A stretch of 64,000 nt of DNA from Carya illinoinensis (Eukaryota; Streptophyta; Magnoliopsida; Fagales; Juglandaceae), in the NCBI RefSeq assembly GCF_018687715.1, contig NC_056767.1, positions 25,469,501 through 25,533,500 on the forward strand, read 5' to 3'. The notes below the pieces were generated by a model that was not told where the DNA came from, made no database searches, and saw only the letters and a list, made by a program, of their open reading frames with translations. Position 1 is the first letter of the stretch. Each line of letters begins with the position of its first letter. The translations under genes and the position numbers were made by a program. This document shows positions 1-64,000 of the stretch, piece after piece.

Positions 1-2079
1 AAAGTCTTAACTAGAATCAAACTCTTATTTGATTTATTTTTTGTTTATTTTCACAGATGAAATGGGATGCATTGAGATAAAAGTTGAAAGTTGAATAAAA
101 TATTGTTAAAATATATATTTGTTAATATTATTTTTATTTTAAAATTTGAGAAAGTTGAATTGTTTATTTTATTTTGTGTGAAAATTTGATAAAGTTGTAA
201 TGATTAAATGAGATGAAAAGTTTTGTGAAAGTGAATGAGTAGTATTCAAATGGGCTTAATATCTATTGACAAGTCAATATTGATGGGAAAATGCTAGTCT
301 TACATAATTATTAAATAAATATTTTTTAATAATATTATTATTTTTTTAAATATTTAAATGCATTAAAAAATACATATAAAAAAAATACAAAAAAACAAAA
401 ATCCCAAAACCACTAGCAGCAGCGCGGGAGCTCCTAGTGGTGGCAGTAGCACCGCCCATATTGATGAGATCTTACAACTGTTGATGTCAAAAATGTGGTG
501 ATGAAGTGGTTGTACTGATTCATGGTGAGACAATGATGGACGTAATAGAATAAAATAAGTATTTCTCCACCCATTGGAAGGGTTTATGTTTTTATTTATT
601 TTATTAATTTAAAAAAAAAATTCTTTAGGTTTTGAATTTATCTATTTATTTTTTAAACATATGATCCTGTTTGTTTTTTGGTATAAAAGGAAAGATTTGA
701 TCCATTATGCTGTCGGCTGGTGAAAAGAAAAATCCAAATTTCGACTTTACTGGAACTAATAATTTATCCATTAAATAAATCATATAGATTATTTTAATAT
801 TTGATTTTAATAACTCAGACACAGATCCGGAAAGAAAGGAAGAAAAAAAACACAAGCCGGCCAGCAAGTTGTAAGAGTTAAGAAATTATTACAAAACAAA
901 ACAACGGTACCACTTGAAACCATTTGAATAAATGCAAGAGAGACCAAGACATCGTCATTGACAACGTTAATCCTTAATTCATCCGACCATGTTCGTCGGT
1001 AGCGACTCACCGAGCGCATGTATTGTCTGCATTTAACGCCAAATTAACTCAATTTCAACAAGAATAGAAACAAGTAACGGTTTTTCTTTGTTCTTTTTCT
1101 TAATAAAATTTCACAGCATTAAGTTTAATTAGAACCTGCAGGCGCAACTAATTAATAGGAATATTCGAGTTGTAATAGTCTAATAGAGTTAAAAGTGTAC
1201 TTTTTAATTCAATTGAGATTGATGTTTTCAGAATAAAGATATATTTCAAATTTTGGCAAGGTGATGACTCGAATATGTAACTTGATTCATGTATAATCCC
1301 ATTTCTCCTTCGTAGAATATTAATGGCCCTCGGGAGCAACGTATAACTTACACCTACTACGTCTATTAATCAGGGGCTTAGATAATTCTTAGCTTTGTTT
1401 AATCGAATGCATCTCTCCTCTGCTTCGATCTGCGTCCACAAAGTAGTCAGAGATGGATTATCATAATGATCAAAGCCTTGTGTTTTGTTTGTTTATTTAT
1501 TTTTTCACATGTCTCTCTGTCTTTAATTTTGCCGCCTAAACTTTCTTCTTTGTTGGCTTCTTTGTTTTCTAGTCTTTTGTTTATTTCGGACATGCCTCTC
1601 TGGCTTTGTTCTCGCTGAATCTTCTTCTTTTTTGGCTTCTTTATAGATGCCAAGTATCCAAAGTCTGATGATGCCGACTGAATAGATTTTATATTAATAG
1701 CGTTGGACTATCTTGAGAAGGTAGATTAATGTAAATATGACAAGAAACGGTAAAAATCTCTCGGCATGGGGTAATTTTGTGTACGCGTTAGTATTTGGTC
1801 ATAACTTTAATTACGAGTACTAGAGTTGTGTATATGACCCCAATTCAAAATACTCTTTTTGGCACAAATTTCGTGGTCACTAGCTATGTGGTGGTTCTCA
1901 TTTCGACCCCGAAATCAACTGTTTCCTCTATTGAATTGTTAGTTTAACTTATTTTGTCTTTTATAGAAATGTTTCGCTTTCACTCTTGTAGATGATTTTA
2001 CTTCCGATTTGGACAAGATATTTTGCAAGATTCTTATTGAATTTTTCATTTTCAAGCAAAATTCTTATAATCTTGGATT
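1..2079. other. Intergenic AT-rich DNA
   Basis: No convincing coding region is visible. Short open frames here are AT-rich chance frames without recognisable motifs. The stretch holds one dispersed MITE-like repeat near its left end, listed separately, and a small GC-rich patch around 410-460 with the palindrome GGGAGCTCC. The right edge is the target site of the Copia insertion that follows, and its last five bases GGATT are the left target duplication. Confidence 0.6.
45..240 (-). mobile_element. Short dispersed MITE-like repeat, copy A
   Basis: Read on the minus strand this block has the order ATCTCATTTAATCATTACAAC, AT-rich spacer, AATTCAACTTTC, CTCAATGCATCCCATTTCATCT. The same order appears at 19733-19860 and 32975-33342 in this window, so it is a dispersed repeat. 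It has no coding capacity. I recall very similar sequence as a frequent repeat in Fagales genomes, which is memory and not a search result. Exact ends and a target duplication were not resolved. Confidence 0.55.
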
Positions 2080-2521
2080 TGTTACAAAACTATCGAAAGG
2101 AGAGAGAGAGAGAAATAGAACTCAGAGAAGTTATGAAACTTATAAATTTCTTAAAGAATTCAACGATATATATAGGCGTACAAAGGGAACTATGCAAGTT
2201 ACTATGCAGTACTATGCTGGCACTGTGCATATTTACTATGCAGTACTATGCTGGCACTATGCACTGTGCGATGTCGGCCATTTACTATGCCAGTTACTAT
2301 GCAGTACTATGCAGTACTATGCTGACACTATGCGCACTGTGCGATGTCGGCCATTTACTATGCCAGTTACTATGCAGTACTATGTTGGCACTATGCACAC
2401 TGTGCGATGTCGGCCATTTACTATGCCAGTTACTATGCAGTACTATGCTGGCACTATGCACACTGTGTGATGTCGGCTAGCTCAAGGTGGTCATACAATT
2501 TTACAATGTTATTTTACAACA
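2080..2521 (-). repeat. 3' LTR of Copia-1
   Basis: This 442-bp repeat matches 7659-8104. It begins TGTTAC and ends TACAACA on the plus strand, which gives TG...CA termini in either orientation. It contains a (GA)n tract near 2100, where the two LTRs differ by 4 bp, and a block of ~63-bp tandem repeats. Open frames on the plus strand here are artefacts of the repeats. Confidence 0.95.
2205..2480. repeat. ~63-bp tandem repeats inside the Copia-1 LTR (3' copy)
   Basis: The core GCGATGTCGGCCATTTAC recurs at 2268, 2341 and 2404, and a variant GTGATGTCGG sits at 2467. The spacings are 73, 63 and 63 bp; the first is longer because it holds an extra CAGTACTATG unit. Each unit contains TATGCAGTACTATGC around the palindrome AGTACT. 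The same array lies in the other LTR at about 7790-8062. It probably arose by slippage in the LTR and may hold promoter or regulatory sites (inference). Confidence 0.9.
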
Positions 2522-2531
2522 CTTCCCCTTT
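2522..2531 (-). other. Polypurine tract of Copia-1
   Basis: On the minus strand the sequence AAAGGGGAAG sits directly next to the 3' LTR start TGTTG. A purine run at this position primes plus-strand DNA synthesis in LTR retrotransposons. The position and composition support the call. Confidence 0.85.
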
Positions 2532-2743
2532 GGATGACCACATATAATGAATATGCCTCGTTAAAATCTTGCCAAGGAAAAACCCTGTGGGAAAAAACCA
2601 ATGGCGAAGGAAAAAGAGTACAATATTCATGTGTATTGTAAAATGCTTTAAGATTGCCTCATTAAAACCTTGCGAAGGAAAACCCAGTGGGATAAAACCT
2701 TAGCGAAGGAAAAAGAGTACAATCAGCATAAGTCTTCAAGACG

Positions 2744-5700
2744 TTACTCCCCCTGAAAAGTGCATGATAAAAGGTCTTCAAGTCTCCGCATTCCAATGTT
2801 CTGCACAATCTTCTTAAATGTTGCAGTTGGTAATGCTTTTGTGAATAAATCTGCCAGATTATCACTTGATCGTATCTGCTTGACTTTAATTTCACCTTTT
2901 TCTTGAAGTTCATGAGTATAAAAGAATTTAGGTGAAATATGTTTGGTTCTATCACCTTTGATATATCCTCCTCTAATTTGAGCAATACAAGCAGCATTAT
3001 CTTCGTATAAAGTTGTTGGACTATCATTAATCACTGGAAGACCACACTTTTCTTGAATATGTTGGATCATTGATCTTAGCCAAATGCATTCTCGACTTGT
3101 TTCATGAATTGCAATGATCTCTGAGTGATTTGAAGATGTAGCAGATAGTGTTTGTTTGACAGATCTCCATGATATAGCAGAATTTCCATAAGTAAATACA
3201 TATCCAGTCTGAGATCTACCTCTGTGTGGATCTGAAAGATAACCTGCATCTGCATATCCAACTAATTGTGGACTTGAACCATATTGATAAAATAATCCCA
3301 TATCAACCGTACCTCGAAGGTATCGAAGGATATGTTTAATGCCATTCCAATGTCTTCGAGTTGGTGCGGAACTATATCTTGCAAGTAAATTAACTGAAAA
3401 TGCAATATCAGGCCGAGTGCAATTTGCAAGATACATCAGGGCTCCAATTGCACTGAGATAAGGTATTTCAGAACCAAGAATTTCTTCATTGTCTTCACAA
3501 GGACGAAATGGATCCTTCTGCACATCAAGTGATCGAACAACCATTGGAGTACTCAGGGGATGAGCTTTGTCCATGTAAAAGTGTTTCAAGACTTTCTCTG
3601 TATAATTTGATTGATGAATGAGAATTCCATTTGGCAAATGCTCGAGCTGCAGGCCGAGACAAAATTTCGTTTTGCCAAGATCTTTCATTTCAAATTCATT
3701 CTTTAAATATGTAGCAGTTCTTCTGATCTCTTCAGGAGTTCCAACAAGATTTAGATCATCAACATAAACCGCAATAATAACAAATCCGGAGTCTGATTTC
3801 TTAATAAAAACACATGGGCATATTGGATTATTCTCAAATCCTTCTTTCAATAGATATTCGCTAAGGCGTTTATACCACATGCGTCCGGATTGTTTTAACC
3901 CATATAAAGATCTTTGAAGCTTAATAGAATACATACTTCTGGATGTACTCAGATTAGAAGCTTCGGGCATTTTATATCCTTCAGGGATTTTCATATATAT
4001 GTCATGATCTAATGATCCATATAAATATGCGGTGACCACATCCATCAACTGCATATCCAATCTTTTTATAACTGCCAAACTAATCAAATATCTGAATGTG
4101 ATTGCATCCATAACAGGAGAGTATGTTTCCTCATAATCAATCCCCGGTTTCTGCAGGAAACCTTGTGCAACAAGTCGTGCTTTATATCGCACAATTTCAT
4201 TACTTTCATTACGTTTACGTATAAATACCCATTTATATCCAACGGGTATTACACCCTTTGGTGTTTGTATAATTGGTCCAAAGACCTCTCGCTTTGCTAG
4301 CGAGTTTAATTCAGCTTCAAGAGCTGATTTCCATTTTGGCCAGTCATCTCTACGTCGACATTCTTCGACAATTCTTGGCTCAATTTCTTCATTACTTCTG
4401 GTAATGTCAAGAGCCATTTTATATGAGAATATGTTGTCGACAACAGTTTTATTTCTATTCAAAATTTCTCCTGTATTCATGAAATGTATCGAGATCTCGT
4501 TATTTTCAGGTACCTGTCCCTCTTCAAGGGAAGACATTTCATGAAATACCTCTTCAGGAGGTTCTTTCTCAGGAGATTTACTCTCTTCATGAGCATCAAT
4601 TACTCTTATGGCCTGTGTTGGTATGGACTCTTCAGGAGTACCAAATTCATTTTGTATTTTCCTCTTCCGAGGAATTTTGTCCTTAGCACCAATAGGCCGT
4701 CCACGCTTCAGGCGTATCTTAGACTCGCCTATTGCTATTTTGGCAACTTGTCCTTCAGGGACTGCAATCCTTGCTGGAACATTAACAGCAGGAATATATG
4801 ATTTTACCACACCTTTAGTGTCAGTAAATGCATCCGGTAATTGGTTTGCAACACTTTGCAAATGAATAATCTTTTGAACCTCTAGATTACATTCTTTTGT
4901 ACGAGGATCAAATTGGGAAAGATTTTTATTTTCCCAAGTAATTTCTTGTCGTGCTTCAGGCACCGACTTCTCATTACACAATGTTTGTCGTGCTTCAGGC
5001 ACCGACTTCTCATTACCCATTGTTGGAAAAATGGATTCGTCAAAATGACAATCCTCAAAACGTGCCTTAAACATATCCCCTGTAAGAGGCTCAAGGTATC
5101 TGATAATAGATGGAGAATCAAACCCAACATATATCCCAAGTCTACGTTGAGGGCCCATCTTTGTACGTTGTGGAGGTGCAATTGGAACATATACAGTACA
5201 TCCAAAAGTACGAAGATGAGAAATATTTGGTTGCTGACCAAATGCAAGCTGTAATGGTGAATATTTGTGATATGCTGATGGTCTAACTCGAATTAATGAT
5301 GCTGCATGAATTATAGCATGTCCCCAAGCAGAAATAGGAAGATTTGATTTCATGAGTAAAGGTCTAGCGATTAGCTGAAGCCTTTTAATCAATGATTCAG
5401 CTAAACCATTTTGAGTATGTGTGTGGGCAACTGGATGTTCAACATCTATTCCTATTGACATGCAATAATTATCAAAAGCTTGAGATGTAAATTCTCCTGC
5501 ATTATCCAATCGAATAGTTTTAATTGGATAGTCAGGGAATTGTGCTCGTAGCTTAATTATTTGTGCAAGAAGTTTAGCAAATGCAGCATTTCTAGTGGAA
5601 AGTAAACAAACATGTGACCATCGACTTGATGCATCAATTAAAACCATAAAATATCTGAACGGTCCACTTGATGGTTGAATAGGCCCACATATATCTCCAT

Positions 5701-6376
5701 GAATCCTTTGTAAAAACGATGGAGATTCAAAACCAACCTTTGAGATAGATGGTTTGATAATCAATTTACCTTGAGAACATGCAGAGCATGGATATTCATT
5801 GGGTAAAATAATCTTCTGATTCTTTAGGGGATGCCCATACGAATTATCAATTATTCGTCTCATCATTATTGATCCCGGATGTCCAAGGCGATCATGCCAA
5901 GTCATAAATATTTTGGGATCAATGCACTTCTGGTGCATTACAACATGTGATTCAATTGTTCTCATTTTTGTATAATACAATCCAGATGAGAGGGCAGGCA
6001 GTTTTTCTAATACGAGCTTCTGGCTCGAAATTATTTTAGTAATGAGAAGATGCTCTTTATCGTCTTCGTTAATGGTTTCAATATGACAACCATTACGACG
6101 TATATCTTTAAAACTTAATAAATTTCTTCTGGATTGTGAAGAAAATAGAGCATCATCAATGCAAAATTTGGTGCCATTAGGCAACACAATATAAGCTCTT
6201 CCGGAGCCTTCAATTAGATTCGATGAACCGGAGATGGTATGAACATAGGCTTTACTCAATGTTAGATTTTGAAAATATTTTTTATCCTTAAGAATTGTGT
6301 GAGTTGTAGCACTGTCAGCCAGACATACATCTTTATTATTCATCTCGGAGATAGAAAGTTCATCAATAAGACTCAT
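2744..6376 (-). CDS. pol: Copia-1 pol polyprotein (protease-integrase-reverse transcriptase-RNase H)
   Basis: This is an uninterrupted frame of 1,210 codons. The protease motif is DSATT at residues 21-25, with DSA in place of the commoner DSG. The integrase zinc region has WHDRLGH near residue 160 and CSAC near 197-200. The catalytic triad is D228 (HGDICGP), D291 (RLDNAGE) and E327 (NGLAES), the DD35E spacing. Reverse transcriptase carries YVDDL, and RNase H carries ADAGYLSDP followed by HSEIIAIHE. The product should process gag-pol, copy the RNA and integrate the cDNA. The frame differs from gag and starts 89 bp after the gag stop, so how pol is translated is not evident. All catalytic motifs look intact. 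Confidence 0.93.
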   Translation of the reverse strand: MSLIDELSISEMNNKDVCLADSATTHTILKDKKYFQNLTLSKAYVHTISGSSNLIEGSGRAYIVLPNGTKFCIDDALFSSQSRRNLLSFKDIRRNGCHIETINEDDKEHLLITKIISSQKLVLEKLPALSSGLYYTKMRTIESHVVMHQKCIDPKIFMTWHDRLGHPGSIMMRRIIDNSYGHPLKNQKIILPNEYPCSACSQGKLIIKPSISKVGFESPSFLQRIHGDICGPIQPSSGPFRYFMVLIDASSRWSHVCLLSTRNAAFAKLLAQIIKLRAQFPDYPIKTIRLDNAGEFTSQAFDNYCMSIGIDVEHPVAHTHTQNGLAESLIKRLQLIARPLLMKSNLPISAWGHAIIHAASLIRVRPSAYHKYSPLQLAFGQQPNISHLRTFGCTVYVPIAPPQRTKMGPQRRLGIYVGFDSPSIIRYLEPLTGDMFKARFEDCHFDESIFPTMGNEKSVPEARQTLCNEKSVPEARQEITWENKNLSQFDPRTKECNLEVQKIIHLQSVANQLPDAFTDTKGVVKSYIPAVNVPARIAVPEGQVAKIAIGESKIRLKRGRPIGAKDKIPRKRKIQNEFGTPEESIPTQAIRVIDAHEESKSPEKEPPEEVFHEMSSLEEGQVPENNEISIHFMNTGEILNRNKTVVDNIFSYKMALDITRSNEEIEPRIVEECRRRDDWPKWKSALEAELNSLAKREVFGPIIQTPKGVIPVGYKWVFIRKRNESNEIVRYKARLVAQGFLQKPGIDYEETYSPVMDAITFRYLISLAVIKRLDMQLMDVVTAYLYGSLDHDIYMKIPEGYKMPEASNLSTSRSMYSIKLQRSLYGLKQSGRMWYKRLSEYLLKEGFENNPICPCVFIKKSDSGFVIIAVYVDDLNLVGTPEEIRRTATYLKNEFEMKDLGKTKFCLGLQLEHLPNGILIHQSNYTEKVLKHFYMDKAHPLSTPMVVRSLDVQKDPFRPCEDNEEILGSEIPYLSAIGALMYLANCTRPDIAFSVNLLARYSSAPTRRHWNGIKHILRYLRGTVDMGLFYQYGSSPQLVGYADAGYLSDPHRGRSQTGYVFTYGNSAISWRSVKQTLSATSSNHSEIIAIHETSRECIWLRSMIQHIQEKCGLPVINDSPTTLYEDNAACIAQIRGGYIKGDRTKHISPKFFYTHELQEKGEIKVKQIRSSDNLADLFTKALPTATFKKIVQNIGMRRLEDLLSCTFQGE

Positions 6377-6465
6377 GATTCTACAAAATATATAAAACTT
6401 TCATTACTAAAAAAAAACATTACAGAATAAAAATATTTTACAATAATATAAAGGAAATACATTAA

Positions 6466-7515
6466 TTAAAAAGGAACACTTCCATGATCAACTCTACCAC
6501 TAGAATCCTCAAAGAAATCAGAAACATCAAGACTTGTAATATCTTCTCCATCTATAGAATTTAAAGCATATGATGGTTCAGCAAAATTTGTTTCAAATTT
6601 CTTTGTTTTTTCTTTTATGGAAGATTGGTATAAGTCAACCAAGTGTTTAGCTGTACGACAGGTACGAGACCAATGTCCAGTCATACCACATCTATGGCAT
6701 TCATCTTCATATTTCTTTACAAATTTATTTTGAGGACCTTTGCCCTTTTCTGAGTTGAACCACTTCTGGTGGTACGGTGTATATCTATTATTTTCCCTTT
6801 TAGTGTGGTCACTTCTAGGACCTCCACTTCTATAGTTTTTCTTACCACGTCCACGCCCTCTTTTTCTTTGAAAAGATGCACCATTCGCTTCTGGGAATGA
6901 TGTAAATCTAGTACCATTCACTTCAGGGAATGATATAGAACCAGTAGGACGTGACTGGTGATTTCTTAATAAAAGCTCATTATTTTGCTCGGCTAATAGA
7001 AGACAAGATATAAGTTCAGAATATTTCTTGAACTTTCGCTCTCGATACTGCTGCTGCAGGAGCACATTCGAGGCATGAAAAGTAGTATATGTCTTCTCTA
7101 ACAAGTCATCATCAGTGACTTTTTCACCACATAATTTCAATAGCGAGCTAATTTTAAAGAGTGCAGAGTTATACTCACTAACACTCTTGAAATCTTGCAA
7201 CCTCAGGTGCATCCAATCATGACGAGCTTTTGGGAGGATTACAGTTTTCTGGTGTTCATATCTCTCCCTTAAATCATTCCACAAAATAAGTGGATTTTTC
7301 ACCGTTAGATACTCAGTTTTTAATTCTTCATGAAGATGGTGCCGAAGGAAAATCATTGCCTTAGCACGGTCCTGCAGGGACCCTTGATTTCCTTCTTTAA
7401 TTGTATCTCCCAGGTTCATTGCATCCAGATGGATCTCAGCATCAAGGATCCAAGATAAATAATTTTTCCCAGAAATGTCAAGAGCAACGAATTCCAATTT
7501 TGTAAGATTTGACAT
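6466..7515 (-). CDS. gag: Copia-1 gag (nucleocapsid-like) protein
   Basis: This is a 349-codon frame. The N-terminal part resembles the UBN2/retrotransposon gag domain of plant Copia elements. A basic Arg/Gly/Lys-rich stretch lies around residues 215-230, and a single CCHC zinc knuckle, CHRCGMTGHWSRTC, follows near residue 273. The protein should package element RNA into virus-like particles in the cytoplasm. It contains a near-repeat of about 11 residues (FPEVNGT and FPEANGA). It ends in its own stop codon, and pol begins downstream in another frame. The ATG at 7515 fits the family start and is close to the primer-binding region. Confidence 0.9.
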   Translation of the reverse strand: MSNLTKLEFVALDISGKNYLSWILDAEIHLDAMNLGDTIKEGNQGSLQDRAKAMIFLRHHLHEELKTEYLTVKNPLILWNDLRERYEHQKTVILPKARHDWMHLRLQDFKSVSEYNSALFKISSLLKLCGEKVTDDDLLEKTYTTFHASNVLLQQQYRERKFKKYSELISCLLLAEQNNELLLRNHQSRPTGSISFPEVNGTRFTSFPEANGASFQRKRGRGRGKKNYRSGGPRSDHTKRENNRYTPYHQKWFNSEKGKGPQNKFVKKYEDECHRCGMTGHWSRTCRTAKHLVDLYQSSIKEKTKKFETNFAEPSYALNSIDGEDITSLDVSDFFEDSSGRVDHGSVPF

Positions 7516-7639
7516 TTTCTACATATATAAATCAAGAACATAAGTATGTTTAATATTTCATATTCATTTTGAAAACTATAAAAAAAATATATTGAAAGAC
7601 TTACTTGAAGTAGAGGACTATTAGCTTCAAGATCGTCAG

Positions 7640-7658
7640 AACTCTCGTGCTGATAACG
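7640..7658 (-). other. Putative primer-binding site of Copia-1
   Basis: On the minus strand the first bases after the 5' LTR read CGTTATCAGCACGAGAG. This position is the tRNA primer-binding site of LTR elements, and the GTTATCAGCACGA text is common there in plant Copia elements. It is only a partial match to the usual initiator-Met site TGGTATCAGAGC, so the primer tRNA is uncertain. Confidence 0.6.
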
Positions 7659-8104
7659 TGTTACAAAACTATCGAAAGGAGAGAGAGAGAGAGAGAAATA
7701 GAACTCAGAGAAGTTATGAAACTTATAAATTTCTTAAAGAATTCAACGATATATATAGGCGTACAAAGGGAACTATGCAAGTTACTATGCAGTACTATGC
7801 TGGCACTGTGCATATTTACTATGCAGTACTATGCTGGCACTATGCACTGTGCGATGTCGGCCATTTACTATGCCAGTTACTATGCAGTACTATGCAGTAC
7901 TATGCTGGCACTATGCGCACTGTGCGATGTCGGCCATTTACTATGCCAGTTACTATGCAGTACTATGCTGGCACTATGCACACTGTGCGATGTCGGCCAT
8001 TTACTATGCCAGTTACTATGCAGTGCTATGCTGGCACTATGCACACTGTGCGATGTCGGCTAGCTCAAGGTGGTCATACAATTTTACAATGTTATTTTAC
8101 AACA
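7659..8104 (-). repeat. 5' LTR of Copia-1
   Basis: This 446-bp repeat pairs with 2080-2521. It has the same terminal bases, a GA tract four bases longer, and the same array of ~63-bp tandem repeats at about 7790-8062. In the element's orientation it is the promoter LTR. The flanking GGATT at 8105-8109 is the second copy of the target duplication. Confidence 0.95.
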
Positions 8105-8415
8105 GGATTACCATATTTAGCTATTTGAGCCCAACTTGTGGGTTTCAAAAGGAGTTTTCAAACTTTATTAATAAACCTTACTCTTAGAGTTTTCTCTCTT
8201 TTTGCATCTTTTCTCAAACTCAATCCCTAGTTTTTGTTGATTAACTAGCCATTGGAATAATTATTATTCTATTCAGCATCATTTATATATCCATCTTCTA
8301 GATATCATATGATGTAATATCGAAAGAATGGTACACTTTGCACTCTCAAATTATTAAGGTTTTGCACTTCGCTTCACAAACTATTAAAACTGGCGTACTG
8401 CTGTGATAACTTAGA

Positions 8416-8791
8416 TGATAAGGATAAGGGTATATGGTGTATAAAATCCCATATTACTTGAGAATGAGAAGTTCTTAAATTTTATAAAGTTTAATAAAAT
8501 TTCAATTGTATCATTGACTAATCATTTTGGAGTATAAGTCATGTGATCTGAGCTTATCATTGGAGCATGCATTACAAATAGTATCAGAGCATATCCCAAC
8601 TAGAAATGTGAGATTTGAGTATCCCATATGATAAAGATAATGGTATATAGATGGTGTATGGAATTTCATATTGCTTGAGAATGAGAATTTTTTGTTCTTT
8701 ATAAAGTTTCAATAAGGCTCCAATTATATCATTAACTAGTCGTTTTGGAGTATAGGCCATATGATTTATCCCTTCTATTGGGGCGTTAGTA
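8416..8791 (+). mobile_element. TRIM-like miniature LTR element
   Basis: Two direct repeats of about 150-160 bp (8416-8576 and 8639-8791) share TGATAA-GATAA-GGTATAT, CTTGAGAATGAGAA, TTTATAAAGTTT, CAATTATATCATT and TTTTGGAGTATA. Only about 62 bp lies between them. Four bases after the first repeat is TAGTATCAGAGC, one mismatch from the initiator-Met primer-binding site TGGTATCAGAGC. Short LTRs, a tiny non-coding interior and a primer site are the hallmarks of terminal-repeat retrotransposons in miniature. Repeat divergence is considerable, so it is old, and the exact termini and target duplication are not resolved. Confidence 0.5.
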
Positions 8792-8859
8792 CTCTCAAAC
8801 TACAAAAAAACTAATACTTTAAACCCTCAATTAAGATCTAATAGTCAAAATTAAAAGAG

Positions 8860-9022
8860 TAATGCTACATATAGTTATGGAATGTGAGACACAATCGTTT
8901 TGAAAAAGAGTGGAGTCTACTGTTAAAAAGTAATTATTTTTTCATTTATATCCCATATTTACACACTTTTTTCAAATAGATTGCACGACGCTTACAATAC
9001 ATAATTGTAAATATCATTTCTC
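8860..9022. mobile_element. Possible MITE with imperfect terminal inverted repeats
   Basis: The left end reads AATGCTACATATAGTTATG. The reverse complement of the right end reads AATGATATTTACAATTATG. About 15 of these 19 positions match. The block is about 160 bp and non-coding, which fits a MITE. No clear target duplication was found. Confidence 0.4.
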
Positions 9023-10675
9023 AAATTAAAATGTCAGCTTTCTTTTGGTAGTACGCTAGCTACACCAACAGATCATTGCTCCAGTGGAAACTGGCCTGGC
9101 GCTAGCTAAAATAAAGATCAACAACATTTTCATATAACTGGCCTGGCACTCCATTGGAAAAGATAAAGAACTTAGTTGCCAAGAGCTGCGATTATCGATC
9201 ATTAACAAGTAGTACGACTACTGACAGTTGTCCACGATTTTCATCTACCACAAATTAGATAAGATCTAGATCTGAATGTTAAAAAATAATTAAGCAGTTC
9301 ACGTGGTTCAATCTCATTTTACAGTACTAGTAAATGACAATAAATGTTAAATAATTCAGAGCTACAGCCTACAGCCTACATGATGAGTTAAACCACATGG
9401 CCGGATATTTTATATATGTCTTTGCTAGCTATTGGTGAACATTGTCTTTAACTTCTTTTAAATCAAAGAGTGAAATCACACAAGTTTAATTAGACAGTGC
9501 ATTACTTTAACGAAGTTGATTCCTTATGTTGGAGAAATCAAATTTTCTCAAAGTCAAGTTGATATTAATTAGTACTCAATTTGAATATGAAAGCCATGCA
9601 GCATTATGCATCACATGAAAGCCAGCCTGCAGGGTCAACTTGAACAAATGTTAAAGTCACCGATCGAGTTAATTATAAGCCATATGAGTAGTGTTATTTG
9701 AAAGCCTTTACATTATAAGGAAAATTTATAGATGTAATGCATTTTAATTGTCCCCTATGTTAACCATGTTAACCACATATATAATAAAAAATAATTTAAA
9801 ATGGGGCACATAACCCGGCTTGACAAAGAATGATAATACCCCGAGAACTATTAATGCATGGTAATCTGCCTTGATTTTGTTAACCTAATTATTTATATAT
9901 AAGGCTTGTTGCTGTGGTTAATTATAATAAATTATTCTTTATTGAGTGATTGACATAGAAAACTACTTAGAACATTTGTGATGAAAATGACTATCTACGA
10001 GAATAATATACACATTTTAATAATAAATAGTCATTTTGTATAAAATAACTAACAGTAAATAAGCAATTTTCTTCTATAATATAATTTGATGTGACTATGG
10101 ATGACGAATTACAATATATGAAGAGTATCATTGCTAAGTTATAAAAATGGTCTTTTGGGGGTGCAATTTTCTTCTTCTTCCTGTTACTGGGTCGATCGAG
10201 AGTTTTTTTAAAGGTTAGAATTTTATAAAGCAGTTTTCGTACTTTTTTCCCACAGGGTTTGAAAGAACGAAAAATGTTTATTGAAAGAACGAAAAATGTT
10301 TTCGGTACTTCAAATTAGATGTTTTTGGTGTTTGCTTCCTTGTCTTTCTTAAATGTATAATTAGTATTTTAGTTTCAATCCATGTCCGTTGTGTCATGCA
10401 CAGACCAAGTTAACTATCGAAGTCCCCCAAGATTTTAAAAAGCCCCCAAAATCTTTTGTTTGTTAAGAATTTCACCAAAGGAGAATTTTATAAAAATACA
10501 CTTCGGTCCCAAAAAATTAATTTTATCGTTTTGTCCCCCCGCCCGGCACCCAATTAAATTCAGTTTTCTATTTCCGCCCCTACTCTCATCCTTTCACAAG
10601 ATACCATAATATTAGAATTGCTTACATAAGTATTAATTAATTATAATCGCATGCACATGATCGATCACATGAAAA

Positions 10676-10800
10676 CACTAGAAGAAAAATGACCGTTTGT
10701 GACAAATTATATGCAATGAGAATGACTATTTACAATAAAAATAGATTCATTTTAATAAAAAATATTCATTTTTACAGAAAATAACTGGTCACAACCGAAC
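10676..10800. repeat. CACTA-like terminal fragment
   Basis: The block starts CACTAGAAGAAAAATGACCG, typical of a CACTA terminal repeat, and continues with TTTGTGACAAATT. The expected opposite end, CTTCTAGTG, is not found nearby, so it is probably a truncated copy. Parts recur at 9965-10085. Confidence 0.35.
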
Positions 10801-11339
10801 AGTTTTGTATTAAAAGTTAGATTGGAGTACGACTTCATGTCCGAAGCTCATACCATATAATAATTGACGGAATCCAAATAGAAACTAGAGTAGACCCTAA
10901 GTACCATTATTATATACCGCTCGTTTGTTGTCTGTATATATAGGCAATATGCATGCTATTGTACGTACAAAGTTCATAAGTCGACATCTCTCTCATTCTT
11001 CACTAAACCATAGAGTTTCCAAAGTCTCGTGCTGTGCAGTAGACGATTCTATGGCTGCCATTAAGGTGCGCTGCAAGTAAACTTGAAACCATATCCTCAG
11101 AAACTGTCTTCTTCTCACCATTTTTCTGTTCCATGCGCCTACAAACCTCTCGCGTTTTGTAGCAGCTAGCCAATTCATTTTAATATATATTCATATATTT
11201 ATATTCGCATTATTTTTCATAATAAGCTGATCAATATTTTACAGGAACAATCGATCATGTCGGCCAAAAAGAACGATCTCATGACCTTCGACTTCCGAAC
11301 GATGAAATTTGAACCTTATACTCATGATACACAAAAAGG

Positions 11340-12300
11340 TTAGCCAATTGATCTGGTCTCATTTCTTTGATAATTAGAAAACATTCTAACGTCAACCTGT
11401 TGGCGTTATGTGCGCCATGCTTATCGAACAGATTGGGAATCATGATAAATAGCTAGCTAGGATAATAAAATAACGTTAGGATATTTCGAGAAATCGGCCG
11501 CTTGCATGGACTTCTTAGATCAGTGGTTCAAAGAACCCTAGGCTTCCCAATTAACAAACAGTGTTTGGTTCATAATTAACTCAATCTTGCCTTTTTGATA
11601 ATGCAACGATGTCTTTTAAATAGGCATACAAGATAAAGCAAGAAATAGATCGATCAGACAAAACTAAGGGATCACACCGGCCATACTTATCTTTTATTCA
11701 TCATGAATTACCAATAGCTAATTATTTAATTGGTAATTAATCTTAGAAATATTAGAGATAATATAATCAAATAAAAATTTGACTTGATTATTATCTGGAT
11801 TTGATTTTCATATATAACTATCAGATCAAATAATTTGATTTTTATAATTATCAAATTAAGATATTTGATTTTCATAATTAATATTAAGATTTTTACCATA
11901 TAATTTTCCTAAAAATAGGACATATACTTTGCATTCAATCACAACTGAGAATAGCAAGATGCAGCAGTACTCAATTAAAGACTTTCACACTCATTCTCTC
12001 TTCTCTATTTCATTTTCTATTATATTTCAATGTATCACATGCAGCTACGTTAACGTCAGGCTCGATCATGTGGACAGTTTCTTTTAGATCTCTTGATCCT
12101 CTAGCTTTACCTCTCACGGAATCTTCATCTTCCGTTCTACCATATTTTGTCTCAAATACATGCATTTGGAGTATTAATGTTATTAGTCGGGATGAGCCTT
12201 TTTGTTTGAAGCCCCCAAACCCATTTTTGGCCTTTTGCTTAATTACTCTTCCTAAGCCATGCACGTAACATTTGTAGTACGTACATGCATTATTAATTAT
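11340..12300. other. AT-rich non-coding stretch, possible old LTR end
   Basis: The region 11700-12045 is AT-rich with repeated ATTTGATTTTCATAATTA-like text, ending in a run of CT-rich sequence and TTCAATGTATCACA. This resembles the end of a Copia LTR, but no partner repeat is present. An 84-codon frame at 12010-12264 (minus) has no recognisable motif and I do not call it a gene. Confidence 0.3.
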
Positions 12301-12857
12301 ATGGTCAATTCGAAAGTGGCAGCATTAATGCTAGCCAAATATATATTCTGGATCACAGCGGACGATGCGAAGGCAAATTATTGGGAGACTATTTCAGAAG
12401 ATCAAGTACCTCAGGTTCAGGAGATAGTGAAGGCTTTCAATGCGCTGAGATCCGCAAAAGATAATCTCCGGAAGCTTATTGACGGTTCTACCAAAAAGGA
12501 GGCATGTACATTTTGTAATTTTTTTTTTTTTTTAATATTCCTCAAAACGATAGCAAATTTGATCTGCAATGGAAGACACAATAAAAAAAATTATATATTC
12601 TCATTTTCGCACCATATTATAGATTGTTGGTCTTAAGCCAGCTAGCTATATGCTTAAATAAAGACAATATATCATTAAATATTTATAAAAAATAAAATAA
12701 ACTAGTATGAAGTGTACTCGAGCGAGCTGTGTCTTTTGTGGTCCTCTCCAACAATAAATTAAGCCAAGCTGCCTGATTCAAAATCTAAATTTGCCAAGGG
12801 TCTGATCTCTAACATCATGTCTTGCTGATCAGTTATACTTTTTCAGTACGTCTGTAA

Positions 12858-12929
<72 letters not shown>

Positions 12930-13635
12930 CTCGCTATATATATATATATATATATGAGCTTGTCTGTAATTTTTCCTTTATTTATGTATTTCGAGTAAGT
13001 CAACGCATCACCGTCTTACACTAGTCACAACTGAGTATTCTTGCAGTAATGCATGTGTAATATTTGTAATATACAGCTTAAACTATATAAGCATGCAGTT
13101 GATCGAGTTGTCGACTTTCATTATTGCACAGGTTGGTCTCGACGTGCTGAAAAAGAAGAATATTCTATTAATCATTTCGGGCTTCTCTAAAGACGATATC
13201 TCGAAGTTGACCTCAATCTATGAATCAGAAGCAACGCCGAAGAAGGACAATTATAAAATTGTATGGATCATAATGGTGGAGCAAAAAAGCGCCTGGACCG
13301 ATGAGGTGTTGGATATGCTAACAAGAACTATTAAGACACAACGGTCTAAGATAGCGTGGTACGTATTGCCGTGCTTTTCACAAGCTGCATCAGACAGCCA
13401 ATTCATGAGCATTAGTAAGTGGCAGTTCAAGAATGAGTTGATCATGATGGTGATGGACATAAAAGGTAATGACAAAGTCACAAATATTGCATTCCGCCTG
13501 AATATAACGCCAACGGCGGAAATGAGTGCCTCGGTTTCCACTAACCCAGATGAAAAGGCGCAAAAACCTAGAGAGCATGCAGAGAAAAGTAGTGTAATTG
13601 TGTCTTCTGAAGGACCGCAGGTAAAGTGTACGTAA
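12301..13635 (+). pseudogene. Fragment of a sieve element occlusion (SEO) family gene
   Basis: Two putative exons are visible. The first (about 12301-12504) ends LRKLIDGSTKKE. The second starts after an acceptor TTGCACAG at 13131 with VGLDVLKKKN, in matching phase. SEO proteins have the same order, an IDGSTKKR-like stretch followed by a VLRRKNVLLLIS-like strand at the start of the thioredoxin-like C-terminal domain. Further matches are YKIVWIIMVE, IAWYVLPCF and KWQFKNELIMMVMD. SEO proteins form phloem forisomes or P-protein filaments that plug sieve tubes. The donor at 12504 would be a non-canonical GC. The N-terminal SEO domain and the protein end are missing; after about 13500 the sequence no longer looks like SEO. 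Possible upstream exons at 11051-11065 and 11245-11338 have good splice borders but no recognised content. Confidence 0.55.
12860..12955. repeat. (CT)n then (AT)n microsatellite
   Basis: A long uninterrupted TC run from 12860 to about 12926 is followed by an AT run to about 12955. It lies in the presumed intron of the SEO fragment. Confidence 0.9.
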
Positions 13636-13679
13636 TTATATTCACAGCTTAAAATCATACGTATGTAAATTACTTATCA

Positions 13680-14040
13680 ATAGGCCTCTTCATCGAGGTT
13701 CCGACTAGGAAATCTAGGTGGATCCAAACCAGAACCTGAATTTCAAATTTGGGCCAGAACTCGGACCAGGTTAGCCCGGGTCAGAAACGGGCAGCAACCT
13801 GTATAAATCTAGGTTTTGAAAAACTCGGATTCCGGTCCCCGATTGAACCCGGGTCTTTTCTTTTTCCTTTTTTTTGTTTCTTAAATTAAACCCCTTATAA
13901 AAGCCTAAATGTATCCAATTTTTACATATAGCTCTGATTTTTTTTATAAAAAATAAAAGAATAAAACAGGAATATTCAATATTAATAACTCAAAATGTTT
14001 TTAATTTGCTGGGATTTCAGGGATATTGAAAGGATACATT
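13680..14040. repeat. Degenerate CCGG-rich repeat next to the foldback element
   Basis: The start resembles the end of the adjacent foldback, with TAGGCCTCTTCATCGAGGTTCC against GGACTATTCATCCGAACCGG, and the patch contains GGGTCAGAAACGGG, GATTCCGGTCC and GAACCCGGGTC. It is probably a truncated relative of that element's end, or an older copy into which it inserted. No gene is visible. Confidence 0.35.
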
Positions 14041-15725
14041 AGGACTATTCATCCGAACCGGTTTTTATCCAGTTCAGACCGGAACCCGGATAACCGGGTT
14101 TTCGGTTGCGGTTTTCTGCCCGGATGAAATCTGGGTCGGATTCCGCATTTGCAAAACTGGATACATCTGGTCCGGACCCGAGTATGAAACCTGGGTTTCT
14201 ATAAAAATTTCAAAAATCCGTATCTCTCTCTAAAGCCCTCGTCTCCCGTCTTCCCAACTTCCCAAGTCCTCTCTCTCTCTCTCTCTAACTCATGAAACCC
14301 TAGCCGCCCCCGTAGTCTCCTTCGTTCTTCACTCCCCAACTCCCCGACCACGATCTCTCTATCGTCGAGCTTGAGCTTGGGATCCCACGGTCTGAGAGTC
14401 TTCATTCTAGTGCCGATGCCGAAAAACCTCGATAAGTGTCTCTCCCGATCTGTGAACAATGCATGTAAAAGTGGTAGATCTAGCGATTTGGTGAACTGAG
14501 TCTCTATGCTTGGATAGATCTGGTAGATCTAGTGAAATGTCGAATGGGAGTTTTAGGGTTTTTTTGGGATTTCTCTTTTTTCTATCTTAGTGGGTTTTTT
14601 TTTTTTTCGTTCAGTTCTTGTTCTTTATTTCTATTTTTTCTTACAATCTGAACAAATCTTGATAAATTTGAAGAGATTTTGTTTAGATCTGAGTCATTAA
14701 GGTTTTTGTTTTACATGGGTATTTTTGTTATAGTTTGTTCTCTGGAATTTGGTTCTTTTTTTTTTTTTTTCGATTCATGTCTTGTAGCTTTTGTTCTGTG
14801 CTACGGATTGTGTAGCTTTTTTTCAGGTCAGATATATTGCATCCTTCTTCAAATCTTTTAGGGTTTTTACTTTTATTACTTTTTTTATTTGGTTCTGTTG
14901 TGATGAGAATGTTTGAATGTAAGAAGCAATTTTTTAGGGTTTTTTTTGGCTTTTATTACTTTGTTGATTTGGGTTTTATGTGACTTCGAGTAGATGAGAT
15001 TCTTTATGTGGTTTCGAGTAGATCAGAGTGAATTGTTATGTAAGCAGTGAAAGCTCTCTGCTCCTTGTTGTATATTTCTTCACCTTAAAAGCATGATAAA
15101 TGGTTGCATAGAGTTGGTGCTGTATTTTGGGTTGTGTCCAGCCAAAGAATTTATAAAGTTTGTCTAATTATACTTCACATTTTCGAGCTGTATTTTCATT
15201 AACATTTTGGCGTAGTGTAAGTTACGATTATGTCAAAACGCAAAACAGAGTCCATGGCCTCTCATTGGCTTCTGATGAAAAGCTCATAAAATCAGTTACT
15301 CGAGAAGGAAAGCCAGAGTACGTTTGCCAATCATCATGATCAAGCGATTCAAATTTCTTCTCTTTGTGATACTAGGATTATTCTTAAGCACTTTTGCTTT
15401 TAATATGTTCATGCTTTCAGGGAGTTGTGGATTCCTGATTTCCATCGGGTTCGTTTGAAACTACCATTGTGGCCAACCATATGAGTTATTGAAATTGAAC
15501 TTGCTATATATGGATTTAGTTACTGACATGAAAATTATCTTTGCAATGTAGGATGCTGTATTACTATTCAGTTTTGGGATATTTCCAATTGGATTGGGGA
15601 ACAACAGTGCAAAAAGTGGCTCAAGTATCCTTGGTTACAACAATGGTGGAGTCCCTTTCAACCACAGATGTAGTAGATGACAACATATCAGTTCCTTTAG
15701 CAAGCATGGCAGTGGCATTTTTCAG
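14041..15725 (+). repeat. Left arm of the foldback
   Basis: This arm pairs with 15835-17520 in inverted orientation. It keeps the better-preserved copy of the captured exons, including a terminal stop codon at 15736-15738 just beyond the arm in the loop. This suggests it is the original capture and the right arm is the inverted duplicate. Confidence 0.85.
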
Positions 15726-15738
15726 TTTTGGTTATTAG
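15251..15738 (+). pseudogene. Captured exons resembling phytol kinase (cytidylyltransferase family), left arm
   Basis: Three exon-like pieces are visible. The first, ending about 15318, reads LASDEKLIKSVTREGKPE before a GTACGT donor. A short one follows TTTCAG at about 15420. The last one starts after GCAATGTAG at 15552 and ends FFSFGY-stop at 15738. Its motifs YYYSVLGYFQLDW and VVDDNISVPLASM match, from memory, the C-terminal membrane region of phytol/farnesol kinases (VTE5 type), which phosphorylate phytol in the chloroplast for tocopherol synthesis. The conserved VESLP is VESLS here. The catalytic part of the enzyme is absent, so this is a non-functional fragment. Confidence 0.55.
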
Positions 15739-15820
15739 CTCGCAATCGCAGCACCCTTTTTTCTCCCTTCTATAAATTGCCATACTAATAATAGTAGTGG
15801 CTCAATAATAAATAGTGATG

Positions 15821-16330
15821 TTATTGAATTAATCCTGAAAAGTGAGCCACTGTCATGCTTGCTAAAGGAACTGATATGTTGTCATCTACTACATCTGTGG
15901 TTGAAAGGGACTCCACCACTATTGCAACCAAGGATACTTGAGCCACTTTTTGCACTGTTGTTCCCCAATCCAATTGGAAATATCCTAGAACTGAATAGTA
16001 ATACAGCATCCTACATTGCAAAGATAATTTTCATGTCAGTAACTAAATCCATATATAGCAAGTTCAATTTCAATAACTCATTTGGTTGGCCACAATGGTA
16101 GTTTCAAACGAACCCGATGGAAATCAGGAATCCACAACTCCCTGAAAGCATGAACATATTAAAAGCAAAAGTGCTTAAGAATAATCCTAGTATCACAAAG
16201 AGAAGAAATCTGAATCGCTTGATCATGATGATTGGCAAACGTACTCTGGCTTTCCTTCTCGAGTAACTGATTTTATGAGCTTTTCATCAGAAGCCAATGA
16301 GAGGCCATGGACTCTGTTTTGCTTTTTGAC
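15821..16330 (-). pseudogene. Captured phytol-kinase-like exons, right arm
   Basis: This is the inverted duplicate of the left-arm exons. The terminal exon on the minus strand reads YYYSVLGYFQLDW and VVDDNISVPLASM, then diverges to TVAHFSGLIQ, so the original protein end is lost. Differences from the left arm include VTTMVES versus VAIVVES. With the left arm it would form a double-stranded RNA if transcribed through the centre. Confidence 0.55.
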
Positions 16331-17520
16331 ATAATCGTAACTTACACTACGCCAAAATGTTAATGAAAATACAGCTCGAAAATGTGAAGTATAATTAGAC
16401 AAACTTTATAAATTCTTTGGTTGGAGACAACCTAAAATACGGCACCAACTCTATGCAACCATTTATCATGCTTTTAAGGTGAAGAAATATACAATAAGAA
16501 GCAGAGAGCTTTCACTGCTTACATAAACAATTCACTCTCATCTACTCAAAGCCACATAAAGAATCTCATCTACTCGAAGTCACATAAAACCCAAATCAAC
16601 AAAGTAATAAAGCCAAAAAAACCCTAAAAAATTACTTCTTACATTCAAACATTCTCATCACAACAGACCCAAATAAAAAAAGTAATAAAAGGAAAAACCC
16701 TAAAAGATTTGAAGAAGGATGTAATATATCTGACCTGAAAAAAAGCTACACAATCCGTAGCACAGAACAAAAGCTACAAGACACGAATCGAAAAAAAAAA
16801 GAACCAAATTGTAGAGAACAAACTATAACAAAAATACCCATGTAAAACAGAAACCTTAATGACTCAGATCTAAACAAAATCTCTTCAAATCTATCGAGAT
16901 TTGTTCAGATTGTAAGGAAAAATAGAAATAAAGAACAAGAACTGAAAGGAAAAAAAAATAAACCCACTAAGATAGAAAAAGAAAAATCCCAAAAAAACCC
17001 TAAAACTCCCATTCGACATTTCACTAGATCTACCAGATCTATCCAAGCACAGAGACCCAGTTCACCAAATCGCTAGATCTACCACTTTTACATGCATTGT
17101 TCACAGATCGGGAGAGACACTTATCGAGGTTTTTCGGCATCGGCACTAGAATGAAGACGCTCAGACCGCGGGATCCCAAGCTCAAGCTCGACGATAGAGA
17201 GATCGTGGTCGGGGAGTTGGGGAGTGAAGAACGAAGGAGACTACGGGGGTGGCTAAGGTTTCATGTGTTAGAGAGAGAGAGGGGACTTGGGAAGTTGGGA
17301 AGACGGGAGATGAGGGCTTTAGAGAGAGATACGGATTTTTGAAGTTTTTATAGAAACCCGGTTAATCGGGTTATAAAACGGAACCCGGGTTTCATACCCG
17401 GGTCCGAACCGGATGTATCCGGTTTTGCAAATGCAGAATCCGACCCGGGTTTCATCCGGGCTGAAAACCGCAACCGGAAACCCGGTTATCCGGGTTCCGG
17501 TCCGGATGAACAGTCCTATT
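15835..17520 (-). repeat. Right arm of the foldback
   Basis: This arm is the inverted counterpart of 14041-15725. Its outer end is CGGATGAACAGTCC at about 17505-17518. Open frames such as 17097-17342 are the reverse-strand reading of the captured leader also seen at 14199-14459, and I do not regard them as genes. Confidence 0.85.
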
Positions 17521-17559
17521 TATCAATTAAGGATGGTCTTTGAAGGGACGTTCTAGACT

Positions 17560-18690
17560 GTGGCGGACCCACGTTCACCTCAGGGGTGGACATGGCCCCC
17601 AAAAGTTTTTGAAAAGATAAATTGCCCTCTTATATTTTATACATAATTTTATAAATATGAAAAATTATCCTTCTAAAAATTTTATAATTTTCATATAATT
17701 TTTAGAAAATTTTAAATTTTTAATATACCTAGAAATATATCTCTCTAATTTTTTTTATACTCGCAAATTTTTATTTAATTTCTATATATTATCTATTTTT
17801 AAGGATGTGACTTTTCCAAAATTGGAAATTAAAACTAAATTCATAAGAAATAATAACCTTATTAATATAGATTTCAAATTTTTTTATTATATAATATTAA
17901 GTTTTTTTAACAGTGGCGAACCTATTAAGGCCCAGGAGGAACCATGCATGGCCCCCTCAAAAAGTTTGAAAAAAAAATAATATATATTAATATTTTATGC
18001 TTTAATAAGAGAATATTAATTTTATCTTATGTTGGCTCTTTCTCTAAAAAAATTAATTTGGCCCCCCTTTACAAAATTATTTTGATCTTATAGATTGTTT
18101 AATTATATTGTTTTTTATTATTTAAATGATATATTGTTCTTGACACATGATATATTTTTTTAATACATAAGTTGTATTAAACATATTTTATTTTTATTTT
18201 AGATCTTACTATTTGATAGTTCTGTACCATAGAAAAAATTGGGTAGAAATAGAATAAAAAATATCTTGTTATATTTTTAGCTTTACTTGGCTCCCTTAGA
18301 AACAAGTTCCTGGTTCTGTCATTATTTATTAATATGCAATTTAAAATGAAAATACAAGAAATATTATTTAAAGTCGATGATTTATAAGAAAAATAGTTTG
18401 TAATTATATTTTTATGAATTTTCAGTTTCTTTTTAATTTTCATAAGATAAATAATATTTGCAGTCTTAGGATGTGAAAGTCCAGCCCACTTCTTTTGAAA
18501 AAAATAAGTAAATTTAGGATCTACATAAAAAAATTATCTTTTAATGATAGACTCTATTTTTTTTTTCAAATAGAGTGTCTAGAACTTACATATCCTAAAA
18601 CTATATCTAGTATTACTGTTTATATAAATGTGTCACATAGTAGAAAAATTAGCTCCTCTCGACACAATTCCTGGTTCCGCCACTTGTTCT
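17560..18690. repeat. Degenerate repeats with GTGGCGGAACCA ends
   Basis: GTGGCGGACCCA at about 17562 and GTGGCGAACC at about 17913 face TTCCTGGTTCCGCCAC at about 18668, with TTCCTGGTTCTGTCA at about 18308. TGGCCCCC runs follow the left-facing copies. The inverted arrangement suggests decayed, perhaps nested, MITE-like elements. No coding content is recognised. Confidence 0.4.
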
Positions 18691-18727
18691 AGTCCTTTCA
18701 AGTGACAAATATTTGTGACATCTAAGC

Positions 18728-18728
<1 letters not shown>

Positions 18729-18770
<42 letters not shown>
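18729..18770. repeat. (AT)n microsatellite
   Basis: This is a pure AT dinucleotide run of about 40 bp. Short frames spanning it, such as the poly-Ile-Tyr frames on both strands, are artefacts. Confidence 0.9.
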
Positions 18771-18772
<2 letters not shown>

Positions 18773-20763
18773 ATCATGCATGTGCATGCAAATTTATAAT
18801 CTTCATTCAAATAGAAAATGGAGTTCGACATATTTATCTATCTTGTTCAATCAGAAACGAAATTACGAATTCTACTATAGAGGCACCAACGTTTTAATAT
18901 GTAATATTTTTTTATCTATCGTTTGAAGATTTGTAGCTTATGGATAGTTGGATTTATGTGATGAATTTAAATTACTTTATTTGGTAGTACTCTTAAGTTA
19001 AATTTTTAAGATTGTATTTTTATTTTCTACTATGATACAATTGTACACATTAATTAAATGAGCAGTGCTATTCTGCTGCCTGAGTAGCACTACTCAAAGT
19101 GACCGTTAGTCACTTTTGTTTTTTACTTAATGATTAAAGAAGTGATTTTAAATTATGTATTGGTATATTTTTTTATTTTTTAAAAATATTTAACTCTTTA
19201 TAGTTTTAAAATATATAAAATAATTTTTTTTATATTTTAAAAATATTTAAATATATCAGCATACGCTTGTAACAATATTCACTAATGCTGATTTTCAAAA
19301 AGAGTGCTAATAAATTCTTTCGTAATTAATGCATCATTTGGTAGAAAACGAAGCAATGCAATCATGCATTCAAATAAAAAACAGAGGAAAAACAAAACAA
19401 TATATATAGGCAAACATTAACAGAGCAAATTAAGTACTGGAGTTGCAAACCTCTGGATATTTAGGAAATGTTCTAAATGGATGTCTTTTTCATGAACAAT
19501 GAGGTCTCTGTCGAGTCTCAACAGGCAACCGGCCTCCAATATCAGAATAGGCATAAATTCATAAACATAAGCATAAAAAAAAAAAAAAAAAAGGCATAAA
19601 TGTATAAACATACGCTCCCTTTCGGCGCGGTATAATTACAATTGAGTATCAAATTTGAAGTCAAGGTTACGTTGACTTGAGGCAAAGAAAGCGAGGGCAC
19701 GCTGGTTTGGTAGGGGAGATAAGACACAAAATTCTCGTCTTATCACATCATTATAATTATTTTTTAAATTTTATATAAAATATAATAAATAATTCAATTT
19801 TTTTAAATTTTAAAATAATAATAATATTAAAAATAATATTTTAAACTTTTATTTAAAAGGAAAAATTCTCATTTTTCTATCCAATCCTACTTTGTAGTAC
19901 TGCAATTTTCTGATAGCACTTTGATCTCAAAAAAAATTGAGATAATTCTCGCGGCTATTTTTAACAAATGATCAACATAGAGAAAATGATTCCTATGTTT
20001 AATTTCAATTGTCAAAATTAAAGAATTTTGAAATCAACTCACAAGCTGAGTTGTAATAGCTATAAATAGAAAATATCAATATATTACCAAAAATGGTAAA
20101 ATCTCAATTATCACACCAAAAATAAATAAGTAATCTGCCAAAAATCTAGCTCAAATTGATTTCAAAATCACTTCTTAAACGTGAAATGAAATATTAACAT
20201 AAAAGACAAATAATATAATTTGAAAGGGAAAAGAGTGAATTTTGGCCTTGTGATGCACACCGAGCCTAGTTCGATAACCACAACGTGTGTATCAAAAAGA
20301 GCTTTCCGAGTTGGAGCCATATGAGCGATTACTATACCCGTAGTCAAAGTTATAACCAAAATACCGATACGTGCCCAAAATCGCTCCAACTAATGGAAAT
20401 ATCACTGTTTCCTGCTATGCTTGTAGTACGGATCTACTGTCTGGAGGTAGGTTGGCGCCGTCAACATGCAATCGGACAGTTTAACATCATTTGACTCGGA
20501 TTCTCTAGCATCAAAGTTGCACCAATGTTTTGAAGCATCTACAAGCATCAAACAAATTAGAACAAATTAGTATTTATTATACAGGTAACCATGGGGACAA
20601 ACAGAAATTAAGGATCCTCAACTTTTTGTCTGAATTCAGGGTTTCAAAAGGAAGAGCTAGACCGATAAAATAACACACTCACCCCTAGAAAAATTATTTT
20701 AAAAAACCAAAAATATATATGATTCAATTTCTGCCTACCAAATAAGAATTTAGCCTTTGATCA
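18771..20763. other. Intergenic DNA with a MITE copy
   Basis: No supported gene is seen. The stretch includes a possible AT-rich MITE around 19065-19315 (GAGCAGTGCTATTCTGCTGC to AAAAAGAGTGCTAAT), a poly-A run at 19576-19592 and the dispersed MITE at 19733-19860. Confidence 0.5.
19733..19860 (+). mobile_element. Short dispersed MITE-like repeat, copy C
   Basis: The order CTTATCACATCATTATAATT, AAATTTTATATAAAATATAATAAATAATTCAA, AATAATATTTTAAAC follows the copies at 45-240 and 32975-33342. It is more diverged, and its ends are not resolved. Confidence 0.45.
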
Positions 20764-20892
20764 CACTACAAGAGAAGTGGGCTTTTGTGACTAAACTTTT
20801 GTAACTAAAAGGACTATTTCTTACAAAAATTGTGGAAAATAGTCATTTTGGTCATTAAATTTTAGTCACAAAATCCTGCTTCTCTTGTAGTG
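20764..20892. mobile_element. CACTA-type MITE, 129 bp
   Basis: The ends are CACTACAAGAGAAGTGGG and, reverse-complemented, CACTACAAGAGAAGCAGG, each followed by TTTTGTGACTAAA-like sequence. The 3-bp sequence TCA flanks both sides (20761-20763 and 20893-20895), the target-duplication length of CACTA transposons. The interior has no coding potential, so it depends on an autonomous partner's transposase. Confidence 0.85.
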
Positions 20893-20895
20893 TCA

Positions 20896-21458
20896 TTAAG
20901 ATGAAAGAATTTATGATTATTTTTTTAAACCTAGATGGTCGACCCCAAAAGTTTTTAGTAATCACAAAATATTGCTAGATTACTAATTATCCGTCCTCCA
21001 AAGATCGATGGATTCCCAACCCCGGTAGCATTATTGTTAAAGCTAGACTACTATATGACGTTGCACGAGAAGCAAAACAATATACCTCATCCTATTCATT
21101 TTCTTGATCAGTTCATTAATGCCCGAATAATGTTTTGGATTAGTGATCTCATCCCTGCTTTGTATTTACCATGCATGCAGTTCGATGCAAAGGAGATCTG
21201 ATAAACGTAACCAGTTAATCATAGGAGTAATAATAATTCCCCCTTTTCCCCAAAGAAATAAACCAAAAAAGAAGAAATTAAGAGCAAATATTACCATCAA
21301 TATCCAGTCGAGGAAGAATATCTTCATCTTTTCCCTTAAGGCTAAGGGTGTGATGACTAATTGTTGGATCGACTAATAATGCTCCCAGTTTTGTGCAAAA
21401 CCAACTAGAATTGGAGCAATAAATAGCGGCGACCGGATGCCTTCAATATCCACAAGAT
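20896..21458. other. Intergenic DNA downstream of the CNL gene
   Basis: No gene is supported. This is the 3' flank of the minus-strand resistance gene. No clear polyadenylation or repeat signature stands out. Confidence 0.5.
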
Positions 21459-23072
21459 TCAAAGGGGATCGGATGGCCTTAGATTAAGATTTGTATGAAA
21501 TTCAACGCGAAGGACGTGAGCTATCTTCCTCCATTCTTGTCCTCGATCTTTCTTGCAACTTTTTGCCAGCATGGGACATTGAAAGATGTAAAGTTCCAGC
21601 AGTGAGGGTGGCAACCCTTTTTTTGGAAGGGACCGGAGCTTTTCGCACTGAGAGATATAAAGTTTCAGAAGTGAGGGAGGTAGGCCATCCTTTGAAAAGG
21701 ACTCTAACTGTCTGCACTCAGAGATATACAGTTCTTTAAGAGAGACTAGTTTTGGAAAGCCCTTGGAAGAAAGGTGTTGCAGATTCGGAAAGTCTGAGAT
21801 GGTGAGGATTGTTAGAGAGGCAGGAAACATCATCTTTGGAAAGGAGACTGGCTGAAAATTTCTAATTTCAAGTTTATTAAGAGAGATAAGATTGTCCAAC
21901 CCCCACTCAAAAGTGGCATCAGTGTTTCTGTCATGAGCTGATATTGTAAGTGATGCTAGGTTGGTGAGAAGATTTGTTTCCAGAAAAGGAACAACTGAAC
22001 AATGGTGCATTGTCAATTTTTCAAGTGAGGTGAGGTTGTGTATGGCTTCGGGTAGGGCCGATACTTTCTCACAGTCAGAGATATGAATAACTCTTAGGTT
22101 GGCAGGGAGCAACTCTCGGTCCAAGGACAAATGAAGACACTGACAATTCCTAATATCAATATCACGTAGAGTGCTGAGAGCGTTTATGCCTGTGGGTAAG
22201 GACTGAAGGTTTTCACAATATGAGATTTCAATGCATTCAAGAAACGAGTTATGATGAAACCTGTTCACTATTGACTTCAGCTGTGGACACCTCAACAAAT
22301 TGAGGTGTTTGAGTGATCTAGGTAACTCTCTGCATGATGTCAAGGATTTGAGAGAGGGACAATATTGAATTCTCAAGTACTCAAGTTGAGATGCGATGCT
22401 GCTGCTACTGCTGTTATCACTATCCACAAGCAAAATGATCTCCATATTCTCGCAGTAACTTACCTCTAGCCGCTCTAGAGTTGGCGGTAGCTGGCCTCTT
22501 GCAATATGCTTTAGCGAATCACATTTTACAATTCGAATCAGCTGAAGACAATTGTTATTATACATCATTGCCTTTGGTAAGGATTTCAGGACCATGCAAT
22601 TCTTGATCACGATTTCTGTGAGCATGGATGGCATACCCTGTTGGAGGCGTGCTTCTACTTCTTCTGACACTAAAGAAACCAGTTTGGGACAGTCATCAAT
22701 GTGCAGAAGACGAAGAAATTGGAGATGTGGCAATGGTCCCTCATCGCCAGATGACCACAAACATTTTAACTCCTCACATGCAAAAATAGTTAGATCTTCT
22801 GCATTTGTCAGCCCCTGCATTGCAAATCCTTCTATTTGAGATGTGAATCTTAAACTTTTAGAAAGAAACCCGAGATCTAATGAGCTGATGCCATCCATAC
22901 TTCTGCACACCACCCCTTTTGATCCCTCGACTTCTAGTTCACAGAGATCCGGAAAGTTTGAAACTAGGATCGGTAACTTCCCACAACCATCTATCTGAAC
23001 CTTCTTTAGCAAAGGAAGGTGGTTCGGTATATTTCCCGATAGCTTGGGACAACTTCTAAGTGAAAGTTCACA
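21459..23072 (-). pseudogene. CNL C-terminal LRR segment
   Basis: Irregular cysteine-containing LRRs run here for over 500 codons, with repeated L..L.I..C..L motifs such as LERLEVSYCENM and LKHLNLLRCPQL. The end has two near-identical repeats, PSLLKLYISQCEKL and PSLLELYIFQCPML, then the family's usual tail with RGQEWRKIAH. The LRR is the effector-sensing and autoinhibitory part of the receptor. The segment itself is open to its natural stop. Confidence 0.9.
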
Positions 23073-23075
23073 TCA

Positions 23076-23566
23076 ATTTGGGAATTCTTCACAAGAATTC
23101 CAGCCCTCCCACTCTTTCATATCTTGGAAATGCAAAGTCTCCAACGATCTAAAATGTGAGACACCAGCCCCACAAAACTCAGGACCAACATTCTTCACAT
23201 TAGCCATGCCGCGGATGGAAAGGACTTTTAGTGCTGGTAATTGCCCAATTGGTGGCAATGACTGGCACCCTTTACAATTCTCAATTGTCAAGACCACCAT
23301 ATCATGAAAGGAAGGACATTTTAACCAACTCGGAAATTCTGTACCACCATAGCAGCTAATAGTAAGCACTTTCAAACCGTTGTGAGGTTGTAGCATGTTG
23401 AGTACATTTAACTCACTTGTTCCATCCCTAGTCATGCTCTCACTCCATTCCAAAGACAACACCCTAATTTTGGGCTTATTTATTAGATCAGCGTCCCTTG
23501 CATGTTGGGGTTTAGTCACTTTCTCCAAGTTTGAAATGCAGAGTGTCCCTTGAAGATGTGACAAAG
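23076..23566 (-). pseudogene. CNL LRR segment downstream of the Copia insertion
   Basis: This segment continues the LRR directly after the insertion, starting SHLQGTLCISNLEKV, the conserved strand after the first LRR block in RPP13-like proteins. It includes KVLSIRGMANVKNVG and ends CEEFPN before the TGA at 23073-23075. It shares its frame with the next segment, so only that one codon interrupts them. Confidence 0.9.
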
Positions 23567-24080
23567 TGTAGCGGTAAAGCCACTTTTATGGACTTTTATG
23601 GGTCAAAAATGGTGGCTAGTTGAGCTTGCATTCACATTTGCTTCCGCCATCTTCCACTTGCTTCCGCTATCTTCTTTATGGGTCAAAAATGGTTGTTAGT
23701 TGACAACCTACATCAAGCTTGCGTTCACATTTGCTTCCGCCATCTTCCACCTCCTTTAACTCCTATAAATACATGTTTTTGCTTTTGTAAACCCATCCCA
23801 TTTTGAAAGAAAAATTTAGAGAAAGAGAGAGAGTTTTAGAGAGAAAAATAGTGAGGTTTCTCCTATATATTGTCTCTCCTTTTATAAGAAAGAGTGAGTT
23901 TTCTCCTTTTATAAGAGAGGGTATTGTCAATTGTGCTCTCCTTATTCAAGAGAGAAATTCTTGTAATCTTTTTGCTATAAGTGAAATTTTTCTACAATTG
24001 GAGTTCCTTATTATTTCTTTTATTTTTTCTCATTTCTACTTCAGTTGTAATTGTATGCCCCGTACCACAAACGCCTAACA
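23567..24080 (+). repeat. 5' LTR of Copia-2
   Basis: This 514-bp LTR contains TATAAATACATG near 23764, a plausible TATA box, followed by a GA-rich leader. It is directly followed by GTGGTATCAGAGC. Confidence 0.93.
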
Positions 24081-24081
24081 G

Positions 24082-24093
24082 TGGTATCAGAGC
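24082..24093 (+). other. Primer-binding site of Copia-2
   Basis: TGGTATCAGAGC matches the standard initiator-methionine tRNA primer site of plant Copia elements and lies one base after the LTR. Confidence 0.92.
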
Positions 24094-24160
24094 ATCAAGT
24101 TTATAGCCGGTTTTCGTGCTACAGTTAGATCCAGTTAGTGGAAAGGAGGCATCTTCAATA

Positions 24161-27100
24161 ATGGTGATGAAGTACGAAATAGAGAAGTTCAATGGGAGTA
24201 ATTTCTCATTGTGAAAAATGAGAATAAAAGCAAGTTTGAGGAAAGATAATTGCTTGACGGCAATTGGAGATAGGCCCGATGAGATCACTGACGACGGCAA
24301 GTGGAACGAGATGGATGGCAATGCTATTGCTAATCTGCATCTAGCACTAGCTGATGGAGTATTGTCAAGTGTGGTGGAGAAAAAGACAGCAAAAGAGATA
24401 TGGGATACTCTGACAAAATTGTACGAAGCCAAATCACTACACAACAAAATTTTCTTGAGAAGAAAACTCTACAGCCTTCGGATGATGGAGTCAACTATGG
24501 TGACAGACCACATCAACACCCTCAACACTTTATTTTCACAACTCACAGCAATGGGGCATAACATAGAGACGGGTGAACGTGCTGAAATTCTACTTCAAAG
24601 TCTACCTGATTCGTATGATCAACTCATCATCAACTTAACCAACAACATTGAAGTTCTAGTCTTCGATGATATTGCAGCTGCAGTTCTTGAAGAAGAAAGT
24701 CGGCGCAAAAGCAAAGAAGATAGATCAGGAGGTTCACAACAAGCCGAAGCTTTGGTAATGACGAGAGGGAGATCAACGGAATGTGGCCCCAGTGGGAGTC
24801 AAAATCAGAGTAGATCAAAATTCAGAAGTAAGAAGAATGTCAAGTGTCATCACTGTGGCAAGAAAGGGCACTACAAAAGGGAGTGTTGGCATCTCAAGAA
24901 GAACGAAGAAGCCAAAGGAAAAGGCCCTGAGTTGTCAAAAGCTCAGGGTTGTGTAGCAAGCACCTCAGATGATGGTGAAATTTTATACAGTGAGGCAACA
25001 ACAGTTACTGAAGGTAGAAGAAGATTCGCAGATGTCTGGCTTATTGACTCAGGAGCAACATGGCATATGACTCCCCGGAGAGAATGGTTCCATCAATATG
25101 AACCTATCTTAGGAGGATCTGTGTTCATGGGAGACGATCATGCCTTGGAGATTGCTGGTATTGGTACCATCAAATTGAAGATGTGTGACGGTACAGTTCG
25201 CACCATTCAGGAGGTACGACATGTGAAAGGCCTGAAGAAAAATTTATTGTCTTTAGGACAATTAGATAATAGTCGGTGTAAAACCCATATTCAAGATGGG
25301 ATCATGAAAATAGTTAAAGGCGCGCTTGTAATAATGAAAGCGGAAAAGATAGCTGCAAATTTGTACATGCTTAAAGGAGAAACACAACAAGAAGGAGAAG
25401 CATCCACTGCGCTGGCAAGTTCGGCAGAAGAATTAACAATGATGTGGCACTGTAAGCTTGGCCACATGTCGGAACGAGGTTTGAAGATTCTTGCTGAACA
25501 AAAGCTTCTTCCAGGGCTCAAAAAAGTTTCATTACCCTTTTGTGAGCATTGTGTTACTAGTAAGCAGCACAGATTGAAATTCAGTAATTCCTCTACTAGA
25601 AGTAAAGCTATATTAGAACTAATCCATTCTGATGTTTGGCAAGCACCAGTTTTGTCCCTAGGAGGAGCAAAATACTTTGTGTCATTTATTGACGATTACT
25701 CCAGGAGATGTTGGGTGTATCCAATAAAAAATAAAGCAGATGTATTTCCATTTTTCAAAATATTCAAAGCGCGGGTTGAGCTTGAATCTGAAAAGAAGAT
25801 CAAGTGTTTAAGGACAGACAATGGAGGAGAATATACTGGTATTGAATTTGATAGCTTCTGTCAACAAGAAGATATCAAAAGGCAGCTCACGGTGGCATAC
25901 ACTCCACAACAAAATGGAGTAGCAGAGCGGATGAACAGAACCTTGTTAGAACGAACAAGAGTGATGTTGAGAACTACAAGAATGGCCAAGTCATTTTGGG
26001 CAGAAGCAGTCAAGACTGCCTATTATGTGATCAATCGGTCACCATCAACCGCAATTGATCTGAAAACGCCGATGGAGATGTGGACTAATAAGCCAGCTGA
26101 TTATTCTCACTTACATACATTAGGAAGTCCTGTTTATGTTATGTACAATGCCCAAGAAACATCAAAGCTAGATCCAAAATCTAGAAAATGTATTTTCTTA
26201 AGGTATGCTAATGGAGTCAAGGGGTATCGCCTGTGGGATCCCACTGCCCGCAAGGTGCTAATCAACATGGATGTTGTATTTGTAGAAGATAAGGTACAAG
26301 AAAAAGAAAATGATAGCGCTTCAAAAGAGAAACCAGAGACTACTACAGTTCAAGTTGAAGAAAGACAAGAATTAGAAGTTCTAGATTCTTCTGAAGCAAT
26401 ATCAAAGCACAAAGAACAAGAACAAGCTGAGTGTGCAATTCCACAAGTTCGACGGTCAACTCGGGAGAGAAGAAAACCAACTTGGCACTCAGAGTACATC
26501 ATGGAGGGAAATGTCGCATACTGTCTACTAACAGAAGATGGAGAACCGTCAAATTTTCATGAGGCTACAAATAGTCAAGAAGCTTCTTTGTGGATGGTTG
26601 CAATGCAAGAAGAAATTGAAACTCTCCATAAAAACAAAACATGGGATCTTATACCACTACCACAAGGAAGAAAGGCCATCGGAAACAAATGGGTTTACAA
26701 GATCAAACGAAATGGCAATGATCAAGTGGAGCGGTATCGTGCTAGATTGGTGGTGAAAGGATTCGCTCAGAAAGAAGGCATAGACTTCAACGAAATATTC
26801 TCTCCTGTTGTTCGACTCTCAACGGTTTGAGCAGTCCTTGCGATGTGTGCTACATTTGACTTGTACTTAGAACAACTGGACGTGAAAACTGCATTTCTTC
26901 ATAGAGAAATTGAAGAAGAAATTTACATGCTCCAACTAGAAGGTTTTGAAGAAAAAGAAAAAGAGAACTTGGTTTGCAGGTTGAACAAATCTCTATACGG
27001 TCTCAAATAGGCGCCAAGATGTTGGTATAAGAGATTTAATTCCTTTATCATGAGCCTTGGATACAACAGACATAGTTCAGATCCTTGTGTTTACTACAAG

Positions 27101-28100
27101 AGATTTGGTGACGGTAATTTCATTATTCTGTTGTTGTATGTTGACGACATGTTGGTAGCAGGCCCCAACAAAGATCGTAATACAGACTTAAAGGCACAGT
27201 TGGCTAGGGAGTTTGAAATGAAGGACTTGGGACCAGCAAACAAGATTCTAGGGATGCAAATTTACCGAGACAGAAATAATAGGAAGATATGGCTTTCTCA
27301 GAAAAATTATTTGAAGAAAATCTTGTGACGCTTCAACATGCAAGATTGTAAGCCAATTTCTACCCCTCTTCCTATTAATTTCAAGTTATCCTCAAGTATG
27401 AGTCCTAGCAATGAAGCAGAGAGGATGAAAATGTCTCGAGTACTGATGCATCAGCAGTGGGTAGCTTAATGTTCGCTATGGTTTGTACAAGACCAGACAT
27501 TGCACAGTCAGTGGGAGTGGTTAGTCGATACATGGCGAATCTTGGTAAAGAGCATTGGAGTGCTGTAAAGAGGATCCTGAGATATGTCAAGGGTACCTCA
27601 AATGTCGCATTATGTTATGAAGGATCAGACTTTACTGTCAGAGGCTATGTTGATTCAGATTATGCAGGTGATCTTGACAAGAGCAAGTCCACCTCAGGTT
27701 ATGTGTTTACTCTTGCTAGAGGAGCTGTAAGCTGGGTTCAAAATTGCAGTCTATTGTGGCTACTTCTACAACAGAGGCAGAATATGTCGCAGCTACATAA
27801 GCTAGCAAAGAGGCAATATGGTTGCAAATGCTACTGGAAAAGCTCGGACACGTACAAGAGAAGGTTGATTTATTTTGTGATAGTCAGAGCGCTTTGCATT
27901 TGGCAAAGAATCCAGCATTTCATTCAAGGACAAAGCACATACGAGTTCAGTATCATTTCGTTCGTGAGAAGGTGGAAGAAGGAAGTGTGGATATACAAAA
28001 AATCCATACAAAAGACAACCTAGCAGATATATTAACAAAGCCAATTAATAATGACAAGTTTATCTGGTGTCGATCCTCCTTAGGCCTAGCGGATATGTAA
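24161..28100 (+). pseudogene. Copia-2 gag-pol polyprotein, interrupted
   Basis: The start ATG at 24161 leads into YEIEKFNGSNFSL. Gag carries the zinc knuckle CHHCGKKGHYKREC. Protease has LIDSGATWHM, integrase has HSDVW, RTDNGGE and NGVAERMN, reverse transcriptase has YVDDMLVAG, and RNase H has DSDYAGDLDKSK and HTKDNLADILTKP. Stops lie at 24212-24214 (TGA at an expected Trp), 26828-26830 (TGA at an expected Arg), 27008-27010 (TAG at an expected Gln), about 27326 (TGA) and about 27797 (TAA at an expected Gln). Frameshifts occur near 27445 and 27740. A long open part remains from 24218 to 26830. The element needs helper proteins to move. Confidence 0.92.
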
Positions 28101-28151
28101 GCGGCATGGAGATGGAAAGTGTAGAAAAGATAGAAGGATTACAAAAGTGAC

Positions 28152-28166
28152 TTTAAGTGGGAGATA
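28152..28166 (+). other. Polypurine tract of Copia-2
   Basis: TTAAGTGGGAGATA directly precedes the 3' LTR. A GTGGGAG-type purine run at this place is typical of plant Copia elements. Confidence 0.8.
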
Positions 28167-28700
28167 TGTAGCGGTAAAGCCACTTTTATGGACTTTTATG
28201 GGTCAAAAATGATGGCTAGTTGAGCTTGCATTCATATTTGCTTCCGCCATCTTTCACTTGCTTCCGCCATCTTCCACTTGCTTCCGCTATCTTCTTTATG
28301 GGTCAAAAATGGTGGCTAGTTAACAACCTACATCAAGCTTGCGTTCACATTTGCTTCCGCCATCTTCCACCTCTTTTAACTCCTATAAATACATGTTTTT
28401 GCTTTTGTAAATCTATCCCATTTTGAAAGAAAAATTTAGAGAAAGAGAGAGAGTTTTAGAGAGAAAAATAGTGAGGTTTCTCCTATATATTGTCTCTCCT
28501 TTTATAAGAAAGAGTGAGTTTTCTCCTTTTATAAGAGAGGGTATTGTCAATTGTGCTCTCCTTATTCAAGAGAGAAATTCTTGTAATCCTTTTGCTATAA
28601 GTGAAATTTTTCTACAATTGGAGTTCCTTATTATTTCTTTTATTTTTTCTCATTTCTACTTCAGTTGTAATTGTATGCCCCGTACCACAAACGCCTAACA
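28167..28700 (+). repeat. 3' LTR of Copia-2
   Basis: This 534-bp LTR is 20 bp longer than its partner because CACTTGCTTCCGCCATCTT-like text is tandemly duplicated around 28250-28290. It ends CGCCTAACA against the target duplication CAAAG. Confidence 0.93.
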
Positions 28701-28705
28701 CAAAG

Positions 28706-29120
28706 ATGCTAGATCTTTTATTCCGAAGCAACCACCGTCTCCAATAACCACATTAGACAGTGTTTGGAGAAATTTTAATTGACCTATTTGCCTAGGCATG
28801 CCTTTCAAATTAGTCGCACCTAGAATATTGAGGTGGCGAAGGTTGACCAGGTTCCCAAACATCGAAGGCAATTTATCTAAATAAAAACAATCCTCTAACA
28901 ACAATGTTTGTAAGTTGTAGAGATCAGTTATTGATTCGGGCATACTTCTGATCCAAGTATCGGAAAGGTCGAGGTACCTTAGATGCTTTAACTTACCAAT
29001 TGAATCAGGTAGCTCAGTTATGCGGTACCCCCTTAGAGAGAGAACCCTTAGGCTTTGTAATCTTGGGTGCAGTTGAAGAGGAACACGAAAATCCAGATAA
29101 CATGTGACTGGAGATGGCAC
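28706..29120 (-). pseudogene. CNL first LRR block
   Basis: It reads LQSLRVLSLRGYRITELPDS, LRYLDLSDTWI and VNLRHLNI, the very conserved start of the LRR in this family. It ends IKDLASL at the insertion site, and SHLQG resumes at 23564. It is one base out of frame with the NB-ARC segment upstream. Confidence 0.9.
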
Positions 29121-30832
29121 ATAAGAGGTAAGAAGGTACGTAAATGAGTGAGTTTAAAAAATACCTCAAACTTTTCAAAACTATCGTATTCGCCACCCGA
29201 GTAAGACATGTGGCGGACCTTTTCAAAATTATTCTGATCTTGCTCATTGCCCTCAGCTCTCTCCTGCATTATAAAATATGTATCTCCTGCTGCCAATTTA
29301 GCATGATAATTGACGATCTCATGCTTTAGAAATCTTGATTTGTCCTTGCTAGACTGTTGAAAAAGTGAGCATGAAACCAGACTGTCAAAATACTCCATAC
29401 CCAAATCTTCCATTTCGATGTTCTCTTTTTGTTGAATCAAACCTTCTGCCATCCATAATAGAACCACCTGAGTCTTCTCAAATTCATAGCCTTCCGGGAA
29501 TATAGAACAGTATGCAAAGCACCTCCTTAAATGTAAGGGGAGATGACGATAACTGATCGACATAAGAATTGAAGCAATTCTACTTTCCTCCAATGTATCC
29601 CATATCTTTCTGTTTAAAACTAAATCCCACTTACTTGCTTCCTTATTGTGCAAGAGGTTTCCGACTGCTTTTACAGCTAGAGGCAAGCAGTAAAAGTTTC
29701 TTACAATTTGCTGACTAATATCTTTAAGCTCCGGATGTGCACTAAAATCTCTTGAATGAAATGCATGTTGGGCAAATAGAGACAAACAAGCATCATTTGA
29801 CAATGATCCTAACCTGTAAGGTTTAACTTTGAAGGCCAGGGTACTCATCCGCGATGAGATTTCTTGATCACAAGTTGTAATGATAATGCTGCTTCTTGGA
29901 GCCATTGCTTCCAAAGGAGCACGCAGGAGAGTCCACTGAGAAATGTTACGATTCCAAACATCATCCAGAACAATTAGAAACCTCTTCCCACGTATTGCCT
30001 CTTTTAGTTTGAGTTGCAACCGATTTAGATCCATGTTGTCACAGTTGATTTCAGGTTGCGCATGGAGTAATATTGTTTTTGTAATCGCCTCAACATCAAA
30101 ATCTTCAGAAACACAAACCCATGCTTTCAGATTAAAAAAGTTTTTAACTTTTTCATCATTGTATATAAACTGGGCGAGTCTTGTCTTGCCTATACCCTCC
30201 ATACCAGTTATAGAAATCACGTTCACTTCAGTTGAAGCAGCATCACTGAGCAATAATTTAAGCACAGCCTCTGAGTCCTCGTCCCTGCCATACATGTGAT
30301 CTGTGGTCGGCACCAAAGAAGTAGAAGGCGTTTCCTTTGTTCTTGCAACATTTGTATCCGAGTTCAGTACATTTTTTGCTGCCATAAGTTTATCTAATCG
30401 AGGAATGATGTCCTCTTTCATTTTTCTAATCTCACTCCTGAAATCAATGCCAGTACTTGGAGACAAACCGGTAAAGCAATCAGTGACAAGATTCCGTACC
30501 TTACTCGTGCCTGCCTGATTTTCATTAATCAACATGCGCTGCGGATTAGCTTTGGCCGTGGACAGCTCATCCAGAATATCTTCCACGTCGTATGCCAATT
30601 GTGTGAAATCATTAAGCCATGCTTTCACTACTTCTTTAGTGTATTGCTCCTCAGTTGCATCTTTAAGCGCCATCTGAACTTGTGAAAATTTTTCCTTCCA
30701 ATCGACCAACCATTCTTGAACTCCCTCTCGGCAGGCAAAGTTCGGCAGTTCGAGCATCTTTAACAGGTCGGCAAACAGTACTTGGAGGAATGCACCAAGG
30801 ACTATACGAAGAATGTCCTCTTCCAAAGCCAT
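29121..30832 (-). pseudogene. CNL coiled-coil and NB-ARC segment
   Basis: Numbering is from the ATG at 30832. The EDVID-type motif is at about 81-90. The P-loop GMEGIGKT is at 210-217, with E in place of the usual G at position 212. Kinase-2 is FLIVLDDVW at 285-293. The RNBS-B position reads IIITTCDQ near 316-323, where the family has TTR, so the sensor arginine is a cysteine. The GLPL motif is CLPLA near 382-386 and RNBS-D is CFAYCSIFPEG near 438. The MHD position reads KHE near 503-505. Loss of MHD can either derepress or disable NB-ARC switches. Taken with the other lesions, decay is more likely than autoactivity. Confidence 0.9.
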
Positions 30833-31597
30833 TGTTCTCTTCGCAAAAAGGAATGAATCAAGAAAATGAGCAAAGAATAGCCAAACAGTCAGAAGAAGAA
30901 ATAAGAGTCTCACAAGCAACTTGGTTTTGGGTATTGCAAATTTGCACGTCCCAAAGTACTCTTTCTTTTATTCTCTCGTTTTCTTTTTTATTGCTTTATT
31001 TACTTATTTTTCTTAAAAAAAAAAAGTATAATACTTACATATTTTATTACTGTAAATATCAATTTATCGTAATAAATAATACACATAAGGAATATAATTT
31101 AGGTGAAGGTTTTAAAAAACTTTGTATGTTTGCCATTTGGGTTTATTAGTCCTTGGAGTTGGTTCCACACCGGTAATCCCCGGCCTTGAAGGAATTGAGT
31201 TGCTTCGAAATTACCATTATCCGTGTGAGTAGGTTGCATTTGGTAAACGCGTGACAGCAATAGCATGCTGTTTCGGCTAAAAGTGGGTTGTCTTTATCCC
31301 AATGGAATAGTGGGTAACATGCACTACTTGTAAAATTGGGCCTCACTACAATATCAATAGCTTTATGCTCTATCGTGCGTTCTTAATTAATCAATTTGCG
31401 TTTCTTCTTGTTTCTTCTTACTTTCTGCTTTTTGATAATTTCCGGAATATTATTTTTACCATGAGTGTCAGAGCATATTTTACTTTACCTTTCGGTTTCG
31501 GATAGGTTCGTTGAAATGTAATATAAAATATTTAAAGGTGTAAGTAGTTTTAGCTTAAGATCACACATCAAGATGGGTGCTTTAATTTATTCCAACC
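30833..31597. other. 5' flank of the CNL gene
   Basis: This stretch should contain the minus-strand promoter of the resistance gene. No clear TATA element was identified. A ~95-bp segment (31155-31255) resembles 33395-33480, sharing AATTACCATTATCC and GTGAGT-GGTTG with TTGGTAAAC. Confidence 0.4.
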
Positions 31598-32261
31598 AAG
31601 GTTTTGAATTCCGTTTCGTTTCGTTCCGGTTAGAATGGTTGGAATTTTCCGTTTCAGTATAGTGTCCAGTACACTCTAACACCTCATTTCGTTTTATTTC
31701 AAATTTCGATCATTCTGATCTTGTTTCGGCCGTTTTGGTCAATTTCTGGCCATTTCAATGAGAATTGAACTTTTCGGTCACCATTCCATTTGAGTTGTTT
31801 TTGTAATTTTCTGATACTTAGATAGCATTTTTGTAAATTCTAAATCCAAACTGTATTTAATTAATTCTAAAATATAAATATATTTATATAATTTTAATTT
31901 TTTTTAATTTTAAATAAGTCCTCCCCATTCTCTATTTTTTTAAATATCATTATTTTCAATAATTTATCTATTCTTTTATTTTATTTCTTTATTTTTGTGT
32001 CTTAACTCAAATTTTTTATTTTTTTAAGATATACTCATTTTATAAATATTCAATTCTTCTATATATATACACATATACATGACACACACTTACATATATA
32101 TATATGTATTTATTTTATTAGTTGTTAGTTTATATATACATATAAATATTTTTATATAATATAAATTAATCCCGAAACGATACATTAAAACATACTGGTA
32201 CCAAAATATTTCGTTCTAATATTTTAATCGAAATGGTCACCAAAACGGTATTCAAAACTTT
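31598..32261. mobile_element. Mutator-type MITE-like element
   Basis: The inverted ends are AAGGTTTTGAATTCCGTTT and, reverse-complemented, AAAGTTTTGAATACCGTTT, 17 of 19 matching. The flanks TATTCCAACC (31588-31597) and GATTCCAGCA (32262-32271) look like a decayed 9-10-bp target duplication, the length used by Mutator-like elements. The interior is AT-rich and non-coding with CGTTTCGTTTCG subterminal text. Confidence 0.55.
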
Positions 32262-32974
32262 GATTCCAGCAATAAGAGTTGACACTTACAGGTGTTGGAT
32301 GACTAATTTTGTGTATTGAATTGGAATTGGATTTGAAAATTTTCTTGCTGCATTACTATGCACAACTTCATGAAGATTTATAATAGATAGGGAAATGATT
32401 TATTTAGTGTGAAAGTTTTTGTACTTCCTTTAATATTGGTGGAGCAAAGTTGGGACTCTCATAAAATGACAAGCTTCTTTATGGTTGATTTTATATATTT
32501 TTAAAGGAAGTGTGCCGGGTTTCCACACCAATAGATATTGCATTATCCTATCGAATTTGAAAGCCTACTATGTGCATACAGACACACACATATGAACAGC
32601 ATGATTTAGATTCTTATAATTTTTATCCAAACTCAAGTACTTAAAGTGAGAGAGAAAGACACATGAAATGAGTCATATATTTTTTATTGAGCATTTAATA
32701 CTGTTTGAAAAGCTCGTTAATTCGGATAACAATAAATCTTGTAATAAGACACCCATATCTATCTCTCACCCTACTCATGAAGTCCTTGTAGTTTGGGTGG
32801 GATAAGAGATTCAAATCTCACTTGTTGAATGTAAAATGGGAGAAGTGAGGGCGCATTTAGGATATGATTGTTACGCATTAGTGTACATTCCAATTCTATT
32901 AATCCTAAATGAATAAGAATAGACATTTCATTTATTCTTGCAATCGCCTAGTTTTAAACACAAGTGCTTATTAA

Positions 32975-33342
32975 CTTTCACAAAATTTTTCATCTCATCT
33001 CATTTTATCTCATCTAATCATTACAACTTTTTTAAATTTTCATATAAAATAAAATAAACAATTCAACTTTTTTAAATCCTAATATAAAAATAAGGAAAAA
33101 TTAGTTCCAAGTACAACTGCGCATTAATATGTACATGCATTAATCTAATGTGATTGGTCAAAAAATAGATTTGATTGAAAACAATGCTAATTTAAATTTT
33201 GAATACGAAGAAATCAATATTGGTATGCAGATTAGTAAGCGATTTTGCTTGTACATAACAAAACTCTAAAAATAATATTAAAACAATATATTCTAATAAT
33301 ATTTTATTCAACTTCAACTTTAATCTCAACTCATCTCTTTCA
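32975..33342 (+). mobile_element. Short dispersed MITE-like repeat, copy B, interrupted
   Basis: The left part has CATCTCATCTCATTTTATCTC, ATCATTACAACTTTTTTAA and CAATTCAACTTTTTTAAATC. It resumes at about 33267 with TAAAAATAATATTAAAAC and ends CTCAACTCATCTC. Between the halves sits another small element with its own target duplication. Confidence 0.6.
33094..33266. mobile_element. 173-bp MITE nested in the MITE, 9-bp target duplication
   Basis: The insert is flanked by perfect copies of TAAAAATAA (33085-33093 and 33267-33275). A 9-bp duplication is characteristic of Mutator-like transposons. The ends GGAAAAATTAGTTCC and AACAAAACTC show only weak inverted similarity, with GTACAA near both ends. 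It is non-coding. Confidence 0.65.
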
Positions 33343-33540
33343 TGAATATTTTATTTACTTGCTTTTCCTAGCTCTCATTTGCAGCATATATTTTCTCAGA
33401 GTAGGTTCCACATCCATCCCACATGAAGTTGCTACGTAATTACCATTATCCATGTGAGTGGGTTGTAATTGGTAAACCAAGGGATGAAAACTGACACGGT
33501 CGGTTTGGTTTTGACAAAAAATGGAAACCGACTGACTGTT

Positions 33541-33586
33541 TTTTTCTTCTTCTTCTTCTTCTTCTTCTTTTTTTTTTTTTTTTTTC
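33541..33586 (-). repeat. Poly(A)-like tail with (GAA)n of the LINE
   Basis: On the plus strand TTCTTC repeats run into 18 or more T bases directly before the LINE 3' end, which reads as an A-rich tail on the coding strand. The long poly-Lys or poly-Phe frames across it are artefacts. Confidence 0.8.
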
Positions 33587-33939
33587 TGGATGGAGAACTA
33601 GCCAAGGACTCCCAAATAGCAGCACAATCATCAGATGCCAGCTTTGTCAAGAAATCTACTGGGTTATTCCCTTGCCTATAGACATGCTGGATGCATTGTG
33701 AAATTTAAGTTCTGAAGCAACTCCATGAGTTCAATCCAAAAATCTTCTAGATACCAAATGGGACAATTTGAGGCAACTATCCAATTTACAACAACCATAA
33801 AATCTATCTCTATTTCTACATTATTAAAACCCAATCTCCTCAAATGTCTAACACCAGGTAACAGGGACATGAATTCAGCATAATTATTTGTACCGTGCTC
33901 TAGAGGGACAAAAAAAGCTAGAACAAATTCCCTAATGAG

Positions 33940-34454
33940 TAGGGTGAAAATTTAAACCAGAAAACCAAAGAACCAGACCGATCCGATTTTAAATCAATCA
34001 GTTCAGATCGGTTCCTACATTTTAAAAACCGGTTAAATCCAGTCCGTTTTCAGTTTTTGGCTTTCCAGGACCGGACCAGTCTATAAAATATATATATATA
34101 ATTAATTTGTAATATTATATAAAATATTATATATATATATATAATTTTTATATATAATATCACTATAATATATAGATGCTATACGTAGTACTAACACTAT
34201 AATACTATAATATTTAGTACTAGTACATATTAATATATTATACGAGTTATAGCATAATATATGTATAATAGTATAGTTAACTTAATATTTGAATATTAAA
34301 ATAGGAAAACCGGACTGAACCAATAAAATTGGAAGTACAGGTTTAGGAGGGTAATCGATCTGGGATCGGTTTTTGAAAATGAAAAATCGGTGTATTCTAG
34401 GTCGGTCCCAAAATTTGTACAAAACCAGACCGAACTGGACCGATTACACCCCTA
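33940..34454. mobile_element. hAT-type MITE inserted in the LINE
   Basis: The ends are TAGGGTGAAAATT and, reverse-complemented, TAGGGGTGTAATCGG. The flanks CTAATGAG (33932-33939) and CTAATAAG (34455-34462) match at 7 of 8 positions, the hAT target length. Reading the LINE across the site joins GGLIRD to FVLAFFVPLEHG, the expected continuous RNase H strand, which confirms the borders. The interior is non-coding with repeated CGGTCC and CCGGAC text. Confidence 0.8.
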
Positions 34455-35412
34455 CTAATAAGTCACGTATTAACCCACCTGCACTTGCCTTCTTCAAGTT
34501 GTCCCGACTATATGGAATATTTAAATTAACCCAATCTTCCCGACTTAGTCTGTTCCAGCACACTATCAAAAGTGTCCTGTGCACTTCTTTGGCTTATATG
34601 GAATATTTAAATCAACCAACAAAATCTCATCGCACCAAGATAAAGGCTTCAAAACCTCAATTTCTCGCTCAGTTTAACAATCCAAAATTTAATACTTCGC
34701 CAAATATCCTCCACCAACTCCCACTTTCCTTCCATTCGAGCTCTACACCGGTGAATCCAAAGTCTTCATGTTACAATAGAGGGAATAAGGCCCATAAGTT
34801 GACCCATTGTCGATGATTTAGAGGCTCTAGCAAACCATGCATAAAAAGTACTTTTTGTCCAGGTGCATTGTTGTTGTCTAAGGAACTCCACTTGCATAGC
34901 ACATCTCTTCCAAATAGCCCTTGCTACTTCACCCATTGCCAACACATTATTTGAGTCCTATATTCCCCTTGTGCACAACAATAGTTACATTTTGAAACTA
35001 AGGGAGTTGCATTTTGGAACTAAGGGGATGCCAACACTATGAATTTTATCATCCACAGTGAGAGCATTATTGCTACTTTTTCACATGATAGTTTCCATAT
35101 TTTTTGGGAGACATGGATGCCATAAACAGTTAGTCCATCTAACATTGGAGCTTGTCCTCGAATAACCTCCCATGCACTCTTGGTAGAAAAAATACCATCC
35201 CTAGCCATCCATATTAGACGATCTGCCCCATCCCTCTGCCTATAGAAATTATAAGAAATATCTTGAACCTTTTGAAACCCACCAACCGAACAAGCAAATC
35301 CATATCCCCGTAAATTTCCTGATAATTAACAAATTAATTATGAGCCACTAACATTAGATACGTCTAAAATGATCACATTGCCTGCTTATTCTACTAATGT
35401 TATATAAGAAAA

Positions 35413-36760
35413 ATGCCCGCTTATCCAGTTGAAAGATATTTGGGTCGACTGAAGCGCATTGTTAGGAATAAAGCTAGAGCAGAGGATTCAATAGCAGAGG
35501 CCTATATACACAACGAATGGTTAACATTTTGCTTGCTATATCTTCATGGTGTTGAGACACGATTTAATCGTCAAGAATGAAATGCTAATCATGTTGCTCC
35601 GCCTCCTCATGAGCTATCAATGTTTTCTCAAAATGTATGACCATTGGGTGCACAAATGGGTTACAATTTAATTGATGGAGAGTTGGGTAAAGTTTGGTAG
35701 TACGTGCTAAATAATTGTTGGGAGATTGATGACTATCTTAAGTATGTCGTTGAATGCTTCAAAAATTCTAGTTAAAAAAGTTTAACTATAACTTTTGTGC
35801 TCAACTGTATTTATTTGCATTTATATATAGTGAGCCCATGGACAAACTTAGGACGGAAGGTGTAGAGAATATAGAGGCAAGACATGAGGAAGAATTTCCT
35901 GGATGGTTTGAACAATGCTTATGAACAAAAATTATATATATGTTAGATTTTGAAACTTTTAACTCTGAGTAACTTTTAATAAGTATATACTATTTCAATT
36001 GATAGATTTTGAAACAATGTGCTCGTGATCCTGGATTAGTTTCTTCTGAATTGTATGCATTGGCACGTGGTCCCTCAAATAGAGCACTTCGTATACTGCA
36101 TGTCTGGTTCGAGGTTATAGATTCCATACTCTAGACCGTGAACGTAGTAGAAAGACTCAAAATTGTGGTGTGTTGGTCAAGGGGAGTCATGCAACAGACG
36201 ATATTGACTATTATGGTGTCATATGTGATATTATCGAATTGAAATATCTGGGTGGGACGATAACATATATTTTAAATGTGATTGGTGGGATCTAGGCGGT
36301 GGTTGACTTTCGATATATGGGGATAATCACTTTACGAGTGTCAATACTGCATCTAAATGGTATGAAGATGATCTATTTGTATTGGCTTGTCAAGCTACCC
36401 AAGTCTATAACTTGATTGATCCAATGAAAAGCGCTGATGAAGATAGTGGAAAGATAACTTGGTGAGTCGTACAAAACTTTGTCCCTCAAAATATATATGA
36501 AGCAGGAATGAGTGCGGATTACGAGAATAGTGGAGATGAAGATGACACTCTAATTGTAGAGGCCTACCAAGAAAATGGAGAGGGTATTAACTTGTTTGTT
36601 GATCTCAGTGCACTCGATTTGCTCCCCTTGTGTAGAGATGACGTCTCACCCATCCATCTCCACCCGTCCGTATTAAATGATCATTCAATTCAAGTAAGTG
36701 AGGAAGAAGAAGAAGAAGAAGAACTTGTTTGTTGATCTCGGTGCACTCGATTTGCTCCCC
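35413..36760 (+). pseudogene. TNP2 transposase remnant (DUF4218-DUF4216)
   Basis: The frame reads YPVERYLGRLKRIVRNKAR, then AEAYIHNEWLTFCLLYLHG and ETRFNRQ, the DUF4218 C-terminus. After an intron-like gap come DUF4216 motifs ASKWYEDDLFVLACQATQV and SADYENSGDED ending in INLFVDLSALDLLP. Stops occur within it. TNP2 is the catalytic transposase that cuts CACTA ends. The catalytic core that lies further upstream in the family is absent. The 3' end is reshaped by tandem duplications. Confidence 0.75.
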
Positions 36761-36893
36761 TTGTGTAGAGATGACGTCTCACCCTTCCATCTCCACTCGT
36801 CCGTATTAAATGATCATTCAATTCAAGTAAGTGAGAAGAAGACCATCTCCACCCGTTCGTATTAAATGATCATTCAATTCAAGCAAGTGAGAA
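36591..36893 (+). repeat. Partial tandem duplications at the TNP2 3' end
   Basis: A segment starting CTTGTTTGTTGATCTC at 36591 is repeated from about 36724, and its last part (CGTATTAAATGATCATTC) appears a third time from about 36860. GAA trinucleotide runs sit at the joints, which suggests slippage or unequal exchange between the (GAA)n tracts. Confidence 0.85.
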
Positions 36894-37089
36894 GAAGAAG
36901 AAGAAGAAGAATCTGGGGAGGAAGTGGATAAGGAGGAATGAAGATATTATTGAGGGAGATTATGAAACAAGTATGGAAAATACATCCGAACATGAAGAAT
37001 AAAAGTAGTAAAAATATTTTACAATATAGGTGACCGTAGAATGTTATACTTTTCATAATTTCTTCTAATAAATTTTCTTTATCATGTTA

Positions 37090-38763
37090 ATCATTTTCAA
37101 TGGATGCCACCAAAATGACAAAGAAGAAATGTGCCTCATCTGCCAAGTCCAAGTCCTGAACCCATTGAGGACTTCCCACTAAAGGAATCCGATCCTGAAG
37201 ATCAAGTTAACACAGTAGAGAACGACAACCAATTGACACCTATCAGTAAGGAAATGTCTATGATAATTAATTATATATTAATTATTTTGTCTCAATAACT
37301 GTATAATTAATTAATTATACTATTATCTATTAGTTGATGCATTTGCTCGTCGCATTCGTTGCTATACACGTGGCATTTCTCTAGAAAAAAATCGTAGGCA
37401 CAAAAAATTCAAGGTCACCATTCCTGATAATTCTACTGGAGGAGTGGATGATAGTGTAGCACCACTTTCCTCCTATATTGGCACAGTAGTCTATGCTCAT
37501 GCTCAATTTTATGTGCGATTATGAAGAGATGTTCCGAATGAGATTAAAGAGCACATTCGGAGTCGTGTGCTGGTGGGTTTGCTTTTAGAATACATTTTTT
37601 TCAATTAGATTAGTATATCATAATTTTGAAGTAATTCACTTATTAGGATGAATTCGACCTCAACTTTGGCCGTAGCAAGAATTTGAGAAATGTGAATGAG
37701 TTAATGGCTACACTATTTAGACGATGTCACGAACACTTCAAGAAGTTTGAGATGTTGAAAGAGGATGCATAGTCTCCTTTTGAGCAGATGAAATTAGACG
37801 ATTAGAGAAAGTGTTGTGATCTTTTTGCATCTCATGATTATCAAATATTCTAGATTTATTTCCTTTAATTATTTACATTTATATTCGTTCTATATATTAT
37901 ATGTATATATATTACAATTAACATTCTTAATAAATGTTGTAACACTTAAGTGCTACAAATGCACAGAATAGATCCGCTCTGACTGTCCACCATCGTGCCG
38001 GTTCAAGGTCATTCTACAGTCTTGCTGAAAAAATGGTAATTAATAAATTGTAGAATTCATTTATTTTTCTAATATTCTTTTATATAAGTACTAACACTAT
38101 CTTTTTAAAATTGCTAATGTCTCTTTGTTAGAAACGTGATAATCTGAAAACTTTTCCCTCGTTCATGTCTATGCTGCTGCTAACACTAATGAGCCTAGTG
38201 AGTAGATGAATCCTGCCGCTGCAGATAATTATGTAAGCGGTATTAATTTTGTTAAATAAATTATGCAACATGTTATCTAGATTATTTTTTATTTGTATTT
38301 CTTTTAATACGTTACTTATTATGTATTTTCTTTCAAATTGCAGGAAAAAATGATGGAAATGCAGTTAGCTTCTGGGGAATTCTCTCCGAGTGACATAGAC
38401 ATATTCATGCAAGTGCTCGGGCCTAAGTCTAGTATGACAAGAGGTTTCGTACAATCTTTCAAGCATTCCTCCTGTTCATCTTCCTCAACGTCATCAAATT
38501 CACAAATTAATAATCTCACAAAAGGTTTAGAAGCTATACGCGATGAAAATGAGTATATGAGATCAAAATAGCAAGAATTGGAGTCCCTCTTAGAGCGACA
38601 GTCTCATTTAGAGACACATTTGCAAGACCAACAGAGAGACCAAGAGGAAAGAATAAGTAGTGAAGTTCAAGAGCAAGTGCAGCGGGAGATGATGGTGCAA
38701 ATGGAGTGTGTTATGTCCATACAACAAAATCGTGGTGGACGAGGAGGAAAGAAGAAGAAATGA
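37090..38763 (+). pseudogene. Second CACTA gene remnant, Transposase_24-like
   Basis: Pieces in order are NVNELMATLFRRCHEHFKKF, RKCCDLFASHDYQ, NAQNRSALTVHHRAG and a C-terminal part with ENEYMRSK and a Gln/Glu-rich coiled coil (RQSHLETHLQDQQRDQEER) ending RGGRGGKKKK-stop at 38763. This is the plant Transposase_24 family found beside TNP2 in CACTA elements, thought to bind the subterminal repeats. Stops and intron-like gaps separate the pieces. The start is not certain. Confidence 0.65.
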
Positions 38764-38929
38764 ATTTGATCAATTTTATCATTGTTTTAATATCTAATTT
38801 TGAAACAATATAATACATTGTTAGTTTTTAAACAATGGTCGATAAATATGATACAATTGGTATGTTTTTTAATTTTCTTAATTTTATGAAATTAGTATTT
38901 TTCATCTATATTTACATTCGTAAATATAA

Positions 38930-39550
38930 AACATTCAAACGTAATACGTAATTGAACAAAATTAAAAAATAATGATCCAACGTACAACTAAACGTTTGCA
39001 TGTAAACATACTCAAACTAACAAAATGTTTGAATATTTAAATGATTAATGTTCGAACAAACATCCAAACGTACACACTTCATTTAAACACTTCTTCGTTA
39101 ACATTCAAATTAGCATCCGAATGTTATACTAGTTATGTTCGAGCATTAGTCTTTTAACGTCTGAACTAAAATTAGAACGTTTATTGTAATTAACATTCGA
39201 ACGTATCAACGTTCAAAAGTTTCACTGATACATTCAAACAATAATCAATGCACATTAACTTTTGTCATTCGAATGTCAATCGGTCAGGTTGACATTCAAA
39301 TGTTATGTCCTACAATTGAACATTACTTTCTGTGACAGTTTCCAATCGTCACGACACTTTCAAACTTTATACTAAACAGAACACATCCAACCGTCACTGC
39401 ACAGTAAACTGTCACCAATTGTATTCTGTAACACGCATTAGGTGACGGTCATGATGATGGTTTCAAACTGTCACCAAATGTATTTGGTGACGTTTTGGTC
39501 ATTTTTTGTGACGATTTCCTCTGTCATAAAATACAAATTGTGTTATAGTG
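38930..39550. repeat. CACTA right subterminal repeat array
   Basis: Motifs of the form ACATTCGAACG and CATTCAAACG recur in both orientations from about 38930 to 39300. A second motif, GTGACAGTTT/GGTGACGGT, recurs from about 39330 to 39530. Such arrays are the binding sites of the accessory transposase in CACTA elements. The arm ends at the terminal TATAGTG. Confidence 0.7.
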
Positions 39551-39676
39551 TTGCTGTTTGGTCCTGGGTATAAAATGGTGTACATCTTGGAGCACTTTGA
39601 GGAGCCATGGAAAAAGGATGTTAAAAAAAAAGGCTTCGCAAGAAGTTTCATGGATAGCTATGGGAATTTTAGCTAG
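39551..39676 (+). pseudogene. Orphan exon resembling the SEO C-terminus
   Basis: Directly after the CACTA end, 41 codons run to a TAG: LLFGPGYKMVYILEHFEEPW, then KKDVKKKGFARSFMDSYGNF. The pattern VLE-F--W-KDV--KGF--SF-D matches the end of sieve element occlusion proteins as I recall them. The usual cysteine/histidine-rich tail is missing. The exon is on the same strand as the SEO fragment at 12301-13635, but 26 kb and another gene separate them, so I treat it as an independent remnant. Confidence 0.45.
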
Positions 39677-40118
39677 TTAGATTGATTGACGGCACCATCA
39701 TGATTTCATTGCATGACTAGTACTTGATTCCATGATGGCTACTACTTCACTCACCAAATAAAGATCATGTGCTCGTCTAAGTTTTATTTGTAGCATGCAG
39801 CTTGAGCCACTACTAGTATGAAGTATCATCAATCATGTGTAATAGTACGTACGTATGAAGTATTAACATCAACTACGTCAACAATGTTGTACGTTTGTGT
39901 TGTGAATGCTCTTGGCTTAGTAATTTAGTTTGAGTCTTGTACGATTTAATATTTAATAGTACTACTGTCTTGTATATAATAAATTGAAAATATATGAATA
40001 TTTTTATGATGGCTTGTGCCCTAGTGTTCAATTGAAATTGCATGGTTCCCCGACCGCCATCAGGCCGTTAGGCTTTACTAACAACAGATGATCCACATGA
40101 GGACCTTTACGTACGGGC
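39677..40118. other. Non-coding DNA left of Copia-3
   Basis: I see nothing coding here. The last five bases, CGGGC at 40114-40118, are the left target duplication of Copia-3. Confidence 0.5.
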
Positions 40119-40386
40119 CATTAAGGGTTAAGATGATTTGGTTAAGGATAAAGCTCAATCAGAATAAGTCTCAAATTAAAGCTGTTCAACGTGTTCCAAA
40201 GTTCTAGTTCCAAAAGGCTTCTGTTCATTTGAATATTGTAATCTATATGATCATAGTTTATATCTTATAACAAACATATATCTCTTCTCTATTGATTGTA
40301 ACAGTTTTGAATATATATATATATATATATGATAATACATACACTGTCTCTGGTAAGCAAATTCAGAACAGTTTTCGATTCTTTCA
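40119..40386 (+). repeat. 5' LTR of Copia-3
   Basis: This LTR pairs with 50606-50863. The start is mutated to CATTAAGGG where the other LTR has TGTTAAAGG. It contains an (AT)n run at about 40313-40330 and ends TTCTTTCA. Confidence 0.85.
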
Positions 40387-40426
40387 TAGTACCAGAGCAA
40401 TCTAAACTCACTCTATTTTCGATCCT

Positions 40427-42627
40427 ATGGCTGTTTTTGCTTCTTCTGTTGCCTTCATCTACCATCACAAGTTGTTTTCATCAAGTTTGATGGTATTAAC
40501 TTCCTTGCCTGGAGTGCTCAATTACTTCCTCTTTTTCATAGCTATGGCTTGATGAGGATTGTTGATGGTTCCAATTCCTACCCTCCTCAATTTTCTAGCG
40601 ATGAATTGAAAGCCCTAGGTGTCCTTAATTCTACTTATGTGGTTTGGCAATATAAGGACCAAACGGTGCTTGGCTGGATAGTTTCAGCTTTATCTCCTGT
40701 AGTTGTTTCTACCATTTTTGGTCTGAAAACATCTTGGCCTGCTTGGCAGGCTCTTGTCTTGTGTTTTGTTGCACCTTCAACCTCTCGTATTTCTCTCATC
40801 AAGAGAAAACTTCAATCCCTCTAACAAGACACCATGTCTTGCTAGAGTTTCTTGGATGAAGTCAAATCTCTTTCTGATGAGCTGTCGACTGTTGGCAAAC
40901 CAATTGATGATTCATATTTAATTCTTTACGTGCTCAATGGACTCAATTCTTCTTTTCACTCATTTGTCATGACTTACATGTTGCTTGCTAAGGAGAAGTC
41001 CATGTTATTCTTTGATTTTCATGATGAGCTACAAAATTATGATCTCATGCAGAAGTTTCACCATCAATCCATTCAACTCAAGACTTGTTCTTATGCTCTC
41101 TACTCTAAAAAATCCGGCTCCAAGCCAGGAGCCCGCAACAACAACAGTTCTCAATCTTTAGGATCTTCCAAGACTCATGGATCGGTCACCTCTCTTTCCC
41201 GTTTTTGGCAACCTCTGCCTCACTTGCCTTCTTCAACATCTGCATTTGTGCAGTCTGACTCTCGTTCTCGCTCTCCTTGTTAGATCTGCAAGAGAGAAAA
41301 TCATCAGGCACTAGTTTGTTTTAACTGCATGAATTATGCTTATCAAGGGCAGCATCCTTCAACAAAATTGGTTGTTATGGTTGTTAAGCCCAATACTACC
41401 AATCTAAATCAGCATGAATGGTATGCTGATAGTGGTGCTAATGTTCATGTTACTTTAGATGTGGCTAATTTTGTGACCTCTCAACCTTATGAAGGTGATG
41501 ACTTCGTGGGCTTAGGTAATGGGGCAGGTTTGATCATCTCACACACTGTCAACGCAACCATAAAAACTCCTTCCTCTTCTCTTGCTTTAAATGATGTTGC
41601 TTATTGTCCTCAAGCTTCTTCATATCTTCTTTCCATCAATAAATTTTGTAAAGATAATAATGTTATGTTTGAGCTCATTGGTTCAAATTTTTCAATAAGG
41701 ACATCATGATGGGGGACACGCTCATGATGGGGCCAAGTGATAACGGATTTTTCCCGATCAACCTTCGTCAACTTTCTTTATCTAAGTTTCATGCCCTCAC
41801 CATGACTGTTGGCGTCAAGGCTTCAACCTCCACTTGGGATTGTCGTCTCGGACATCCATCAACAGTAACTCTTCATCATGTCCTTCATAATTTTTCTCTT
41901 CTTGTTAGTGATTTACTCAATAAATAGTCCATTTGTGTGTCTTGTCAACTAGGAAAGTCTAAGCAGTTGCCTTTCTCTTATTCTTCAAAAGAATCAACAG
42001 TTACTCTAGAGTTAATCCATTTAGATGTGTGGTCCATTTCCACTCCGTCGTTGAGTGGTTGTCATTATTATGTAATCTTTATTAACGATTTTACTTGTTT
42101 TTGTTGGTTATTTCCCAATTCTAATAAATCCAATGTTTATGGTACATTCATTAAATTCAAACTCTTAGTGAAAAAACAATTTACTTATCCCATTAAGCAA
42201 TTTCAAAGTGACAATGGTGATGAATATTGTCCTACCATTTTTGAACAGTTTTTGAGTGCTAATGGGATTTTCCATCGCTTATCATGTCCTCACACCTCTC
42301 AACAAAACAGCCTTGCCGAGAGGAAGCACTATCATATAGTTGAAATGAGATTCTAGCTTACCCAAGAAATTTTGGGTTGATGCTTTCTTAACATTTGTCT
42401 TTATCATCAATTGTTTGCATACCAAAGTTCTTAATTTTTCATAACCCTTTGAACATCTTTTCAATCTTCATCCTGATTTTAATTACTTTCGGTCATTTGG
42501 TTGTTAGTGTTTTCCCTGTCTTCGTCCTTACATGCTTGATAAACTTTCTTATTGTAGCACACCCCACATCTTCATAGGTTAGTCCTCTAACCACAGGGGC
42601 TTTCGGTGCTTTGATCCTTCCACCAGA
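40427..42627 (+). pseudogene. Copia-3 gag, protease and integrase remnant
   Basis: Pieces in order: gag (NFLAWSAQLLPLF-like start, then DEVKSLSDELSTVGKPIDD), protease (WYADSGANVHVT near 41420), the pre-integrase motif (CRLGHPSTVTLHHVL near 41840), integrase (LIHLDVWS, QFQSDNGDEY, TSQQNSLAERKH) and the integrase tail (FDPSTR at 42620). Several stops and frame changes split it. No complete zinc knuckle is visible in gag. It is not functional. Confidence 0.85.
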
Positions 42628-43030
42628 TGTGATATCCTTCATTGTCTTGTGTTTTTAAAGGTTATTTTACTAATTATTCTTATTGGTTCTCTTAATTTTA
42701 AATTTGTTATGGTTATTTTGGTATTATTATTTTATTGTTATTACTACCTAAGTTGTATAATTTATTTTATTGTGCTTTTTCTTGTTATCAATTATTGTCT
42801 ATTATTTATTGGCTCTTTATTTCAAATTATTTTATTGTTGGGTTTTACTATTTTACTTTATTATTAATAAGTTGTGTTTTTAATTGTTTTCTTACTTATC
42901 TATTCTTTTTAAGTTAGTTAAACTAGTGTTTATATTCTCTCCGTTAGATCAGTTTGAAGACCCCATGATGAAAGGCCTGGATTTAATTTCCTTTCCCTTT
43001 TTCTTTTTTTTTTTCCTTTTTCTTTTTCCA

Positions 43031-43095
<65 letters not shown>

Positions 43096-44929
43096 CTTCA
43101 GCCTGCCCAGCCAGGCACCACTGTTCGCCACCACCCACCACAGCGTCACGTCAGCAACCCACCTCTACCGAACCCAGCCTCCATCTTGCAGCCGTCCTCT
43201 CCCACACACACATCAAAGCCAACGGTTTCTCCACCCCAACGCCATCGTGGTGCAATCCCATGCCACCAATTGTTCTCCCCTTCACCGGTGACCACCTAGC
43301 CACCATTCTTCCCAATCTACCCCTCTCGAAGCCACTCTCTCTCACATGGATTTGGCTCTTCACGACCCGATTGGCCACCCACGCCTCCACCCATGGCTTT
43401 AAGCTACCGCCATTAGCTTCACTACACCTTTTAACTCATTCTTGCCCAACCCAAGCTTCCCCTAGCATTCCTCGAAATTTTTAAACTTTGAGACCCACGG
43501 CCACCCATTAGAAACACTACTCTGCCACTTTCGGTGTCACCCTTGATCTTCTAGATTTTCATTTCACTATTATAAGTAATTTTTTAAAGAATTTTCTTGA
43601 GATTTAAATATATTTTTACGCAAACTTGTTTCTCTAGTCTAATTGGCTATGATGGGCCTTGGGTCTGTGAAGTGTTGGGAAAATAAATGTTATTGTTGTC
43701 GGATGTTGGGCCTTGGGTCAGATTGGGGGATGGGTTTAATTTGGTTTGTGAAATTTAGTGCTTTGTGACTGTTGCATTGATTTATTTTATCTGATGTGTC
43801 CTATGCCATGTCATCCAATATACTGTCTACATGCATTTGCATATTTATTTGTAATGCTTGTTTGGTATTTTGTCTGTGATGTGTTTTGTCATGTGTCATG
43901 ATTGAAAACTAAGTTTCCTGTTGAGAAATGATTTTTGGTGGGTGCGTACGTATCACAAACCCAAGCCAAGATTGGGCATTATTTTGGTGGACTTTCTTTG
44001 GTCACTCAGGAGCATATAAAACTGAGTGACGTCCCATGGGTTGTCACTGGGCGACAATGGGATCAAATGAGAAAGTAATGCTCTTGTGCTGATTCCATGA
44101 CACCTCTGCTAGCAAGGGTTAGAGGATACTTGGTCATGAACGCACTGAGCGTAGAGCTAGGCATCGTTCGTTATAAAGTCACACGCATGGTCGTTACTAT
44201 GGTATGATGAAGGGAGTCAGGGTGTGTGGATGGTCCCTAGGGAGACCATGGTGCATGCATAATATATGTGGGCCATTTTTTTGAAAAATGTTGGATTTAT
44301 AATTGTGCCATTTTCTAGGAAATTTGTGGATGGAAATAAATGGACGTGTTTTGAACCTAATGAGGTTTTTGGTGTGTGTTGGAAAAATGTGTCTTTTTTG
44401 GAGAAAATGATGGTTTTGTTTCTTGCATGTTTTATCATGTGGATGCATACATATTGGCTGTATTAATATGTTTTTATCTCTTGGATTATTTGGTTGATTA
44501 CTTACTGATATTCATAATTTCACCGTGGTATTCCTAACCTACAGTTCCATTTTATGGAATCATAGATTTTGATGTAGAGGATGACGTTGAACCTGAGGGA
44601 TCGGCTCTTCCGAATGAGAGACTTGTGGTCACTTGTTGATCATGGGATTTGTTTCCCTTTTTGACTATGTATTTTGGCTTTTTATTTTCTTTCGCTAGAT
44701 AACTGTATAACCGCTTTGAGGATCTTTTACTTTCGTGGTTCTATTTTTAAAATTCTGGTACTTAGTTGACCATGTTTTATTTCTCTCATGCGATTATTAT
44801 TGTATACTTAATTACATGTTCACATACTAAGCACTTGATGATTGGGGCGCGTGACTCATATTGTCATCATCCTGATGTCACAATTTGCGCCAAAACATGT
44901 GGGAGTCGAGGGCCCTATACCATACATGT
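42628..44929 (+). mobile_element. Solo-LTR-like element inserted in Copia-3
   Basis: The insertion breaks Copia-3 between DPSTR and HVYIS. Flanks CCAGA (42623-42627) and CCATA (44930-44934) match at 4 of 5. It begins TGTGATATCC. A good LTR end, GATGTCACA, occurs at 44882, and 47 unexplained bases remain before the target site. Its order of features (AT-rich start, GGATC-AGTTT, C-rich block, CACGACCCCAAG-like block, GATTTTGATG-AGA, GGTACTTAGTTG) is shared with 56057-58572. No gag or pol is visible. It resembles a long Gypsy-type LTR (inference). Confidence 0.6.
43036..43093. repeat. (CT)n microsatellite
   Basis: This is a long TC run inside the solo-LTR-like element, next to a poly-T/TTTC stretch. 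Frames rich in Ser-Leu or Arg-Glu across it are artefacts. Confidence 0.9.
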
Positions 44930-45158
44930 TTATATTTCCTGAAATGTGATATTTGATGAGGCTGGTTTTCCTGCTCGTGTACAATCTTTTATCACTGACT
45001 CTGGCAACAACGTGACATCGTCAGGTACTTCTTAACCCTTACTTGTTTCTCTTCCTTCACATATCTGACCTTCATCTTCTACATCCTCTCTAATTTTTGA
45101 CGTACTTTCCTTCCTATATTGCCTACTACAAATATCACCCCTGCCTCACCCGAATCTC
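44930..45158 (+). pseudogene. Copia-3 integrase-to-RT linker between the two insertions
   Basis: After the solo LTR the host reading resumes with HVYIS and NVIFDEAGFPAR, the usual text after the integrase tail in this Copia type. It then runs into a Ser/Pro-rich linker until the chimeric element at 45159. Confidence 0.7.
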
Positions 45159-45559
45159 TGTAACATGTCAGTTACTTCAACAATGGGGGACCCAAGCTAT
45201 AGTGGGCTTAGGTGGGATAATAAGGGTTAGTAGTAGGCCCAGCCCATGGGTTAATTGTCTACTGGTGGCCATTTATTTTATTTACGAGTTAGTGTTGATT
45301 TGGGCCATGTCCCATATATAGATATTAGGATTGTTGTTTTATTTTACTATTTGGCTAAGATTGGCCTTGGGCCCATTAGTTAGTAAGAGCAAGTGAGTAT
45401 TTGTAGAGGCGTTGGAGACACTTGAAGATCATCCAGAAAATTAATGCAAATTCTATTTCTCTTTCTTTTATCATCTTCTTCCTTTCTTTAATGGAGGTGC
45501 TCCCCTCGAAGTGAGCAATTTCTATGTATTTTTCTTTAAGCAACTTGAGGTGTGTTACA
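45159..45559 (+). repeat. 5' LTR of the chimeric element
   Basis: This 401-bp LTR has TATATAGATATTAGG near 45314 as a possible TATA region and a stretch AGAAAATTAATGCAAATTC further in. It is identical in length to the 3' LTR. Confidence 0.93.
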
Positions 45560-45575
45560 ATTGGTATCCCGAGCT
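45560..45575 (+). other. Primer-binding-like site of the chimeric element
   Basis: ATTGGTATCCCGAGCT lies directly after the 5' LTR. It resembles TTGGTATCAGAGC with two to three changes, consistent with an initiator-Met tRNA primer. Confidence 0.65.
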
Positions 45576-46359
45576 AGTCTTTCCTTGGCATCAACTTCAT
45601 CAATCCATAAAAATGGAACAAATCATCTCATCCTTGCTCAATATCAAAGAGCTACTGGAACAAAAATCTTCAACGCTTTGACGTTCTCCAGCAACATTTG
45701 AATGATTTTCGGGGCAGCCACAATAAAATGCATGAAGTATTTCGATAGCATATGAACGAATGGGAGAGTAACTTCAACGAAAGCTTCAACCAGTTGGAGG
45801 ATCAAATCGGTGAAATAGGGATAGCACGTGCAATACAGGAAGAGCAACAGATCTGTGTGATGCATGAAGACGAAGAACAAGCAATGGCAAAGTCCTTGCC
45901 CCATTTCATCTTCGACCCAAGCTCTCTCTCTCAAATCCCGATTTCTTCTCCACCACAATGGATTTCTTTCCCTCAGCTAGCCTCGGCTCTGTCTTGGGGG
46001 CCATCAAAATTGTCCTTTCTTAGGAAACAACTGCAAATAGAGACGCGACAACGAGAGAAGGAGCATGTAAGTTCATCCACTGGGAACGATTCTCGTGGCA
46101 CCAGATGGAGTTTTGACCCTTGTGGAACAGTTATTGGGTGCACAATTGATCTGGACCGAAAACCTACTCAACAATCAAAACCAACTAAAGCTCTAAAACT
46201 CCTCCAATCTCTTAGACCCATCCATCTTCCCGATAACCAACAACCAAACCCAAATGAGAATGAAGGTCAAAGCTCCACTAACTCCAATCGAGAAGAATAT
46301 GGAAAACAAGCCTTCCAGGTTTTCAACAAAATACAATCGTGGGACCGGTCCTTCCCGTT

Positions 46360-46440
46360 AAAGAATTCCTGCAATCTTGATGAGGCTATTACCCATGGTG
46401 CTACAATCCAGGCTGCTAATTTGTGTGACGTGGGTAACAA
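46360..46440 (+). pseudogene. Captured segment resembling HSP70
   Basis: The frame reads NSCNLDEAITHGATIQAANL. HSP70 proteins have CKSINPDEAVAYGAAVQAA at the end of the ATPase domain. The match is short but follows the conserved spacing. It is in the element's main frame. Confidence 0.5.
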
Positions 46441-46552
46441 GAACATATTGATTTCCAAGTACACAGCTCAACCGTTTCATCCATACCCAGATATATTGAA
46501 GGAATACCCAGACTGCGTCAAGCTCATTTTTCGGGAATGCAAAGCATTTCAA

Positions 46553-46690
46553 ATGTCTCTGTATATTGGTAATTTGTCGGCTGAAACTCGGAGAGATGAA
46601 CTTGAAAATGTTTTCTGAAGGTTTGGGCGCTGCAGTGCACAGTTTAAGAAAGATGGGTATAGGTTTGTAGTATTTAACTACCGTTTGGAT
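46553..46690 (+). pseudogene. Captured RRM segment (SR/RNA-binding protein-like)
   Basis: The RNP2 strand is SLYIGNLS, followed by TRRDELENVF, a TGA, RFGRC, and an RNP1-like KDGYRFVVF. This is the first two-thirds of an RRM of the type found in plant arginine/serine-rich splicing factors. The TGA stands where such proteins have Arg, consistent with CGA to TGA. Confidence 0.65.
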
Positions 46691-46977
46691 GTAGCTAGTG
46701 ATTTGTTTGATGAAATGCATGAAGGGACCCTTGCTGATGCCGCAGAGCACATTTTTCAGTTCAATGAAGAAGACCCCAACACTAATGCCCACCTTGCTGA
46801 GAATTTAAGGGGTAAGAAATTTTTTGCTCGTCCTATGCTTGTTGTATTGCTGCTAAGGGGTGTTTTTGAGCCCTTTGATAGAGGAGGGGAGCATATCCTT
46901 GTTTTTCCTTGTATCAATATCAGAGGCATGTTCTATGTTGGAGATGGTACATTGATTGGAATTATTGACATAAGGAT

Positions 46978-47060
46978 GAAGGGGACCCGCCAGATTGTTG
47001 GTTGGCCACCAATAAGATTAATTATGAAGAATTCATTGGCCACCACTTCGACGAATAAAT
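46978..47060 (+). pseudogene. Captured Aux/IAA domain II segment
   Basis: The frame reads [20 protein letters not shown] then [28 protein letters not shown] is the domain II degron region of Aux/IAA repressors, bound by TIR1/AFB in auxin signalling. The GWPPIR core is intact. Confidence 0.85.
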
Positions 47061-47519
47061 CCATGATTCTTGCAATTGATGGCACAAGGAAAAGTAAAGA
47101 AAGTGGGGATACCCACAATGATGTTGATGGTGCCATGGTGGGTCAGGTGATTATTGTTAAAGATAATTATTTGCTAACACCTATTGATCTTGTTGCTCGA
47201 GCACTCCTTAATGGTGGGGTTTTTGTGAAACATCGTAGGCCAGCTGAGACAAATTGCTTTATTGGTGGAGGGTCATGGAAAAATCTCATGGTTTTACAAG
47301 TTTTAGTAGATAAGAAAGTTACTCCTCTGTTGCTCAATAAATTGTTACATAGAACTGTTTTTGAGTGGCCTGGGATTATTGGGACTGTTGTGCAGAGAAT
47401 TCCCTTAAAAAATACATTCGGCCCCTCTTTGAACACAATATGTTTACCTGCTTTACTTATTGGTATAATGCCACCTCATTGGCCCTTTGATAGGGGGAGA
47501 GAAAGAAATCATGCGGGGA

Positions 47520-47740
47520 TTCATATAGATGGAAGAGTTCTTTCGGGTAGAAGTGTTGTTGATGAATCCATGATTATAGGAGAATCACTTCCTGTACGTG
47601 AAGAAAAAGGCCTCACGGTCTCTGTTGGGACAATTAATTGGGATGGTCCTTTGAGGATTGAAGTCTTCTCCATAGGCACCAACTCAACGAGGTCCAAGCT
47701 TTGTCTCATGGTTGAGGCTATTGCAAACAAGCTTGCAATT
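47520..47740 (+). pseudogene. Captured copper P-type ATPase (PAA2/HMA8-like) segment
   Basis: The frame reads [15 protein letters not shown], then [15 protein letters not shown] and [13 protein letters not shown]. This is the actuator domain of P1B ATPases. The family's TGES dephosphorylation motif is IGES here. The chloroplast copper transporter PAA2/HMA8 has nearly the same text ([24 protein letters not shown]). The phosphorylation domain is absent. Confidence 0.85.
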
Positions 47741-47975
47741 TCAGTCAACATTAGCATTCCAACTTCTAAGCCATTGCTAAATCACGGAGGAGAGATTTAT
47801 GAAATTAATAAATTTAATGAAAGCCCATCACGAGGTTTTTGGATCTTTGGGTGGGAAGCCTTTGAAGAGACAAATGATGAAGTTGTCAAAGCTAGAGCTA
47901 CGGTTGCAGAGCAGTTCACTGAGGAAGCCATGAAAGTCGCTGTTCAGAAGGCTAAAGAGAGACTCACAAAGGCCC

Positions 47976-48185
47976 CCTATGCCAATAGTCTTCAGCAATT
48001 TAAAGACCCTGTAAACCCGAAGACCCATTATGAGACCACTGGACCAGAGATCTGGAAAGACTCTAGTGGGAAGGTTGATGCATTTGTGTCTAGGACAGGA
48101 ACTGGCAGGACAATAACAGGTGCAGGGAAGTATCTCAAGGAGCAAAATTCCAATGTTAAGCTTTATGGGGTTGAATCAGTTGAAC
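47976..48185 (+). pseudogene. Captured cysteine synthase (O-acetylserine thiol-lyase) segment
   Basis: The frame reads [20 protein letters not shown], then [16 protein letters not shown] and [19 protein letters not shown]. Plant cysteine synthases have [21 protein letters not shown] and the PLP phosphate-binding loop GIGTGGT, which reads RTGTGRT here. About 70 residues of the roughly 320-residue enzyme are present. Confidence 0.9.
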
Positions 48186-48388
48186 GTGCTCCTCAATTGC
48201 TTGATTTTTTGCCACTTAAAGTTGTTTTTAAGCCCTTTGATAGAGGAAGAAAAAAATATTCCTGTGCTCGTGAACGTGCTCTACAAAAGCTTCTTAGTTC
48301 CCAACTTAAGAAGAAGAAGCTTGTCTCATCTACAAAGGAAAGGTTGAAGCATAAGACTCATAACTGCACCTTGGGGACAAGGTGCTTT

Positions 48389-48402
48389 GAAGGGGAAGGG
48401 TT
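48389..48402 (+). other. Polypurine tract of the chimeric element
   Basis: GAAGGGGAAGGGTT ends directly at the 3' LTR start TGTAAC. It is a typical plus-strand primer tract. Confidence 0.85.
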
Positions 48403-48803
48403 TGTAACATGTCAGTTACTTCAACAATGGGGGACCCAAGCTATAGTGGGCTTAGGTGGGATAATAAGGGTTAGTAGTGGGCCCAGCCCATGGGTTAATT
48501 GTCTACTGGTGGCCATTTATTTTATTTACTAGTTAGTGTTGATTTGGGCCATGTCCCATATATAGATATTAGGATTGTTGTTTTATTTTACTGTTTGGCT
48601 AAGATTGGCCTTGGGCCCATTAGTTAGTAAGAGCAAGTGAGTATTTGTAGAGGCGTTGGAGACACTTGAAGATCATCCAGAAAATTAATGCAAATTCTAT
48701 TTCTCTTTCTTTTATCATCTTCTTCCTTTCTTTAATGGAGGTGCTCCCCTCGAAGTGAGCAATTTCTATGTATTTTTCTTTAAGCAACTTGAGGTGTGTT
48801 ACA
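48403..48803 (+). repeat. 3' LTR of the chimeric element
   Basis: This 401-bp LTR differs from the 5' LTR at about three positions (AGTAGTGGGCCC for AGTAGTAGGCCC, TTACTAGTTAG for TTACGAGTTAG, TACTGTTTGG for TACTATTTGG). Confidence 0.93.
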
Positions 48804-50605
48804 GTCTCCCTTAGAATCTCCCACATCTACAACACATATTACCTCTGTCACATCAAAGCATCTCTTAGACACTCATTCCACACCTTTCTTTAGCAACACT
48901 GTTGAACCCCAGCTTCCTACTCCTACCGTTTCTACCTCTTCCTCTCATGTTATCACTAGGCCCCAAACTTCATTTTAAGCCATGGAATTACCTTGATTTC
49001 CATTGATATTATTCAACCTGTCACCCTCTTGGAGCCTTGCATGCAAGTGCCATCATTTATGAGCCACGTACTTATGCTCAAGCGGCGTCTATGCCTGAGT
49101 GGCATGCAGCTTTGGAGAATGAGTTGTAGGCATTATTGAAGAATGAAACCTAAACTTTGTGTCCCCATCCACCAGATAAGAATGTGGTTCCCAACAAATG
49201 GGTTTTTAAGCCCAAACGCAGACCTAATGGGAGCAGTGAACGTCTCAAGGCAAGGTTAGTGGCTATTGGCTATCTCCAACGTAGTGGAATTAATTTCCAT
49301 GATACATTCAGTCTAGTTATCAAGCTATCTACGGTTCACATGGTTCTAGCACTTGCTATTTCTTTCAACTGGGAAATTCGGTAACTAGATGTTTCAAACT
49401 CACTACATCATGGTATTTTGGAGAAGGAGGTTGATATGGCACAATCAAAAGGCTTTGAGAATCCTGCGCATCCACAGTTTGTGTGTAAACTTCACAAATC
49501 TATCTATGGCTTGAAACAAGCCCCTCGGGCTTGGTTTAATAGATTATCCACTACTCTTTTGTCCCTCGAATTTGTAAGTTTTTAGGTCGATCCCTCTTTA
49601 TTCACTTATCACCTTGAATCTGTACACGTGTTCTTGTTGGTATATGTGGATGACATCTTTGTGACTTCTAACGATTGGGCTTTCATGAACTCTTTAATCT
49701 CCAAGCTGCAACTTGACTTTGCTATGAAGGACCTTGGTCAGTTGTCCTATTTCCTAGGTATTGAAGCCATCCATGATTCTTCAGGCCTACAGCTTCGACA
49801 AACATGGTATGTTATTGATCTCTTGGATCATGTCAAACTCCTTGGCATCCGTCCTTACCATGCTCCATATATTTCAGGTTCTAAATTTTCCAAATTTGAT
49901 GAAGATCTTCTATCCGATCCTTCATAATATCATCACAGAGTAGGTGCTTTACAATATGTAACTCTCACTCGCCTAGATAGAGCCTACTCCATGAATCGGC
50001 TATCTCAACACATTCAGGCTCCAACCACTGCTCATTGGACAGTAGCCAAATGAGTGCTGCATTATTTGAAAAATACCCTAGATTATGGTCTTTTCTACAA
50101 ACCTGGACCCTTCTCTATTAATGCCTATTGTGACTTTGACTGGGCTAGTGATCCTGACAACAAAAGATCGACGTGCAGTTATGGAGTTTACGTTGATCCT
50201 AATCGCATCTCTTGGTCATCAAAGAAACAACCTGTGGTTGCCAAATCCAGTACTGGGGCTGAATACAAATGTCTAGCTAGCATTGTTTACAACTGAGGTT
50301 TATTGGCTACGTATGCTCTTATGTGGGCTGCAAATTTCTCTTGATTCTCCTCCCGTTGTTTGGTGCGATAATATTAGTTCTCTTGCACTTGCCTTAAATC
50401 CCATTTTTCATGAAAGATCTGAACACATTGAAGTGGGTTACCACTTTGTACGTGAAAAAGTAGCAAATTGAGACACTATTTTGGAACACATTTGCACTTT
50501 TCTTCAACCTGCGGATATCTTTACTAAAGGTCATACAGCTGATAGATTCTACTTCCTTCATGACGAACTGTCCATTTCAGACCTTCCTGTCAGTTTGCGG
50601 GTGAA
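48804..50605 (+). pseudogene. Copia-3 reverse transcriptase and RNase H remnant
   Basis: The Ser/Thr-rich linker continues (SSSHVITRPQTSF), followed by reverse transcriptase (MPEWHAALENEL, NKWVFKPKRRPNGS, KSIYGLKQAPRAW, LLVYVDDIFVTS) and RNase H (YCDFDWASDPDNKRST, ISWSSKKQPVVAKSSTGAEY, ADIFTKGHTADRF). In-frame stops include a TAG and a TAA near 49128-49153, a TAA near 49381 and others. A purine-rich GCGGGTGAA precedes the 3' LTR. Confidence 0.88.
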
Positions 50606-50863
50606 TGTTAAAGGCAAAGATGATTCGGTTAAGGATAAAGCTCAATAGTCTCAAAGCTGTTCGACGTGTTCCAGAGTTCTAGTTCCAAATGGCTTCTGTT
50701 CATTTGAATATTGTAATTTATATGATCATAGTTTATCTCTTATAACAAACATATATCTCTTCTGTATCGATTGTAATTGTTTTGAATATATATATATATA
50801 TATATATGACAATACATAAACTATCTCTGGCGAGCAAATGCAAAACAGTTTTCCATTCTTTCA
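50606..50863 (+). repeat. 3' LTR of Copia-3
   Basis: It starts TGTTAAAGG and ends CATTCTTTCA, with an (AT)n run at about 50787-50808. It diverges noticeably from the 5' LTR, so this is the oldest of the three Copia insertions with paired LTRs. Confidence 0.85.
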
Positions 50864-50868
50864 CGAGC

Positions 50869-51026
50869 TACTATAGTAAGTAAAACTTATTCAAGTTGCT
50901 CAGCTTAGACTCTTCCAAGTTCCAAGTTATAGATCACAACTTCACAGGGTCTTAGAGATTATCCATTCAGATTTAGAGATTTTCCCTCTAATCAAGAATC
51001 ATATTCCTGCGGTGGAGCTAAGAAGA
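50869..51026. other. Short non-coding spacer
   Basis: This lies between the Copia-3 target site and the CACTA-type element. I see nothing coding in it. Confidence 0.5.
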
Positions 51027-52289
51027 CACTACAAAGAATATGCCCTGTTCCAACTCTTGAATTCTTCGGAATTCACCCCATAAAACGCAGCATCTGGCCT
51101 GTACCAAGAATTCTGGGTTCGTCGCACAATGGACGCCTTAGTTTCGTTGCAACTGCTGGAATTCAACAGATGTCGTGAATCGTTGGAAAAACAGATATTT
51201 CCCATCGTTTTATACTCATGGGAAAAATAGAGGAAGCCGCTGCAACTGCAGTTACGAGTACCATTTGTAATCGCTGCAGTAAATTTTTTGGGTCGATTAG
51301 TAACGTTGCAGTACCGCAAAGATGCCGCTGCAATATATCAGGTTTGGAAACCACTGACAAATTTTTTTCGCTGTAAGCTCTATTGCACATCGGCAGCCCG
51401 TCAACCACAAGTTCTTTTTCGTTCCCCAAACTCTGTCCTTTATCAACGACTAAGCAAAAATGGGTTTCTGGGTTTGTGGGCAAAAATGGGTTTCTGGGTT
51501 CATGGGCAAAAATGGGTTTCTGGGCGGCATTGAAGGGGAGGCGGTGGAGCTGCGCCGTGGAAGAAGGCAGCGTAGGGCTTGTACGCACAGCTTGAGCGAC
51601 ATCCGTGTGGGGGAGAGTAGATCGACGGGGAGAGAGACGGAGAGCTTGGATCGGGACTGTGGACCTTTCGTAGCTGGAGGTGGTGCGGCGACTGAGGAGG
51701 CGGTGGAGCTAGGAACCCGAGAGAGAAATGATTCGGGGGTGAAGAGAGAGGGAGATATGTGGGACAGAGAGAAGCCGCGAGAGAGGGGTTTGGTTGGGTT
51801 GGCCAGCGACCGTGGAGGACGGTGACGGTGGGTCGACGGCGGCGTGAAGTGGCAGCTGCGTGGAGGCCGGCGTGAAGAGTAGAGATTGAGGGAGATCGAG
51901 AACCCAGAAAGGCAGTACCGGGGGGGGGGGGGGGGGAAATGAGGGGAGGGAAAAAAGTGCGAAAATTGTGGGAAAATTGGGAGTATAAGAAAACGCAGCG
52001 TTTTTATGACTAAATTGTAATAGCCACAAAAGGGTTTCTGGGTTTGTACCGATTATTGCAACGACTGTTTTGTTGCAACAAGTAAAAATTGCATCAACAA
52101 ATTAATTTGAATATTGCAGCAAACTGCAACTGTTGTAAAAAGTGGGAAATTGCTGCAAAAGATCAATTTCGAATTTTGATGTAAAAAACTTTGCATCAAA
52201 ATAAAAATGGCTGCAAATAAAGGTCTTTTGCATCAATTTTATTTCCGTTAAATTTCAAATTGCTAGAAAAAGACCTTATTCTTGTAGTG
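51027..52289. mobile_element. Non-autonomous CACTA-type element, 1.26 kb, GC-rich core
   Basis: The ends are CACTACAAAGAATATGCCC and, reverse-complemented, CACTACAAGAATAAGGTC. AGA flanks both sides (51024-51026 and 52290-52292), the 3-bp CACTA target duplication. Subterminal arms carry TTGCAAC/TTGCTGCAA motifs. The core (about 51440-51960) is GC-rich with a G run at 51919-51936, a tandem TGGGTTTCTGGG repeat, and open frames on both strands. The minus frame 51709-52029 is Pro/Ser-rich. The core may be captured host DNA, for example a 5' UTR with first exon (inference). There is no transposase. Confidence 0.8.
51455..51530. repeat. AAAAATGGGTTTCTGGG tandem repeat
   Basis: AAAAATGGGTTTCTGGG occurs three times (about 51457, 51482 and 51508) with a period of about 25 bp, inside the CACTA-type element. 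Confidence 0.85.
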
Positions 52290-52292
52290 AGA

Positions 52293-53204
52293 TCACCCAG
52301 AAGTGATCAAAACCAAAGATCCATTCTCCACAGTTAATGGTGTTAGTTTTTGATAGTTTATTGTCTAAAATGTTTGAAATGATCAAGTAATTAACGGACC
52401 ACTAGAACAATATATGGTCATGATCTAGAAACAAGCATTATGTACCCTTTTAATATTTTATTGGGTAGTTGAAAAATTGTGACTTTTCTATTTCTCAAAT
52501 GGTGCTTCATTTTTTATAAACTAGTTGAAGACCCGCGCAATTCGTAGGAATAATGATATAAAATAATTTTTTTAAGTAATTTTTATTTATTTTTAGTTCT
52601 AAATGTATGCCATGTAATATATATTAGATTAAATCATGTATTCAAAATATATACCAAGTGTTCCTACTTTGACTTTGCGATCTGGAATGAGACAGAGTTA
52701 GAATATGACATGATCAATTGTGAGTCTTATTAAGGATAAAACGTATTAGGGCCCAGTCCAAAAGTAATAAGGCCCGCTGCCAAGACTAAGAGGAAAGGAC
52801 AATATTTGACGTTGATAGCTAGCATAAATGGATTATTTAAGAAAGGGAATTTGCGCATAAGAAATGCTGAATCTTCTTTACAGTGAGGTAAAATATCTAC
52901 TGTTCCTTTTCTCCAAATTATTATTTTACGTTCATTTTTCACTTAGTAAATATTTCATTTCACGGTTTTAAATTGATTCTAGTTTCGATTATGGACAAAC
53001 TTTTGGCTAAATTCTTGTTTAATTATGTATTGATTTTTATGCAATAATTGATCAGTTTCTATTATTGGAAAAGTCTCTCATAATGAATGGGGATGGCACA
53101 CGTGTTGCTTTGCATTTAGAAGGCATAGCTGCTTGAAATTGTAACAAATTATTATTCGAACAAATGTTATAGATATTTAATAAAACTAACAAAAATATCG
53201 GCTA
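52293..53204. other. Intergenic DNA
   Basis: No gene is supported. A patch near 52523-52545 reads ACTAGTTGAAGACCCGCGCA, resembling a repeat end seen in other plant genomes, but I found no partner. Confidence 0.45.
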
Positions 53205-56056
53205 GAAATTCATTCACTATCAGTCTTGCTGGACCAGTCATCCTCATCCTCACTAGACACTTCAGTTGATTCATCTCTTTTCGAAATTTCACCCTCAATT
53301 ACTTCGGGTTGAACATCTTCTCTACGCAATGAGACCATGTCAGATTGGCTTAGATCAACAAATAAATTGATGTCTGATTCATTTTTTCGATATGCTTCTT
53401 CATTTGTTGGACTATCAACTTCTTCATGTGGTTCTTCTGTCACTGGAATATAATCATATACATTTCTTAGTGCAAACTTCCCCCTTACCCTCCATGGACT
53501 CCCATACTTTGGATCATCTATATAAAAAATTTAATTCGATTGGCAAGTGAGAACGAAATGGTTGTCCTCATACCTTGTGTAAGATGTATTGACACACAAA
53601 ATATTTATCATTATGCACTCCCAACCTAGGATTTGAGACATCCCACCAATTACATTTAAACAATCAGACTATATATCCCCCACGTATCTTAACGCTATGA
53701 TATCTTCCATAATTCCGTAGAAGTTAATGTTATCATCCCCATGGATTCCTTCAACTACAACTCTACAATTTTGAGTTTTCCTATATCGTTCTCTATTAGC
53801 TGTATGAAATCTATATCCACATATCAAACATCCTGAGTATTGGATGGCTCGCCTAGATGGACCAAATGCTAGAGCATACAGTTCTAGTGAGATTTGTTTT
53901 GAAATTGCACCATATTTCGATACAACCTACATAAAAAAATATTATTATAGTTATATCAATGTTAGATAAAAGTCTGTGTAGTTTGTATTATTATAACATG
54001 GGGCTTTACACTAATACCGTATGGTCAAACCACGACGCAAATTCCTCTTCGTGCGTCTTTTCTACTTCAATTACACTACTCGTACGAAGTGGTTGTATAT
54101 GTTCGCTGCAAGTGTTCATGTGAACTATTAATTTGTAACAAGTAATACTATATTATTATACATGAACTTAAATTATATACTCTTTGTTTAGAGGCTCATC
54201 ACTAACCTTAAGTAGTGGGCAATTTATGTAAGTTATTCAAGACATACCATCGAGCTCTTTCAAACTCTCACCCACATAGATCATATCCCCCTTGTGTGCC
54301 TATGGGACGTATAGTCTGGGAAAATACGGTAAATGCCGATGAGACTCCCATTTGTCCACCTTTATAATTTCGATCGGGTCTGGTAAATCTAGTATCATGC
54401 ACACGAAAATATATTGAACAAAAGGTATGTCACTCATTATCAATATATGACTCTGCAATCAAACCTTCAAGATGAGCTTTATTCCCCACAGATCGCTTAA
54501 GTTTTCTCAAAAACCGTTCAATCGGATATATCTATCTATACTAAATCGGACCAGCAACTAAAGCCTGACAAGGTAGGTGTACATCCAAATGAACCATTAC
54601 ATCAAAGAATAAAGGCATGTACAAACTCTCCAATTTGCTTAATATCACTACAATGTCAACTTCCATTTTTAACAATACATCAACTTTCAATGTTCCACTA
54701 CAAATGTCCTTGAAAAATCCTCCTAATTTTGTGAGAGCTGAATGAACATCTCTAGTAAGCTTTTCACGCACACCAACTGGCAACAGACATTGCATAAATA
54801 CATGACAGTCATGACTTTTAAGACCAGTTATCTTCCAATCATGTGTTTGAACACATCTTGACATGTTTGAAGTATAGTCATCGGATAATTTGATTGTCAT
54901 GAACCAATCACAAAATTTATTTCTCTCAGCATTTGAAAGTATATACCATCCGATGGGCATATAGGCTGATGGCCCATTCTCTTGCAAATGCAACTCTGGT
55001 CTTATCCCTAAATCGTTTAAATCTTTACAAGAGTTAGCAGTATCTTTGGTCTTCCCTTCAATTGACATCAGAGTGCCCAATATATTCTCACATATATTTT
55101 TTTCAATGTGTGTAACATCTAGATTATGGTGCAGTGTCCAGGTAGACCAATATGGTAACTCGAAAAAAATACTTTTTTTTGTCCAATTCAACTCGGCTGC
55201 TTGTCGTTTTCTATTTCAAACTCTTGTATCTTTCCCAAATTTATTTTCTGAAACATTCACCAACTGCACGATAATATCATTTACAGACAACTGTGGTGGT
55301 GATGACCTGCGCTTAACCCTTCCATCAAACATCACTCTATTTAAATGTCATTTATGATCATGTGGTAAATATAGACAGTATCCCATGAAACATAATTTCC
55401 AACCATTTGTCAACCACTGAGACTGTGTATCTTTATTGCAAACAAAATAAGCCATTTTATCTTTTGTGCTCCACCTAGACAAGTTTCCATATACTGGAAA
55501 ATCATTTATTTTCCACATCACGGCTGCATTATATGCACTGACACCCTGATCCCACAACTCTTTCAACTCTACAATCAATGGTTGCAAGTATACATCTAAT
55601 TCATTCCCTAGTGACTTTAGCCCTAGTATTAGTAGAATCATAAAATACGGATCTTTCATATACTTCCAAGGTGGCAAGTTATAGGGCATTAATATGACAA
55701 ACCAAGTACTATGAGAAGTGCTGATGTTGCCAAATGGATTAAAACCATCTATTGCTAAAACAAGATGTACATTGCGAGGTTTTTCAGCAAATCATGGATA
55801 CTTGACGTCAAATTTCTACTATTGTGATGAATCTGCAGGATGCAAGAGGAAGTTTTCATTTTAGCCTCTTTCTGTGTGATGCCAAGATATATCTTCACAG
55901 TCAACAGGGACGTAAACAATCTTTGAAGTTGAGGAATCAATGAAAAATGTCTTAACACTTTTTGGGGTACATTACGTTTATTAGATATCCATCTTAACTC
56001 ATGACACACTAGACATGAATCAAATTCTGCATATTGTCGCCAAAAGAGAATATAAT
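53205..56056 (-). pseudogene. CACTA TNP2 transposase remnant, second copy
   Basis: Minus-strand order: KVLRHFSLIPQLQRLF (55.9 kb), MPYNLPPWKYMKDPYFM and NDFPVYGNLSRWSTK (55.5 kb), TNP2 core HNLDVTHIEKNICENILGTL (55.1 kb), DUF4218 with LKSHDCHVFMQCLLPVGV (54.8 kb) and ERFLRKLKRSVGNKAHLEG (54.5 kb), DUF4216 (53.5-53.9 kb) ending INLFVDLSQSDMVSL at 53.3 kb. This is the catalytic transposase of En/Spm elements. Stops, frame breaks and introns split it. The similar ending to the copy at 35-39 kb suggests the same family. The 5' end is cut by the LTR-like element at 56057. No terminal repeats were found. Confidence 0.85.
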
Positions 56057-58572
56057 TGTGATACCCCGTTTTTACGTGTATTTTATTAAATGAATATTTA
56101 AAATTATTATAATTAGTGGTTCTTTTATTTTAAATTAAACGTGTTTTTCATATTATTGTTTTATGATTTTTAAGTTGTGAGATTTAAATAATGTGTTTTC
56201 TTGATATTAATAATTACTTCGCATTTAAATTACTCTCTAGCTCGAATTATTTTATTGTTGAGCTTTAACTATTTTATGTTATAAATATTGAATTGTAGTG
56301 TTTTATTTGGATTTTATTTATTTTAATGTGCTCTTTATTTTAAAATAGTTTATTGTTGAATTCTAATATTTATTTTATAAAGTCATTGTGTTTAAATTAT
56401 TTCATTTGATTTGTCATTTTAAAATTCATTTTAATTGTATTTATTTAGTTGTGAAATTTATTTTGAGGTACTTTCTTAATATTAATTATTATTTCGTGTT
56501 TAAATTGCTGTTTAATTTAATTTAGTTTATTTTTGTATTTAAAATTTTGTTGATAGTTTTTACTAGTTATTATTATATTTTAGCAAGGTAATGTTTATAA
56601 ATTATTTTATTTAATTTATAGCTTTTACAATTATTTTCGTTGGATCAATTTCTGGACCCTAGATGTGAGGATTGGACCTCATTTCTTTCCCTTCCTTTTT
56701 CTTTTTCCTTTCTTTTTCTTCTTTCTTTTTATTTCTTCCTCCTTATTTCTCTGCAGCCCATGCGACGTCTCCCCCACTCCCTCTCCGTCAATTTTTCATC
56801 TGCCCAGAACCATCGCCCACTACTACTGTGAGCTACACCACCCCCACCAGTTTCTTTCCCTCTGGCCGGTGAATATCCCCACCAAATTTCAGCCCCATAT
56901 GAGCCGCCGTTAAGCCACACGCACCACTCTAAGACGAAGCGTTCTTGAGATCCAGCGCAACCGTCGTTCCACCTCCGGCCACCACTTCTTTACCACTTAA
57001 TCACTAACCTCTTGCCGACCTAAACACCCATTTCCAGCTTTGATCCGTCGCCAGAGCAACCTCCACGAGCTCAACTTCGTTTTCGCCTTTTTCACTTCCA
57101 CTGCCCTTTTTGCCTCCACCCACGACCAACCCTCACTTCCACTAGCTTCATAAACAGCTCTAAGTCATTTCCTATCAATCCCAAGCCTTGGTTTGTCCTC
57201 ATTCAAAAGTGGGTATTTATAACCCACGACCATAGTGTATTTTGCACTGTTACGTTGCTTTTCCTCTACCTTTTACAGATCGTTGATCCTCCAAAAATTA
57301 TTATATAGCGCTGTAAGTATTTTTCAAACTTCATTTTAGATTTAAATATATTATTTCTTTTACAATAAATTCTGATTGGTTGGTTATTTCGGACTGAGTC
57401 TGAGGAGTCGGGGGTCGGATGAATTTTGAAGACAAAGTTATTTGTTTGTTATTGATGTTGAGATTTGTTGGTTAATTTGTGTCTTGATGTGTGCATTACA
57501 TGGAGCATGCATGTTCATGTTTAAAAAGGAAAAATTGGATTTTTCGCATAATGGCATACATGTACATGTGTTGAATAATGAAAACTAGGTTTTCATGCAT
57601 AAATGGATTTTTGGGTGCGTGTATATCACGACCCCAAGCTGAGATGGGACATTATCTTGGTGGAGCTCCTCTGGTCACTCAAGAGTGCAATATACTGAGT
57701 GACATCTCCTGGGTTGTCGCTAGGTAACAAAGGGAGAGGATGAGATGGTAACGCTCTCGTACTGACTCTGTGCCTCATCTGCTGATAGGGGCTAGAAGAT
57801 ACTTGGCTATGTACGCGCTGGGCGCAAAACTGGGCATCGCTCATTATGAAGTCACACGCATTGTCATTACCCATGGTGTGACGAAGGGAGCCAGGTTATG
57901 CAGATGACCGCTAGGGGAGGTCATGGTGCATTCGGTTATGAAAAATTGAAATTTATATGAGAATTGGATTTTGGGCCATTTTCTAGGAAAATGGCGAGGA
58001 AAAGTTTTATAGAAAATATTTTGGGCGAAATGTGACTTTTGGCATGAGTTTTAAAGGAATTATTTTTGGGATGAGTTTTAAAGGAATTATTTTTGGGTCA
58101 AATGTGATTTTTGGCTTGAGTTGGAAAAGAAATATTTTTGAGAAAGGTTAATTTTTTATCTCATGCGTATGGCATCTTTTCATGCACATTTTTGAGTTTA
58201 ATGTATTTTTATCTTGTGGTGTTTGGATTATTACTTACCTGCAGCACCATTTTTGGTACCGTAGATTTTGATGCAGAAGTTGAGGAGGAGGAGGCTGAGC
58301 TTGAGGAGGCGGCTTCGCCAGATTATTGATTTGGAGTTGTTTTATTTTTGAAAATTATTTTACTTGCTTTTATGTTATGTAATTTGGATTTGAAACAATG
58401 TTAAACTTGTAATATTTTATTACGCTTGTTTTAAGCGAGTTTGTATTTAAACAAGATTCTGGTACTTAGTTGTAAGACTTTTATTATCCTCTGAGTGGTT
58501 TTATTGTACACGTGTTGCATATACACACATTTTGCATATACATCACATGGGCTGAGAAACTTACGGATCACA
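56057..58572 (+). mobile_element. Long LTR-like element, second copy
   Basis: It starts TGTGATACCCCGTTTTTACG and ends near GGATCACA at 58572, which are inverted termini. Its feature order matches 42628-44929: AT-rich start, GGATCAATTTCTGGACCC, C-rich block, CACGACCCCAAGCTGAGATGG, GTCACACGCAT, GATTTTGATGCAGAAG and GGTACTTAGTTG. It interrupts or truncates the CACTA remnant on its left. The CACTA reading does not resume on the right and no target duplication is evident, so this may be one end of a larger deleted element. Confidence 0.55.
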
Positions 58573-59458
58573 TACCCAAAGAATGTTAGAAAATTCTAAA
58601 CCAAAATTTGAATTGACTAACATAAGAGTTTAAACTGAATATATCTGCCATATAGATGATATAATCTCATACTGTCCACTTTGGACAATTCAAGAGTTGT
58701 ACCTTTGGCTACAACTCTTGAACGAGTCTAAGGTTTAATTACATATAAAAATAACTCTGAAATCCATCTAGCTCCTAACTAGTAAACCAAGCCCCTAGTA
58801 AACCAACTCCTACATCTATCACATTCCAAATCACCAATAATATATATTAGAACCCCATTATGTATTAAGTATTAGAACTAAGCTTTGAACCCCATTATCT
58901 ATTAAGTATTAGAACTAAGATTTATTTAATTATACATTTTAGCTTTTAACCCCTTTATCTTTTAAGTATTAATTCTAATTTAAGTATTAATGTCCATCTT
59001 ATGTTTCTAATTTTTTAATTATACCTTACAGCTTTTAATAAATAATCTCCAAACCATGAAATTTGAGTTTAAGCATTACAACATAGAAGGACACCTGTTC
59101 GAACACTTCAATATCCTTTCGAACAAGATAATGCGTTCGAATGGGAAATCATTGTGTTCAAATGGGTGCAACCTCGATTCCAGACGCAAAACAAAGCCAA
59201 ACACAATCTCAGAGAACACATTCATGGGATAAACACAAACTTATGAGATGCATATTTCACAAACATTGTACAAACACAGATATATTTTCATATTCCCATA
59301 TCCAAACACAAATATATTTTCATATTTCTCACATCCAAACACAAATATATTCTTCTAACCCTAATCCTTTGTTCAAAAATAGAAGAGAAAATAATTAATT
59401 TGAGTTGAAGAGAACATAAATTTGATTTTTTTAATAAAATAATCACATGATAATAGAA
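58573..59458. other. Intergenic DNA with TTCGAA motifs
   Basis: No gene is seen. Around 59094-59170, GTTCGAACACTTC, CTTTCGAACAAG, GCGTTCGAATGGG and GTGTTCAAATGGG recur, like the subterminal motifs of the CACTA at 38930-39300. This may be the left subterminal arm of the minus-strand CACTA remnant. Confidence 0.4.
59278..59352. repeat. Short tandem repeat, CAAACACAAATATATTTTCATATT type
   Basis: Three imperfect copies of ACACAAATATATTTTCATATT lie about 32 bp apart, with CCCATATC or CTCACATC spacers. Confidence 0.8.
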
Positions 59459-59532
59459 TTTTTTTTTTTTTTTTTTTATAGGAACAAACATCTTCATTAG
59501 AGAAAAAATGATTACAGACATTTATCAAACCA

Positions 59533-60748
59533 TAAGGCTTGAGAAAGAAAGTCTGGAATATTATCCCACCACATTTCAATATCCTCCACTCTTCAAGCAT
59601 TTCTAGCAAGTAGATGAGCAGCTCTATTGCCCTCTCTATACACATGAACAAAAGAAACACTTGAAAAACAATTACATAACCTTTTCACTTCTGAAAACAA
59701 ATTTCCAAGCATAGAATTTGCCATATCTTCCTATTGCAAAGATTGAACAAGGAGCAAACAATCACTCTCCACCACAAGAGCCGAGATTCCCATTGAAACA
59801 CACAGCTTCATGCCTCTAAAAACTGCTAGGAGTTCCACGGTTTCAGGTTCTTCTACATCTACTTCAATTTTTGAAACAGCCATTAGAACTTGCCCAATTG
59901 AGTCTCCCAAAATAGCACCAATACCTGCTTTATGAGCATCTGAAAAAATGGCACCATCGATATTAAGTTTCAGCACACCAGCTGGGGGAGCTTTCCAGCT
60001 AAAGTGAGTTCGGGCCTGCATCCGAGTTTTAACAACCACAGTTTTATAACTATGTAACAGACCCAATGAATGGGAAATGACATGAGAAGGAGACAGGATC
60101 TTGTGATCAAATTCAAGTTTATTTCTCCTAAACCAGAAATCCCATGCAAAACAGAAAAATCTTGCCAAATTAGACATATCTTTTCTAGCAACAAACTGCA
60201 TAGCCAACTCAGAAACACTACATGGAATAAGATTATTCAACATTGGCAAAAAAATGAGCCCAAGAAGCTTGCACCTGATCGCAAGTGTAAACTGCATGCA
60301 ATAAGTCTTCAATCGGGTAAGAACAGAACCTGCAACAAGCATCCTTAAGCACCTGTTTCTGCATCAATTTGGCTTTAGAGGGAAGACTATCCATACAAGC
60401 TCTCCATGCAAAAACTTTAATTTTATTAGGAACCGGCATCTTCCATAAGGCTTTCCACAAATTCTGCTGACTTCTAACAGTAGAAGGTTCTGAAGTCTCA
60501 AGCCGAGAGAGGTCCATAATCAATCTATAGCAGCTTTTAACCGAAAACATTCCATTTCTTTCAAAGTTCCATATTAATTTATCTGCTGTACCTCTCGGAA
60601 ACACCATAATTTTCATGATTTCATTCACTAAACTTGGATTGAAGAGAGTTCCGAGTTTTTGAAAATCCCATCCCAGATTATCAACCTGAAAAATCGAGGC
60701 CACAACATCCTCCCTATGAGTCTCGACTACCCCATGTTCTAAGGCCAA
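59533..60748 (-). pseudogene. LINE ORF2 zf-RVT and RNase H end
   Basis: The zf-RVT part reads WNFERNGMFSVKSCYRLI and WKMPVPNKIKVFAWRAC, then CRFCSYPIEDLLHAVYTC. RNase H follows in another frame with LNIDGAIFSDAHKAGIGAIL and VESDCLLLVQSL. A TAG near 59731 interrupts the end, which continues VSFVHVYREGNRAAHLLAR and WFDKCL before the 3' UTR. Confidence 0.85.
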
Positions 60749-60828
60749 GCTTTGATGACCTGGTACCCATTTATCAAGCCATAAATTGACCTTTTGCCCA
60801 TCCCCAATCCTCCATATACAACCCTCCT

Positions 60829-62204
60829 TCAGCCAATGTTTAGCCTCCCAAATACTCCTCCATGTATATGATGGACAATACCCAACTTGGAATCTAAAAA
60901 ACTAGACTTAGAGAAGTACCGAGCTTTGAGAAGCTTATGTAACACCGAGTTAGTATTCTGCAATAAACGCCAACCTTGTTTAGCCAAAAGAGCCAGGTTG
61001 AAAAATCTTAAATTTTTAAAACCCAAACCACCTCTACTCTTAGCTTCACACATCTTATGCCAACTAACCCAATGAATCCTTCTTTCCTCTCTTTTTTGCC
61101 CCCACCAAAAGTTTGACATAAGACCCTCAAGTTCAATACAAAAAGAAGCAGGCAATAAGAAACAACTCATCGAATAAGTTGGAATCGAAAGAGCTACAGC
61201 CTTTAATAAAATCTCCTTCCCCCCTTGAGACAATAATTTTTCCTTCCAACTTTGCAATTTTTGCCAAACCCTTTGCTTTATAGATTGAAATGCCCTGGTT
61301 TTTGATCTACCCACTATTGGAGGCAAACTGAGATACTTTTCATACTACTGGATTTCCCCATTACCCCACAACAAATGGATCTCTTGCTGTAACTCATGAC
61401 TGAGATTGTTGCTAAAAACCATAGATGTTTTTTCCTTATTAATTTTCTGCCCAGAAACTTGCTCATAAACATCTAACACCTCTTGTACCCTCCTATTCTC
61501 TTCCACATCCGCCTTACAAAAAATAACACTATCATCCGCAAAAAGCAAATGATTGATGTTGGGAGCATTTCTACAAATTTTCAGACCAGAAATATCCTTT
61601 CTTACCCCAGCAGCATTCAGCAAAGAAGAAAGGCCTTCAGTACAAAAAAGGAAAAGATAAGGGGATAAAGGATCCCCTTGTCTCAACCCCCGAGTAGGAA
61701 TAATAGGCCCTTTCGGAACTCAATTGACTAAAACTGAAAAAGAAACTGTTTTAACACAATACATCACCAAAGAAATAAAACTCGACTGAAAACCCATAAC
61801 TTCCATCACCTTTTGAATAAAGCACCATTCAACCCTATTGTATGCCTTGCTCATATCCAACTTCAAAGACATATACGCTTGACTCCCAGTCTTCTTATGC
61901 TTTAGGTAATGTATCAATTCATAAGCAATTAATACATTATCCGTAATTAAACGACCCAGAACAAAGGCACTTTGACTATCCCCAATAATACAAGGCAAAA
62001 CAGCTTTCAAACGATTAGCAATGACTTTTGATATAATTTTATAGGCCACATTACACAAACTAATGGTCTATAATCAGCAACAACAGAAGGGCATTTCTTC
62101 TTAGGAATAAGAGAAATATGGGTATGGTTTAGAGAAGGAGGAAAAACACCCGAATTTAAAGCTTGAAGGATCACGCCCTTCATGGAAGTTCTACCATATG
62201 CCAA
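60829..62204 (-). pseudogene. LINE ORF2 reverse transcriptase domain
   Basis: Motifs in order: [61 protein letters not shown] with the catalytic FADD, and WKEKLLSQGGKEILLKAV. Frame changes near 62040 and stops near 61700 and 61330 split the domain. All catalytic residues are recognisable. Confidence 0.88.
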
Positions 62205-62440
62205 TATTTCCGAAAGAATGTAGGAGACATTCCATCAGGCCCTGGCGCCGAAGAGGGATTCATTTCTGACAGCGCATTCCACACTTCAGCTTCAATAAAC
62301 TATTGACTTAGTTCCAAATTCATAGCTGGTGTAACCCGATCAGCAAGAGCTTCTAGAAAATCTGTGGATCTACTTGGATTAGAACTCTCAAAGAGAGCTC
62401 CAAAATAGTCTAACAGAATTTTATCAAACTGAACGCCAGT

Positions 62441-63601
62441 TCACCACACACCATCCCCATCTTTTAATTTATCCAGCCTATTCTTTCTTCTTCTCTGAGT
62501 AGCCTTCATGTGAAAATATTTTGAGTTGTTATCTCCCTCTTTCAGCCACAAAGCTTTTGAACGTTGTCTCCACATAACCTCGTCTCGCTCCAACCATTTC
62601 TGAAAATCTTCTCGAGCCTTGATATGATCAGTTTTGCATTCTCCTGTTGGATCCGAGACACTTAGCATTTCCATATTCAGCCTAGCCAACTTCAATTGCT
62701 TCTACACATTACCAAAACAATTCTTGTTCCAAAAATTCAGTTGAATCCCACACTCCTTAATATTATGTATAATACGATCCATATCATGACCCCCTTCTAC
62801 TCCCCTCCAATTAGCTTTAATTATATCCTCACAACCCTTTTCCCCTACCCACATTTCTTCAAAGTGAAAAGGGTGTTTAAAATGCCCATGATTGCTATCA
62901 GCTTCAGTATTCACCCAGATGGGGGAGTGATCGGAATAAGCAGCCACACCATGAGAGACACATGCAGATTGGAAAAAATTGCACCACGGTTGGTTTGCCA
63001 GTACACAATCAAGTCTCTCACAAATACACCACTCACCTCCTCTACCATTTCTCCATGTAAATTGATTTCCTTTAAACCCAAAATCCTTGAGCGAACATTC
63101 ATCAACCACATCCCGAAAAGCATTTATCTGCTAGTTTGGCCGAGGTAAACCACCACATTTCTCATCATGATGCAATACTTCATTAAAATCCCCAATAACC
63201 ATCCACGCCTCCCCATCTCTTCTATTTAAATGACGGAGCACATCCCAAGTTTTAAAACATTGAGAAACTTCCGGAAAACCATAAATACCCGTAAGGTACC
63301 AAGTGCCAATACCCATAACATCATCAACCCGAGCATCAATATGGCAAACCGAATAATTCATAATAGATAAAGAAATATCCCTACCCCACAATAAAGCAAG
63401 ACCCCCTTTCCTTCCATTACTATCAACAACTAAACAATTCACAAAACCCAATTTAAATTTGCATACCTCAAATTCCTTTGCAGTCAGACGCATTTCCTGG
63501 AGAAATAGAATATCAGGAACTTCTCTCCGCACCAAATCACAGAGAGTTCGAATGCCTCGTGGGTTCCCAAGCCCACGGACATTCCAGTTGACAATTTTCA
63601 T
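62441..63601 (-). pseudogene. LINE ORF2 endonuclease domain and linker
   Basis: It starts MKIVNWNVRGLGNPRG, the conserved N-terminus of plant L1 endonucleases. LFLQEMRL, GDFNEVLHHDEKCGG and YSDHSPIWV follow, covering the Asn, Glu, Asp and His active-site motifs. Two in-frame TAG codons interrupt it (63131-63133, where Gln is expected, and about 62699-62701). It nicks target DNA to prime reverse transcription. Confidence 0.85.
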
Positions 63602-63996
63602 TGCCTTCGGCGGGGCTGAGCAACAGCCACCGCCGATATGAAATCATCTCCCTGAAGAGATTCAGGCAATTTACCCCATGAAGAGGCTCCACGTTTGGTC
63701 GGTCTTCCCTTGTCATTTTTATCAGGAGAACCAGCTTTCCGTTTCAGTGATAGGGTTGAAGAAGGAGAGCCCTTATCTGCAGAATGAGTAGCTGATGAAA
63801 TACTTGACATCCGCTTCCATTTCCTACTAGAAAAACCATCAGGCCAATCCACCTTTGCTGGGTCTTGACCTACATTGCCCAGCCCGTAACAAACAATACG
63901 AGCCCCATTAGGTTCCACAGCTTGGAAGGACTCCTTCGAACATGGCTTTGTTTGTAAAGCAGGCCCAGTCCCATTCGCACGATGGTCCTTTAACAC
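63598..63996 (-). CDS. LINE ORF1, C-terminal part
   Basis: This frame continues beyond the window. It is rich in Ser, Lys and Pro (AGSPDKNDKGRPTKRGASSW) and ends RRRQ-stop. L1 ORF1 proteins bind the RNA, but the RNA-binding domain itself is not in view. Its stop overlaps the ORF2 start in the sequence ATGA. Confidence 0.6.
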   Translation of the reverse strand: MLKDHRANGTGPALQTKPCSKESFQAVEPNGARIVCYGLGNVGQDPAKVDWPDGFSSRKWKRMSSISSATHSADKGSPSSTLSLKRKAGSPDKNDKGRPTKRGASSWGKLPESLQGDDFISAVAVAQPRRRQ

Positions 63997-64000
63997 ACTT

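Follow-up and report, generated by a model that had tools for sequence, protein, structure and literature searches.

The element at 45159-48803 of the window (the whole stretch of 64,000 nucleotides analyzed here) is best explained as a non-autonomous member of a gene-capturing family of LTR retrotransposons. In this family, host gene pieces would have been added through template switching by reverse transcriptase and reshuffled between members; we put the probability of this explanation as a whole at about 0.83. Its interior is a mosaic of pieces in sense orientation, five of which can be traced to donor genes in the host genome, and related elements elsewhere carry other cargo.

Structure of the Element

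The preliminary description recognized an LTR element with paired 401-bp LTRs, a primer-like site and a purine tract in the absence of pol, and this holds. The two LTRs are direct repeats of 401 bp each, begin and end with TGTAACA...TGTTACA (TG..CA type), and are separated by 3 substitutions (0.7%), at LTR positions 77, 128, and 191. The primer-site-like stretch reads TGGTATCccGAGC from 45562 on and is presumably of the iMet tRNA type; it has mismatches to the family form, the primer site of the relatives being AGTGGTATCCAGAGCC. The purine tract reads GAAGGGGAAGGG. By eye, the leader start MEQIISSLLNIKELLEQ is the same in two related elements (L011 and L014) and in the walnut protein P0121. 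No gag or pol domain was found by Pfam in the two long frames of the element, which is therefore classed as non-autonomous.

Table 1. Features of the element and its flanks, in window positions (C, contig; L, related locus).
Feature	Position	Strand	Donor, best match or remark
Left flank, ATCTC	45154..45158	.	Putative target duplication, 4/5 bp identical to right flank
5' LTR	45159..45559	+	
Primer-binding-site-like stretch	45562..45577	+	Presumed iMet type
Leader frame start, MEQIISSLLNIKELLEQ...	45612..45681	+	Broken in window
Mosaic frame, first open part	45749..46615	+	289 aa
KAPA-synthase-like piece	46188..46352	+	Donor C3:9386359-9386523, 88% DNA identity; name by eye
HSP70-like piece	46356..46488	+	Weak label; best match C4:21515464, 84%, in another, decayed element
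Piece common to another element	46500..46552	+	C5:9193649, 83%; followed there by GTAGTTTC
RRM piece	46553..46694	+	Donor exon C10:1376448-1376595, 89%; begins at donor 3' splice site
Mosaic frame, second open part	46619..48529	+	637 aa; extends into 3' LTR
Connector 1	46794..46890	+	
Aux/IAA domain II-like piece	46985..47065	+	Pfam 0.0012, under cut-off
Connector 2	47451..47519	+	
PAA2/HMA8 piece	47519..47709	+	Donor C15:23196297-23195861; 252-bp intron missing
Autoinhibited Ca2+-ATPase (ACA) piece	47710..47873	+	Donor C8:5402549-5402386, 89%
Stretch of 51 bases	47878..47928	+	96% to C10 element L021, where it adjoins connector
Cysteine synthase piece	47929..48189	+	Three exons of C7:913632-914055; introns of 76 and 75 bp missing
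Connector 3	48187..48257	+	
Interior 3' end	48314..48402	+	73% like L014; includes purine tract, 48389-48400
3' LTR	48403..48803	+	
Right flank, GTCTC	48804..48808	.	

Host Donors of the Captured Pieces

A DNA search of the host genome with the interior up to 46885 and from 47485 onward located five donors on five contigs, at 84-92% identity and with all pieces in sense: a KAPA-synthase-like gene, an RRM gene, PAA2/HMA8, an autoinhibited Ca2+-ATPase (ACA), and cysteine synthase. A sense-strand mosaic of at least five host pieces, as originally proposed, is thereby confirmed, with a somewhat different list. The RRM, PAA2/HMA8, and cysteine synthase assignments were upheld, HSP70 and Aux/IAA survive as weak labels, and the KAPA-synthase-like gene and the Ca2+-ATPase make up the five. 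The PAA2/HMA8 piece comprises two whole or partial exons and a further 12 bases that look like the end of the preceding exon; it scores as an E1-E2 ATPase (Pfam, 1e-12) and matches PAA2 proteins. The ACA piece contains a Cation_ATPase_N match (1.4e-11), and the cysteine synthase piece is recognized in both Pfam (E 3e-16) and PDB (E 2.8e-33).

For the HSP70-like piece and for 46500-46552, the best genome matches are other elements rather than host genes. A protein search with the former did not detect HSP70 at a significant level (HSP70 chains had E ≥ 1.3, and other proteins ranked higher). The label is kept at all because the decayed element L060 joins a stretch matching this piece to HSP70-like sequence lying in line with it (by eye); a neighboring frame of L060 gives a Pfam HSP70 value of 0.006.

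Three donor introns, one in HMA8 and two in cysteine synthase, are absent exactly at their GT/AG borders. With borders marked by a slash, the HMA8 donor reads ..AAATTGG/GTATG..TTTCAG/GATGGTCC and the window ..AATTGG/GATGGTCC. For the first cysteine synthase intron, ..CCAAAG/GTATAA..TTTAG/ATCCATT in the donor corresponds to ..CCGAAG/ACCCATT in the window, and for the second, ..GTTAAG/GTTCGC..TTTAG/CTTTATGG corresponds to ..GTTAAG/CTTTATGG. The HMA8 and cysteine synthase templates were thus spliced, whereas the other three located pieces each lie within a single donor exon and are uninformative on this point. The early suggestion that a lack of introns reflects capture from RNA consequently stands for two of the five donors. 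The captured pieces have diverged from their donors by 8-16%, as against 0.7% between the LTRs, which indicates that the captures are much older than the insertion at 45159-48803.

The Fused Reading Frame

A single TGA separates the two open parts of the mosaic frame. Within the interior, the longest stop-free run of this frame is 594 codons; 500 dinucleotide shuffles gave no run longer than 254. The native frame is retained for all five located donors (8 of 8 aligned blocks), an outcome with a chance of ~1/81 if the captures are assumed to be independent. Over the shared mosaic frame, three pairs gave dN/dS values of 0.43, 0.57, and 0.46, while neutral simulations with transition bias had medians of 0.59-0.77 and attained the observed values in 1-47% of their runs (observed ts/tv ~2.4). 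Over all mutation biases and pairs, 0.3-47% of the neutral runs did so, and the claim of purifying selection on the frame was therefore dropped.

Related Elements and the Recurrent Connector

LTR-related sequence occurs in at least 41 places, two of which are the element's own LTRs. The related elements have the leader, the LTR end, and the connector in common and differ in cargo, which includes COI1, CDPK, AIR synthase, and prenylcysteine lyase; since such elements exist, the proposal that a family is present was correct. L009 and L011, for instance, share their 5' part and differ in downstream cargo, that of L011 including a COI1 piece (E 3.5e-42), while one C10 element has prenylcysteine lyase, HSP70, AIR synthase, and MMR_HSR1 GTPase pieces. 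Connector 2, HMA8, and ACA are common to L065 and the window, but in L065 a CDPK piece comes next (E 8.5e-11). The walnut protein P0121 combines the leader with two connectors and a K+-transporter piece. Target duplications are exact over 5 bp in L011, L17_18, and L21_22, and match at 4/5 in L010; the LTR pair of L013, whose chosen borders gave 58% identity, was left out of the verified set. The search for an autonomous partner identified none among these relatives: L014 shares the leader, LTR, and 3' end, and its copia-like frames (by eye) are all broken.

The recurrent connector, with the core CCCTTTGATAGAGGAAGAGA, is present in three copies in the window element and also in relatives, the core being absent from 13 of 38 sequences scanned. 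Its column count was made after 9 of 38 core hits had been removed as near-duplicates. The core identity of 0.95/0.87 is an inflated figure, as hits were limited to ≤5/20 mismatches and similarity to the connector had itself been the basis for retrieving 25 loci. Twenty of the connector loci (L034-L053) are ~3-kb stretches picked by the connector, with LTRs unconfirmed; among them, L047 and L052 have LTR or leader matches, and L040, L045, and L052 have 3'-end matches. Alignment of the connector motif CTTTGA(T)AGxGGAAG with the purine tract gives a score of 10. Of the 80-base stretches sampled from the window, 1.9% score as high, and an origin of the connector as a copy of the tract is no more than suggested. 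One part of the connector resembles the start of a retained intron.

Origin of the Mosaic

Under the preferred explanation, the element would depend on enzymes provided in trans for the packaging and copying of its RNA, and host mRNAs would be copied together with that RNA. Reverse transcriptase could then jump templates at short common stretches, joining pieces of spliced messages to the element. Sequence that family members have in common, for example the connector, may allow the resulting cassettes to be reshuffled among them, and selection might keep the fused frame open. The passage from HMA8 to ACA fits such a jump. The window reads ..CATGGTTGAGG.. where the ACA gene has ..GAGGTTGAGG.., and the change takes place within the shared GGTTGAGG. 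This donor-donor junction is common to two lineages, which then diverge to different next pieces.

Alternatively, an element inserted in or near a host gene could have produced a chimeric transcript that was spliced and then copied, as in retroviral transduction. Intron loss is equally compatible with this read-through and splicing, which we consider possible if rather doubtful. It is favored over template switching at 46552/46553, where the RRM exon is joined, precisely at its 3' splice site (TTTTGCAG/ATG), to an element piece that has GT directly after it in the C5 element. Read-through would, however, require an insertion close to every donor. The KAPA-synthase-like piece starts and stops inside one donor exon, and the HMA8-ACA join links unlinked genes (C15 and C8) with no element sequence between them, both of which argue against this route. 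Capture as DNA, whether Helitron- or MULE-like or by repair fill-in, with genes or processed retrocopies as the source and with introns lost afterwards or already missing from the retrocopy, appears improbable. The pieces lack a fixed 5' or 3' structure, a processed retrocopy could have been the template of any of them, and the intron-like part of the connector would suit such a route. On the other hand, 3/3 introns within captured pieces, from two genes, are gone precisely at splice sites, the best matches are intron-bearing genes, sense order and native frame are kept throughout, and the element ends are LTRs.

That the mosaic is a chimeric host gene acquired whole by an LTR element, or a domesticated plant gene, is very improbable: its open frame is long and the pecan and walnut annotations list relatives as hypothetical genes, but the same leader precedes different cargo in different members, the frame is interrupted by the TGA and in the leader, and the observed dN/dS is reached under neutrality. 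The chance that assembly error or fortuitous similarity accounts for the data is negligible, and for the family this is already refuted. Although the locus itself is represented in one assembly only, the 5' part, the HMA8-ACA join, and the 3' end recur in relatives elsewhere, and the frame of L009 is present in a different pecan assembly as protein P0005 (553/557).

An extension of the template-switching explanation is offered tentatively and is rather unlikely. The walnut family would possess a modular exon-shuffling retroelement system, in which the purine-rich connector closes each cassette and acts as the preferred template-switch seam, family RNAs packaged together exchange cassettes, and selection preserves the frame of the fused protein as it grows. 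If so, new multi-domain proteins would continually be made from host mRNAs and spread by the element family. The recurrent connector makes the site of template change directly testable. A family of different multi-gene, in-frame mosaics would amount to a natural experiment on exon shuffling and on gene transduction of the retroviral type, with the capture order readable from comparison of copies and the donors still in the same genome.

Comparison with Known Systems

TRIM, LARD, and other non-autonomous LTR elements lack pol and retain LTRs, a primer site, and a purine tract; the window element differs from them in having in-frame host coding sequence as its interior. In retroviral transduction, spliced host sequence is copied into an LTR element without its own genes. 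The working is similar here, except that the carrier is a plant retrotransposon holding many unrelated genes in series, for which no selected function is known. Pack-MULEs, Helitrons, and CACTA elements are DNA transposons carrying genomic pieces. The window pieces, in contrast, are without donor introns and lie between LTRs, although those transposons also carry several gene fragments and chimeric frames (PMC1947982, PMC4289320).

Host gene pieces also occur within LTR retrotransposons of maize B73, rice, and sorghum. The maize survey gives 425 such LTR elements and at least 189 captures, with pieces from more than one standard nuclear gene in 0/425 under its conditions (PMC2774510), and excerpts of PMC3726574 describe no multi-gene LTR element. 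The closest parallel is Bs1 of maize, for which a review lists three transduced genes, an H+-ATPase, a xylan endohydrolase, and a beta-1,3-glucanase (PMC13317346). Both are LTR elements with host gene pieces fused into a hybrid frame. Compared with this cargo list, the window element has other genes and five located donors, a connector that recurs, and relatives whose cargo differs. Gene capture by LTR elements is already known from Bs1, and the novelty lies in multi-gene capture that recurs throughout a family whose members share a putative seam.

Element structure and reading frame

The preliminary description had proposed an LTR element with paired 401-bp LTRs differing at about three positions, a primer-like site, a purine tract and no pol, and all of this is borne out. 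The two LTRs differ at 3 of 401 positions and have the termini TGTAACA...TGTTACA, flanked by ATCTC on the left and GTCTC on the right. The primer-like site lies directly 3' of the 5' LTR and the purine tract just 5' of the 3' LTR, while Pfam found no gag/pol domains in the element's two long frames. Copia-type frames seen by eye (integrase-like, 42003-42353; reverse-transcriptase-like, 49586-49924) flank the element on both sides with other sequence between; judged by eye, it is nested within a copia element.

A single TGA between 46615 and 46619 interrupts the mosaic frame, and the upstream leader frame is also broken. The longest stop-free run is 594 codons; in 500 dinucleotide shuffles it averaged 99 codons and never exceeded 254. 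The pieces read in their native frames (8 of 8 aligned blocks, all five located donors), a hint that the fused frame may be under selection, although neutral simulations can also reach the observed dN/dS values.

Features of the window element and located donors
Feature	Window position	Donor and identity	Remarks
5' LTR	45159-45559		401 bp; pairwise LTR comparison
3' LTR	48403-48803		401 bp; pairwise LTR comparison
Mosaic frame, part 1	45749-46615		open frame
Mosaic frame, part 2	46619-48529		open frame, same frame as part 1
KAPA-synthase-like	46188-46352	C3:9386359, 88%	within one exon; frame METMSFWDNLVEEALVKLESLKLLRSLRPI..; name by eye
HSP70-like	46356-46488		weak label
RRM	46553-46694	C10:1376448, 89%	donor exon start TTTTGCAG/ATG
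Aux/IAA-like	46985-47065		weak label
PAA2/HMA8	47531-47642 + 47641-47713	C15:23196297-23195861 (minus), 89% + 88%	two exons; named by protein match
Autoinhibited Ca2+-ATPase (ACA)	47710-47873	C8:5402549-5402386, 89%	Cation_ATPase_N 1.4e-11; name by eye
Cysteine synthase	47929-48022, 48021-48163, 48154-48189	C7:913632-914055; 84%, 89%, 92%	three exons

Donor genes and spliced templates

The window lies at C16:25469501-25533500 of a genome of 674 Mb in 17 contigs. Three interior pieces were searched against this genome, with 46885-47485 outside the searched part. The RRM, PAA2/HMA8 and cysteine synthase pieces named in the preliminary description have host donors on C10, C15 and C7 (84-92%), and two donors absent from it were added, a KAPA-synthase-like gene (C3) and an autoinhibited Ca2+-ATPase (C8). 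Its HSP70 and Aux/IAA pieces keep weak labels only; in the genome, both the HSP70-like piece and 46500-46552 have their top matches in other, decayed elements.

All three introns within captured pieces, one in HMA8 (252 bp on C15) and two in cysteine synthase, are lost exactly at their borders, the window joins being ..TTGG/GATGG.., ..AAG/ACCC.. and ..AAG/CTTTATGG.., which speaks against direct gene capture of these pieces. Capture from RNA, proposed earlier from the lack of introns, holds for these two donors as far as a spliced template is concerned, with a processed retrocopy as a possible intermediate. The switch from HMA8 to ACA falls in CATGGTTGAGG, where the ACA gene has GAGGTTGAGG.

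The connector

The connector ends in CCCTTTGATAGAGGAAGAGA (PFDRGRE) and is present three times in the window element; its core occurs 38 times in 25 of 38 scanned sequences. Column identity (29 hits kept) is 0.95/0.87 in the core, a value inflated by hit selection; it is 0.58-0.72 across the adjoining 60 upstream bases and 0.36-0.47 beyond them. At least five different upstream contexts precede the core. Since the upstream part is GG/GTAAGAAATTTTT in many copies and comes after AGPase-type exon sequence in the connector locus L044, this part possibly represents the beginning of a retained intron. In connector 1, about 46811-46872 (GG/GTAAGAAATTTTT...TGTTTTTGAG) resembles a short intron open in frame, and may derive from an AGPase intron. 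The core bears a suggestive resemblance to the purine tract, and we hypothesize that the connector is a preferred template-switch seam.

A family with changing cargo

The suggested family of such elements is confirmed by LTR-related places with differing cargo. The LTR query matched at least 41 genome places, including the two LTRs of the window element, and most matches fall within the final 130 bp of the query; scoring covers the best candidates, so the true number may be higher. Sequence was examined for 20 stretches covering 16 places. Relatives repeat the layout of the window element, with exact 5-bp duplications in L011 (CCCAA), L17_18 (GATTC) and L21_22 (ACATA), the last two names each joining a pair of adjacent loci, and a 4/5-bp match in L010.

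L009, L011 and L17_18 match the window element at 87-90% over the stretch that begins with KAPA synthase and closes with connector 1. Beyond it, L011 has a COI1 segment of 144 residues (E 3.5e-42), and L009 and L17_18 carry COI1-like cargo by eye. The L009 frame equals a Carya illinoinensis protein at 553/557 residues, which points to pecan or a near relation as the source genome. Other cargo includes prenylcysteine lyase (2e-15), HSP70 (2e-10), AIR synthase (8e-10) and an MMR_HSR1 GTPase (7e-11) in the single C10 element L21_22, a FAD-oxidase-type domain (L012, 3e-14), HSP90 (L013, 2e-6) and DUF629 (L010, 3e-6). Loci known from the connector, not from LTRs, contain an IMS-family polymerase (L046, 2e-18), raffinose synthase (L050, 1.5e-6), an AGPase-type nucleotidyl transferase (L044, 2.7e-6) and WAPL (L034, 3e-6). 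The C8 element L065 matches window 47342-47806 at 85% (connector 2, HMA8, ACA), then continues into CDPK (8.5e-11) where the window element continues into cysteine synthase, so the HMA8-ACA join predates both additions.

In L014 (C9:39424400-39433400) the paired LTRs are some 70-72% similar to the window LTR, the 3' end is similar too, and the leader starts MEEILASLLKIKEMVEQ; the copia-like frames seen by eye in between are broken. It could be an autonomous relative, or else an element into which a copia has inserted. Six similar connector-bearing places (L034-L037, L039, L051) lie within 0.46 Mb at C15:32.40-32.85 Mb and can be read as local amplification or duplication; their cargo comprises WAPL and, by eye, AGPase-like and TOPLESS-like pieces. 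L023 (C4:23918124-23918726) has LTR-like stretches head to head, inverted, 74% like the window LTR.

Mechanism and age

The best reading, at a probability of about 0.83, is that element RNA and host mRNAs would be copied jointly, with reverse transcriptase switching templates during copying; family members would then recombine via shared stretches. Two points keep confidence from being higher: other elements, rather than host genes, give the matches to the HSP70-like piece and to 46500-46552, and a retrocopy may have served as intermediate. Read-through transduction with splicing may be a second route alongside template switching: at junction 46552/46553, what looks like an element's 5' splice site meets the 3' splice site of a host gene.

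Piece-donor identity is 84-92% against 99.25% between the window LTRs, placing the captures much earlier than this insertion. At plant substitution rates between 2.5e-9 and 1.3e-8 per site per year, 3/401 would give an insertion age of roughly 0.3-1.5 million years.

Comparison with walnut and the literature

No multi-gene LTR family in Juglandaceae is named in the titles and abstract openings surveyed, which lay mostly outside subscription journals. By eye, the leader, two connectors and a GGTase-I-like piece can be recognised in the annotated Juglans regia protein LOC118348476 (775 aa). It further contains a K+-transporter piece (1.9e-5, narrowly short of the Pfam cut-off) and a weak PHD-like piece (0.05), and resembles a family mosaic. 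Mosaic frames of this family type are present in public proteomes as uncharacterised genes.
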